Source: Trichosporon coremiiforme
Taxonomy: Eukaryota > Basidiomycota > Tremellomycetes > Trichosporonales > Trichosporonaceae
Direction: 5' to 3'
Assembly (NCBI GenBank): GCA_039545355.1
Contig: BCJJ01000006.1
Location: forward strand, 1,645,686 to 1,709,685
Length of the DNA stretch: 64,000 nucleotides
Shown: positions 1 through 64,000 of the stretch, piece by piece
How positions within the stretch are numbered: the stretch's first letter is position 1
Layout: each line of letters opens with the position of its first letter
Position numbers and translations under genes: made by a program
The notes under the pieces: generated by a model
Databases searched by the model: none
Seen by the model: only the letters and a program-made list of their open reading frames with translations
Told to the model about the DNA's origin: nothing

Positions 1-2255
1 CGCAGGGTTGGCCCGTCCTCGCAGACAGCAGGGGCGTTCCCTCAGGAGGCGAGGGGCTGCCATGCTTGGCGCTGGCCGCGAAGGAAACAACGTTGGTGCG
101 AGAACGGGTGGGCGGGGTGTGCGGCTCGTCCGGAAGCGACTCGAGCGAATGCGAGTCACCCGGTCGCACGGTCGCGGTCGAGTTGGTAGACATGGAGAAG
201 GCACGTGGGTGGACCGGGTCCGTCGACAACGTACTACCGTAGTTGAAGTTGTTGCTGTTCACAGACGAGTCGGTACCAAAGGGCGCAGCTTCCTCGTCAT
301 GGTGCGAAGCGTCGTCATCGCTAGACATGTCCTCTGGGGCGCCCTCGCCCTCGACGTACTTTCCGAACGGCCAGCCAATGTACCAGGCCAAGCCGCGGAT
401 AGTCCGGCCATAGCCTCCACGCCCTCCCACGAGGAACTCGGCAAGCGTCACGATCAGGGCGACATTGGCACAGATCAGGGCGAGCCACCAGCCGAACAGG
501 AGGACCCACAACAGGTTGCCAACGAGCAGGTGACGCTCGGCAGCAGCCGAGGGGATCGAATGCAGCGCAGATTCGGCGTTCCTCGTGACGGAGCGGGACT
601 TGCGGTACAGCGCGGGCTTCCAGATGGGCAGACCGAAGGGGTGCTCGATGTTGATGGCCTGCGGTTAGTTCTTGCCAGTTGGGTCCGGGAACTCACGTCC
701 TGGCGATCCTTGACGGTGACGCCCTCCTCGTCGCCACCGCTGCCGTCCTCGTCCTCATCATCGTCATCACTAGCCTGAGGGGGCTCCTCGCCCTCGTCTT
801 CCTCGTGGTCTCCGTCCTCCTCCGTGTCATCCTCGTCGCCACCAGCTGCCAGGGACGACGTCGGGCGGTCGGTAGCGCCGGCATCGCTGCTGATACTCCC
901 GGACCGGCTGGGGACCTGAGTTGTGTGGTGGCGTGCAGTGCTCGACGCACGAGCGCGAGAAACTGAAACTGAGCGGTGGCCACGGACAGGGCTGGTTGCG
1001 CTCGAGCGCAGCGGGACGGATGACGAGCCAGTGAAATAGGGGCCGGATGAATCGGTTGCTGCTGTAGTAGCCGAGGGGGGTGCGCTTGCCTGCACGTCCT
1101 CGTCGTCCTCGGCCGCCTCCGCTTCAGCAGCCAGGCGACGCTCACGCTCGCGCTTGGCGCGCTTCCTTTCTTTGAGTCGACGGCGGATCAGATCCTCACC
1201 GCGGTCGATCACAACGACCTCGTCGTCTTCTTGATCGCCCTTCGTCATGCCAAGTGGAGGAATGCGAGCGCGGGAGCCGGATCGAGACAGGCCGGGTTGT
1301 GCTTGGCCGGTCGGTGCTAAGCTGACGCGAGAGCGGCGACCGTGGACGGAGGAACCTGGTTGGGAAGCACCTTGGTGAGGGGAGGAAGGGACAGTTGGCT
1401 GTTGCGCAGCGTCACTCGCACGACGGCCGTCGACAGGGGTGCGCTGAGTGCTGGACATCTGCGGAAAGTAGTTCGTCGTGCGGGGCGTCGCGCCCGAATC
1501 CGAGTCGTAACCGTCGTCGGTGCTGGAGACGGAGGACCGCCTTGGAGGAATCGGCATGGCGGGTGGGTTGGGGGATGCGGGAGTGTTGGAATGCGATGTG
1601 CCGGAATAAATACGCTGTGGAAATGTGTCAGCGGGCGTGCTCCTCGTAGAGGCATGGAGGTTGTGCCGTCGCAACTTTGGTGCCTTCGCGCCCATCACTC
1701 TGTCGGCGGACCTCTCACGCATACCGGCTAGTGCACGGCGGTGGGGGGAGAGCTGGGGCAGACCGGTGGAGTGAGACGTCGGGTGCGGATGAGCGGCGGC
1801 GGGGGGTCGCGGTTGTTGCGCCTGCGCCGTGTGGGCCGTATCGAGAGACTCAGAGCTGCGAAAGCTGATAGACGGTCCATTGTGACCAGAAAGTGGATCG
1901 CCCGTCCGTTCGTCCCTCGTGATCCGACGCAGGCGCCATGTCTGACATGGCCGGTCCGTGGTTGGACTGCACAACCGCAGGTACTCACAAAGTCTGCGCT
2001 AGGACCCCGGGGCCGCCCGAGTCCAAGGTTGAGACCGACGCGCTGGGGTGTATCACCCGACGAGTTGGTCCGCGGAAGCATGGCTGGCGACTCGCGGGCA
2101 TGGGCTTGGGCATGCAGAGCTGGTGACGTGACATTCGACGAGCTGGCGCTGGCGTTGGGACTGGCGCTCGGGCGGCGCTGTCCCTCGCGGTTGCCCTCGC
2201 CCTCGCGCTCCGTTCTTTTAGGAGTGTTCTCGTAGCCGGGGTCGTGGTCAGACAT
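1..2255 (-). CDS. VNX1: VNX1/CAX-type vacuolar cation/H+ antiporter, N-terminal part (runs off the left edge)
   Basis: Exons on the minus strand are 2255-1989, 1941-697 and 658 to beyond base 1; the introns are 47 and 38 bp with GTGAGT donors. The start ATG is followed by MSDHDPGYENTPKRT. The first ~500 residues are low-complexity, rich in Ser, Arg and acidic residues, with a basic coiled stretch (RRRLKERKRAKRERERR) and an Asp/Glu run. Exon 3 opens with NIEHPFGLPIWKPALYRK, then a hydrophobic segment (LLVGNLLWVLLFGWWLALI) and GRTIRGLAWYIGWPFGKYVEG. This is the YccF-like inner-membrane domain that precedes the exchanger domain in fungal Vnx1 proteins, which move monovalent cations or calcium into the vacuole in exchange for protons. 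The exchanger domain itself lies outside the window, so the assignment rests on the N-terminal domain. Other large CAX-family exchangers share this arrangement. Confidence 0.72.
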
Positions 2256-4382
2256 GTTGGTGGGTCAAGACAGGAACCTGGCGAGGGTCCGTGGGTCCGA
2301 GACGAATGCTTTCGAGATTATCAGGAATGATACAAGGGAGAGATAGCAAAAGCGAAATGCAAGGAATGGGATAAGGGAGCGTTGTTGTTGTTGCTTGACC
2401 GAGCACGAACCAGACGTTACGATCTCAGAGGACCAAAGTGGCAAGCCTGTATGCCTGAGTGCGTGCAAGCGGTGCCGTGGCCGGGTCGGTCAATCGACGG
2501 GTAGGTTCAGGTTCAGGAGCACTGAGAGAGCCAGGAGCAGGGGAGTCAGGACAACAGGATATATCTGGTACGTCGACTTGGCTAGTCAAATCATCTCGCA
2601 CGTGTAGGAGCGACTATTCATGGCTCGGCGAGCCCCGATCAGCAACTTAGTCCATTACTTAGCGAGCCTGGCTACCGCTAGCAGCCTGCCGCTTCCTGCC
2701 GGCCAGCCATGGATCGGGGGGTTCGTCACGCTATCACGCTCGAACGACCGTGCTGTCAGTCAGGCAGTTGGACAGGTCAGACGACAGGTGTCCCACAATT
2801 GTCATCTGTCACGACCGGCACGACCGCATTGTCTGCGCACGAGGTCCTCCGGAAAACGGGGATGCTTCTGAAGCACCGCAGCAAAGCTTGCATGATCACT
2901 TGACGCTCTGAACGCAGCTGACGTTGTTTACAGTCTCAGACTCGTCTCCTATGCACCTATGCGATCTCGCTCATTCCCCCTGCAGCCCTACATCGCCCTG
3001 CATCGGAGACCCTGAGGCGTACAGTCCGTCTTCTCTTTGGCCCACAGCCCGATCTCGCCGGTCTCGCCGCTGACCCCGCGCCTGTCCCCAGGATCCACAG
3101 CTTCCACGCGCTGCGCGGCACGGGCACACAGCCAATCTCGTCGCGGACGCCCGACCGCCGATCACTGCCTCTCGTATCGCCGCCTCGCCGCTGTGTTTCG
3201 TATCTCTCTCACGCATGATGAACCCCCGCATGGTCCCATCGCCTCGCTATGAGCATAACCGGCGCAGTCAGCTTGGCGGTCCGCGGCCATGATCAGCTCA
3301 CGTCCACGTCCGTCTGTGACAGCGAGGTACTAACTGCATGTGTCTGCGTGGAACAAGTTCGTAGCTTCGTAGGTTCTTCCCTCCTTCTGCCGCAGTTGCC
3401 GCACTGCCGTTCTGGGTCTGGCTAGCGTTGACTATTGACTAGGCTTGGCCGGCCTCCGTAGCGTCGCAAAGCGTCCATAGTGCGCGTAGCGTTTATAGCG
3501 TGATTAGTGCATTCAGTCTGCGTTAGCCCGACTAAAGCTCCTTGGCTGTATTGGTTCGGCGTATTAAAGTTGAAGCATGAGACTCTGGTGACCCCCCCAA
3601 AGGCGCCATCGCCGTCACGCCCGCCTGCCTTGTTCCTGTCTGCGCATGCGCGGACTTCGCTTAGTCTTTGCCGTGCTCTCCGTAGGAGTCGGACCGTTCG
3701 GCTCGGGATGGTCAAAGGACCCCCAGCCGTAGGCGCCTATCACTCCGCTCGCCCGATCGCCTGACCTCCGTAGGCGTCGAGGGTGATCAGAGTCAGCCGT
3801 GGATCCTCCACACTTTCTAAGCTTCCTAGTCTCCAGAACGGACAGAACGCTAGAAAACATCTCTTACGTTTTTAGTTTACCGAGGAGATCTCAGATACGT
3901 AGATACGTAGATGAGCAGAGAAGGAAAATGCCAGCTTGGCGACATGCTTGATAGCCGCCTTCTGCGTCATTCCGTCATCGAGGTCGTCACTGTTTGACAA
4001 CTGCGGGCAACCGCCGAGTGGCAAGAGGCCGGTGCGAGCTCACGCCCTCGCACGCGAATCTGAGACAAAGAGTGCATTTGGGTCCGTGATAATCGCGGTA
4101 TTCGAATCATTCCAAAATTCCGTGCGCGCGCCGCTCGTGCCGCAGACCCAGCGCCCACAGTGGCCCAGCGGGACAACAATAATAATGAGTCATCTAATCA
4201 TCATTCATCCGGGACGCGGCCCCCAGGCCCATCCCCATGCGGCTATGATGCAACAGTCCTTCGTCGCGTTCCTCGCTGCCTCCACCAGTCCACTCACCTA
4301 AAGGCCTCTCCACTGCTTGTCTCCTCGCCTTACTTTCTCCTTTAGCCTCTCCTTTATCCAGACTAGCTGAAGCAGGACGAAC
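2256..4382. other. Divergent intergenic region, no gene seen
   Basis: About 2.1 kb lies between the divergently transcribed VNX1 and the zinc-finger gene. Open frames here are short, lack family resemblance and have no matching splice pattern. It presumably holds both promoters. A short direct repeat of TACGTAGA occurs near 3896-3912. No tRNA or convincing small gene was recognised. Confidence 0.5.
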
Positions 4383-5631
4383 ATGCCCGTCTACCGTCTC
4401 GAGGTCTCGCCGTCGGCGCGCGCCGGCTGCAACGGCAACAAGTGGTGCAAGGGGACCAAGATCCCCAAGGGCGACTTCCGTGTCGGCACCTGGGTCGAGA
4501 TCATGGGCAACGGCTCCTTCAAGTGGCGACACTGGGGATGTAAGCTAGACTTCCCCTCTTGAAGCTGACAGACAGGTGTGACGCCGCTGCAGTTTACGCA
4601 CCTGAAGGAGGAGTTTGACGACCCGACCGAGGTGGATGGCTACGACGAGTTGCCGTGAGTTGGGTGCGGTAGACGATCAAACTGACATCATCAGGAAGGA
4701 GTACCAGGACAAGGTACGCTAGCATGACCTAGAAGAGCTGACCCCCAGTTCCGCACTGCGTTCGAGAAGGGCCACGTCGAGGAGGAGGACGTCCCGGAGA
4801 CCGCCAAGCCGCGCGACGAGGGCTGTAGCGCCTCAGAGGGTGAGGGCGAGGCGGACGACAAGCCCGCGAAGGGGAAGAAGGCCACGTCCAAGTCTCCCGC
4901 CGCGAAGAAGGAGAAGGCGCCTCCCAAAGCCAAGGCTGCTCCTAAGAAGGCGCCAGCGAAGAAGGCCCCGGCCAAGAAGGGCAAGGTAAGCTACGACCTC
5001 CATTCGCTGAAGCTGACATCAGAAAAAGGACGACTATGAATCGGACGAGTCCGAGGCCGAGCTCTCCGAGGAAGAGAGCGAGGGCGAGATGTCTTCTTCC
5101 GAGTCCGAGGGCGAATTCTCAGACTCGAGCGCCGACAGCCCCAAGAAGAAGAAGAAGGGGAAGAAGGGGAAGGTCGAGGCTAGGGTGAGCTTGACTGCCG
5201 TGCACGTCAGCTGACAATCAGCCCCGGAGCAAGCGCGCCGCCGCGGGGAGGAAGTCGATGAAGGAGGAGAACTCGGACTCTGACTCGAGCTCCGAGGAGG
5301 ACGCCAAGGTGAGCTTGAATATTGAGTACGGGCGTAGCTGACGTTCCAGCCGAAGAAGTCGGCGAAGCGCGCCAAGGACGGCCCAGACAGCGACGGGGAC
5401 GAGAAGGTCTGTTCTCTACTACAGACAGCTTTAAACTTTCGTAGACGAAGCTGACATTCCCAGCCCGCGAAGAAGAGCAAGCCCGCTTCGAAGGGCAAGG
5501 CGCCCTCGTCCAAGGGCAGCGAGAAGCCCGCATCGAAGGGCAAGCCAAACTCCAAGGCTTCGTCAAAGGGGAGCGCCAAGGCGGCCCCGAAGCGGCGGAA
5601 GCTCGTCGCGTCGTCTGACGAGGACGACTAG
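4383..5631 (+). CDS. PARP-type zinc-finger protein with Lys/Ser/acidic tail
   Basis: Eight exons: 4383-4539, 4576-4654, 4695-4713, 4749-4985, 5023-5184, 5222-5308, 5350-5406 and 5464-5631, giving 321 aa. Residues 1-75 form a PARP-type zinc finger: a Cys near residue 16 followed by KWCKGTKIPKGDFRVG, then GSFKWRHWGC and VTPLQFTHL. This is the C-x-x-C/H-C nick-sensing fold of PARP1 and DNA ligase III. No catalytic PARP or ligase domain follows. The rest is disordered, with KAAPKKAPAKK-type basic repeats alternating with acidic Ser-rich blocks, ending KRRKLVASSDEDD. A nuclear DNA- or chromatin-binding role is inferred; stand-alone PARP fingers occur in other fungi. Exon 3 is only 19 nt, and the donor of the last intron (GTCTGT) is weak, so the splice there is the least certain point. 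Confidence 0.8.
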
Positions 5632-6368
5632 GCTCTCCCCCTCTCCCCCTCTCCCTCCATCCCAGTGTCTCGTATCTAATGATACCATACCCCCCCTGTC
5701 CCTTCCATCCGCTTTCTCGATTCTTCCTGCGTATACAGCTCCTCTGTAGAACAGATGCCCCTTCTAGTTTTTCCTGTTGCTGATGGTCTCGTGTTGATGT
5801 ACAAGGAGCCCCCTTGCAGTATGCCATGTCCAACATGCTGTTCTCCCGCCGCAGTGCAGTGAGCCCGCCACTCTTCACTTGAGACAATTGAAGCAGGCAG
5901 ACTAAGATGAAGGACCAAGTAATGATGACGCCACACTCACCCGCGCCTGATATTCATTCCTACGATGATTGCGTGCCTCGAACTCCGACGGAGCTCGGTC
6001 GAGCCTGCACACACACACCTTGTAGTCTCCATGTCATTGCGGGTGTGCGTTTCCACCGACGCCCTAAGCTTGCGATACTGCCAGCTCACGACTGCACGCT
6101 CGCAGTGTGCAAGCCAGCCAGTTCTCCAGCCTTACCCGTACGGTGCTCCCCCCTCTATCAGTCCCCCAACCTCGTCAGTCCCCCAGCCTCTTCAGTTCCC
6201 CAACTGCACACACCTTCCGCTTCACTCGCTCCGCTCGCAGTGTGTCGCTTCTCGTCTACGCCCGCAGATATGCATTGCTCCGGCTCGGCCCTCTAGTGAG
6301 CGTCTACCATTGCCCAAGCTCTTGCCAAGCTCTTTGCTCTTTTATTACAAACGTCTAAGGTGATGTGT
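5632..6368. other. Convergent intergenic region / 3' UTRs
   Basis: This separates the convergent zinc-finger and ATP20 genes. It starts with a pyrimidine-rich 3' UTR-like stretch (5632-5720) and contains CT-rich text around 6120-6340. Only short, unconvincing frames are present. Confidence 0.5.
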
Positions 6369-7706
6369 TTAGTGCTGGCCGACAGCGTTGGCCGGGACGT
6401 TGTAGCCGATCAGGTGGCGGCGGCCGAGGATCTCGCCGATCTTGTAGAGACCGTACGCCTCGAGGCCCTGTTTGTTAGCTTTGACTCTTGCGCGACATTC
6501 AGCTGGCGTGGGGAGAAACGGAGCAGGTAATGCTGGGGAACATGGCGTTGGCAGTCATAGGGGACTGAAGAGCGATAGTGCAGCTGGACGAGCGATTGCC
6601 CGGTCCGCCGGTCGCTTTGCCGCTCGATCTCCCCGTCGCGACCCCAGTCTGCCCTCGCCGTGTTTCCCCAACAATGCCGGCTCAGGTTCGCGCTGTCCGC
6701 TCACGCCCGCTCGCTCTAGAGTACTCACACCAACAGCAAGCTTAGCCCACGATCCGCTCGACGCAACCTGGCTCCACCACTGCTTGGAAGCGACCTTGTG
6801 GAAGATCTCGGAGTAGGCCGAGGTCCACTGCGAGAGGTGGGTGGGGGGAGCGAGGCCCTCGGCCTGGTAGACCTGCTTGACCAGCGACTTGAACACCTGC
6901 CAGTTGTACTGGAGGGGCTGCTTGTAGGCTGTGGGGTCAGCTCGCGTCATCGTGGTCCTAGCTGCATGCAAGACGCTTTCGGACGGGATCACAGGACAGA
7001 ACGGGCAATCGCTCGGCTGGCTGCGTTCATCGCGCAGGTCGGAGATGTCGAGAGAGGCACGCAGGAGTCGGCTGCAGAACCCGCCGAGCCTATCCGAGGC
7101 ATGCCGAACGTCATGCCTCCGAGTGGCAGGCCCACGGTGCAGATCGCCAAAGTTGTGGCGCCCGCAATGTTTGATATGCCGATGTCGCTCTGCTGCATGC
7201 CTCCAAGCATAAACATGTGCCGGGAAAATGCACTGAAGCAGATCATTGTTTTGTCGATGTCGTTGCGCGCAGGGATGACGACTGTCGTGTGCCGGCGACC
7301 TCGGTGTTGGTTTCTCCTACGTTCCATAGTTGGCAGGAAGGTAGGCACGATGATACTGCCGAGCCGAGAAATCCGAGTCCGTCCTTCGTCCTTGACTTCT
7401 TTTGCTTGTCCTGCATGCAGTAGATTCATACTCACAGCCGAGGGCGGAGCCGACCTTGTCGCCGATGGGACCGGTGACCTTGCGGACGGCCTGGGCGCCA
7501 GACTCGAAGAGCTCGTTGGCCTTCTGGGAGACCTCCTGGGCCTTGGGCGAGTTGAGGGCGTCCTTAGCCTTGGCAGCGACGTCTCCGGCGGCCTGCTTGG
7601 CGTCCTGGGCGGCCTGCTGGGCCTTCTGCTGGGCCTGCTGGGCGGTCGTCGAGTTGGCACGACGACCAAGGGTACGAGCAGAACGAGCAACTTGGGGGCG
7701 GAACAT
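6369..7706 (-). CDS. ATP20: Mitochondrial F1Fo-ATP synthase subunit g
   Basis: Three exons (7706-7436, 6928-6729, 6467-6369) encode 189 aa. The N-terminus MFRPQVARSARTLGRRANS is a typical Arg-rich mitochondrial presequence. A helical Ala/Gln/Lys-rich segment follows (AQQKAQQAAQDAKQAAGDV). Exon 2 carries the conserved subunit g region YNWQVFKSLVKQVYQAEGL and WTSAYSEIFHKV. The C-terminus, GLEAYGLYKIGEILGRRHL and IGYNVP, is also typical. Subunit g (Pfam ATP-synt_G) sits in the inner membrane and supports ATP synthase dimerisation and crista shape. The two introns are 507 and 261 bp, far longer than the 34-60 bp usual here, but both have canonical ends and the frame closes. It is divergent from PHO88. 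Confidence 0.9.
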
Positions 7707-8107
7707 GGTGGTCGTAGGTCGTAGGTTTTGGTAGATGTGCAGGAAGGGAACAACTCAAGCGAATCAACCGAACGGCTCCCTCCAGAGCCAGCCAGCCAAC
7801 CATCCGCAAGCTCATGTCCCCCCTCTGCCTCCCACCGTAGGCTGCATGCGGGCTCCCTTGCTCACCCAGGTCCATTCTCTTCCGACCGCTGACTGCCGAC
7901 CGGCCCCCGGCGTTTCTGAGTGTGGCACTTTCCCCGCAGAAAGGCACCCACCGTATCACGACTTCAACGTGGCCGGCGACGTCTGTCCCTGAGGCCAGGT
8001 CGCGGGGCCGGACTTGGGCAGCGCTATCGCAGAGCTCAGTGGTGGGTGCGTAGACGCTCGCTCGTTGACCGGTGGCCGGCATCTGCAGGCCGCATATGCA
8101 TGCGCCG

Positions 8108-8143
<36 letters not shown>

Positions 8144-8239
8144 TGCCTGTGCTCATCTTCCAACTTCCATCTCCAACTAATCTTTCCTTCCACCCATCCT
8201 TCTTCCACCCCGACTCCACACTCCTTTGCCGTCGTCGCC
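7707..8239. other. Bidirectional promoter region ATP20 / PHO88
   Basis: These 533 bp lie between two divergent genes and contain a GCCA tandem repeat at 8109-8140. No gene was recognised. Confidence 0.5.
8109..8140. repeat. (GCCA)8 microsatellite
   Basis: Eight uninterrupted copies of GCCA, followed by two diverged GCCT units. They lie about 100 bp upstream of the PHO88 start codon, so length changes here could affect its promoter or leader. Confidence 0.9.
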
Positions 8240-9244
8240 ATGAACCCCGCCATCACCAACCTCGCCGTCTCCCTCGGTGCCATGCAGAGTGAGTACGACC
8301 ATCTTCCTCGGCCTTCCACGCCACCTCTCCACGCCCCGACGCGCGTCACAATTTCCTCTTGGTCGTTCGATCAGCTTTGCGCCGTCCTTTTTGCTGTCAA
8401 CGGCGAGGCCCTTCAACATGAAAGGGCAGCGTATGCTGGAGACCACATGCATGCGCTTCGCACCGCCGCCTCTTAGCTCCCAGCTGGCAACCGTGAGCTA
8501 ACATCACAGTCGCCCGTCGTCTGCCTACCGAGGACCCCCAGACCGTCTTCTACCTCCGTTGCTTCTACCTCGGAGCTCAGGCGCTCTCGATCCTGATCTA
8601 CTACTATGTCATGACTCAGGTGAGTGGAACTGGAGCTCGCCTTTGCGATTGCTGGCAGCGTGCACACATGAACACCATCGGGCTGGAACATTCCACGAAG
8701 TGATCGGCGCCAGCACACGAGGCCATGGCAAGCTCGCAGCTGCACCCCACGACAGACCAGCTGACAGGCAGATCCGTAAGAAGAACGACCTGACCGTCAT
8801 CAAGTACGTCCAGCCCAAGTCGCCCATGCAGCCCGACTCGAAGGACGAGCTTGTCACGACCACGGTCCGCGACTACGACCTCGCCGAGACCTCCAAGGCC
8901 ATGAAGGGCCTCTTCACCGGCATGGCCTTCATGGGCTTCCTCCACCTCTACATGGGCTACATCCCTCCCGTGAGTGTTGACCAGCAGAACAGCTTCCCAG
9001 CTCCGGGGACCCAAGCTAACATCAGCTCTTCGTCCAGTCGATCACGACCCTCAAGGCCGTCCTTGAGGCTAACGAGACCAAGCTCCACCTCTGGAACAAG
9101 AAGGCCGACGGCCAGCTCGCTCGTCCCTTCAAGGCCGCCCCCGGTCTCATGGAGCAGCTCACTGGCGCCCAGGCTGGTCCCCAGACCGACGCCGCCTCGA
9201 TCAAGGCCGCTGAGAAGCCCGTCGCTTCCAAGAAGTCCGACTAA
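8240..9244 (+). CDS. PHO88: PHO88/SND3-family ER membrane protein
   Basis: Four exons (8240-8288, 8510-8619, 8772-8969, 9026-9244) encode 191 aa, the usual family length. The N-terminus MNPAITNLAVSLGAMQIARR matches the start of fungal Pho88. The motifs EDPQTVFYLRCFY, KKNDLTVIKYVQP, TTTVRDYDLAE, GMAFMGFLHLYMGYIPPL and ANETKLHLWNK follow the family pattern in order. There are two hydrophobic segments (around LGAQALSILIYYYV and the GMAFMGFLHLY region). Pho88/Snd3 is an ER protein linked to phosphate transporter maturation and to the SRP-independent (SND) targeting route. The first intron is 221 bp. Confidence 0.92.
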
Positions 9245-9713
9245 GCGTGGTACAACGCTGGGTGCGGCATTGTGTGAACGGAAAAGCACACTGTCAGCGT
9301 GGATAATATTGGGTCCTTAGATCACAACAAAAATGACGGAGAAAAGCGAGCGCGCGCGAGTGTAGGGATGGAGAGAAGGAGAGAGTGAGTGGCGGAACGT
9401 GTCCGTCGGCGAGCCTGACCGAGCCGACGCAGCCTATGCGCCTTATACCCAACCCTGTCCGGACGAGCCGTTTAAGTATACTACTACCTATAGAATGCAT
9501 CTCGAATGTTCTCCTAAATGTGGGTGCTAAAAACTAACTATGCATATGCGCTGCTCTTGCTTCTTCGGACTAGGCGTCGGCGTGGGCGTGAGTGTCGGAG
9601 CCAGACTTGGCGGGTCCGGAGTTGAGAGTGGGGGCTGGATCGGGGCTGGGCCGAGGACTGGGCCGACGGCTCATCCCGGGGTCACTGGGAGGGTGGTAGG
9701 AGGCCGGATAACG
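9245..9713. other. Convergent intergenic region
   Basis: This 3' region is shared by the convergent PHO88 and RUD3 genes. It contains a purine-rich stretch near 9340-9390 and no supported gene. Confidence 0.5.
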
Positions 9714-11451
9714 CTACTTCATAACCTCCATGAGGCCCTGTGACGGCTTCCGTCCCCCCGAGGGCCCAGAGGGCCGCACCATCTGATCCAGGCTCTGGTT
9801 ACTGTTCCCCCTGAAGAGACCCAGCCCACTTCCGCCCTGTTGCCCCGAGCCGAAGATGGAGAACGAGCCCGTCGTCGCTGGCGTCCCGCTCGCCGAGGAC
9901 GAGTTGGACAACGCCCGGGAGCGGGAATAGCCCACTGGCGTCGCGGCGCCGGAGGCTGGTGGTGACAGGGCCGAAGAGGAGGAGCCGGGCGACATCAGCC
10001 GGGATGAGGGCGAGGTCGGGAGGTGGTCTTCCTGACCCTGTGTTGCTTCCTTGAGGAGGAACTCGACGAAAAGGTTCGAGAACGACTGTATGTTAGCTTC
10101 GCCCAGGTACTCGTATAAGCTGGGTGCCAGTTGGCAGCGAGCTCGGCAACCCTCACTCTGATGCTGGATTGCCCTTGCCCGCCGTCGCTTCCCTCGACCC
10201 CCGCTCGCCTCGCTATCGCTCGGCTGCCAACTCACCTCATTCATCTCCTCGTCGATGGGACTCGTCGCCTCCCGCGAGCTGCTCTTCCTCCTCTGCTGCG
10301 GCCGCTTGGCCTGTCGCTGCAGTCCGGCCTTTTCCCTCTCCCCGTCGTCCCAGCACAGAATCGTCGAGAGGAGCTGGAGCATCTCGAAGCGCTTCGAGTC
10401 GGCGCGCGACGTCGTCAGGAAACTTAACAGCACGTTCGTCACTAGGCGCCGGTCGACGTTGACGTCTGAGGTCGATTTGCGAAGGCGGCGCAGCGCTTCT
10501 GTCAGGTGCTCGTTGTTCACGACCGCTGCATGTTAGCTTGAACACAGGAAGAATAGCTCACCGTCATGTCGCAGCTTGGCGATTATGGCGTTCTTGTCCT
10601 TCAGCTCCTTCTCGAGCGTGGACGACTTGGTCGCGTTCGTCGTTGCTTGGGACAGCGAAGACTCAGCGTTCGCCGCGCGAAGCTTGTACTCGCTCAACTG
10701 GGTTGCGGCGAGCTTCAGCTGCGACTCGAGTTCCGACGTCGCCTGCTTCAACTCCGAGTCCTTCGCTGTGAGTGTCAGCTTGCTGTCGCGCACTCAGCTG
10801 TACTCTGGCCAACTCACCCTGTTGGAACTCCTCGAGGACCTCCTGGAGATTGGCGGCCCGCTCCTTCTCAGCCTGGCAGTCCTTGACTGCCTTGTCGGCC
10901 TCGGACCGCGCCTCGCGCTGCGCAATCTCAAACCCGCGAATGTCGTCCTCGAGCTGCTCTCTCCGCGCGCGCTCCTGGCTGCACTCCTGCTCCCATTCCT
11001 CCTTCTCGGCTCTGAGCTTCTCAATCTCGCCACGGAGCTCGCGCATCTCGTCCGTCAGGCCCATGAGATCGTCATTCTGGCCCTGCTCCGCGCGCTCCTC
11101 CGCCTCGGTCTCGAGCTCCTTGACCCGGGAGCTGAGCTGCTCCTTCTCCTCCTCGAGATCGGCGATCTGCTGCTCTCGCCGGTCGAGCTCCTCCGCGTCC
11201 TCCTTCAGCTTGTCGCCTAGCGACTGCCGCATCGCGGTCAGCTTCGAGAGCAGGGAGCGGTACTGGTGGTTGAGGTGCTCCTTCTCGGCCTTGACGCGCT
11301 CGAGCTGGGCTTCGACGGTCTCGCTCTCGCGTGCTGAGTCCGTCGACGAGCGCGGGATGGGGCTCGCCACACTCGGCGGACTCAGCACGCCGGGGAGCTC
11401 AGAACTCGCCCGTCCCGCTCCGCTGCTCCCATTCTCGGTGCCCGAGCTCAT
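9714..11451 (-). CDS. RUD3: Golgi coiled-coil (golgin) protein with GRAB domain, RUD3/GMAP-210 type
   Basis: Four exons (11451-10818, 10765-10562, 10525-10236, 10085-9714) encode 499 aa. I start at the ATG of MSSGTENGSS; the frame is open just upstream but has no earlier ATG. After a Ser/Pro-rich head comes a long heptad-rich coiled coil (about residues 50-310). It is followed by the GRAB domain: VDRRLVTNVLLSFLTT, SRADSKRFEMLQLLSTIL and CWDDGEREKAGLQR, continued after the last intron by SFSNLFVEFLLKEA. The GRAB domain binds Arf1-GTP and recruits Rud3 to the cis-Golgi as a matrix/tether protein. The tail is Ser/Gly-rich and disordered. Confidence 0.88.
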
Positions 11452-11984
11452 GGCCGTCACTCGATCTCAGTGCGCTCCGTCGTTGGGTGGGTCGTCGGCC
11501 GGTGGTCGTCCGTCAGTCGTGCAAGGCGTGCAGGTCGTGCGAGGGGAATGGCAGGCGGCCAGTCGATGCGCGGGGACGATGGCCGTTTTGGTGTCGCGTG
11601 CAAAGTGTGGGCAAAGAGGCAAAGGTGGTGGAAGCGGACGACGTGGAAATAGATGGTCGCTGCCGGGACTGGTGTGATCCCACCAGGTGCTCGTCGTGGA
11701 TGCCTGCCTGCCTGGCTGCGGTGTCGAGATTCGAGGTGGCCGTGCCTGGCGCTGTCCCTCCTGTTCATCTCAGCTCTGGACATTACGACATGACGGAGTG
11801 GTTCTAATTGTATGCATCTAGCTTCCAATTGGGAGCTGATTAGGATGCCCAGATTGGCTATTAGAAGCTAGCGCAATCGCGCCTGCGCACCCTGGCTCTG
11901 AACCCTGCCTGACGGACCTCCACCGCCTTCCTCCATCTCCACATCTGCAGTTCGTCACATCTCGTCACTTGTAAACAAACACTA
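11452..11984. other. Bidirectional promoter region RUD3 / DHHC gene
   Basis: A divergent intergenic region of 533 bp. Only short frames are present, with no resemblance to known families. Confidence 0.5.
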
Positions 11985-13321
11985 ATGCCTCCCCGCGGAC
12001 CGTCGGCGTTGGTGATACGCTGCTTCAAGCGGCTGGAGCACGCCGCGGACCGTCTCACGGGAGCTGCGGGACCAGTCTTCATCGGTCTCGCTTGGATCCT
12101 CACCGTCCTCGGCGGCTTCGCTTTCTGTAAGCTAACTTGATCTCTCAAGCGTTAGCTTTCACTGACATCTCAGTCGATGTCGTAACCCGCGACCTGTCGT
12201 GGATTGCGACGATAGCCTTGCTGCCCTTCTATACGCTTGTGCCGCTGAACATGTACGGCCAATATTGGCTCGCAACGCATGTGCCCTCTGGCTTCCCGCT
12301 TCCGCAGTCCGAAAAGGAGGAGCGGTTCCTCGGCAACGACCCCTCGAGCTGGCTCGCACCGGAGAGGTGGGGCTTCAAGCGCACGAGAGGGACAACGGTG
12401 AACGGAAATGCGTTCGGGGGGCGGCGTCGTGTTCGGAGGTGTAGGAAATGTAACGGCCCCAAGCCGCCGGTGAGCTAAGTGATGTGAGGTTAGCTAACAA
12501 CAGCGCACTCACCACTGCTCGGTTTGTAAGCGATGTGTGCTTCTGATGGATCACCATTGCCCATGTAAGCTCAGTTTTTTGGCAGCAGCTGACATAAGGG
12601 ATTAATGGCTGCGTCGGGCTGCACAACCAGCGTCATTTCGTGCTTTTCATGGCGTGGCTCTCGCTCGGAGCGTGGTTCGTCGTTGCGCTCGGTTACGACT
12701 ATTTCTGGGCCACCCTCGATTGGAAACTTCCCGTGAGCCCACAATCGCGTATTTGAGCTTACTCACAGTACCCCGCCAAGATCACACCCAAGGTCGCGTT
12801 CACGCTGACGTATGTCCTGTGCTGCGCGATCGGCATGGCTGTGCCCGTCCTAGCCGGATGGCACATGTACATGGTGGCACAGGGCGAGACCTCGATCGAG
12901 GGACACGACAACGACTACCTGCGGAAGAAGGCGAAGAAGGACGGCCTGATTTACCTGAACCCGTACGACTATGGCGCCAAGCGCAACTTGCAGATGTTCT
13001 TCAACGTCGGGCCAGGAGGATAGTGAGCTCCGAACCTGATGGCCATGAGCTAATTGCAGTCCCCTCGCCACGCTACTGTTTCCCTTCGTGGTCCCCCCCG
13101 CTAGCGACGGGTGGAGCTGGCCGCTGCGGAGCTACCCCGAGAAACCACCCAAGGGGGCGCCGAAAGCCCGTTCCTCGGAGGAAGGAGCGCAGGGCGACGG
13201 TCCCGGCGGACGATACGTCATGGGCGGCGCCGAGGAGCTGACCGATGATGAGGGCGGTGGCGGCGGCTGGTGGGAGGACGAGGACGAGGAACTCGAGCGT
13301 GTCCTCGACGTGCAGGAGTAG
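11985..13321 (+). CDS. DHHC-family protein S-acyltransferase (palmitoyltransferase)
   Basis: Six exons (11985-12126, 12174-12469, 12504-12564, 12599-12732, 12769-13022, 13060-13321) encode 382 aa. The order is two N-terminal membrane segments ([36 protein letters not shown]), then the Cys-rich domain [19 protein letters not shown], then [11 protein letters not shown] with the catalytic DHHC cysteine, then [11 protein letters not shown]. Two more membrane segments follow. The sequence [13 protein letters not shown] and [11 protein letters not shown] after the last membrane segment resembles the ZDHHC16 branch, where the equivalent reads GETSIE...NPYxYG. The tail is acidic. The enzyme attaches palmitate to cytosolic Cys residues of membrane proteins; the substrate cannot be read from sequence. 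The DHHC motif is split by an intron within the following Trp codon. Confidence 0.88.
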
Positions 13322-13573
13322 CGTGTCTCTGACGATATACCTGATCTGATACCTGATACTACATCTTACAGAGTTACAGCGACTATCTACAGCACGTTCC
13401 GTGCTTCATGGGGGGATTAACTGACTTTTGTGCGGGTATACGTGGCTCTGCTGACGTCTTGACTGACTGTTGACAGGCGGGAGGTAAATGCGAGGCCGAA
13501 GGGCGTAATGTAGGGCGAAGAGGGAGAGCGTGAGGGTGAAAGGGCGGAAGTTGAATGCAGGGAGCGTGAGTTG

Positions 13574-15024
13574 TTAAGGGAGATGAAGGCCGAGTGCGGC
13601 GCTGGCGGCGCAGGCGAGAAGGAAGACGGCGAGCGTAGGCTGATGGCGCAAAGCAGCCCCGTGGTCGCGCATATACTGTGCCTGCGCGACGCGGATCTCA
13701 GCGGCATGATCGTGTGCGTCGGCGAAGTAATCGCCGGCGGCCTGGATGCTGGCTGTTAGTTTTCTGTCTGGGCTTTGAGGAAGCTATGTGCGAAGATAGA
13801 TCAGAGGATGGACCGGAGTAGTCTGCTGGGACGTTGGAGGACGGGAGAGTGGGTTGAGGGCATGAGGGAGGGGTTGATGGGAGGTGAGCCGGGCAGGTCC
13901 GAGCGCAGGTACCACGCAACCGGCGCAACCACGCAACCGGCGCAGGGCAGATCGGTGGCCGCGCCCGGGTCCCAGGCCCGATCACAGGGACGTAGGGCAG
14001 GAGTACAGGAGTCACGCATAAGGCAAGTAAGCAGTGCGCCCAGTGAGCGAGCGCGGGCCGCGGGCGCAGGTTGAGATAATGCGCGACACATTTGCGACAC
14101 CACTGTGCAACAGAGCGGTGCTCGACTCTTAGACCCCGTCTGATACGCCCCGATCAGTGCGATAGGCGATCGGTGCGGCGCCTCCGCTTGGCGACACCCC
14201 ACTCCTCCATGCCTCCACTCCTCACTACTCGAGCAGATGTCTGTAGGCACTTGCAATGTGCAAGTGCAATGTGCAAGTGACGACATCCTGGAAGGAGTGC
14301 TGGTGAACTGCAATGGAGAGGTTGGCCAGATGCTGGTTCAGTGGCACTCGCACACGCAGTATCGGCACACGCACACGTCTTGCGCACATGCACACTCGCA
14401 CTCGCACTCGCACACCGGTCATATCCCCTCCCCGGTCCCATCCACAGCACTCAACGCACAGCTCATGCTCATGACAGCAGAATGCGCGCTTGTACTCACG
14501 TCCCAGCCGGCGCCTCCCTCGCCGTGCGCGTCGGCGTATCCGTCGGCTTCCAGTTCGGCGCCGTCTCGCCCGGCTGCAGCGTGGTCAGGATCGTGGTGAA
14601 CTTGCCGCCACCAATGTTCGTGAACCGGCCCTCGATGTAGGTCTCGCCGGCCTGCGGGTCAGCTTGCTTGCTCACTTCGGGAAGAAGAGAGGAGCCGTGA
14701 GGGAGAGTGGTGGACCAAAGTGTCGCATTGTTTCGGTAAATGAGAGCGAACTCGGTGCGGTGCCGAGGCACGATGAGCCACGATGAGCCACGATAAGCAC
14801 GGCACGGCAGCACCAGATGCGATCGATGAGATCTGGCCGAACTAGGCCCGGGCCGGGCCGACATTGTGCCAAGGTTTCGAGAAGCAGAGGATCGTGGGAA
14901 GCGTTCACCACCCAGATCAAGAGCAACGGGGAGCACTCACCCTATTCGTGGTTGTGAGACGGGCCGCGTCCGCCGTCAGCGCCAGCGCAAGGAGGAGGAG
15001 AGCAACGAGCACGCGGGTCCACAT
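13574..15024 (-). CDS. Small predicted secretory-pathway membrane protein, unknown function
   Basis: Proposed exons 15024-14941, 14651-14500 and 13748-13574 give 136 aa. The N-terminus MWTRVLVALLLLALALTADA is a clear signal peptide. The middle segment (GETYIEGRFTNIGGGKFTT) looks like a short beta-rich lumenal domain. The C-terminus QPTLAVFLLACAASAALGL is a single membrane segment at the very end. The architecture is therefore type I: lumenal domain plus tail anchor. I do not recognise the family. The introns are long for this genome (289 and 751 bp), and an extra exon inside the first (for example the frame around 14660-14760) cannot be excluded. The acceptor of exon 3 was chosen because it is the one that keeps frame. 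Confidence 0.5.
14248..14279. repeat. Short palindrome plus direct repeat inside an intron
   Basis: CACTTGCAATGTGCAAGTG forms an 8-bp-arm inverted repeat with a 3-nt loop, directly followed by another CAATGTGCAAGTG. It lies in the long second intron of the small secretory-pathway gene. A (CACTCG)-like tract follows at about 14386-14415. Function unknown. Confidence 0.7.
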
Positions 15025-16664
15025 GTTGATTGCCGTTATTGCCGTTCGGTCGTCGCAGGTGAGGTCTTATCGGAGGCGGAGTCAGTCGAGGAGAAGCAGT
15101 GACCAGTGTCGACAGATAGACAGGAGCGGAGTGGGAGGAGCACAGGCGGGGGGAGGAGAGAGAGCACAGGCCAATGATCACAAGCAAATCGTCGGGCTCG
15201 ACAAGCGCGGATATATACTGAGAGGGGCGCCGAGGTGTCGGGTCGTCGGGCTTGGTCGTCGGGTTTGGTGTCGGTGTGAAAGAGTAACGACTAACGACTT
15301 ACGCCGTCAACTGCGCCGCCAGTGGGACGCCTTTGCTACAGCGTCCTCGGACCGCGCACTCCTGCCTGTCGTGCTCCTGTCTTGTCTGTCGGTCCTGGCG
15401 AGGGGTCGGCTTGGCACTGCACCACTACTGTCGATGTCAGGGGCGTCAGGTTTATCGTTGCCAGGTGGACAGGTGAACAGAGACAGGTGGACAGGTGCTG
15501 AAGGTCGGTCAAGAGTACGATAGTGGGCGTGCGCATGTCAATGCCGGAAAGCCAGTACGCAAGGCGTGTGCACCTTCTGGGCGCAAGGCTTGCTGGAGTA
15601 GGCATGGCAATCGTGATGTGCTGTGCGTCATCGAGCGGCAGAGCGGCAGCGCGGTAGCGCCGCGGGCGCGCAGCGCACGGTGTGCGTGCATGCGCGACGA
15701 ACGGGGAGGCGGCGGTGTACGCTCGGACGTCTGGCTTTGGGGGCATGTGAGAGAGCACCGAGCGCAAGCTAACGTGCGAGTGGGGTGCGTGAGTGCGTTT
15801 TCGGGTCATGGTCCTGTGACCAGTCGGGCAAGTGGGTGAGAGTCGAGGTGAGTGGATGAGTACGTAGGCTTGCCAAGTGAGTAGGACTGGTCAGCTACTC
15901 TGTATGCTGTATAGCGCAAGAAGCGATAACAAGGACGCCACGCTTGGAGAGGAGGGTTACAGAAGAGCAGAAGCCGCGAAACGCCTGTTTGGCCCTTTGG
16001 CCAGAAGTACAGGAGAACGGTATGCTTGTCCCAGCCCTTGCGGCCACCTCCCTTAAGAGGACAATGAGATGCGGAGATCACACGAGTCTCCAGACTCCTA
16101 CGTCTGCTTGGTCTTTGCAGCGCCCCGAGATCCCTCTATCCATGTCTGATCGTCGAGTAAATCAAACGTGAGCGAAGAGATCTAAGAGACGTGTGAGCGT
16201 CGCAAATGTCGCAAGTTAAAGGCACTGGGGATCTGGGGACACTGGGGACGAAGTGTCACGAAAGAAGTGAAGCGCGCTGAGGTGCCTGATTGATGCTGCG
16301 TGCTTGAGCTGGTCCAGATTCTAATCGGCGTCTAGTCACAGCTCAGCAGAGTTGGCTAATGGCTGGGATTAAACGTGCCTGAATGTCTTATCACCCGCCG
16401 GTCATTAGAAATTTCTGAACACCGGCAAACGGCGGGCTCGAATTTTTCGAAGGCGGAGTGAGATTGGCAGGCTCTCTACCGACATTCGGACGCGCCTTCC
16501 TTCGCTACATTGCGCTCTTCACTTGCTTGTAACATAACTCCTGTCACCTTCAGCTAGTCGGTGATACCACCTGTACTTTTTCGACTCGACTTTAAAGCGC
16601 TCCGAGCCCGAAGCGCAACTCATCACTCCTCGGCACCCCAACCCCCCACGTAAACAACACAACC
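15025..16664. other. Divergent intergenic region, no gene seen
   Basis: This is 1.6 kb between the small secretory-pathway gene and the DUF3253 gene. The frames present are short and without codon bias. Near 15205 the text GGATATATACT could be a TATA element for the minus-strand gene, about 185 bp from its ATG. The last 150 bp form the presumed promoter and leader of the DUF3253 gene. Confidence 0.45.
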
Positions 16665-17261
16665 ATGGTCACGACCCGCGCTGGTTCGCGTGCCGCGTCC
16701 GAGTCTCTCGGCTCGCCCGCTCCCAAGCGCTCCAAGGCTACCCCCAAGTCGACCCCCAAGGGCACTCCCAAGGGAACGCCCAAGGGCACCCCGCTGAAGC
16801 AGTCGGTCACGAAGTCGCCCAAGACCGCCGAGGACACGCCGATCACGAAAGCGGTCAAGAGTGTTCTGAACCCCGCCCGCAGTGTGCCCGGCTCCGCTCC
16901 GGCGGCGAAGGGCAAGACTGCGCGCCGACGCGCGGTGCAGAAGTCGCGTCTCCGTGCCCTCCGCGCCGTCTCGCCCCTCGAGCTCTCCGAGGTCGACGAG
17001 ACGCTCCGCGAGCTCCTCTCGCGCACGCTCCGCCAGCTGCTCGACAAGGAGGCCGCGGGAGCCAGCATCTGCCCCTCCCGCGTTCCCCGTGTGCTCGCCG
17101 CCGACAACGACGATTACAAGGACTGGGAGAAGCTTCTCCCCGCCATGGCTGCTGTTGTCCGCGAGGAGGGACGGATTGGCAAGGTCGAGTTTGTCGTCAA
17201 TGGCGAGGCGGTCGAGAAGGCGGACGGACCGGTGCGTGTCCGGAGGGGGAAGAACTTCTAG
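16665..17261 (+). CDS. DUF3253-domain protein with basic N-terminal tail
   Basis: A single exon encodes 198 aa; the ATG sits in an ACAACC-type leader. Residues 1-85 are disordered and basic, with Thr-Pro-Lys repeats (KSTPKGTPKGTPKGTP), possibly nuclear or nucleic-acid binding. Residues ~100-195 form a winged-helix-like domain. The motifs ICPSRVPRVLAADN, WEKLLPAMAAVVREEGRIG and GPVRVRRGKNF match the pattern of DUF3253 (bacterial members read ICPSEVARAL...W..LMP...G.I...GPIRLR). The domain is mostly known from bacteria and has no assigned reaction. The lack of introns is unusual in this window and would fit a gene of bacterial origin, but codon use looks native. Confidence 0.72.
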   Translation: MVTTRAGSRAASESLGSPAPKRSKATPKSTPKGTPKGTPKGTPLKQSVTKSPKTAEDTPITKAVKSVLNPARSVPGSAPAAKGKTARRRAVQKSRLRALRAVSPLELSEVDETLRELLSRTLRQLLDKEAAGASICPSRVPRVLAADNDDYKDWEKLLPAMAAVVREEGRIGKVEFVVNGEAVEKADGPVRVRRGKNF

Positions 17262-17875
17262 GCTGCGTAGCATAGGAGAGATAGAGGGGGAGAGGCGATC
17301 ATAGAGTTTTCCATTTTTGTTTGTGAGTATGACCTCGGCTTGGAGGGGAGGGTTGGTGGCTGACGAGTCACAGAAGCATGTCAATTCTTTCCAGTACACA
17401 TTCGGGGCAAGCGGGGCACAGTCTGGACATTCCGGAGTCACAGCGCAGGGCACACACTTGGACGACTGAGGGTACATGTACATCACAGGTTAATCGATGG
17501 ATGGAAGGACAACTTGGAATCTGGATTACGGAAACGAGTGTGGAGTGCGGGGCGTGGGGAGTGCGCAGGTGTTGGCGGAGAGCACTAGGTCAAAGCTTCG
17601 ATGGAGCTGGGGCCGCCCAAATTTCGACGCTTACGACGCTGCAGCGGCCGACATGAAGGTCTGGAGTGCACGGCAATTGGCCGTCACTAAAGATGGAATA
17701 TGGTACAAGGAATGCAGTGTGGAGACCGATACCGAGACTGCGTTGGTAGGAACGGAGATAACCGGGAGATTGGAAGAACACGAGGACGAGAGATTCGGGT
17801 CATGGCTCATGAAGCCATTACACATTGAACCGAGGGAGAAGCGGGTGGCGACAGGCTGTCAGCGCTCGTTGACGA
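17262..17875. other. Intergenic region, no gene seen
   Basis: This lies between the convergent DUF3253 gene and the small minus-strand membrane-protein frame. Several short frames are present on both strands, and none is supported. Confidence 0.4.
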
Positions 17876-18076
17876 TTATTGGCGCTTCTGCGGCTGCGTC
17901 AGACGATGACGGGGCGCGACGCCGCCCGCCTTGAAGAATCCGAGCCCGATGAAGGCGACTATGAAACCGAGCAGGGCCGACGCAATGGACGCGAGGACGC
18001 GCGTGATCTGCGAGTCGGTCGCGTTTGCGCGCACCGTGAGGGCCTTGGCGACGGATTCGAGGGCGGCTTCGGCCAT
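17876..18076 (-). CDS. Small one-span membrane protein frame, unknown
   Basis: The frame encodes 66 aa from the ATG of MAEAALESVAKALTVRANA. It has an amphipathic start, one clear membrane segment (IASALLGFIVAFIGLGFF) and a short basic tail. The frame stays open upstream to about 18202 with plausible coding text (TVPSPKRKLLELLHSTIS) but no ATG, so a 5' exon may exist that I could not place; an acceptor near 18195 would fit. I do not recognise the family. GC-rich third positions support coding. Confidence 0.4.
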   Translation of the reverse strand: MAEAALESVAKALTVRANATDSQITRVLASIASALLGFIVAFIGLGFFKAGGVAPRHRLTQPQKRQ

Positions 18077-19754
18077 GACGGTTGCGGCTGGGGTTGAGGA
18101 AGGAGCGACGGAGGTGGATATGGTGGAGTGGAGGAGCTCGAGGAGCTTGCGCTTGGGACTGGGGACAGTCGGGTTAGGAGGGCGTGAGTGCTTATGAGGT
18201 TAGTGAGGAAGGCATGAGTATGAGCGTCAGGAGGCGAGGAAGGCGGCCGAGGAATTGCTAGGGCACGGACGGAACCGGCCAAGCTGCATGCGCCCTACTG
18301 CCACCCATGACCCAAGGCTGGCGTGTTGTTGGCAGAACTGTCTTCCTCGCCACGAGTCGCTTGTCTTCTCCTCGCTGTCAGACGAAGCCTGTAGATGTCT
18401 TCCTCCATATGTGTCGAAACAATGCAAACCGCTACCAAGATCAACATAAAACCGCTCCTGAACTTTGGCCGAAGTGTGCCGGACCTGGAGCCGGGCAATG
18501 TTACTCGGAGCGGTCCGAGATAAGGTGAACAGAGTGGGGAGAGGTGAGCAACATGTGCTGCGTCGCGGCCAATGGTGAAGAGAGCATAAAGGGTCTTCGC
18601 TAGTCGTGTCTGAATTGTTCACGATCAGCAGAAGCCAGCCGGCAGACTCGGAAGAGGAAGGTTGTTGCGTCAGGACGACAAGGACAGCGTGAATGAGTAA
18701 ATGACGGACAGGGTACTGGCCCTTTTCTGTGGCCTGGCTGGCGCGCGGCGGTGTACTAGAACTCGCGGCGAACGTGAACGCGTACATCGACTGCGCCGAG
18801 AGAGGCAACCGGGCAGGCGGGGCTCATGGACCAGTCAGCAGCGAGCATGCGGCGAGGACTGCGATGATGAAAATGAGCGGACCCTGGCTTTGGGGGCCGG
18901 TTATCCGGGTGATCCCTGCGTCGTCGCCCTGTGTCTGCCGATCCTTGTGCTGTCCGCAGAGTTTGGTGGGGGCATGACCTTACTGACCTCGGCATCCTAC
19001 GCCGAGAGCTGCGTACAAGTCCGGTCGAGGTCAGGCCAGCTGGGCCAGTCAGGAGAGTCTGCTGGGCGTGCTGGGTCGGTTCTCAGTAAAGGATTTGAGG
19101 GACGGGCTAAAACCCAAATGGGCAGTTTTGGTGACGTCAGTAATGAGTTTGATCCCGTTAATGAGGCTTCACAGACGTCATCACTCGCCGCCCATTGAAT
19201 GCGCAATGCGAGACGAGCCATAGTCGGAATGGAGCAGGTGCAGGTAGGCAGGCAGGCCCAGGGACTCGAGGGTCTGACTTGTCCAGGTCCAGCAAACAGC
19301 AACACAGCGAGACGGCGAGCGACCAGGCATGCATCCACCTGCAGTAGAGCACGAGGGCCAAGAGCAGAGACACATTGCGAGGACCGACTCCGCGCAACGA
19401 CGTCCAATCATCGTAGCTGTGCCCCCGGCCCCAGGCCAGGGCAAGACCCGCTGGCTCGAAGGATGCACGATCAAGTGTCATGACGACGTCGTTTTTGAAT
19501 CGTCACTGCCCTCTTCCCTCATACCCCTCCCCTCCTCCATCCCACCCCGCCTTTGGACTCTCCACTTCAACCCACCTCTCGGCTGCCTTCCCTCTGTCCT
19601 TCTCCAGTCTTCTTCCCCTCCCCATTCTTTAAATACAGCGGGCCATCGTCATCTCAAGTCCCTTCGTCTTCATCATTCTCCATCCACCCGGCAGTACATC
19701 AACAACAAAACGTTAACCTCCGATCTTACCGTTCAAGCTTAGAGGCAAACAACC
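18077..19754. other. Intergenic region upstream of SLM1
   Basis: About 1.7 kb without a supported gene, except possible 5' exons of the small membrane-protein frame near 18080-18200. The stretch 19500-19620 is strongly pyrimidine-rich on the plus strand, typical of fungal promoters, and leads into an AC-rich leader just before the SLM1 ATG. Confidence 0.45.
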
Positions 19755-21848
19755 ATGTCTGTCGCCTCGTCCCACCACTCTCACCACTCCAATTCTCACT
19801 TTGAGACCCTGTCGAGGTCCACCTCGCGGGGTTCCCACCTCTCGCGTGGGACCTCGGTTTCTCGTGCTCAGTCTCTGGTACGTACTTTTGAGACGCTCGT
19901 CGTCAAAATTCGGAACACATCGCTGATGAACTCTCCAGATCAAGAAGAACACCGCCGCTCATGAGCTCAAGCCCTCCGACATCCTCATCGAGCGCTTCAC
20001 CGCCTGGAAGATGATCGTCAAGATGCTCATCTCGTACTTTGAGGGTGTCGCCGACATTGAATCCAACACCTCGAAGGAGCTCACCAAGCTTGGCTCCGTC
20101 ATCCAGGTTCCTTTCCGTCCCGGAAACCAGTTCCTCGGTGAGGGCGGCATGCAGGATGTCTTCTACACCATCCGTGACAAGACCCGCGTCATCGCCGACT
20201 CGCACGCTTCGCTTGCTCGCACCATCGAGTCCTCGATCGTCCAGCACCTCCAGAAGCTCCGCACTGAGATCAAGGCCCACATCAAGAACGTCCAGAACGA
20301 CACTGGCAAGCTCGCCGCCTCTGTCGCTCGTGAGCGTGAGCTCTCGACCAAGATGATTGCCGACCTCGCCAAGGCCATCGGCACCGTCAACCACACCCCC
20401 ATGCAGGTGCATGCCAAGGAGGACCCCTATGCTGTCAACGTCCAGGTCAACAAGCAGCTCCAGAAGCAGGTTCACGAGGAGAACCTTCTCCAGAAGTCGA
20501 TTGTCATCATGCAGCAGAACTCGGCCCACTTCGAGGAGGGTATTGTCCGCTCGATCCAGTCGGCCTGGGCTACCTTTGACGAGTGGCAGGCTCGCATGTC
20601 CGTCTCCGTCCAGGAGTCGTGGCGCCAGCTCGGCGTCAACATGGCTCAGCTCATGCCCGACCGCGAGTGGATCGCCTTCGCCGCCCGTTCGGACCACCTT
20701 CTCGACCCCGAGACTCCTCTCCGCAACCCCGACGCCATTGACTACCCTGGCCGCAACGACCCTTCGGTCACCGCTGTCCACGCCGGTCTCCTCGAGCGCA
20801 AGAAGCGCTTCACCAAGTCTTACAAGGAGGGATTCTATGTCCTCACCCCCGCCGGTTTCCTGCACGAGTACTCGTCGTCTGACCCTAACCAGTGCGCGGC
20901 CCCCATTTGGTCTCTGTTCCTCCCTGCTTGCACTCTTGGTCCTCCTTCGTCTGCTTCTACTGCCAAGTCTCACAAGTTCCACATCGAGGCCCGCAAGGAC
21001 GGCACCTCGGCCTTCGGCAAGACTCCTGGTGGCAAGCTCTTCGGCGGCAACGAGGCTTACACCTTCCGCGCTCGCTCTCACGAGGAGATGATGGAGGTTT
21101 GGAACGACCTCCGCATGCTCGTCGCCCGTTACCTCGTCGCCTCCGAGCAGATGGAGCGCGACGGACCCATTGCCCAGGCCGTCCGCAGCGTCGGATACCA
21201 GTCCGACGAGGACGAGGATTCTGAGGAGGGTTCGTCGGTCGAGGAGGACGAGGATGACTACGACGACGACCTCTACGAGGACGAGGACGGTCGCCAGCAT
21301 GACCACACCCACGACGACAACCAGGAGGAGGTTCCCGCATACTCGAACCCCCAGGGCAGCCAGGTTGAGGTTGGCCCCAACGGATACGCTGTGAGTTCAG
21401 CTATTGTCAGCATGCGATAACTAACGTCCAGCTTGAGAAGAAGGACAAGGCCCGCTTCAACGAGGATCAGGGTTCCAACACCGGCAGCCACTCAAGATCC
21501 GCGGGTGGCGCCCCCGCCGGACCTGCTCGCCAGGACAGCACCACTGGTGAGGGATATGACAACCATGGGGAGCAGCGAGTCACAGCGGTGACCACGAGCG
21601 CGGGTAACGCCGGAGCCGAAGACACTCCGGCGTACACCGAGCACGACAGCGCCCGCCAGGCTGCGGACACGGGTTCGCAGTCCAACGTCAAGGGTGACGA
21701 CCTCGTCACTGCTCCGGGTCCCGTCCCTGTTGACGAAAACGACGAGCAGGTCGTTGGCCCGATCGAGCCCGCCCAGGATGACAAGGCGTCCGTCCAGACT
21801 GGCCAGACCGGCCAGTCGGGCAGGAGCAGCAAGAAGAACAAGAAGTAA
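19755..21848 (+). CDS. SLM1: SLM1/SLM2-type PH-domain protein, TORC2 effector at eisosomes
   Basis: Three exons (19755-19877, 19939-21390, 21432-21848) encode 663 aa. After a Ser/His-rich head, residues ~50-290 form the F-BAR-like helical region (LIERFTAWKMIVKMLISYFEG, SSIVQHLQKLRTEIKAHIK). A PH domain follows (about residues 330-430: KKRFTKSYKEGFYVLTPAGFLHEY, SHKFHIEARKDG, YTFRARSHEEMMEVWNDLRML). The C-terminal third is acidic and disordered with Thr/Ser/Gln-rich text, ending SSKKNKK. Yeast Slm1/2 bind PI(4,5)P2, sit at plasma-membrane eisosomes, and relay membrane stress to TORC2. The very biased codons suggest good expression. Confidence 0.9.
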
Positions 21849-22922
21849 AAGAACAGTGTGATGCCCGTGCTCGTGGTTACAGACGCGTGGCACGTCGAGA
21901 GCATCTCGCTCGCTGCCCCTCCCCCTTCAGATTATTTGTATCGATTAAGAAATTGTATGACTAACATAATCTGAAGGCAGCAACAGATAGAAGTCTTGAA
22001 GTCAAATACATAAAAAACACGATTTAATTACTTTGTCTTTCATCATCCTCTTCCTTGTCAACGGCGTCGCCCATCATCCCGACTTCGATATTTCTTCAGT
22101 CAAGCAAACCCGAAGTAAGCTTGGTATATTCCTAACCCCCGCGCGGCTCTGCCCAAAGTCGTGCTAATTTGAGAAGATTATGCAGTGCTCCCTAATTTGC
22201 GTGCCACAAGTTGCATTCCTCTTGCCACTCAAACTGACGTCTCATGATCGTTTCGAGAGTCGAAGGGTCAGGCAGATGACTTCCGACTCCCACTCCAATT
22301 GCGTGAGTGCTCCATACTACGCCGTCGTAGTTACGTCAGAGGAGCAGACATCCAGATCGGGAAGTGGCGAGTTAAGGTTCGCTGTTCGGGATGTCAGTTA
22401 GATTAGGAACGCAGAAGTCTGAAAGATCGACGTCATCGCGCGTGAGCCGGCCCAGTTGGTCCCAGGCGGCGTACAAACAGGCGGCGTATGGGCGGAGGAC
22501 GGATTACATCATGCGCCGTACGCAGGACTCAAATCGTCCGAGGATTTTCAGCCGCCCTGGCCTTCCCCGCCTCAGCGACTACTGGAGTGCTCGTGACCAC
22601 ATGCTGAAGCAATCACCCCAGACCGGCCGAGCGACCCGCAACACCCGCCCCGAGCATGCTAAGCTGACCGAGGAGCTGAGGCGATCTCCATTCTGTATCA
22701 TCTTCATCAACGTTCGTTCATTCGCTATCTACTGGGCTTCGTCCCGCCAGTAATTACCCCTAAGTCTCTCGTCGTCGTCTCCTATCTCTCCGGCGGTTTC
22801 TGAACGCCCTTCGAAACCTATAATTCTTACTCCCATCGAAATCTCGCTAATCTCGCCCCGCCCGAACGCGTCGAGCATCCCCCATCTCTAACCACATTGC
22901 ACCAAACCTCAATCTGATCGCC
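21849..22922. other. Intergenic region, no gene seen
   Basis: The SLM1 3' side (21849-22130) is AT-richer with likely polyadenylation text around 21960-22020. The remainder leads to the small gene at 22923, and its last ~150 bp is pyrimidine-rich. No supported gene. Confidence 0.45.
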
Positions 22923-23254
22923 ATGTCCCAGCCGAGCATGTACTGGAAGGTGAAGCGGACGATCAAGATTCTTGCCAACACGCCAATGGTCCCGCCCGAG
23001 CAGCCGAAGATCGTCGAGCTCCGCTCCACGCCCACGGACGGCCGCATGTCCTTCGAGTCAACGCAGACACTCTATGAAGAGTCTCTTGTGACCAAGTCGG
23101 AACTCTACCCGCGCGAGATGAGCAAGGTCCTCGAAGAGCTGCGCGACGCCACCAGTGAGTTCCGCCCCTGCAGCCCCGATCGGCGCGACAGGGAAACCTT
23201 TGAGATTGGCTGCTGACTGGAGCAGGCGACTCTTCCTCCATCATCTCGTCCTAA
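22923..23254 (+). CDS. Small hypothetical protein
   Basis: Two exons (22923-23154 and 23226-23254, 71-bp intron with GTGAGT donor) encode 86 aa starting MSQPSMYWKVKRTIKIL and ending in a Ser-rich tail (SDSSSIISS). If unspliced, the frame would read to 23216. The text is hydrophilic with no membrane segment or recognised motif. The pyrimidine-rich upstream region, GC-rich third positions and a clean intron argue for a real gene. No function assigned. Confidence 0.5.
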
Positions 23255-23651
23255 ACTCTCTGCCCATGTGCAAGTTATATTTCACCCTCCTCTGCGCTCT
23301 GCGCACTTATAATTCGATTCTGGTCTCTTTTCGCTTTACCTAGCACGCTCGTCGTGCATATATTACCTGCGCTTTTCGTAGTTTCTGAGCTTCCTGCGCA
23401 TTGTGTGGTTCTTCGCTTTCGCTATTATAATTTCTTGAACTCAAAGCCGCCTTAACTCCCATTACTAGCATTCATAATTCACAATCATTATACACCATCT
23501 CTAATACCTAATGCAACCATCCTTAATGAACCCTAATCAGGTTTTTCCAATGAGCGGCACTCCCAAACGTGTTCCTTCCTCCGGGGCCCCGCTTCACAAT
23601 GACCTCACGACGACTCGCTCACAGCAACATCTCGCACTCGCCCAACCTCCC
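23255..23651. other. Intergenic / leader of the Nudix gene
   Basis: An AT-richer 397-bp spacer between co-oriented genes, with no frame of note. Confidence 0.5.
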
Positions 23652-24865
23652 ATGTCCTTCCTCGTCCGTCGAGCCCGTCTTCCCCCGTCAATACTCCCAC
23701 CTCGCACTCTTCTCCCATCTCTCACTCGATCTCTCTCCTCTACAGCTGCCACCTACAAGATGCCTGAACCCCAGATCCTTCGCACGGAAGAGTGCCCAAG
23801 TGATGCGAAATGGTTGAAGCTCGAGAAGATCCACTGGAAGGATCAGGGTGGCAAGGAGCGCATCTGGGAGGCTGCGAACAGGAAGACGCGAACTGAGGCT
23901 GGCGTTGACAGTGAGTGTTCCTTGCCTTCACACCTACCAAACTCCTCCCCATCTCAAGCTAGCCTACTGGGAATGAAGCTGATACGCAGGCTGTCACATC
24001 CTCGCCCTTGTGTCTGACGTGAAGAACAAGGAGAAGAAGGTCGTCCTGTTGAAGCAGTACCGTCCCCCGGCTGCTGGTGTTGTTGTCGGTGAGTCCGCTT
24101 CGGACAAGGCGTCCGTCATACATAACGCACCGCCGCGTTACTCCGCTGGCCAAGCCCACGGCTACATCGCTGCTCGCCATCACCTATGCCCCGCAGTTGC
24201 AGAACGCCATCCGCAGCCCCCAGCCATCCCAGCGACGTTACAGCCGTAGGCTCGATGCCGTGACATCGTCACAGTCCGCGCCGTGACAAATGCGCTGGAG
24301 CGAATTATGGGGACAGCTGGCCAGTTCTTAGGCAGCTAGCTGACAATCAGAATTCCCAGCCGGTCTCATTGACAAGGGCGAGACGCCCGAGCAAGCTGCT
24401 CTGCGCGAACTCTACGAGGAGACGGGGTACAAGGAGGGCGTGAGCGTGCGCCGCTCTAGTCTCGTGCTCGTCAAGGATCCGGGGTGAGTCGCAGGTGTCA
24501 GGGCGTAGAGATGCTGCGCGTTGCACAGAAGCTGACAGCCAGCATGACTGGAGCCAATATGGTGCTCGTTACTGTTGATGTTAGCGTGGATGATGCGAGC
24601 GTGATCCCGGACGCTCAACCTGACGAGGGAGAGTACATCCAGAAAGAGCTTGTGCCGCTGAACAAGCTGGGAGAGACGCTGCAGGGTGAGTTTCGACTCT
24701 GTTAACAAGCCGATCCATGACAATCAGTCGCCTATGGTTGTTGAGGGAAGCTCGTTAGTGTCGCGGAGCTCGCCGCTGACAACAGCCTACGCGAAGCAGG
24801 GCTTCGTGATCGACGCGCTCGTTGATTCGGTGGCTACAGGACTCAGCCTCGCCGGCGACCTTTGA
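23652..24865 (+). CDS. YSA1: Nudix hydrolase, ADP-ribose/ADP-sugar pyrophosphatase (YSA1 type)
   Basis: Five exons (23652-23910, 23990-24088, 24351-24483, 24543-24685, 24786-24865) encode 237 aa. The Nudix box is complete: [23 protein letters not shown], matching Gx5Ex7REUxEExGU with the metal-binding glutamates in place. Upstream lie [21 protein letters not shown] and downstream MVLVTVDV, as in YSA1/NUDT5 enzymes. These hydrolyse ADP-ribose and related ADP-sugars to AMP and sugar phosphate. The first ATG yields a 36-residue Arg/Ser/Pro-rich, acid-free extension that resembles a mitochondrial presequence. A second in-frame ATG at 23760 ([13 protein letters not shown]) would give a cytosolic form of the usual family length. 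Both starts may be used. Confidence 0.88.
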
Positions 24866-25984
24866 GCGACTCATAGTCCAGCGCATGTGCGATATGCGCT
24901 GACCCCGACGGAGTTCGGCGGTCGGCGCCTGAGGCTTGGCCTCGGTGTGCTCGGCCGCAAGCCACGCCGGCGACTGAGCATGAACGTGACTCGGTGCTTA
25001 GATCTAATCGACCCCGCCCTTACGGGCCGGTGACCCGCCATTGTGGGTCTGATAAGCACGCGCGGTCATCGGCGTCTCAGGGTTCCAGTAGTAAATGTAG
25101 ATTCATTAGTGTGCAGATTTAATGAATGCTGAAGTTTTGAAGTCCGACCGGTCAAGCGAGGCTGGGCAGCTGGACAGCCTATCACGCTCTTGAACACATG
25201 TACGCAGCACAGTGGCGCACGCATGTGCACGCTGAACACGCCGTTACGCACGGGTGAGCGCGTGCACGAATAAAGAATAGTCATTTGCAGAATGAGCTGT
25301 ATGTGTAGGTTGGTAGTGAATTTCGATCCGTCCCGGAAATAAGCAAGGGGGCTGATGGGGGAGGCGAGCTTGACGGGCGACGGGCAGCTGCGGGGTCGAT
25401 GGCGGGAGAGGTTGGGCTCTGACCGCATCTGGTACCTATGGCGTGGAGTGACCCAATGCACAGCACGCTACTGCAGCTGACAGCCGTGAACTGGGTGGGC
25501 AACTAGCAGGCTGGTGGGTGGGGGCTCAGGATCCGCATCGCGGTAGACCGGCCCAGAACTGCTTGGACGCCCTAGAGGATTGGGAGATCGGGCCGATGCC
25601 GCCGGCATGTACGCGGTATGTCGGTGTCCTGAGCCCGGGGACCGCTTGTCACCGACGCGCTGCCTGGCATGCCTGGTCAGCAGGAAGGAATATTTTACCC
25701 ACTATAGCGGTGGGCTGGCCGGCTGGCCGGCTTGGAGCTGCTCGCAGTCGACACACAAGCCTAACTCCGAGCTCCCGAGACCACACGGCCCCGTACCCAG
25801 GTCCATAAAGCCCCCTCGCCATGCAGACCAGCGTGCTCTTCTCTCCCTTCGACTGTTGACTACCACTTCCCTGCCCGTTGATTCAACTGACACCCACCGC
25901 CGCCCACCGCGCCCTTGCCACCGAGGACCGGACCTGAACCCAGCTTTACCTCTGTACATTGCCAACGCGTCAACAACAACAACA
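24866..25984. other. Intergenic region upstream of the SDR gene
   Basis: 1.1 kb with no supported gene. The leader just before the SDR start is a CAA run (about 25969-25984), common in efficiently translated fungal 5' UTRs. Confidence 0.45.
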
Positions 25985-27290
25985 ATGTCCGCCGCGATCA
26001 ACGTCCACGCCACCAACCTCGCTCCCGCCGAGGACAAGACCCAGAACGGTCACAGCGCCCAGGACAACCACGATGAGCAGGAGCACCCACCCCACCCCGA
26101 TGATGACAAGTCGCCCGAGGAGATCCGCCAGGCGTACGAGGAGCTGCGCATCGAGGTCGAGCCTGCCGAGGCCATGATCGACCCGAACGTCCAGTTCGAG
26201 CACCCCGAGGTGAGTCTCAGAGCTGGAGGTGCGAGCGGCGCAGGGGCGAGCTCTGCGTGTGTCGCTGCGCCTGTCGCTCCACCCACTTTGGGAGACACAT
26301 CGACCGGTGACTGACTACCCAGACCTTCCCCGCCAACGATGTCGGCCACGACGTCCTGCACAATGTCGCGCGTCACAACAAGCGCACCCTGGCTTCGTTC
26401 TCGATGACCAACAAGGTGTGCGTCGTGACTGGTGCCGCACGCGGTCTCGGCAACATGATGGCTCGTACCATGATCGAGTCCGGTTCGACGCAGGTCGTCA
26501 TCCTCGACCTGCGCCAGGAGGAGTGCGACAAGGCCGTCGAGGACATCAAGGAGTGGTTCGAACAGGAAGTCCTCACCCCGGAGGAGAGGAAGAAGGGCCT
26601 CTCGTCCGAGCTCGAGTGCTTCGGCGTCGCGTGCGACGTCTCGGACGAGGAGAGCGTCCAGGCCGCCTTTGACACGGTCAATGCCAAATTTGGCCGCTGC
26701 GACTGCCTCATTACCGCTGCGGGCATCGTTGAGAACTTCATCGCCGAGGAGTACCCCACCGACAAGGTCAAGAAGCTCATGGACATCAACGTCATGGGTA
26801 CCTGGTTCTGCGCGCTCAAGGCTAAGGAGCTCATGGAGGACGGGGGCAGCATGATTTTCATCGGCTCCATGTCCGGAAGCGTGAGTTAGATGTCGACTGC
26901 ACGTAACTGACAGATCAGATCGTCAACATCCCCCAGCCCCAGACTCCTTACAACTTCTCCAAGGCCGCCGTCCGTCACATGGCCCGCTCGCTCGCCGTCG
27001 AATGGGCCCTCAAGAAGATCCGCGTCAACTGCATCTCGTGAGCACTGCGGAGCTACCCGGCTTATGTGCTGAAGCTAACCCGCAGGCCCGGCTACATGCT
27101 CACGAACCTGACCAAGGTCATCCTCGACAACGACCCCGTGCTCCGCGACACGTGGATCTCCAAGATCCCCGTCGGCCGCATGGGTGACCCCTCTGACCTG
27201 AAGGGCGCCATCATCTACCTCGCGTCCGATGCGAGCAAGTACACGACCGGCTCTGAGATGGTCATCGACGGAGGCTACACTTGCGTCTAG
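25985..27290 (+). CDS. Short-chain dehydrogenase/reductase (polyol/sorbose reductase-like)
   Basis: Four exons (25985-26209, 26323-26880, 26919-27037, 27086-27290) encode 368 aa. Residues 1-100 are an acidic, His/Pro-rich extension not needed for the fold. The Rossmann core follows: cofactor loop TGAARGLG, acidic CDVSDEESV, ITAAGI in place of the usual NNAG, INVMGTWF, the catalytic Ser in FIGSMSGS, and the YNFSK pair (Tyr and Lys of YxxxK). PGY and the end GSEMVIDGGYTCV are typical of classical SDRs. The closest fungal relatives are NADP(H)-dependent mannitol/sorbose/xylulose reductases, but the substrate is not decidable from sequence. The CAA-rich leader and biased codons suggest high expression. 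Confidence 0.83.
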
Positions 27291-28065
27291 TGAGCCCGGC
27301 TGTGAATGTTTCGAGATGATTTGTATTACTTTACAACGACAACCCAACCCCAACCAGCAATAATCGCACCCGCACCCCTCAAGTCATATTTCCCTTGTTC
27401 CGTAGTACCAGAGTCAAGTATTGTGTGTGAACTTTGTGAATATGTATATCCTCATGGACAGTTCTGAGCTTCTCTCGCTGCGCATTGGAGGTGAGTGGGT
27501 GTGTCGCGCTTGTGACGTCGTGTTCCACCCGTGACGTTCTGTTACCCATCCGTTGCACCGCCGATCAGTTCCTTCACCCCTTCGATGTGACTGTGGGCTC
27601 CCCTGACCACTGCGCATATCCCGATGGAAGGACTGAGGTGCGCTGTGATACCCGCAGTGTCTGCATGCTTGCTCCCGGCTCAAAAATGAAATGGAACACA
27701 AGATCGCATCGGAGGTCGCGAACAGAATGACAGTAGGAGATCGGTTGACTTGAACGGTTGGGAAATGACCGGGTGGGACGGATCTGGACATACGACTGGC
27801 CGAGTTAACCGACGAGTGACTCCGCAGAACCCGCGTTCCAGGCATTTAGGACACCGGCCCACCTCGCACCTGACTTATCAACAATCCCTTTCGTCCACTC
27901 GCTCTTTTCGCCGCTCACTCGCTCTCGAACGCTCTCAAGACTTGCACCGCTCGCGTCAAAGTCGTCCTCTCGTTCCCTCTCCTGCTCTATCACTATTGCT
28001 ACTCTACATTTGCACCTCTAACGCCCTGTGACACTCCCCTAACCCTCTCTCCACCATCCGTCATC
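27291..28065. other. Intergenic region, no gene seen
   Basis: 775 bp between co-oriented genes. The last ~170 bp is pyrimidine-rich and is the likely promoter and leader of the omega-amidase gene. Confidence 0.5.
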
Positions 28066-29520
28066 ATGGCCCAGATCGTCGCCAAACCCTTCCGCCTCGC
28101 GCTCCTCCAGCTCGCAGGCCTGAACGCGACCAAGGCGAACAACATCTCCGTAGCCCGCGCCGCCGTCAAGAAGGCGGCCGAGTCCAAGCCCAAGCCCGAC
28201 CTCATCGTCTTACCCGAGATCTGGAACTCGCCCTACGCCGTCACTGCCTTTGAGCAGTACAGCGAGCGCGTCCCCGACGTCAATAACGGAAAGGAGGAGC
28301 GCGCCAAGGGCGAGGAGGGCGAGAGCATCACGGCCCTCAGGGAAATGGCCCGCGACAACGGCGTCTGGCTCATCGGCGGTGCGTCTAGCTACCCCGCCTT
28401 GGTCGTAAGCTAACGAAGTAGGCTCCATCCCGGAGAAGGAAGACGGCACGAACAATATTTACAACACGCTCACGGCGTACAACCCGGAAGGCGAGATGGT
28501 CGCGAAGCACCGCAAGGTGCACCTGTTCGACATTGACATCCCCGGCCGCCAGAGGTTCAAGGTGAGTCAGCCAGGTCGAGTGGCGAGGAAGGTCAGCATG
28601 CACGCAAGGCGGCGTTCCATTGGAACGGCGGAGAGATGGGCGCATCGGACAACTCCTCTGCGCCCTTCGCATCCGAGCGCCCCTGTCGGGCTATCGGGGA
28701 ACCAGTGTCGATGGCGTCGATCAAGCACTGTGGCCCCGGCGCCTGGACCATCTTCCCCTGCCGACCTGCGGACCTGCGGCGGATCCTCCACCCAGTGCCC
28801 CCTCTGTGATGCGCTGTCTACCCTTGTTTCGAACTGTATCTGACCGCGCGCTCAGGAGTCGGACTCGCTCTCCCCCGGCATGACGCTCAACTCGTTCGAG
28901 GCGCCGTTCGGCAAGATCGGAGTCGGAATCTGCTATGACATCGTGAGTCAGCTGTGCTGCTACTGAAAGGGAAGCTAACACTGCAGCGTTTCCCGGAGAT
29001 GGCTATGATCGCCGCGCGTGAGGGTGAGTTGAGAAGTCATAGACTGTGAACTGACTGCTCAGGTTGTATCGCTATGATCTACCCCGCCGCTTTCAACACC
29101 ACCACCGGCCCCATGCACTGGACCCTGCTCCAGCGCTCTCGGTGAGCTTAGGGGTTCCGACAGTCTAGCTGACCCTCAGTGCCAACGACAACCAGATTTA
29201 CGTCGCGATGTGCTCGCCCTCGCGTCACCCTGACGCTTCGTACCAGGCGGTAAGCTGCCGCACTCTAGCCATAGCTAACAGCCAGTACGGCCACTCGTCT
29301 GTCGTTAACCCTCTTGGAGATGTCATGGAGGAGGCTGATGAGAACGAGGCCATCGTCTACGCGGACATTGGTGAGTCTTGCGCGTCCGAGCGCCCAGCCG
29401 ATCCGTGCCCTTATCTAACCCGCAGACCCCGAGATGCTCGCGACCACTCGCCGAAACCTGCCCGTCACGATCCAGAGGCGATTCGACGTGTACCCCGATG
29501 TTGCCAACCCCAAGAACTAG
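28066..29520 (+). CDS. NIT3: Nitrilase-superfamily omega-amidase (NIT2/Nit3 type)
   Basis: Eight exons (28066-28378, 28422-28561, 28856-28942, 28987-29023, 29063-29141, 29180-29249, 29286-29370, 29426-29520) encode 301 aa. The catalytic triad is present: Glu in [12 protein letters not shown], Lys in [14 protein letters not shown], and Cys in [27 protein letters not shown] and [11 protein letters not shown] complete the family pattern. Omega-amidases hydrolyse alpha-ketoglutaramate and alpha-ketosuccinamate, closing the glutamine transaminase route; the related Nit1 group instead repairs deaminated glutathione. The SPY after PEIWN favours the Nit2 branch. The first donor is GTGCGT, and the second intron (294 bp) is long. 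Confidence 0.88.
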
Positions 29521-29873
29521 ATGCGCGCAACAGCCTCGCTGCACACGGTTCGCATGTTTGCAATGTCACTGTTCCCCTCACTTTTCTTGTATGCATGATG
29601 TCGTATGAAATGGAAGTCGACTACAAAATGCCGTTGCATTCTGAATTTTGGAGTCTTCAGTTGTATTTATAACGCTCCAGGGCTTGGGTGCCACAAGTGA
29701 AAAATCCGCAAAGCCCCCAGGGTTGGACTTTTGACCTTGCCACCAGGTCATCATTGTCCAGTCCACTATACCAGCAGCTGTTTGTATTAGCACAACAGCA
29801 CCAAAAGCCGCGAGACGACAGCGGCAACCCTAGACACTCCGACAGTACCCCCGAGCAACACACAGAAGCCACC
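29521..29873. other. Short intergenic region NIT3 / SUP45
   Basis: 353 bp containing the 3' end of the omega-amidase transcript and the promoter of eRF1. No frame of note. Confidence 0.5.
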
Positions 29874-31469
29874 ATGTCGACCGCCGAGGAGGTGAGTTGT
29901 GCCGATCGCTAGAAGCACGGAGCACAGTAGCTGACAGCCCTCAGACCGATCAGGCCATTGAGGTGAGTTTCGGCCGATGCGCGCGCAGTCTGGACGCCCC
30001 CTTCCTCTGGCGGTGAACGACACGTCCCCAATGCAAGCAGACGTTGCGGGAGACGACCTACGGAGCTGCCGCCGCGACCGAGGATCGGAACATGCAATGC
30101 GCAGGAGCTAACGAACCTAGGTCTGGCGTTACCGCAAGATGCTCACTATGCTTGCCGCATCGCGTGGTGCCGGTACTTCGTGTATCACCCTCATTCTCCC
30201 TCCCCGTGAGTCCGGAATTGTCGAGCACAGCTGCGCATCTGCCTCCACTGAGCTCTGGCTGACAGTACAGGCTCGCAGATCTCGCAGGCGAGCAACATGC
30301 TTACGACCGAGTACGGAACGGCTTCGAACATTAAGTCGCGTGTGAACCGACTGTCGGTGCTGTCAGCCATTACGTCGACGCAGCAGAAGCTCAAGCTCTA
30401 CAACCGTGTGCCGGACAACGGTCTCTGTGTGTTCGTCGGAACGGTGCTGAACGAGGAGGGCAAGGAGAAGAAGATTTCGTTCGCCCTCGAGCCGTTCAAG
30501 CCCATCAACACGTCGCTGTACATGTGCGACTCGCGCTTCCACGTCGAGGCGCTCGAGGAGCTTCTCGAGAACGACTCGAAGTGGGGCTTCATCGTCATGG
30601 ACGGTAACGGATCGCTCTTCGGTACGCTGTCGGGCAACACTCGTGATGTGCTGTACAAGTTCAGCGTCGACCTTCCGAAGAAGCACGGTCGTGGTGGTCA
30701 GTCCGCGCTGCGTTTCTCGCGTCTCCGTGAGGAGGCTCGTCGAAACTACGTCCGTAAGGTCGCCGAGCTTGCTGTTCAGCACTTCATCACGAACGACAAG
30801 GTCAACGTTGCCGGTCTCGTTCTTGCCGGTTCCGCCGAACTCAAGACGGACCTGTCGTCTTCGGACCTGTTTGACGGACGACTGCTCGCCAAGGTCGTCA
30901 AGGTCGTCGACGTCTCGTACGGAGGCGAGAATGGTTTCAACCAGGCCATTGAGCTCGCCGCCGACTCGCTCGCGAACGTCAAGTTCGTCCAGGAGAAGAA
31001 GCTGATCCAGAAGTACTTTGACGAGATCGCGCTCGACACGGGCAAGTACTGCTTCGGCATCAGCGACACGCTCAAGGCGCTCGACATGGGAGCGGTCGAG
31101 ACGCTGATCGTGTGGGAGCAGCTGGACACGATCCGGAACACGCTCCGCAACGCGGCGGGCGAGGAGGTCATCGTCTTCTCAAAACCCGACGACAAGGACC
31201 GCGAGCAGTTCATGGACAAGTCGACCGGCAACGAGATGGAGATGGTCAAGGACCCCCAGCCGCTGCTCGAGTGGTTCGCCGAGGAGTACAAGAACTTTGG
31301 TGCCACGCTCGAGTTTGTCACGAACAAGTCGCAGGAGGGATCCCAGTTCGTCAAGGGTTTCGGCGGTATCGGCGGTCTCCTCCGCTACAAGGTCGCGTTC
31401 GAGGACATGGGCGACTTTGAGGACTTTGACGATGAGTTCTACGGCTCCGACGAGGACTCGGACATCTAA
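29874..31469 (+). CDS. SUP45: Translation termination factor eRF1
   Basis: Four exons (29874-29891, 29945-29962, 30121-30205, 30271-31469) encode 439 aa, the normal eRF1 length. Stop-codon recognition motifs TASNIKS and YMCDSRF (YxCxxxF) are in the N domain. The GGQ motif ([13 protein letters not shown]) that triggers peptidyl-tRNA hydrolysis is in the M domain. The C domain, which binds eRF3, ends with the usual acidic tail ([10 protein letters not shown]). The first two exons are only 18 nt each (MSTAEE and TDQAIE), joined in phase 0 to VWRYRKML. The protein recognises all three stop codons on the ribosome. Confidence 0.95.
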
Positions 31470-31873
31470 GCGTGTCCTATCTCTGCGCAGCGCGCGCAGC
31501 CCGGTGGGCGCACATGTCGTCGCCGTTACTAGTCGACGGTCGCGCCCGGCCGCCCACCCTTCATGCAGGCTCGTCGCCGGCCCAGCCCGCTTGCCCCGCA
31601 TGTCAAGTAATGTAGCCCCTAGCCTCGCGCTGGGACCACACCCACCCAACCGGTTCAGTTCATGTTGTGCACACTCAATCAGTAGTCCTTGCAGTTGAAT
31701 CTCACAATTATGAATTGAATGCATAGAGATATAGTTATCCCAAGCTGAGCAGAGTGGCCATGAGTGGCGGTCGTTTGTCAACGGATATGAAGATAGCATA
31801 ACCTGTCTAAGAGTATCGAGATGGGGTGTCTATTATGTGCGTCTTCGGCGTCGTTCTTATGCGTCGGGAGCGC
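31470..31873. other. Convergent intergenic region
   Basis: 3' sides of eRF1 and the minus-strand Cys-rich membrane protein. AT-richer text around 31670-31800 is consistent with 3' UTR. No gene. Confidence 0.5.
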
Positions 31874-32807
31874 TCACGACGTCCCGCCTAACGAGACAGG
31901 AGCGTACGCCTGCCGCATTGGCGCACCGCCAAAGTACCGCCGCCGGATGAATGTGGGGAGCACAGCTTCGAGCCACTCTCTCGGTGTGTTTGGGCGGCCG
32001 TTACGTTCGATCTCGCGTCGGAGTCTGGGGTCAGCTACAATAGCAAGAATGCAGCTGAATCAGAGCAGCTTTTGAGGCCCAGATGTCCATATCTTCGAGA
32101 GCAGTCGTAACCGCAGACGAACACGGGCAACGAACACGCGCGACGAACATGACCTTGCCCGGGCATCGTCGAGAAACCGTCATCAACCATCATCCAGATA
32201 TAGAATGGGGAAGGGGAAGAATGGACTTCAGAGCGAATACTCACTTACTCCGCACCTTTGCAAACAACAGCAGTCCCACTGTAATGACCACGAACGCAAT
32301 GACGACAAATTCGTCCCGCTTCGAGTCGCGCTTGAAGCAGCGCGCCTCGACGTCTCCCTCTGTTCCCGTGCCGACATCGGGGTCAAGCTCAGGCACCTCC
32401 GCACCCTTGCAGATGGGCAGCTTTTGATCGAGACAGAATTGCCGCGTACAGGACAGACAGGGCTTGGAGGGGTCTTGGAGCAGTTCGGGACGCCAGAGAG
32501 GGATGATCGTGCTGTTGTCGAAACAGATGCCTGGGAGGTTAGCTAACATGTACACCTTCACAGCTGGAAAGACATTGGCAGGGAGGACGAACCGAGTTGA
32601 TCTCAGCTGAGGTGCACCAAGGTAGGTCATGGGTGTGAGGTGTGAGTAATGGCCTCAGCACCTGTAGCTTGTGTTGTACCAGACCACAGAGACGGACAGG
32701 CTCGAAGACTCACACTTGCAGTAGTACAGGGACGAGTCGGAGAGCATGCCCGCGCGCACCTGCACGGCGCCGAGGACAGCGAGCAGGAATGTAATCCAAA
32801 CCCGCAT
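31874..32807 (-). CDS. Conserved fungal Cys-rich type I membrane protein, unknown function
   Basis: Three exons (32807-32714, 32530-32249, 32034-31874) encode 178 aa. The N-terminus MRVWITFLLAVLGAVQVRA is a signal peptide. The lumenal/extracellular part has a dense cysteine pattern (YYCKCICFDNSTIIPL, CLSCTRQFCLDQKLPICKGA, ARCFKRDSKRD), suggesting several disulfides. One membrane span follows (FVVIAFVVITVGLLLFA), then a basic cytosolic tail (PRLRREIERNGRPNTPREW) ending in VSLGGTS. I recall similar uncharacterised proteins in other fungi with the same YYCKC...CxxC..FCL...CFxRDS layout, but know no function. All splice sites are canonical and the frame closes exactly. Confidence 0.72.
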
Positions 32808-33101
32808 GTTGCGTAAGTCGTAGCCTTCTGTCGTAAGTAGAGTATGCAAAGTCAAGTCCCAGGTATGTCGTCGATCCCGAAACCAAAGGGTCTGACGCGG
32901 TCTCTGTGTGATGTCGGTGGCAACATCGAGGACGGGAGCAAACCACGTGCCCGACCTCCACCCTCCTTCGAACTCCTTGCCCGCTCCTCCTCCACGTCCG
33001 CAGAAATGCTCACGGCACAAGACTTATTTACTATGCATACGTACGGCCCATGCTCGGAAGACGTTCTAGGGACATGTCTATTAATTCAAGATACTCACTC
33101 T

Positions 33102-36100
33102 TTACTTCTTGGGAGCAGTGTCGCGCTTCTCGCCGCGCTGGGAGCCGGAGCGGCTGGGCGCACGGCTCTGCTGCCTGCTGACGGCGCGCGAGGCCGAGGT
33201 GCTCTTGCCCAGTCCGGCCTCCTCGACGAGCGTCGCAAAGATACTCTCAGGGTTCTGGAGCAGGTTCTCCGGCGTGTCGTACTCGGCCACGTGGCCCTGG
33301 TCCATCACCAGCACCATGTCGCTGTCCATGATCGTGTTGATGCGGTGCGCGATCGTCAAGGTCGTCACTCCGGCGAAGTCTGCACCTCTCAGAATCGTCT
33401 GCACCGAATCGTCTGTGGCGAGGTCAATCGACGAGGTGGCCTCATCAAGCACGAGAATCTTGGTTTTGCGAAGAAGAGCACGCGCGAAGCAAACAAGTTG
33501 ACGTTGGCCGGCGGAGAGGTTAGTGCCACCTTCCGCCACCTCGGCGTCCAGGGTGCCACCCATGTTGCGCATCACGTGGTCCTTCAGATGGGCCTGCTCG
33601 AGCGCAGTCCAGATCGCAGCGTCGCTCGACTGCTCAGTCGGGTCAACGTTGGAGCGGAGCGAGCCCTCAAACAGCTGCGGGTCCTGGGGAATGATGCTGA
33701 TCGCGTGGCGAAGGTCGCTGAGACCGATCGTGCTGATGTCGATACCGTCGATGATGATACGACCACCCGCCGCCTCAAGGATACGGAACAGGGCGAGAGT
33801 CATGCTCGACTTGCCGGCGCCGGTGCGGCCGACGATGCCGACACGCGAGCCGCCCTTGATGTCCACGCTGACCTCCTTCAGGCAGTAGTCGAGGTCGGGA
33901 CGGTAGCGCATCGAGAACTGGTCGAACTCGATGTTGCCGTTCTGCGGCCAGTCGGCGGGCGGCTTGGTGTGCGCGATCTCCATCGGCGCCTCGGACGGCA
34001 GGTCGGTGTAGCCCTGCACGCGCTCGACGGAGACGATGTTCTGCTCGACCTCGGACGCGGAGCGCACGAGCCAGTTCAGGGAACCAGTGACACTGATAGT
34101 ATACGTCATAAGGAGACCCACGAGACCGGCATCGATCGGGAAGTGGTACACGAGCGCGGTGACGGAGACGAGCGCGGTCGAGAACATGAGGCACGAGCCG
34201 AGGAACTCGAGGCGCACGGCGAGCCAGCGGTTTATCGCCATGGCGGGCATGTAGCACGACTGGTTGCGGTCGACGCGCGCCTCGTTGTTGGCGTTGAAGC
34301 GCTTCTGCTGGCGATACGCGCGAATAACGGGAAGGCCGGCGAGCGTCTCGCCGAAGAACGAGAAGATGGGCGAGCGCGAGACGGCGTCGAGGCGCTTCAG
34401 CTCGCGAGACGTCGCGAGGTAGTAGCGCATGACCATGCGGTAAATGAAGGCGAGGGGGATGAAGACAATGAGCACGGGCGGGGCGCCGAGTCCAACGACG
34501 ACAACGACACCGAGCACCTGGATGAAGGTGCGAGTGAAAGCGCCCAGAGCCTGAACGAGCACCTCGTCGATGACGAAGATGTCACGCGAGAACAGATTGA
34601 GAATGCGGCCCGTCGGCGTCTGCTCAAAGAAGGACAAGGGAGAGCGCATGAGCGCCGCGAAACTCGCGTCGTGCATGATACGCGCAGCGCGAAGCCCAGA
34701 GTACAGCTTGAGGGTGACGTTGGCGAGGACGTTGAGGGCGGCGGCCGAAAAGCCAGTGATACCGTACAGCGTCAGGTAGAAGGGGACGTGAACGTTGTGG
34801 CCAGCGCGCGTGTTGGCGCGACCCCAGTCGCGGAGCACGTAGTTGGACAGGATACCGGATCCCTGGCCGAGCGACAGCGAAACGACAAAGATGAAGATGC
34901 CCGCCATGCCGGCCGCACCGATGTACTTCTTGTAGATCGTCTTTTTGACGCTACCCTTCTCGACGTGTTCCTTCGGCTTGGCGCTCTCGCGGAGGTCACG
35001 GATGATGGCGCGCTTCGCCTGGCCGATCGAAAGCACGGACGCGCGGCGGTCGGAGGCGCTCGTGCGGCGCTTCTTAAGCTCGGCGCCCGAGCCGCCAATA
35101 CCGTCCTCCTCGATCTCAACGCTGTCGCTGTCGCTAGGCACGAGCGTGACCTGGTCCGATGACTCCTCGCTGCCGTCGGCCGACTGCTTGCCCAGTCCCG
35201 TGATAAGCTTGTACACCTCCGAGTTCGGGTTGGACATGCAGTGCTCGTACGACCCGCGCTCGACGATGATGCCGCGGCGGAGCATGAGGATCTGGTCCGT
35301 CTGCTGCAGCGTATTGACCGCGTTCGTGCAGAGAATACGCGCCTTGTTCTTCAGCATGCCGTGGGGACCGATGACGTGGTCGAAGATGTGGCGGCCGACG
35401 TGCGCGTCGACAGCACTGAGGGGGTCGTCGAGCAGGTAGATGTCCGCACGGGCGTAGACGGCACGCGCAAGACAGATACGAGCCTTCTGGCCACCAGACA
35501 AAGAGACACCCTTCTCGCCGACCTCGGTCATGTGGCCCATCGGGAGGACAGCGAGGTCGGCACGCAGCGCACAAGCGTCAAGCACCTTGTCGTAGTAGAC
35601 GGGGTCGAAGCGGTGGCCGAAAACGATATTGTCCTTGACAGTAGCGGACATGATCCAAGAGTTCTGCGAGAAGTACGCGATGTCGCCGCGGTCGACAACG
35701 ATGCCCTCGCAGCGGTTCATCTCACCGAGAATCGCACTCAGGAGCGACGACTTGCCGTCTCCGACGCGGCCGATGACAGCGACAAGTTCGCCCATCTTGA
35801 CGTCCAGGTCAATATCCTCAAGGGTCGGGACAGTCGAGTCCTTGATCCAGCGGAACTCGCCGTTCTTAATGCTGACAGCCTTGTCGCCAAGCGTGGGCTC
35901 GCCCTTGGGGTCATCCTCGGGAACGATCTGCTTGCGGGCCGTAGGGTCGAGCTCGTCCGCGTTCAGGAACTTCTCAAGACGGCCAACAGACACGGTCGCT
36001 TCGATGATACTGTTGATGATGTTGCTGAACACGCTCATCGGGAACGAGAGCAGGGTGAAGAGCGAGATGGCGGGGAAGATGATCTCGGACGTGAGCGGGC

Positions 36101-37943
36101 GGTCAGCCGTGAAGACGAAGGTGCTGAAGGTCGCGAAGGCGACGAGGAAGGGGATCGTCGCCCAGAAGAAGTTGCTGCACGAGAACACGATCCCGATGCG
36201 GCGGAGCATGCGCAGCTCCATGTCGTTACGGGCCGTGAAGACCTTCTCAGCAAACGCCTTCTCCCAACCGTACAGCTTGATCGACTTGATGTTGTTCAGG
36301 ATCTCGCTCATGAGGCGCGTGCGCACATCCTTGATGCCCATGAGCTGACGCTGCAGGCGTTTCTGGATACGGCTGAGGAAGGTGTTGATGGGGAGCGAGA
36401 TGACCATGACCGCGACACCCATGAAGGCCTGCCAGCCAACGAGCTGGTACAGCGACACGAACGCGAGGATGATCTGGAACGGACCAGACCAGGCAATGTT
36501 GCCGTACTGCGCAATGTCGGCGATACGCACGGCGTCGACGCTCTGCAGGTTCACGATGTCGCCCGAGGTGCGGCCAGACTTTTCGCTGAGGCTGAGGCGG
36601 AGCGATTTGCGGTAGATCAGCGTGATGAGGCCGGTCTTGACGCGCATCGTCGTCATGAAGCAGCGGTCAAAGTACTGGTGCAGAAGCGCCGTGGCGAGGT
36701 TGGCAGTCAGGAACATGAGGATTGTGATGCCAAAGCCGACGGTCGGACTCATGGGCTTGTCGGTGCCGTAGCTCGAGACGTAGATCAGGAGCAGGCGGAG
36801 AAGTTGAGGCTGAGCAAAGCTAAGGCAGTCGTAGATACCCTTCATGAACGCGGCGATGACGTACGTGAGACCGTAAGCCTTGAAGAGGGCGACCTTGAGC
36901 GAGGGCTCCTGCTTCTTGCCCTGCTTCACGAGCTGGACCTGCTCCTCCCATGCAGCGGCCAGGCGGTCCGACAGCGCCTCAGCCGAGTCCTGCGGCGGAA
37001 CCTGCCACATGTCCTCCTCGCCGAGGTACTTCTTCGTACCGAGGGAGAGCATAGGCGTGAGCCAGGAGAAGGTGAGACGCTCGTAGATGTTGGCCGTGTT
37101 GACGGGAGACTCGACCTCGTCGTTCTCCTTGACAATAACCTGACCATCGACTGTGTCGGGCTCCTCCTCCTCATCGAGCTGAATCTTGCGCTTGGTGCAA
37201 GGAACGTGGAACGCCTTCCATTTCTTCTCGGGCGAGAACAGCTCGAAGAAGAACGCAAAGGTGGCAGTACCGGTCGCCGCGATCCAGAGTGCCTCGCGTG
37301 CGATTACGAGGCGGCCAGAAGTCGAGCCCTTCGTGTGGCTGTCAAAGACACCGGTCAGGATCTGCGTGCGGATAGCGATCGCAGTCACAATCCAGTACAG
37401 CGGGATAAACAGCAGGACAATGGTCGAGGAGGTGCGCGACGTATGGTGGTTGATCCAGACGAGCTTCGCGAACATCGCCAGGGTCAGAGACAGAACAACG
37501 TAGTGTGCGAACGGGTAAGGTGACTTCTTGATCTGCGGAATCGAGAGGCCAGCACAGGCGGCGGCCAGCACAGCGGCGAACGCGAACAGGAACTGTGATC
37601 AGGTTGGTATCATCTCCCGGACACCTACAGTCTTGATCTTTGCAATGTGCTCACTCCGAGGGCTGCGCTTGATCCAGTCGATACCATCCGGCCCAACCCT
37701 ACGAAGCTTCTTGGAAGTCGACACGACGCTGATCGTCGACGAGATCAGAGCGATCACAATGGGCAGCGGCAGGAGGACAGTGAGCTCGAAGCACTCGGTG
37801 AAGTCGACCTGGCGGTCGCCCGACACGACCTGCGGGGGCCAACGGCACGTCGGTTTGCCTGGCGGGCGATCATCGCCGTGGCCCTTTGCCGCCGCTGCGA
37901 GCTGCGCGAGCTCGGCGGCAGCGTACCACTGCAAGCCAGCCAT
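33102..37943 (-). CDS. YCF1: ABCC-type vacuolar glutathione-conjugate/metal transporter (YCF1/MRP family)
   Basis: Two exons (37943-37629, 37592-33102) encode 1601 aa. The layout is an N-terminal TMD0 with several spans, the L0 linker, TMD1, NBD1, a Ser-rich regulatory linker, TMD2 and NBD2. NBD1 has Walker A GRVGDGKSSLL, signature LSGGQKAR and Walker B IYLLDDPLSAVD (Asp at the usual catalytic Glu, as normal for MRP NBD1). NBD2 has Walker A GRTGAGKSSMT, signature LSAGQRQL and Walker B ILVLDEATSSID. The TMD0 marks the full-length YCF1/MRP1 group, which pumps glutathione S-conjugates and metal-thiol complexes into the vacuole; BPT1-type relatives are an alternative. Codon bias is strong enough that long antisense frames appear opposite it. 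Confidence 0.88.
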
Positions 37944-38649
37944 GGTGGTGGTGGGCTCCTCGCCTCAGACTCGTTACCTCGTACGGAATGGGGCTCGAAG
38001 GCGGGGCCGCGAGGCTAAAGTTTTGGAGCGGTGGTAGTGGTGGTAGTGGTGGTGGGCGAAAAAAGCAACACTAGTGACTCAGCCGTCGCGAGTGGCCAAT
38101 GTTGATATCGACGACGAGAAAGGTAGCGGCAGAGGTCAGTGTGGTCGCGAACGAAGCATGCAAGGGGCTGGCCGAAAATGCTGCATAAGCAGGCCGGAGA
38201 AGGGCGGCAGAGGCTGGCGGCCCGGGCCGGGTCAGTGACCGCCTCACCGCCGGCCCCCAGTCGAGGAGGTGGAGGTCGGTGGAGGCCGCTGAACCATGAC
38301 GCAAACCTCTCTCGTGACTTTCAGCATGCCGCGTAAACCAAGAACGTTTCCCGAGATTTCTCTACGAGCTTGTCAGGAGCAAGTACTTCCATCCTGACCG
38401 CGAAGAAAGCATAAAGAGGTGATGACCAGCAGAGTCGAGATCACGGCTTTCGACGAGGCAATTTCGTAATTGGGACCCTAATCAGCAGATTAATCCCTGT
38501 TGAAATGCCTTGAGATTACAATCGTTCTTTACGTAACAAGAAATTTTGGATTTTGGCGGGCCATCTGACCTCAGTACACCAGGCTCATGAACGCGGCTCA
38601 CACGAGGAATTTCGATCTCACCACTCCGTTCCACACCACAACACCAACG
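37944..38649. other. Bidirectional promoter region YCF1 / NOP15
   Basis: A divergent spacer of 706 bp. A purine-rich GGTGGTAGTGGTGG tract lies near 38028-38056. An in-frame ATG at 38587 exists upstream of the chosen NOP15 start but sits in leader-like text. Confidence 0.5.
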
Positions 38650-39990
38650 ATGCCGAAACGCGCTGCCCCGTCCGAGGCCGCGCCCGCCGTGTCGAAGAAG
38701 GTCAAGCCTGCCGCCGCCTCGAAGCCCAAGGCTTCGCCCGCCAAGGCCACCAAGGCTGCTGCTCCCAAGAAGGCCGCGACTGCTAAGGCGACCAAGGCCG
38801 CGCAGAAGGTCGAGGCCGACGCCGAGGCTGCCGCCGAGACCGTTGTCGAGAAGGCTCAGAAGCTCGGTGCCTCCGTCAAGAAGGCTGCGTCCAAGGCCAA
38901 GGCCAAGGTCGATGAGGTGCTCGAGAACGCGTCCGAGCTGCTCATCGACGATGTCGAGCCCGAGGTGTCTGCCGCCGCTACCCGTGGCCAGAAGGCGGTT
39001 GCGAAGGGCAAGAAGGCCGCTGCCAAGGTCAAGGCTAAGGCCGATGAGGTCATCGAGAACGCGAGCGAGCTCCTGATCGACGACGTCGAGGACAAGCCGG
39101 TTAGCAAGAGCAAAAAGCGCAAGACCGCCGAGGACTTTATCGACGAGGAGCCGACGGCCAAGAAGCCCGCCGCTAAGAAGGCTGCTGCTAAGGTCGAGCC
39201 CACGGCCACCGCTAAGCCTGCGGCCAAGGCGACCAAGGGCAAGAAGGCCGCCAAGGAGCCCACGCCCGAGCCCGAGGCCGAGGAGGAGGACGAGGACGAC
39301 GAGATGCTCGGTTTCGAGACCGAGAGCGAGGACGGCGGTGCCGACTCGTCCGACGACGACAGTGACGCCGAGGACGTCGCCGTCCGCGAGGCGGGCAAGA
39401 AGGTCGACGTCTCCAACCTCGCCAAGCCCAGGGACGACAAGAGCGTTGCGAAGCGTCTCGCGCGCGCCCAAAAGCAGAAGACCGCCGAGCGCGGCACCAT
39501 CTACCTCGGGCGCATCCCGCACGGCTTCTACGAGGACCAGATGCGCGAGTACTTTGGCCAGTTCGGCGACGTCACCCGCCTCCGTCTTGCGCGCAACCCC
39601 AAGTCGGGCGCTAGCAGGCACTACGCCTACATCGAGTTCAGCTCGCTGCCCGTCGCCGAGGTCGTCGCCGAGACCATGAACAACTACCTCCTCATGGGCC
39701 ACATCCTCAAGTGCAACGTCATTCCCCAGGACGACATCCACCCCGAGCTCTGGGTCGGTGCCAACAAGAAGTTCCGCAAGGTGCCGCGCGCCCGTCTCGA
39801 GAAGGTCCGCCAGGACAAGGTGAGTAAACACAAGTGACAGGCTGCAGTTCGAGAAAGTACCGAGCTGACACTTCAGCCCCGAACACAGGAGCAGCAGGCC
39901 AAGGCCAACGAGAAGGTCCTCAAGCGGCAAGAGGAGCGCAGGCGCAAGATCAAGGACGCCGGCATCGATTACGAGTTTGAGGGTCATTAG
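38650..39990 (+). CDS. NOP15: Nucleolar RRM protein of ribosome biogenesis (NOP15/NIFK type)
   Basis: Two exons (38650-39819, 39877-39990) encode 427 aa; the acceptor could also be 12 nt later in frame. Residues 1-215 are Ala/Lys-rich, histone-H1-like text with one internal duplication. An acidic block follows. The RRM spans about residues 278-355: RNP2 GTIYLGRIP, then GFYEDQMREYFGQFGDVTRLRL, RNP1-like SRHYAYIEF, and MGHILKCNVIP. A basic tail follows (KKFRKVPRARLEKVRQDK, RRRKIKDAGIDYEFEG). Yeast Nop15 is a 60S pre-ribosome factor that binds pre-rRNA near ITS2. I start at MPKRAAPSEAA because the text before it looks like leader. Confidence 0.82.
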
Positions 39991-40297
39991 TTACAGTCTC
40001 GCGCGCGTATCTAGACAGAGTGTTTCTTATATTGTTACATGTACTTGATTTGCTATCCACTGGTCTGGTTTGCGTAGTGTGTGTAGACGATCTAAATAGG
40101 TTTTATCCACACGATACCGTTCTGCTCAAACTCAAGTGCCAGTACGTTGAAGAAGAAGTAGACGCTTGGCGCCAGGTCTGCGCGATCGTGGCTGGGCGAG
40201 TGCCTTCCCGCAGATGGGGCACGGTCGGGCGTCTAGGTCCAAGATCGACGAATGCAACCGAGCGCACGCAAGCCTCGACACTCTCGCGGACCTGAGG
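39991..40297. other. Convergent intergenic region
   Basis: 3' UTR-like, AT-richer text between convergent NOP15 and the Med19-like gene. No gene. Confidence 0.5.
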
Positions 40298-41299
40298 TTA
40301 CCTCTTGAAGACGGCTCTAACGCCAACATCGGCCGGGCTGGCGCTGCGGCTCCCGCCACCATGCTTGACACGCTTGACTGCGCCGTGCGGCTGCTCGCTG
40401 CCTGGTCGTTTGCTTGGTGTTCCCGGGGTGTGGGATGCGCCGTGCGGAGCATACCCAGGAGTGCCCGGTGCGGCTCCCGGCGTCCCAGGTCGTCCGGGTG
40501 TTCCAGGGCGGTAGCCTGGCGGTGCGCTTGCTCGCGGGAACGGCGGCTTCATGCCCGAACCCGGAGTGCCGAACGGCCGGCGCTGGCCGGGAGTGAAGGG
40601 GCGGCCAGGACGAGGTGGAGCGGGGCTCGGCATCGCACCGCCCGGGTTCGCGAGCTCGGGGAGGTCGGGTGCGACGCTTTGCGACATGCGAGCCTTCTTC
40701 CTCCTTCGCCTCTCCTCAGCCTCGCGGACACCGACCTTCTCGCCGCCAGCGTAGCCTTCAGTCTTGAGGCCGACCTCGAGCCGCGCACTCCGGAACGCAT
40801 CCGCCGACAGCACGGTCAGCGCATCCTCGTACAGCTGCGGCAACGGCTCCGGCTGTTCTTGGAGGTCACCGATCAGAGGCAGCAGCGACTGCCCCGCCTG
40901 ATCGCCCATCGGTACAGGGTCTTCACGTCAGCACAGGTGGTGTAGGTGATACCGTACCGATGCAGTCCTCGAGCAGCACACCGTAGCCCTTGCTCAAACC
41001 TTGCTTCTTCTTCTGGCGGGTCGGCTTCTCGTTGCCCTCGTCGTCCGTCTCGGGGATCGGGTCAAAGTACGGACGCACGTACGTGTTGTACAGGCCATCG
41101 AGATGCAGGAGCGAGATCATGTCAAGAGACGAGTGCAGATGCTTTTGCGGACGAACTGGGATGTCAGCTGCTTCTCGATGGGCTCTGCAGCTCGCAAACC
41201 GGTTTCAAACGCACCATCCCACTCGGGAAGAATAAGCGTCCCCGGCGCTGATCCTTGCGTCGGCGGTCGGCTGCTCTCCCCGTTCTTGGGAATGTCCAT
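40298..41299 (-). CDS. MED19: Probable Mediator complex subunit Med19 (Rox3-like)
   Basis: Three exons (41299-41215, 41155-40958, 40920-40298) encode 301 aa; the donors are GTGCGT and GTACGG, with acceptors TCCCAG and GTGAAG. The conserved block LHSSLDMISLLHLDGL, YNTYVRPYFDP and KGYGVLLEDCIDPVP resembles the Med19 head-module motif (LYxxYVRPY ... TYxxYLxDLPG), though the second half is diverged. An Arg/Lys cluster (EAEERRRRKKAR) follows. The last third is Gly/Pro/Thr-rich and disordered (PGTPGRPGTPGAAPGTPG), ending in a basic KRVKHGGGSRS segment. A role in RNA polymerase II transcription is inferred from this motif only. The start codon lies just 52 bp from a transposon end. Confidence 0.5.
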
Positions 41300-41351
41300 C
41301 GTAAACAGGTAAGGTGATGGTGGATGTGCCAGTGCCAGGATTGCGATATTA

Positions 41352-41378
41352 AACTAGGGTCACAGGTTAAGTCGAACG
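41352..41378. repeat. Left terminal inverted repeat of the Tc1/mariner element
   Basis: 27 bp beginning AACTAGGGTCACAGG and ending GTCGAACG, the exact reverse complement of the right end. Confidence 0.95.
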
Positions 41379-41525
41379 AGTGGTGCCACAAACGAGGCCG
41401 TGAACTGTCGACCTCGCTGCAACCACGAATAACTCATGCATATGCATGTTTCTTGCTCTATAAACAGTTGTTCCACGTGCATGGGAGTCTTGGTAACCTA
41501 TATACGAAGCATGGTGCACCTGGGA

Positions 41526-42666
41526 TCAATACTTAATGTGTCCTCCATTAGCAGAGATGGTGTCCTTGATCCTGTTAGGCATGGACATGATAAGTCGGTC
41601 GATCTCATTCTGATCATAGGTGTTCCAGAGCTCCGTAGCGGCAGCGAATAGCCCCTCCTGGGTGGTGGGACGAGGGTTGAGACGGGCCAGGCGGCGCTTG
41701 AGGTTGCTCCAAAGGTTCTCAATGGGGTTGAGGCAAGGAGAGCAGGGAGGGTGAGGCAGGAAGCGCATGCCAAGTTGCTCTGCCTTGCCACGGGTGGCCT
41801 TGGCTGTGTGGACGACAGCGTTGTCCTCTACAACCCAGGGCAAGCCATAACCACGCCACTGAGTCTTGACACGCTTCCAGCAATCAAACAACTCCTTCTC
41901 AGTCACCTGGGTGCGATAGATGGCCGCATTGACTCCCTTGCGCTTGGAGGTCGACTGGGAGGTGTCAAACCACACCAGCTTCGACTTGCCGCCATACCAG
42001 ATAGCCCCCCAGCACATAATCGACCCACAGCTCGATCTGAAGGTGTACTGGATGTACCTGAGTGTCAGCACTCTTCCACAGCATGTAGAACGTCAGGAAA
42101 GACACTCACCGCTCATTGGCACGGTCAGAACCGATGGGGCGCGTCACATATGCTCTGTGGAGCTGGTCAATGTAGAGAGGGACCTCGTCACAGAAGATCA
42201 CCTTCCTCCACTCTTGGAAGAGTCGCTGCTGCTCAAGAGCATAAGCGAGACGCTTCTCCTTGTGAAGGGGGCTTAGATACGGCCGCACAAGAGCCACAAA
42301 GCGGCCATAACCAAGCTGGCGACGTGCACGGCGCAGAGTCATGAGAGAGAGGACAATGTCTCTGTCTGCAAGAGTGTCCAACACCTCACGATTGCTGGCG
42401 AAGGGCTGAGCCTCAAAGACCTCGTAGATCGCTCTGAGGTTGTCGGGAGTGAGCTTGGTGTGGCTGCGGGGGATGCGGATCCCCTGGACAGGGTTCAGAA
42501 CAGCCAGAGCAGGTGGAATGAGAGCCTGGAGGCGAGCTAACATCACACAGTAACCCACAGTGCTCTTGGCGATGTTGTACTCCCAGGCGACAGAGGAATA
42601 GCTGCGGTAGCGAGCCAAGGACGCAATCTTGGCGCGGCGGCGAGGTGTGAGGCAAGGGCGAGGCAT
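41526..42666 (-). CDS. Tc1/mariner transposase (DD34E)
   Basis: Two exons (42666-42110, 42057-41526; 52-bp intron with GTGAGT donor and CTGACACTCAG acceptor) encode 362 aa. The N-terminal half holds a helix-turn-helix region (MPRPCLTPRRRAKIASLARY, AWEYNIAKSTVGYCV). The catalytic triad is Asp in WRKVIFCDE, Asp in VVEDNAVVHTAK and Glu in PCLNPIENLW; the last two are separated by 34 residues. The enzyme cuts at the inverted repeats and pastes into TA sites. An upstream GTG-started extension exists but the first ATG is used here. Because an intron interrupts it, activity depends on splicing by a compatible host. Confidence 0.92.
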
Positions 42667-43081
42667 AGCTGCAAGTTCTGATGAGGTAGAGCTGTTGTGG
42701 AAGAGAAGTGGCACTCAAGGAGGCTTATATGCCACAAAGATGGACAGTCGGACGGACTCCGCTGCCGATATGCATGGTTTCGACTCAATTCTTGGATTTT
42801 CCAAAAGCCCAGCTTCGGAGCTTGATACATGAAAGATTTGGGGCAAGCACAGGCCTCGGTGGCTGAGATCTAGGGCGATAAGGAGGGTGGTGACATGCAG
42901 CTTTATTGTGGTGGTGTGGTGGCCAGTATGCACGGTGCGCTCTGCAGCTCCATTTGTCCGAGCTGCCAAGCATTCCTTTCGGCTCTACGCGGAGTTTCTA
43001 GGCATAAAGAGTACCGTTGCATGAGTTATGGATCAGAACATGAGCCACGGCGAGGTTGACGATGACGGGACCGTGCGCATC

Positions 43082-43108
43082 CGTTCGACTTAACCTGTGA
43101 CCCTAGTT
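43082..43108. repeat. Right terminal inverted repeat of the Tc1/mariner element
   Basis: 27 bp beginning CGTTCGAC and ending GACCCTAGTT, the exact reverse complement of the left end, followed by the TA duplication. Confidence 0.95.
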
Positions 43109-43582
43109 TAGTCCCGTCGCGTGGTGAAGGAGCGTGAGTGAGCGGCACCAGTGCCCGCCGTGCCTGGAAGTGGCAACCACCCTGCGTCCCAGTTACCACT
43201 GTTGTCGCGTGCGATCAAGCCATCATTGTCCATCTTTTGTCGTCTGTCGCTCGAACCTGCCCCAGTAGCACTGCGGTGCTCCTACAACTATGCATATGCT
43301 TCACAGAAACCGGGGAATGGACAATTACAGTACATGTTTGCATTGCGCTTGTAAAGGCGAAACCTTCGTGTCCACCGAACTGTGGGGCACATCCCAGTTT
43401 AGCCCACTCCTCTTCTGCGTCGTTTCGGATACTGCGCCATCACAACCACGCACACACCGCATACACACGTTTGTGTACAAAGTGATCGACGAAGAAGAAA
43501 CGCCGGTCACATTACACAGCCATCTCGGCGCCACCGAAAAAGGTAGACCGGTTCGCACTCTCGTGCTCACCCGCCGCCATGT
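43109..43582. other. Spacer between transposon and tRNA-Thr
   Basis: 474 bp with no supported gene. An A5 run on the plus strand at 43537-43541 (T5 on the transcribed strand) lies 42 bp past the tRNA-Thr 3' end and could be its Pol III terminator. Confidence 0.5.
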
Positions 43583-43673
43583 TGCCTTCTACCCGAATCG
43601 AACGGGTGACCGTTCCATAGTCCGATGATACACCGCTACTAGTGGAAAATTCTAGCCACTGAACTAAGAAGGC
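43583..43673 (-). tRNA. tRNA-Thr(AGT) with 18-nt intron
   Basis: Folded by hand. Acceptor arms are GCCTTCT and AGAAGGC, the D stem GTTC/GAAT, the anticodon stem TTCCA/TGGAA, and the T arm ACCCG-TTCGATT-CGGGT. The loop reads CT-AGT-A, then an 18-nt intron (GCGGTGTATCATCGGACT) in the standard position after base 37, then A. The intron end GGACT can pair with the anticodon AGT(A), as expected of a nuclear pre-tRNA. Its discriminator base is A. Confidence 0.88.
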
Positions 43674-46600
43674 CGAACATATCTCTTTGGGCAGACATCG
43701 GAGTTCCGTCGCGGGCGCGTCGCGGGGCGCAAAGCGGCAGTGCGGAAGTGGCTGTTGTCTCGGTGCGGAATCACGCCTCTTTGTTTGATCACCTCACAGG
43801 ACGCGCCCATCGCGACGGCCATGAGCGATCGACGCAACGATTCCGACCGGGCGTGAGAGGCGCGTGGGATGTGGGAGCTGAGAGCCGAGGGTTGAGAATA
43901 ACCCACTGACCCACTGGAGTGTCAGGGGGGTGCGTGCCTGTGACAAACCAGCTGGACGATCGTTGTCGGTTGCCTTATTGCCTCACGGCTGTCTTGAGCC
44001 GGCGAGCTCCAAGCGAGGGCGTCGTGCCGCGGCCTTGAGTACTAGGCCGCTCGTTGTGAGCCCCGGCCCCCTACCGCCGGAACGCCTTCTTCGCCACTTG
44101 CCGAACGCCTTGCCGGGTGAATACCAGTGGGTCGATCGAACTTTCTCCGGACCGCTTTGCCAGAATAGCGCTAGAACACGGCGCCTCCCCTTCTGTTCGG
44201 ACGTTCGGGGCGCCGCGCAATCCGACGCCATGGGCTGTTGCCCGACTACTGGTGCGTGACAGACGCCCCCAAGGTTGTCGCAGACCCACTCAGACATGGT
44301 TATGCCTCGTTTCCAGCGACGTGCCTGCACAGGGAGGACCTCGAAACATGTCGACCAAACAAGTTGCTCCGAGCGACATGACCTTCCTCGTTGAGATACC
44401 AGCTATGCTCAGGAGAGAGCAGGGTTGTCGGTATGTGACTCACATGACGGCACGGACAGCCTGAGTGTGGTTCGTGCCGCAAGCCGCTGCGCGTCAGTGG
44501 CGGCCAGCTCTGTGCGCGATCAACCAGCGATCCCTCGACGTCGCGTGAGGGTCTCGTAATATCTTGCAGGAAAAGACAGCCTTGCACGGCTGCGGCGCTC
44601 AGGGTTGTGGCGGGCATGTTGCTTTTCTCGAATCAGATAACCTCGCTCCCACATCATCCGGCATCCCTGCGCAACCTGATAAGGCCGATCGGTTGCCATG
44701 AGCAGAACAGCCAACCAGCGGTTCCGGGACATCCGGTGTCCTCGAGGCCGACATCCGGTGGCAAGGGCCACGGCTGAGCTTCGGCTCGGGTGAGCCGGCC
44801 GGAGCGACAGGCGAGCTCTGGGTGCATGGCGCCGAGGTCAGGCGCAATGTCAAGCGAAAGGCCCAGACGAACACACGGAACGTCGTCCCGGCCCTCGGCC
44901 CTCGGTCCTCGGGCTGCCCTTGCGTTTCCATTGTTTGCATGATCTTCTCTCTCACTTTCGACGACCAACGACGCCAGTGCCTACTGGGCACACCGCGGCT
45001 CGGCGTGTCTCCGCGGCCCCCCCTGTGTCCCTCCTGTTCCTCTGCCCTCGCGTTCCTCAGTAACTCCATGGTGTCCGTTAGGGCTGCCTCCCGCACCGTC
45101 CCCAACCTCGTCATGAGCCCCGGCCATGGTACGCTAGTCGCCGCCCAAGCCCCGTCGTAGGCCCGACGCACAACCCGAGCGAAGCGCGCACGGTCCGGCG
45201 GACAAACCAGCATTCCAGCAACCTTTAGAGTTTGCCCCGGCCTCGCTACAGAGCTACCACGTACACACGCCTCGTTCCTGTTCCTGTGTCAGTAATGTTT
45301 GTTTTCGGTCTCTTAGCCTCCATGAGTGTGTCCATTCCCATGTCGCGAGAGTGTTGAAAGCTCTTCCGTGAGTTGTCGTGAGCTGTCAAGAAAGTCGTCG
45401 TGAACTGTCGAGAGTGTTTGTCAAGTGGGCAGTCTAGGGTGTCACAGCAGTGTCGCGTGATGTGTTTCGTTTGCCCAGCCTTTGGGCTGTCGTCTCGATT
45501 GTCGAGGATCAAGGCCAGAGTAGGCTAGGCCAGAGACCAGACCAGGGGAAGTGAATGTCGAGAGACTGAATTGCTCCTGACCTGTTTCATGCGTTCTCAA
45601 CAGGGCGAGTGTGAATGTGAGCATAGGAGAGACAGGGTGGCGAGAAGACTAGGAGGCTAAGACGCGAGGGGCAGGAAGAAGAGGAACATGTGGGGATCTG
45701 TTTGATGATTCAGTCGTCACCTGCTCGTCACTTGAGTCACTTGGTCAAACTCGGTGCGCGACGTACGCAGCGTACGAAGCGCAGCGAGGTCACTCTAACA
45801 CCGCGACGTACTCCCCACGCACTCCTCCTTACGTTCTGCACTTAATCAAGTCGCCGTCAGCGGAAGCTTCCATCCCAGGGATGCGTCTTCCTCACGTCAC
45901 GGATGTGGCGGAAGTAGCACACAAGAGGGCCCAGGCTGAAGCCGCAGCATCAATCCCACGCTCGCACTCGGCTGGGAGCCCACTTCTCCCACAGAATCGG
46001 CAACCAAGCCATCGCCCAAGCCTTCGAAAGCCGTCTCCTGAGCCCACGCAACTTACGTGAAACTGGGGCTCGAACGTGTTCTGGCGTGATTCCAGCGACA
46101 ATCCTGAACCGTCCGAAGATCGCGAAGCTCCGGAGAGACAGGCGCACGACGCCCCGTCTCTCGGAGGCTGTATTGGGTGTCGAGCGGCGGCCCGGGGCAG
46201 GTCCAGCGGACACCCAGCCACTCGGCAGGCCGACAGACTCAAGATTTTGCAGCTCGCCGGGGCATGCGGCGCTAGCCGGTGCGCTATGATTGGGGAGCAA
46301 CGAGCTACTCATGCGTCCTCATGGGGAGTGTAAGGGGAGAGGCTCGATAGGCACGGCCTTGGAGATCTTCCAGACCACGCGGATGCCGAGAACCCTGCCA
46401 ACCCTGCTGAGCCCTGCTCAACCCTGCCGATAGGCTTTCGGAGACTATGAATTGTTTCTGGCGCACCTATGGCGTTCCGACCGACGGACGAACCGTCCGT
46501 ACGGCGTTCTCCTGGTTCGGCCTTTAGACTATGCTCGAGGCAGAACCAAGCCAGGCCCCCGACGTTGGTGTCGACTTGTTTGCGCGCATAAGCTGCAGGC

Positions 46601-47374
46601 GTACGTTGCGAGGCGACGGCCAACCGGCTGCCTCATCGGCGTTCCGTAGCTTGGACCGGCCTTAGCCTTAGTCGTGACGTCTGTTGATGGCCGACGAGGG
46701 AAGCGAGTCCTGACGCGGGGCTGCGAGCCGCAAAGAGGAACGCAACGGAGGGCATGAGAAAGCGATATGACGAAACAGAGGCACACCAAGCCTCGCAGCC
46801 TCGCCTCGTGGAGACGCTCGAGGATCGGGGTAGCTCGACTGCTGCTGAGCCTTGAAATAGATCGAGGCTTGAGTGGGACTGGCACGTCGGTGGGGAAGGG
46901 GTTTGCAGAACACCGCTGGGACGCCGGGCGAGTGCGCTTGCCGGCTCGCGCCACGTCGTCCTCTTGCGGTCGTGAGGAAGGGCTTGGGGTGGAAGGAAGC
47001 CGAGCAAGCCTTGGAGCCTTGAATAAGACAACCTGAGAGGCGCCAGGCCAGATCTATTCGGGGGTGTCAGGAGGACAGGAGAGACAGCAGGACAGGACGA
47101 GGCAGTGGCCGGCGTCCGGTGTCGCCCGTGAGGCTATCGAAGCCCTTGTTGCTATTCGTTAGCTGCGGACCCGGGCAGCGCATCCGAGGTCACCTGGGCG
47201 TCGTCTGCGATTCTGGGGTGCTTGCGTCGAGGTCGGCAAGACGTTGAGTGCCGTCCGGAACAGATATATAAGAAGAGGAATAGCTGTACGACTCCTAGCC
47301 AGACAATCTCACGAACAGCAACTCGAGAGCTCCTCTCTAGATCCCCACAAGACACCACACACAGACGTTCCATC
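43674..47374. other. 3.7-kb gene-poor region upstream of the repeat-peptide gene
   Basis: No gene could be supported. The longest frame (ATG at 45213, minus strand, 204 codons) has neither codon bias nor a recognisable family. Codon use and intron signals typical of the rest of the window are absent. The final 110 bp carry the TATA element and leader of the secreted repeat protein. Confidence 0.45.
47265..47272 (+). promoter_or_regulatory. TATA box of the secreted repeat-peptide gene
   Basis: TATATAAG lies 103 bp upstream of the ATG and is followed by a short, CA-rich leader (ACACCACACACAGACG). A strong TATA element usually marks regulated, highly inducible fungal genes. Confidence 0.6.
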
Positions 47375-48627
47375 ATGAAGGTTACCCTCGTGACCCTCGC
47401 CCTCCTCTCTACACTTGCCCAGGCTGCCCCTGCCCCGGCTGCCGTCCTCGCTGAGCGCCAGGGCGGTGGTGGACAGTGGGGAGGTGGTGGCGGTTGGAAG
47501 CGCGACGAGCTCGAGGAGAGGCAAGGTGGTGGCGGCCAATGGGGAGGTATGTCTTTTGCTTCGAGCCCTACTGACAACAGGCGGCGGTGGCTGGAAGCGC
47601 GACGAGCAGCTCGAGGAACGCCAGGGTGGGGGCGGCCAGTGGGGAGGCGGCGGTGGTTGGAAGCGCGACGAGCTCGACGAGCGCGACAACCTCGAGGAGC
47701 GCCAGGGAGGCGGTGGCCAGTGGGGAGGCGGCGGCGGCTGGAAGCGCGACACTCAAGAACTCGAAGAGCGACAGGGCGGAGGTGGCCAGTGGGGAGGCGG
47801 CGGCGGCTGGAAGCGCGACACTCAAGAACTCGAAGAGCGCCAGGGCGGAGGTGGCCAGTGGGGAGGCGGCGGCGGCTGGAAGCGCGACACTCAAGAACTC
47901 GAAGAGCGCCACGGCGGAGGTGGCCAGTGGGGAGGCGGCGGCGGCTGGAAGCGCGACACTCAAGAGCTCGAAGAGCGCCAGGGAGGTGGTGGTCTGTGGG
48001 GCGGAGGTGGTGGTTGGAAGCGCGACACTCAAGAGCTCGAGGAGCGCCAGGGCGGAGGTGGCCAGTGGGGAGGAGGCGGTGGTTGGAAGCGCGACAATAA
48101 GGACTGCTGCCAGTGCGGAGGTGGTATGTGGGGAGGAGGCGGTGGATGGAAGCGCGACCAGCGCTGCTGCCCTTGCGACGGCTCCGGAAACCCGAACGGC
48201 TGGAAGCGCGACAACGACCAGCTTGAGGAGCGCCAGGGCGGCGGTGGCCAATGGGGCGGCGGCGGCGGATGGAAGCGCGACCTCGAGGAGCGCCAGGGCG
48301 GCGGCGGCCAGTGGGGAGGTGAGTCTACACTGACATGGCATGCATGGCTAACGGCAGGCGGCGGTGGTTGGAAGCGTGACGATGGCGAACTCGAGAAGCG
48401 CCAGGGTGGAGGCGGCCAGTGGGGTGGTGAGTTGCATCATAGCCGGTTACGAAACGGTGCTGACAGCAGGCGGTGGCGGTTGGAAGCGCGATGAGCTCGA
48501 GGAGAGGCAGGGAGGTGGTGGCCAGTGGGGTGGTGAGTCGAGACTTTGCCGTAACGGATCTCGGAGCAGTGAGCTGACGACAGGCGGCGGCGGCTGGAAG
48601 CGCGACGCCGAGGCCGAGGCGGAGTAA
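47375..48627 (+). CDS. Secreted Kex2-processed repeat protein (14 Gly/Trp peptide units)
   Basis: Five exons (47375-47546, 47581-48318, 48358-48426, 48470-48532, 48584-48627) encode 361 aa. The N-terminus MKVTLVTLALLSTLAQAAPA is a signal peptide. The rest is 14 units of a 13-residue core, QGGGGQWGGGGGW, each followed by the dibasic KR and a short acidic spacer such as DTQELEER or DELEER. Eleven cores are identical; three vary (HGGGGQW, QGGGGLW, CGGGMW). Between units 9 and 11 are two Cys-rich stretches (DCCQC, RCCPC) and a degenerate NPNGWKR. The end is KRDAEAEAE. KR after every core is a Kex2 site, as in alpha-factor precursors and other fungal Kex2-processed repeat proteins. All four introns split the same Gly codon of the core. 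Confidence 0.88.
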
Positions 48628-49225
48628 CATATCGAATCCGTGATATGTGGTAGCTGGCTTTCGTCTGCTCTCGCTTGTAGTTTATAAAAGAGTCCTGTTG
48701 TTATGCCACGGATGTCTCAGAATCCCACAAACTCTACTGCCCACCTGCGACGTACTCTCGGCGCCGATTATTGCGCAGCGCAGCTCTGCCGGTCTACCGG
48801 TCTCGCACCGTAGATTCGCACCGGCCCAGAAGGATCAAATGCCGGTGACTAACCTTCACGTTGGGACGGGCAAGCCACAGGCACGTGATTCGCAGTCGAC
48901 GTTGTGTTCTTTGGCCTGGGACGGTCAGCGAGCCATGGTCGACGTCTGCGAATTAGTCTCGCGCAGTTCGTGGTGGAGGAAATACGCAGTTCGCACCGTA
49001 AAGCTAGAAGTCTACTCTCATTGACGAGCTGTCGTGAGTTACCGGAGTCGTGGTGCCTCGTGGTTGGGCCGGCCTGACCCGCCGGTGGCTGTACGCAGCC
49101 GAAACGCCTCTCTTCCACCCTGGATTCCCAAGCAATGGTCCACTGTCGACGCGACTGAAGGGGAGAGGGTGCATAGGGCAGAAAACGACGCAGAAAGGTT
49201 CAAAAATGGATGTTAATCCGGAAGA
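48628..49225. other. Spacer between repeat-peptide gene and tRNA-Arg
   Basis: 598 bp with no supported gene. The first ~70 bp is 3' UTR-like. A run of A5 at 49202-49206 (T5 on the tRNA strand) is the likely Pol III terminator of tRNA-Arg. Confidence 0.5.
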
Positions 49226-49316
49226 AGCCACTGACGGGACTCGAACCCGCAACCTTTTGATGTGTGATGAGAAACTCTCATAGAAGTCAAACACGCTGCC
49301 ATTGCGACACAGCGGC
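49226..49316 (-). tRNA. tRNA-Arg(TCT) with 19-nt intron
   Basis: Acceptor arms are GCCGCTG and CAGTGGC (one G-T pair), the D-loop AATGGCA, the anticodon stem TTTGA/TCAAA, and the T arm GCGGG-TTCGAGT-CCCGT. The anticodon loop reads CT-TCT-A, then a 19-nt intron (TGAGAGTTTCTCATCACAC), then A. Loop text GACTTCTA matches known fungal tRNA-Arg(TCT). T5 lies 20 bp downstream. Confidence 0.88.
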
Positions 49317-52093
49317 TGACATTTTTTCCTCTCCCTTACCTAAGCCGGGCCTCCGATTTGCTTCCGCGAATGTCGGCGTCGGACTCGGCGTTAGCGAGCA
49401 TTGACCCCGTGAGCGTGTCGGAGTACTCACTTCACTGGTTGGGGGGACGTGGATGGTGTCTCGGCACGCTTTTAGTGAACAGTGCTCTCGGCCAGACGGC
49501 GGTGGGGAAAGAACAAACGGCTGAGACTGGAACGTGGCTTGGCGCAGTCGACCGGGAGAGGGAAGGCGTGGATGTTTCTTCGCATGTATGGCACACAGAG
49601 TCCAGTAGCGATTGATGGCTGGGAAGAGGCCCTTATGATAACGGAGGGGATGAGGATATGAGGAAAGGCGTGAAATGCGGCAAGTGTAGAAGATGGAGTG
49701 CGAGGGATGAGTGGGTGGGTGAAGTGAAAGATGATGGGGACGAAGACTGCACAATATGCTTGAGGTTATCGTAGCGGTTCAGCGTGGCGAGGGGGCGAAA
49801 GCAGGTTTGGAGTCTGCGGACAAGAGAATCAGCTGACTCCGGTGCGTATGAGCGTAGGGCGCAACCGCAGTCACTCAAGGTGGCACGGTGTGTTAGCTGT
49901 GACCCGCATTGTGAAGCTCGGATAATGGAAGGGATGTTCAGCATATGAAGTGGCAGTAGGTCATGGGCTCGTGCTGTCTCTTCGTCACCAGGACTGCAGA
50001 GAGCTGTATCGTGCCGTCTCGCCTTGCATTCGGGGCTGTGGTGCCTTCACCGTCTCATTTTGGGAAACCTGATCGTCCGAAGCAGGGGTGACACTCACAG
50101 GGCTGATTCAAGCAGGATCTGGGGTAACGGACGCGGATCAGAATCAGAGAGTGCATGGGTGGACGAGGGTCGCAGGACGAGGGCGAAAAGTTCTAGACTT
50201 GAGCTCTATCACAGGCAATGAGAAAGAGTCGTGAGGGAAGGGGAGAGGAAGATGCGCGCAGGGGATCAGCGAGTGACAGTTTCAACTTCAGGCGGTGCTT
50301 GCTGCGGGAGCGGTCAACACCTGGGGACCGGGGCAACCGGCACAGAGGAGATGGAACAGTTATGGGGCAGTGAGGGGCAAGGGGAACGGAAGAGTGCGTT
50401 GGTAGTGTTCGAGACGGGAGTGAACGATCTCGGAGGTGCGAGCTGCTGAGGAGTTTGACGATGGAGGACGAATGGATGGCAGCAAGATGCGAGAGAGAGG
50501 CTAGAAGTGCAGTGCATGAATCGACTGGGAAATCGTTGTGCGGGTGTTTGGTCGAGACTAAAGAGAGTCAGAGCAGGTGCAGATAATAATAAGGCTGAAG
50601 ATGAAGAACTGAGACGTTTCACCACGCATTAGCGGGCAAGGAGACAGTGGCCCTCCATTCTTGAGTACTTCGGGTCACCCCATGCGTGTCTCCGAGAAGA
50701 TGCAAGGCTAGGCCGTACGCATACAGGATGTCTTGAACCCTTCTACTGAGATTTGGGTCCCCACTAGCGTGGCTCCGAGGAACTGCTGGGCTGCGCCTTA
50801 CGCACTCAGGCTGTCGCGGGGACAGATGCTGATGATGGCGGAGCAGGTTGAACATGTTAGCGTTGGTATGCGACCACGAGAGTTGAAGCTGTCTGGAGGA
50901 ATTGGTATGGTTGTCTTGTCAAGTGAGCGACAGTTGATGCGAGATGAGGGCGAGTGAGCTAGTCCGCAACAGGTAGAAGGGAAGGCATTGCGAGGAGGAA
51001 AGTCGGGAGTGGCGATGGCCCTGCGAGAGAGCAGCGAGCTCAGTGCGAAGGGACCAGGACTGATGTCAAGGCTAAACTAAGGCTGAGGCTGAAGGCGAGG
51101 CAATGCGGGGGAATGATTCCTCGAGTGCTCTCTTATGGCAACACCCGAGGCTGCGCAGGCCAGCCAGATCTACCCTCGAGCGTTCGAGAGGGCATCGCTG
51201 AGACCGGTGCACACAGCCTCTGAGTCACTGAACGATTGTCAGGCAGAAACGTCAGATCGTCGAGTAACGCATGCTTCTCAACGTCTGGTACACTAAGATC
51301 AGATCACAGTGCATGCAGTGCAGGCGGATATATCAATCAAAGACAATCTGTCAGCGCCCAGTTTCAAGGACGGACCACCTCCACCGGGTTTCACCGCGGG
51401 GTCTCCACACCAACTTTTCTTATCGCGTCGCCACCTTGTGCATGGTTCCATCCCGCTCGGGAGCCGACAAAGTTACGTCGCGCGAAGCGACGAGCCTCCG
51501 TCCGAAACGGGGCACGAGCATGCCTCAAACGTACATGGCAACAAGTTCCTTCCGCCCGCCTTCTGTTTCCGCGTCCTTCCTCCCCCCTGTCCCCCGTTCC
51601 GTTTCCTCACAAAGGCGTCTTAGGAAGATGTCTCAGAAGGTCATCGCCGATATTCGGAGCTCGGAGATCCGACCCATCTCCACCGGTGTCCTTTCGAGTG
51701 GCGACGGGTGGTGAGTCATTACAGACCCTGAGCACGCCTGTCTGCGACCCTGGTGCCTCGTCGGTCCAGATCGGCCAGATCGGTCATCGCGCGCCGTGTC
51801 TGTGAAAGTTTGTGTGGTTCCAGCGGCCTCCAGCGAGTTTGCCAGCTGCGAGCGAGGCGAGCTGGCGGTCGAGTGCGTTCACAGGCCACGTTGGACGGCG
51901 TAACCAGCTGCCGTTCAGCAGGGAGAACGGCGCAACAGAGTGTGGAGAACAGTGAGAGTCATTACATGAGGCATGAGACGGTGCTGGGCACCGTTATGAT
52001 GGATATGAGATGCCCTAAACGGGTGATACAAATACAACTGTTGAATTCTATGAGTGACGACTGATGGGTGAGGGAAAGGGTAGAGGGAGTTGC
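49317..52093. other. 2.8-kb gene-poor region
   Basis: Read on both strands, the frames are all short and without family resemblance, canonical introns or the usual third-position bias. I saw no tRNA, rRNA or long repeat. It may contain a non-coding transcript or decayed sequence. Confidence 0.4.
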
Positions 52094-52690
52094 TTAGGCA
52101 TCGACGCCGCAGCAGATCTTGAGCGCAGCGCGCATGCTCTCCTTGCTGGCCTCCTCGGGAGGCTGCTCGTCGAGGTACGCCTCGAGAGCGTCGCGGAGAC
52201 CGTACGAGCCAAGACGGTCAATAGCGGCGGGGGTAGCGTAGCGGGGAGCGTGGGGCGCATGGGGCGGTGATCCCGGGCGCGAGCGGCTGGGCGGGAGACC
52301 AACGACCTTGCGGGCGTGGTTGAAGCGGGCCTCGTCGAGGGCGTCGAGACGGCCCTGGGCCATGGTGAGCTGGTGGCGGAGCTGGGTGATCTCCTCCTGC
52401 ATTCCGAGCAGGACACGGTACATGGGCACGTCGCCCAGCGTCTCCTTGGTGCGGTACCAGTCGCCAGCCTCCTCGACGAGGAGCGCCTTCCAGGACCCAA
52501 CCTGGGCCTTGGTCGGCTCATCGAAGATGGGCGACTCGAGCATGCAGTCGGCCAGCTCGAGGGCCTGCGCGAGCGCAGCCTTCGGGATCGGGAGGGGGAG
52601 CATTTGGTCGTGCTCGGCCGCCATCTGGGCCAGCATCGTGTACTTTGTGAACGGGAGCTGCTTCACGACCTCGGCGGGGAAGTGGATCAT
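52094..52690 (-). CDS. Hypothetical protein with helical middle region
   Basis: A single exon of 198 aa starts MIHFPAEVVKQLPFTKY. The text is soluble, with no signal or membrane segment. Residues ~100-140 are a likely coiled coil (MQEEITQLRHQLTMAQGRLDAL). A Pro/His-rich hinge follows (SRPGSPPHAPHAPRY). The C-terminal ~45 residues (LRDALEAYLDEQPPEEASKESMR) look helical and end ICCGVDA. I do not recognise the family. Codon use matches the well-expressed genes of the window, and a TATAAAA box lies upstream, so it is probably a real, regulated gene. Confidence 0.6.
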   Translation of the reverse strand: MIHFPAEVVKQLPFTKYTMLAQMAAEHDQMLPLPIPKAALAQALELADCMLESPIFDEPTKAQVGSWKALLVEEAGDWYRTKETLGDVPMYRVLLGMQEEITQLRHQLTMAQGRLDALDEARFNHARKVVGLPPSRSRPGSPPHAPHAPRYATPAAIDRLGSYGLRDALEAYLDEQPPEEASKESMRAALKICCGVDA

Positions 52691-53928
52691 CGTGGCGTGA
52701 GGTTGTTCGGAGTAGAGTATGAGGGTAGGGGGTGGAGTAACTTTGCTCCTAGTAGTCCTTGTGCGGTAGGTAGTGGTAGTGGTCGGTAGTCGAAGGTGAC
52801 TGACGAGAACGGGCCTGCTGATCCAGATTGTTTTATACAATCTTGATAAAATCTGTTTCCCACACAGAACACGCTGGTCTCCCAGCGTAGGATGCCTGCG
52901 ACTAACCGCATTGCATAACGAATGCAGACCCCGTCCCACCCCGCCCCCTGCCGTTCCCGTGAGCGCACCTCCGGACCCGACTCGCAGATCTTGGCAGACC
53001 CGATGAGCGGCTGGCATCGGGATGCCCTCGTCCCCCTGTCGCCGCCACGGTGATTGTAGGTCCCTGTCATTGTTTCTGGGTTGCCGTGTCGGGTCTGAGG
53101 TGACTCGACTGGATGCCCTCGTCAGACCCAACCCCCAAGATTCCTGACTCAGCGATACTCGCCGTTCTCTGCCGTGGCGAGGTAGGGGTAAACCGTGCGT
53201 GCCGTGCGCCATGCCGAGCACGATGTACAGTTTAATCACCGCTCTCTGGCCCCGGGTGCAGGTGGCCCACCGCAGGGCCGATGTGTCGGTGGCGACGAGA
53301 CACAGCGAGGGACGGCATTGGCTGTCGCAGACGTGAACTTACGAGTGCGGCTGCGCGTTTCTTTGCGGGTTGTCCGGAAGCGATTGCGGGGGAGCTGGGG
53401 GAGAGGGGCCAGTCCGCTGAGCGCCGACTTTTTGGCTGGGAGATAGCCACGTGTAGTCTCACTAACGGGGTCTGACGGCGGTCCTTCCCGCAGATTTGGT
53501 TTTGGTCGTCCGCGATCGGCCGAATTATTCCACTGCAACTTCACTGTGCCCCCCCACTGTCCACCTGTGCATTCAGGCATTCAGCGAATGAGTGCAGATG
53601 ACACCTGGACACATGGGAGCATGCACAACGATCTGCAGATCTCGGCCCGTTCATGGGACAGGAACGCGCCACCCGCAAACCATCACGGCGCCTGGGGTGC
53701 AGACCGAGGGGTCCGATATCGGCTCGCCAAGGTATGATCAGCCGTCATCGGCACGCCAACCACCAGGTGTGCAGCACGTGCATCTACAGGTTTATCTACT
53801 GGAACAGCTGGGCTGGATCGCCGGGTCACCCGAGGATCCCGATCCTACTCCCAATGTTCCCGACTCGGAAGTCGTATTCTCTAGCTAGATCTCGACGCAT
53901 CGGCCTACAACGGATACGGAGGTCCTCT
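52691..53928. other. Intergenic region between the orphan gene and COG2
   Basis: 1.24 kb between the promoter of the 198-aa gene and the 3' end of COG2, both on the minus strand. Apart from the TATA box no feature is supported. Confidence 0.45.
52831..52837 (-). promoter_or_regulatory. TATA box of the 198-aa hypothetical gene
   Basis: TATAAAA on the minus strand, about 141 bp upstream of the ATG, within an AT-rich patch that stands out from its GC-rich surroundings. Confidence 0.5.
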
Positions 53929-56046
53929 CTACTCCGCCGGCCGCTGCACGACGTCTTTGAGCTCGATCCATGACGGCATGTTGTCAACAGTGACGCCGAG
54001 GTTCTTCGCATCGGCTGCCAGGCCCTCGACATCGGCCAGCATCTGCGCCTTGAAGCGCTCGTCGTCGGCTCCATCGCCTTGCGCCGCGTTCTGCGACCCG
54101 AACAGGGAGAAGCCACCCTTGCGTGTCTTGCGGTGTCGCCGCAGCAGATCCTCCGTCTTGCGGACCTGGGCCAGGATCTGTGCATAGTTGCTCATCACGT
54201 GGTCGGCAACCTGACCCGCCCACGCCGCTTGGTACTTGGCCTTCAGCGCAGGCCGCGCATCGAAGAAGGCGTGTACCGGCTTCAGCAGCTGTGGCACAAA
54301 GTACGAGGCCGCTGGCGGACCACTGGTCTTACTTCCAGACGCACGGAACTGCGATGCAACAGAACGGACCAACTTGAGCGGCTCCGCGCATCGCTTCTGC
54401 AGGATGAGCACAATGCGCTCCGCGTATGGCGTCGTGGACAGAGACAGGGGAAGGTCGACACCGAGCTCGACGAGTTCCGGCAGCGCCGCAATCTTTTCGA
54501 GAAGCAAGTCGCTGTCGCCGATCGCGGACGCTGCGAATCGGAGTGCCGCATCGTCCTCCTCTTCCTTGAAGTTGACAAGCTGGTTCGACAGCCACAGCCC
54601 GTATCGCGAGACGATCTGCAGGCTGAGCCGCCAGAAGCGGTGCGTCAGCTCTGGGAGGAAAGTGTCGCGAGCCCAGCAGCGCTGGAACGCGGTCCATGCC
54701 GCCTGGCTTTGCGGCAGGTGCCAGGGTGAAGTTGCTGATCCCGTCGTGCTGTTCAGCGCGGCGTCAAACGCCGTCACTATCTCCTTCCACCGCAGCTGGA
54801 AGTAGACCGGCAGTTGCCATCTCCGCTCGAAGGCGGAGTACTCTGGCGACTCGCGCACAGCAATGATGGCGTCGATGCTCGAGGCATAAGACTCAAAGAA
54901 TGTCAGGAACTGATGCGTCGCAGTGTAGTGCTTGTGCAGCTCGTCTGGCCGACCAGCCGCGAAGATGACGCTGCCGAGATTGTCCACGACAGACTTGGAG
55001 ATCGCTGGCCACAGTACGCGCGAGAAGAAGTCGAAGTGCACGCTCAGAGCCTGGGCCATCTTAATCAGCGGTTGGTACACCTCCACCTGGTCCAGGATGC
55101 GGTTGTAGAGCACAGCCAACGGCGTCGAGGGCTTTAATCGCTGCGCGCTCGGCGCGGCAGAGTCGGGAGTAGTAACCGGGTCGGAGAGCGCCGCGGCTCG
55201 GATGTTACTCCTGCACCACGTCTCGACGTCATCCCGGACAACGCTCTCGGCGTCCTCCCACGCTTCGATTACATCGTATGTTCGCAAGCACTGTCGAATG
55301 TGCGCTTCGTCCTTGGCCTCAAGAGCCGTCGTCAGGAGCGTCGAGAGGTCGTTGTTCAACCGTGTCCGTAGCGTGTCGATGCGCGGCTCCGCAACGTCGG
55401 CCAACTTGCAGCCCTCCTTCCGCACCTTGTTGCGCAAGTACACGAGCTGCGTGTACTCGCCTGCGAGACGCGCGACGGCTTTGGGTCGCTCTGCGTCGTC
55501 TGAAGCCGTATCCAGCGACTCAGCGCGGGTCAACGTCTCAAACAATCGCTGCAGGAGCTCAAGCAGCGCTTTCTCCTCACGCAGCGTTGCTCGCTCGTCA
55601 AGCTTTGCCTGCACCGCGTCTTGGTGAGACGCGAGCACGTCGCGCACCACCTCCACTTCTCCCCTTAGCATCTCCAGCGGTTTCTGTAATCGCTTTAGGC
55701 GGTCGCTCTCTCCCCGCATGCCTGTGCCGAGCGAGATGAACTCCTCATAGTCGTCGTTGATGAGCTGCACGAGCTCTTCTCTCAGCACACCGAGGTATGA
55801 CCGCAGCTCTCCGCGAAGCTCATCAAGGGGGATGTGAATTCTTGATAAGAGGAACGCATCGACATCAAAGTTTGCTGAAGAGAGGAGGGCGTGGTCGTGC
55901 GATAGCGGGACGAGGGAGGGAAGGTCGAGTGAGTGCGCGGACGACGTGGAGGCGCGGGGTGCGGAGCCGTTCACTGTCGGGTCGGAGCTGGGCCCGGCGG
56001 CGTTTTCGGTGGCCAGCGGATCTGATGACTCCACTGCCGCCGTCAT
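53929..56046 (-). CDS. COG2: Conserved oligomeric Golgi complex subunit 2
   Basis: A single exon of 705 aa. After a Ser/Pro-rich start, the conserved COG2 N-terminal region appears: SSANFDVDAFLLSR, PLDELRGELRSYLGVLREEL, LINDDYEEFISLGTGMRG, followed by long helices typical of CATCHR-family tethers (RLFETLTRAESLD, YTQLVYLRNKV). The C-terminal part contains KAKYQAAWAGQVADHVMSNYA and ends LKDVVQRPAE. COG is the eight-subunit tether for retrograde vesicles at the Golgi; subunit 2 is in lobe A. The gene is unusually intron-free for this genome and divergent from COX20 across 212 bp. Confidence 0.83.
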   Translation of the reverse strand: MTAAVESSDPLATENAAGPSSDPTVNGSAPRASTSSAHSLDLPSLVPLSHDHALLSSANFDVDAFLLSRIHIPLDELRGELRSYLGVLREELVQLINDDYEEFISLGTGMRGESDRLKRLQKPLEMLRGEVEVVRDVLASHQDAVQAKLDERATLREEKALLELLQRLFETLTRAESLDTASDDAERPKAVARLAGEYTQLVYLRNKVRKEGCKLADVAEPRIDTLRTRLNNDLSTLLTTALEAKDEAHIRQCLRTYDVIEAWEDAESVVRDDVETWCRSNIRAAALSDPVTTPDSAAPSAQRLKPSTPLAVLYNRILDQVEVYQPLIKMAQALSVHFDFFSRVLWPAISKSVVDNLGSVIFAAGRPDELHKHYTATHQFLTFFESYASSIDAIIAVRESPEYSAFERRWQLPVYFQLRWKEIVTAFDAALNSTTGSATSPWHLPQSQAAWTAFQRCWARDTFLPELTHRFWRLSLQIVSRYGLWLSNQLVNFKEEEDDAALRFAASAIGDSDLLLEKIAALPELVELGVDLPLSLSTTPYAERIVLILQKRCAEPLKLVRSVASQFRASGSKTSGPPAASYFVPQLLKPVHAFFDARPALKAKYQAAWAGQVADHVMSNYAQILAQVRKTEDLLRRHRKTRKGGFSLFGSQNAAQGDGADDERFKAQMLADVEGLAADAKNLGVTVDNMPSWIELKDVVQRPAE

Positions 56047-56258
56047 CGTCTGTGTCGAAGCCTCCTAAGTTGTGATTGGGGTGTGTTGCAGACGAGTACC
56101 AGATTGTGTGCAGCGCGTCACCGACTTCACTACCGGACCAAGTCAGGGCGCGGGCCGAATGGCGATCTCCGTCTCATCCTTTGCCTGGATTCTCCGCCTG
56201 AGTGCTCTTTTCCATCCGCCATCTCCACTTCGTAATAACAATCTCCATTACAGGTGCC

Positions 56259-56868
56259 ATGTCTGACAACGATAACCGACGACCAGAGGGCGAGGTGAAG
56301 CCGATGCTCAACATCCCTGCGGGAAATAGCCCGATCACCCCGGAAGCTGCCCCGGGTGCGGTGCCGGCCGACGAAAGGCGGACTGGCAACATCTTCAAGG
56401 ACTCTTGGACGGCGATCAAGGTAGTGAATGTGCTGATTCCGAATGCTGACAAGGACAGAGAATCAAGCCTGTTGATGACTTCAAGAACCTCGGTTCCATC
56501 CCGTGTGTTCGTAACTCACTGCTCTACGGTATCGGTACGGGAGTTGGCATCGGAGCGGTGCGCTTCCTTGGCACCAGGGGTATGTCGCCGGACGATGGAC
56601 AGTGAATCTAACAACAGTCGTCTCCTCGGCTTCGAACTGGGCGGTGTTCACCTTCTGCGCTGTTTCGCTCGGAAGTTGGTGAGTACAGCGACAAGGGCAT
56701 TCCAGAGAGTTTCTATTGACACCGACTAGGGAGGTCTGCCAGAAGCAGCGTCGGGAAGAGGTCGCTAAGCAGCGCTTGATCCAGGAGAAGTTCCCTCATC
56801 GTCACGCCTCAAGACTCAAGAAGAAGGGTGAGGAGTACGAGGCGCCATCACCTGAGGGGCAGCAGTAG
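56259..56868 (+). CDS. COX20: Cytochrome c oxidase assembly chaperone Cox20
   Basis: Four exons (56259-56420, 56459-56579, 56618-56678, 56730-56868) encode 160 aa. The conserved core is CVRNSLLYGIGTGVGIGAVRFLGTR, then SSASNWAVFTFCAVSLGSWEVCQ, two membrane spans with the Asn-Trp and Trp-Glu-x-Cys-Gln signatures of the Cox20/FAM36A family. A charged matrix tail follows (EKFPHRHASRLKKKGEEY). Cox20 binds newly made Cox2 in the inner mitochondrial membrane and hands it on for N-tail processing and copper loading. The first donor, GTAGTG, is weaker than usual, but the frame closes exactly. Confidence 0.85.
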
Positions 56869-57021
56869 ACGTAGAGCTTGTTACACGCATTACTACATTT
56901 TGCATGCAGAACACACCGTTCCACTTATAACAATATGCAGAGATTTCATCGACTCGGCTAGGCACAACGACACACTATGGCGCTATGGAATGAAGGAAAG
57001 TATAATATGTAATGAACCATT

Positions 57022-58399
57022 CTAGAGGTCGGCGTCGTCCTCGTCGGGAAGGGGGGCGGCAGCGGCGGCCTGGAGCTCCTGCTCGTACCGGGACATGAGG
57101 TTGGAGTCAACCTGGACCTCGGCGGGCATCAGGGCGGGGGCGGCGACAAGCTCGAGCTGCTGGTTGCCGGTGAGCTTGCGGGCGAGCCAGAGGAAGGGCT
57201 TCTCGAAGTTGTAGTTGGACTTGGCCGAGATCTCGAAGTACTGGAGGTTCTTCTTGCGGTGGAAGGTGACGTTGCCGGTCTTGACCTTGCGCTCCTTGAC
57301 GTCGACCTTGTTNCCNCAGAGAACGATGGGGATGTTCTCNCAGACACGCTCGAGGTCACGGTGCCAGTTNGGGACGTTCTTGTAGGTGATACGCGAGGTA
57401 ACGTCGAACATGATGATACCGCACTGTCCCTGGATGTAGTAACCGTCACGGAGACCACCGAACTTCTCCTGGCCGGCGGTGTCCCAGACGTTGAAGAGGA
57501 TCTCACCCTGGTGGTGTCAGCGTTCCGTGTCGCGGTATCAGATTGGGGTTGTCGATTTTTGGGTGAATTGGAGGCTGAGGCTTCGACGTCATTCCGCGCA
57601 CCACTCAGAGCCGATCGGGGTCGCAGAGCAGGTGGAATCGTCGTCCGGAGTTCTGCGCTGGAAGAAAGCGCGGACAGAGGCGAACGATTACGACGCGAGT
57701 CGGCGAATAAGCGATGGGCTGGTGGCAAGTCGATCGAGGCAGGTTTGATTGCCGGCGCCCGAAATCAAATCTGCAGGCCACATCGCCATTGCCTCCAGTT
57801 CACGCAAACGACGTCCGTCGAACAGGCAGTTGGGGGGCGGATACGTACAACGGTGGTGTGGAACTTCAGGGGGTGGACCTCGACACCGAGGGTGGCTGAC
57901 GGGCGTTAGCGGACGGCCTGAGTGATGGGGCAGCTGACCGCCGAGCAGGGCGAGCGGCGGCGACAGCATGTGCTGGCAGACTTACCAATGTACTTCTTCT
58001 CGAACTCGCCTGTAGAGACGGTTAGCAATCTTGACACGTTACAGCTTGAGCTACACACCGGAAAGGTGACGCTTGACGAAGGTGGTCTGAGTTTTGTCAG
58101 CGTCATCGAAAACAACCACAAAAGCTGATGGAGCTGTTACTCACCTTGCCTGTTGAGCAAAAGCGATGCAAGGTATATCAGAGAGCGGGTCAGAGCGGGT
58201 CCGTGGGGGAAAAATCGATGTCAGTTACTGATCACAAGAAGTTGTGATTGCTATGCTTACCCTGCACAAGTCAGCAAAACGTCACACAAACAGACCGCAG
58301 TAGCTCATCGAGAAGACCAGCTCTCCGCACAAAACTCACGGTACCACCGTCACCGCAAAGGACGAGCTTGAAAGTAGCAACGGGCTCCTGCTGCGACAT
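57022..58399 (-). CDS. GSP1: Ran GTPase (GSP1), nuclear transport; contains a 1-nt exon
   Basis: Seven exons: 58399-58340, 58261 alone, 58149-58145, 58086-58059, 58009-57986, 57895-57849 and 57507-57022, which total 651 nt and give exactly 216 aa, the canonical Ran length. The motifs are P-loop GDGGTGKT, switch I area [17 protein letters not shown], switch [21 protein letters not shown], the guanine motif [25 protein letters not shown], and the acidic tail [10 protein letters not shown]. Ran-GTP drives import and export through nuclear pores and spindle assembly. Exon 2 is a single G between a canonical acceptor (GTGCAG) and donor (GTAAGC), and exon 3 is only GCAAG. Four N bases (57313, 57316, 57340, 57370) lie in the last exon, all at third codon positions. 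The last intron is 341 bp. Confidence 0.93.
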
Positions 58400-58704
58400 T
58401 TTTTTGATTAGAAGAACGAGGGTATGAAGGGAGAGTCGGGAAAGAGAGGAAGGAGATAGATACAGCCCAGTGTTGATTCAGTGGCTCGTCAGACAACACC
58501 ACCGTGCTCAGCCAGAATTTTCTATCCCTTTATTTTCCCCATTTTCTCCCGCCGTCCGTTGAATTACTAATAGATCCTAATGTGTTTCACGTGACCAATA
58601 CAAAGTCAATAGAGGTTCTCGCAGTTGTTGACATTCTGGAGGGATCGACGACTTGCTCAACATTCTTGCCACTGTATCTGCTCAAGAGCCAGCGAACGAT
58701 CACG
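58400..58704. other. Bidirectional promoter region GSP1 / XAP5
   Basis: A divergent spacer of 305 bp with a T7 run just upstream of the GSP1 start and AT-richer text at 58515-58600. No gene. Confidence 0.5.
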
Positions 58705-59852
58705 ATGTCTGGAGCAGAGACGCGGAAGGAAGTAAGTAGGCAGCGGTCGTATGATGCGTGCATCAAGCTTACATGGCGGCTCCCCAGAGCCGCGTTCCCA
58801 GGTCGATTCGAAACACGAAACCAACGACGTCACAGTGAGCTCGGCTCCAGCCGCCTCCAACTAACAGCCAGAAATCTCAGGACGATGCTTCTGGAGCGCG
58901 ATTCGTCGGCGTCGACGAGTCTGTGGACGAACAGCTGAAGAAGTCAACAATCGGTCTCGTGACCCTCGAAGACTTCCAGAAGACGAAGGAGGTAATTGAG
59001 GAGGAGAAGCGCAAGCAGGCCGCCAAGACCGCCCAGGAGAAGATGTAAGCTTCGATGGCCCTTGCCACAGCTAACCCGCAGCACAGCTGGGAAGAAGTCT
59101 AAGAAGGACAAGCGGAAAGCCAAGTCGAAATTGTCATTCCTCGGTGACGACGAGGAAGAGGACACGGAGGCGTTCGAGCCTGAGTCGAAGCGGCCGAAGC
59201 TGTCCAAGAATCCGAATGTCGACACATCTTTCCTTCCCGATCGTGAACGCGAGGCGCAAGAGCGGGACATGAGGGAAGAGCTACGCAAGACTTGGCTCGC
59301 GGAGCAGGACCGCATCAAGAACGAGGTGATCGAGATCACGTATTCGTACTGGGATGGCAGCGGACATCGGAAGGTCGTGGAGTGCAAAAAGGGCGACGAC
59401 ATTGGCGCCTTCCTCAGCAAGTGCAGGAACCAGGTGCCGGAGCTGCGAGGGACGAGCGTCGACAACCTGATGTATATCAAGGTAAGCTGAAGACACAATC
59501 CACGAGCTGACTGGACAGGAGGATCTCATCATCCCACACCATTACACGTTCTATGACTTCATTATTAACAAGGCTCGTGGCAAGTCAGGCCCATTGTTCA
59601 ACTTTGATGTGCACGACGATGTGCGCCTGATCTCAGACGCTTCGAAGGAGAAGGACGAAAGCCACGCCGGCAAAGTGGTCGAGCGCTCCTGGTACAATCG
59701 GTTCAAACATGTAGGGTGTTCTGTCGTGGGTTTAGGCTGACTCCAGATCTTCCCCGCCTCACGATGGGAGGTCTACGACCCAGACAAAGACTATGGGTCC
59801 TACGTAAGCTTCCTGGTGTGTCGGGCCAAGCTAACAGCAGAAAATTGCATAG
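58705..59852 (+). CDS. XAP5/FAM50-family nuclear protein
   Basis: Six exons (58705-58731, 58872-59044, 59082-59481, 59519-59710, 59747-59803, 59841-59852) encode 286 aa. The second acceptor could also be 9 nt later, in frame. The N-terminal part is charged and helical ([48 protein letters not shown]). The conserved XAP5 domain follows: [85 protein letters not shown] and the end [20 protein letters not shown]50/XAP5 proteins are nuclear and linked to splicing and light or circadian regulation in other eukaryotes. The last exon is only 12 nt (Lys-Ile-Ala-stop), yet matches the family C-terminus. Confidence 0.88.
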
Positions 59853-61714
<1,862 letters not shown>

Positions 61715-61942
61715 GATGGAGGAGAAGGCTGCGGCTGCTGAGGCGGCCAAGGCGAAGAAGGAGGCACCGAAGCCTGATGCCGAGGAACAGGCTGCGCTTA
61801 ACGGCACCACCCCCGCTGAGGTCGTCAAGCCCTAGACTAGATAGTTCATTAGATTTTGCATGTTACTAGTGTACACTATATCAAGAAGGGTGACGGGGTC
61901 ATGCTGTGATGGTTGATGCCGGAGATATGATGCTGGGTATAC

Positions 61943-64000
61943 CTAGGCTTGTGTCTGTGCTGGCTTCAGCTTCGGGATCGAGTACCGCGTCTCCTCGTCC
62001 CAGGCGAGCGGACCGCCTTGCGCGAGCAGCGCCGCGTTCGCGTGCGCAATTTGCCGCAATGACGTCGTCCGCAGCGTTCGGCTCTCGACCTCGCCGAGTT
62101 TCTCCTCGCCGTCCACGAGCCACTCCTCTGCACGCTCGAGCGCCTCGCCCGGCTGGGTGTTAGCTCATCAGGGACCTCCATCAGCTGATACTCACCGTGA
62201 CCCGGTCGAGGGCTTTCCGCGCCGCCTGCCAGTCATCCCACGACGGCTTCAACAGCGCGCCCCGAAGCGCCAGCTTGTGCCGAAGCATGAACTGGTTTTT
62301 CGGTACGGAGACCTTGCTGGCTGGGATGGCAGTGTATAGCTGTAACGTCAGTTCAAGTCACAGAGCAGACAACTCACGAGGACCATCGCCGAGGCAATGC
62401 TGAGCCAAGCTGCAGCCCAGCGCGCCTGCCAAGCATTGTCGAGCACGGAGCGCGCTCCAGCCACCTTTGCGATCCACCACCACATCATGCGGCGCTCATC
62501 GTGGCCAACGAGACCGAGATCAAAGGCGAGCAGGCTAGCATTCAGCTGGCAGTCGAGCGCACGCCCTTGCAAAATCTTGATGAGCGGTGCGGCTGCGGGG
62601 CATTTCCGTGTCAACCGCGTCGCAGCTGCTGCCTGCTCCGTCCATGTCCGCGCGTAGTGCTCATATTGTCTTCGCGTCCGCGCAGGGTTCTGCAGCGCCG
62701 AACTCAAGGTTGCAGCGAGAGTCTGGGGTTAGCTCATGGAGGCAGTAAGCTAACTCACTCCGCCGGTGATGTCCCGGATGTAAGAGAAGGACCATCGATC
62801 CTCCTTTGCTATCGCTGCGTCGATGGTGGGCATAACGTCTCCGGCGCCGATGTCGTCGAGCCATTCGTCCATCATCTCATTGACAGGGTGATTGTCCACA
62901 AGCAGAACCTGAAGTCAGCTATAGCTGCGAAGTTTGCTGAGCTCACCTTCCACAGCGCCCGCACGACGGGCAGCATCTCGCCGCGCCCTCGCAGTAGTGC
63001 CATCTCGCGCTCGCGCAGATCCAGCTTTAAGAGCGCTCGCGCATACTCCATGTCCTCCATAGCGTGAGCAAACGTTGCCCACGTTTCGGCGTGCCCCGGC
63101 ATCGTAAGCGTCGGCAGCGGCATGTTCTGGCGGAGGAACGGCGCAACATTGTCAAACGCCCAGTCGACCTTTGCGCTCTCGGGCGCAAGGTGGATGGGCC
63201 CAGGACGGCGCGCGACCTTGAGGCTCAGCGTGTCCATCCACGTCAGCTGGAAGTTCAACCGGTTCACGACCTGGACCCAAGCGTTGGCATCCCACTCCGG
63301 CCCGTGGTCGCCGCTGAGGAGCCAGCGCGCACAGCTCGAGACGTTCGCACGCACGTCGTCGATGCTCTCCGTCGTCTCGAGCGGGACGCCGTACGTGTCC
63401 AGCCATGTGTCCTCGCCGTCGCGCACGGCGCCGCTGTCCAGTACGGCGTAGTATGCCACCTCGATGCTTTTGGCGTAGGCGAGTACGAAAGCGCGCAAAG
63501 AGGCGCAAGAGGCTTCAGCCTGATAGAACGAGGGGTCGGATTCCGGAACGTTCGGCTGCAGAGATAGCGGATTGTGGTAGTGGAGTGACGTGAGGAAGGT
63601 CTGCGCCACTGTCCCGCCTCGCAGCCATGCGACCTCACGAGCAGCCATCTCGTCCATGATCCAGCAGACCTGAACGGGCGACAGCGCAGCGTGTGGGTCA
63701 AACTCGCCGTGCGGGTTGAAGTTGACTCCCCAGTCCATAGCGGGATCCATCATCTGTCGTCAGCTCTGGAACCGGGTTCGTCCAGCTGCCAGCTGTTTGC
63801 CCTACTCACTTCGAGAGCGTTCATCGCTTCGAGGTACGTCAAGCTGTCTGGCTTGATGACCTGTCCGGGGTCCAGACCTGCTGTCAGCTAATCAACCGCA
63901 GACCTCAAGCTCACTGGACGCAGCATTCTGCAGCCAGTCCTTTATGTCGACCATGGTGGGCGTGACGACGGCGTCAGAGTGGGCGATCGATTCAAGAAGG
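61943..64000 (-). CDS. MAK10: N-terminal acetyltransferase C (NatC) auxiliary subunit Mak10/Naa35, 5' end outside window
   Basis: Exons in the window, in coding order: >64000-63915, 63877-63810, 63753-62947, 62908-62759, 62722-62378, 62339-62196, 62152-61943. All junctions are canonical and in frame. The start probably lies beyond the window, since the first exon stays open to the edge. The N-terminal signature is present: LTYLEAMNALEMMDPAMDWG, then LSPVQVCWIMDEMAAREVAWLRGGTVAQT, corresponding to the conserved LEAMxAxExxDPKMDxG...GxTLxQT of Mak10. Later text includes ARALLKLDLREREMALLRGRG and, at the end, LRQIAHANAALLAQGGPLAWDEE. Naa35/Mak10 anchors the NatC complex to ribosomes, acetylating Met-Leu/Ile/Phe/Trp N-termini. 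Confidence 0.83.

Follow-up and report, generated by a model that had tools for sequence, protein, structure and literature searches.

Exons of a single nucleotide are already known, from plants as well as from fungi. In Arabidopsis the one-nucleotide exon of APC11 was established with cDNA and reporter constructs (PMC4674806), and the plant APC11 and VPS55 exons of this size are documented by RNA-seq and RT-PCR (PMC8831610). A fungal example, in the CYP621A gene of Fusarium, is backed by 18 RNA reads (PMC12940212); for Cryptococcus neoformans, one sentence of a 2014 paper speaks of exons "as small as 1 bp" (PMC3990503), a statement that is overlooked, at least in the available portions of the later text, by the 2026 claim of a first fungal one-nucleotide exon (PMC12940212). 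The candidate described here is a single G in the Ran/GSP1 gene of Trichosporon coremiiforme; what it adds to the known cases is its location in the P-loop of a GTPase and a neighbouring exon of only 5 nt, both of which are unusual traits. The original prediction, made from the DNA letters, had called one-nucleotide exons extremely rare and had named APC11; very rare they are, but with VPS55, CYP621A and Cryptococcus the Ran case is less isolated than was supposed. Among the literature matches listed, in which subscription papers are sparsely covered, no title or abstract beginning describes a one-nucleotide exon in Ran.

The Ran gene and its reading frame at G58261

The window, that is, the whole stretch of 64,000 nucleotides analysed, carries on its minus strand a gene which, read with canonical GT-AG introns, has a coding sequence of 651 nt and encodes 216 residues (Table 1). 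The G1 P-loop GDGGTGKTTF and the acidic C-terminus DEDDADL identify the product as Ran/GSP1; it matches yeast Gsp1 in the PDB with an E-value of 2.2e-119 and no gaps through the P-loop, is 99% identical to Trichosporon asahii Ran, and falls into Pfam family PF00071. On the minus strand GTGCAG (58267-58262), the G at 58261 and GTAAGC (58260-58255) follow one another directly: a canonical acceptor and a canonical donor stand on either side of one base, and the frame needs that base, which together with GC of the next exon makes up the P-loop glycine codon, followed by AAG for lysine. The place and context of the one-letter exon had been predicted in just this form, along with introns of 78 and 111 bp with normal ends, a following exon of 5 nt, the length of the coding sequence and of the protein, and its identity as Ran, and all of these were reproduced on re-reading. 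The Ran gene has as neighbours a reading frame of the XAP5 family (PF04921; 58996-59487), which is on the opposite strand, and, on the same strand as Ran, one for COG2 (53929-56046).

Table 1. Exons, introns and a branch-site-like element of the Ran gene, listed 5' to 3' along the gene; positions are those of the window
Feature	Position	Strand	Description
Exon 1	58340..58399	-	60 nt; 20 residues; 3' end GGTACC
Intron 1	58262..58339	-	78 nt; GTGAGT...GTGCAG
Branch-site-like GCTGAC of intron 1	58270..58275	-	branch A 9 nt upstream of the 1-nt exon
Exon 2	58261..58261	-	single G; base 1 of the P-loop Gly codon G/GC
Intron 2	58150..58260	-	111 nt; GTAAGC...CAACAG
Exon 3	58145..58149	-	5 nt, GCAAG; remainder of Gly, and Lys
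Intron 3	58087..58144	-	58 nt; GTGAGT...ACTCAG; branch CTGAC 10 nt from exon
Exon 4	58059..58086	-	28 nt; TTFVKRHLS
Intron 4	58010..58058	-	49 nt
Exon 5	57986..58009	-	24 nt
Intron 5	57896..57985	-	90 nt
Exon 6	57849..57895	-	47 nt
Intron 6	57508..57848	-	341 nt
Exon 7	57022..57507	-	486 nt with stop; contains four N

All chains of GT-AG or GC-AG introns that encode the conserved N-terminus (29 residues) were enumerated, both for the window and for the second Ran copy of the genome, C5. When at most three introns are permitted, with a minimum length of 30 nt, exactly one chain exists per copy, of the same structure in both, and it is still the only one when the limits are relaxed to five introns and 20 nt; no chain of two or fewer GT-AG introns encodes the conserved Ran N-terminus. 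The argument that the P-loop cannot be formed without the G, on which the original prediction had relied, holds in the sense that no other canonical path is present in either copy. If one end may be non-canonical, three alternatives open up in each copy: a GT...CA intron (189 nt; 186 nt in C5), a TG...AG intron, and an exon GGTAAG followed by a CA...AG intron. As the first two yield the same mRNA as the one-nucleotide exon, cDNA alone, which had been named as the means of deciding the matter, cannot tell these readings apart and is insufficient.

Five alternative products were computed from the gene model. Skipping of the G leads to a stop at codon 49 and skipping of GCAAG to one at codon 55, while retention of intron 1 or intron 2 ends the frame at codon 43 or 30, respectively. 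When both tiny exons are skipped the frame is kept, giving 214 residues without Gly-Lys; apart from two positions that are X owing to N, these agree throughout with the T. asahii model in the database. Messages including both G and GCAAG would read ACCGGCAAGACC, those resulting from skipping ACCGCAAG or ACCACC.

Splice signals and chance expectation

An initial intron set, gathered without supervision, comprised 150 candidate units, but the reversed control gave 100; roughly two-thirds of the set was noise, and it was dropped. The splice-site model built on it ranked the internal acceptor at the 1.4th percentile in the window (C5, 17.7th) and the donor GTAAGC at the 32.7th, values on which nothing is based. 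A second set of 39 introns took its place, chosen for a GTRNGY donor, a YAG acceptor, a CTRAC branch site 5-16 nt from the acceptor and open frames (4 introns in the reversed control); it tells what is common within its selection limits only. In it the acceptor is CAG in 30 of 39 introns, GCTGAC is the commonest branch hexamer (17 of 39), the donor is GTAAGC in three, and in 34 the distance from branch A to exon is 6-10 nt. The signals at the Ran G, namely a GTAAGC donor, a CAG acceptor and a GCTGAC branch site, are ordinary among these selected introns.

In Ran introns 1, 3, 4, 5 and 6 the branch A lies 9-12 nt from the exon. The prediction of branch-like text in both flanking introns stands for intron 1, with its GCTGAC, but not for intron 2, where no branch site lies as near to the acceptor as is usual; its CTGAC elements are 40 and 71 nt from the acceptor, both of them present in the C5 copy as well, and a CTGAT is 28 nt away. 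Intron 2 may therefore splice less readily, which would fit a removal of intron 1 before it and weakens the case for the exon a little. A descent of intron 2 from a duplicated 3' end of intron 1 is not supported, the local alignment score of 19 being reached by 171 of 2000 shuffles and surpassed by two other pairings of intron ends within the Ran gene, which score 20.

How often such a site would arise by chance was estimated from 528,000 strand-bases of the host genome with Ran masked, the reversed sequence serving as control, and scaled to the interval of 190 nt, in which 110 positions are usable. AG/G/GT occurs 433 times (reversed, 524), corresponding to 0.09 expected sites, and YAG/G/GTRNG 32 times (reversed, 37), corresponding to 0.0067; a branch site with YAG/G/GTRNGY occurs once (reversed, once), and the resulting 0.0002, based as it is on one occurrence, gives the order of magnitude only. 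The Ran G site exceeds chance expectation. In the whole 42.0 Mb genome CTRAC-N3-9-CAGGGTAAG is found at four places, namely the two Ran copies and a pair of eL37 genes, and the reversed pattern of CTRAC-N3-9-CAGGGTAAG at five, so that there is no genome-wide excess and the site is rare rather than enriched; its weight lies in the position, where the reading frame requires it. GTGCAGGGTAAGC is present at five other places in the genome, of which about 60 nt on each side were viewed.

The ribosomal protein eL37 genes (PF01907; C5:695295 and C17:627205, loci L039 and L040, around position 1510) contain tiny exons of their own: as read here, their 5' coding exons measure 3 (ATG), 6 (GGTAAG, Gly-Lys) and 14 nt. 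A one-nucleotide exon was considered there too and rejected, as this reading breaks the frame and the site is the 6-nt GGTAAG exon.

The second Ran copy and the Ran proteins of relatives

Hybrid Trichosporon species with two parental subgenomes have been described, of which T. coremiiforme alone has both subgenomes closest to T. asahii, and RNA-seq data for the hybrids, T. coremiiforme among them, and for T. asahii have been published as 100-base paired reads (PMC6642101, in the portions available). The 42.0 Mb assembly holds two Ran copies, on C5 and C6, and the one-nucleotide exon is not confined to one locus: the C5 copy has it at the same site and retains the G, both flanking dinucleotides, GCTGAC, GTAAGC, CAACAG, GCAAG and GTGAGT. 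Between the window and C5, 24 of the 190 columns of the interval differ, one difference falling into the 44 columns around the G and 23 into the other 146 (Fisher p = 0.011, for a block picked after the alignment had been seen). The identical run spanning the G is 33 columns long, and the alignment has nine more that are as long or longer, including two, of 35 and 44 columns, that lie entirely within intron 6. The 216 encoded residues do not differ between the copies, two in each being X owing to N; the coding sequences differ at three bases, none of them in exons 1-4. Because the copies are close relatives and identical runs of such length recur, conservation of the G between them is weak evidence, support rather than proof. 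A 465-column identical run (57007-57471) covers exon 7 and some downstream sequence with the same four N, while the introns differ; it may reflect either assembly collapse or gene conversion.

For a wider view, 278 different Ran-family proteins were collected as the best 120 matches to each of three queries, a sample that is biased in being clustered at 90% and in that queries 2 and 3 themselves are without Gly-Lys. The G1 motif is intact in 273 of the 278, two of these (P0003 and P0126) having variant motifs flagged by a narrower G1 pattern only, and one plant protein (P0031) is truncated. The other four (P0004, P0022, P0034 and P0067) are broken at the Gly-Lys junction, and all four are from Tremellomycetes, T. 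asahii being placed there by genus: Gly-Lys and nothing more is missing from the models of T. asahii, Apiotrichum porosum and Kwoniella bestiolae, and in that of Cutaneotrichosporon cavernicola eleven foreign residues replace it. The models of Naganishia and Phaffia are intact, so that four of the six Tremellomycetes recognised by name among the best 120 matches per query are affected; unnamed entries may add either kind. Ran devoid of the P-loop lysine should not bind nucleotide, and for this reason the Gly-Lys-less models are most likely failures of gene finders over tiny exons; they would be compatible with a hidden 6-nt exon and with the 1 + 5-nt arrangement alike. The three models, and the garbled fourth, are probably wrong and in that case mislead work on structure and function.

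A scan of prokaryote genomes for Ran returned 11 loci, none titled as a fungus. One of them (L041), on contig NZ_JAGRPU010000074.1 of the bacterium Endozoicomonas sp. ISHI1, is a Ran-like gene with 69% identity in its best segment and a match spanning query residues 6-211; it may represent either eukaryotic contamination or transfer.

Readings of the site and comparison with known systems

G58261 is very probably a genuine, constitutively included one-nucleotide exon of the Ran/GSP1 gene of this hybrid Trichosporon. This reading from the genomic sequence draws on the single GT/GC-AG chain that encodes the P-loop in each copy, on the low chance expectation (about 0.0002) of a branch site with AG/G/GT, on the identity of the G and its flanking sites in C5 in spite of the differing columns of the interval, on the four relatives whose gene models break at the same junction, and on the alternative products, of which four stop early and the fifth lacks Gly-Lys. 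If instead one non-canonical end is accepted, a single 189-nt intron would suffice: it would have the ends GT...CA and be followed by a 6-nt GGCAAG exon, or have the ends TG...AG and start behind an exon 1 lengthened by the G. Two of the three alternatives enumerated above are covered in this way; ends other than GT-AG, GC-AG and AT-AC do exist, at 0.257% of annotated fungal introns (PMC7072748, as far as its available text goes). Such an intron would, however, have to ignore a CAG acceptor one base on or a GTGAGT donor one base earlier, and the internal branch site with AG/G/GT would have arisen by chance (about 0.0002 to 0.007) and been retained in both copies, all of which makes it improbable. 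Its required ends score about -15 bits in the first splice-site model, a value that adds nothing independent, given that the training of this model had been confined to GT and YAG ends.

The 6-nt exon GGTAAG (58261-58256), with a CA-donor intron leading to exon 4, would likewise encode Gly-Lys, and the eL37 gene of the same genome appears to use an exon of this very sequence; yet in both copies it is followed by CATAGC, which is no donor, and the downstream CAG/GCAAG/GTGAGT would be fortuitous, so that hardly any credence is due to it. An assembly error is also highly improbable: the true 3' end of intron 2 would have an extra G (CAG/GGCAAG), leaving an ordinary long intron 1 and a 6-nt exon, and the assembly is indeed imperfect here, as the four N shared by exon 7 of both copies tell, but both copies read CAACAGGCAAGG and, differing at so many columns of the interval, are not simply collapsed.

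If the one-nucleotide exon is accepted, introns 1 and 2 would most likely be removed consecutively, because one nucleotide offers no room for the two sets of splicing factors together. The first to go would be intron 1, which has a strong donor and a well-placed branch site and acceptor; its removal would join ACC to the G and thereby place the donor ACCG/GTAAGC next to exon 1. Intron 2 would then be spliced to the 5-nt exon, and exons 2 and 3 would together give GGCAAG, the Gly-Lys of the GTP-binding P-loop. As to its origin, one base was probably lost from a 6-nt GGCAAG exon and a cryptic AG/G/GT in the upstream intron probably rescued the frame, a loss-and-rescue scheme of the kind proposed by Nelson and Syed for Fusarium CYP621A (PMC12940212, available text). 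It is also conceivable, if rather unlikely, that the 1 + 5-nt split of the P-loop is old, conserved and possibly regulated in Trichosporonales and Tremellales, splicing setting the output of Ran. Working Ran would then come from inclusion of both tiny exons, a Ran that is in frame but has lost the P-loop lysine would come from their joint skipping, and retention of intron 2 would give a dead message. Should RNA confirm the one-nucleotide exon, a GTPase that ranks among the most conserved would have a catalytic P-loop pieced together, in each gene copy of a hybrid, from one exon of 1 nt and another of 5 nt, and the Ran exon would be a compact natural test of how the spliceosome deals with exons that cannot accommodate two sets of factors.

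Neither of the two introns is of the U12 type. Donors of that type follow ATATCCTT/GTATCCTT, and those of introns 1 and 2 are GTGAGT and GTAAGC. Genes for U12 spliceosomal RNA were detected in one fungus only, Cutaneotrichosporon oleaginosum (PMC7072748, available text), whose genus is close to Trichosporon. Stwintrons resemble the Ran arrangement, by the accessible descriptions, in being pairs of U2 introns of fungi with obligatory consecutive removal. In the [D1,2] type the inner intron is inserted into the outer donor, separating its base 1 from base 2, whereas in Ran exon 1 ends with ACC, the entire GTAAGC lies beyond intron 1 and the mRNA would keep the one base that separates the two introns, so that introns 1 and 2 are not a stwintron of this type. 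A term search of the available part of a stwintron paper (PMC5639578) found neither microexon nor recursive splicing, and that of PMC8022950 gave only a mapping setting.

Closer to Ran are the one-nucleotide exons themselves. Those of APC11 and VPS55 are likewise found in conserved housekeeping genes and were overlooked by annotation; unlike the Ran exon they are from plants, that of Arabidopsis APC11 is an A, they have been tested with reporters, RT-PCR or RNA-seq, and VPS55 is in some plants also alternatively spliced (PMC8831610, available text). The 1-bp exons of C. neoformans belong to the same fungal class as Ran's, and the accessible text names no gene (PMC3990503). CYP621A differs from Ran in being a P450 gene, in that its G is the middle base of the glycine codon, in having RNA reads behind it, the Ran exon being predicted from DNA, and in that a 5-nt neighbour exon is not mentioned in the available part of the paper. 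In other respects the two are alike: each is a nuclear fungal gene in which AG/G/GT encloses an exon consisting of G, by which the frame is restored in a conserved glycine motif, and models go wrong at the exon, probably for the four relatives in the case of Ran and, for CYP621A, in all transcript models but one (PMC12940212, available text).
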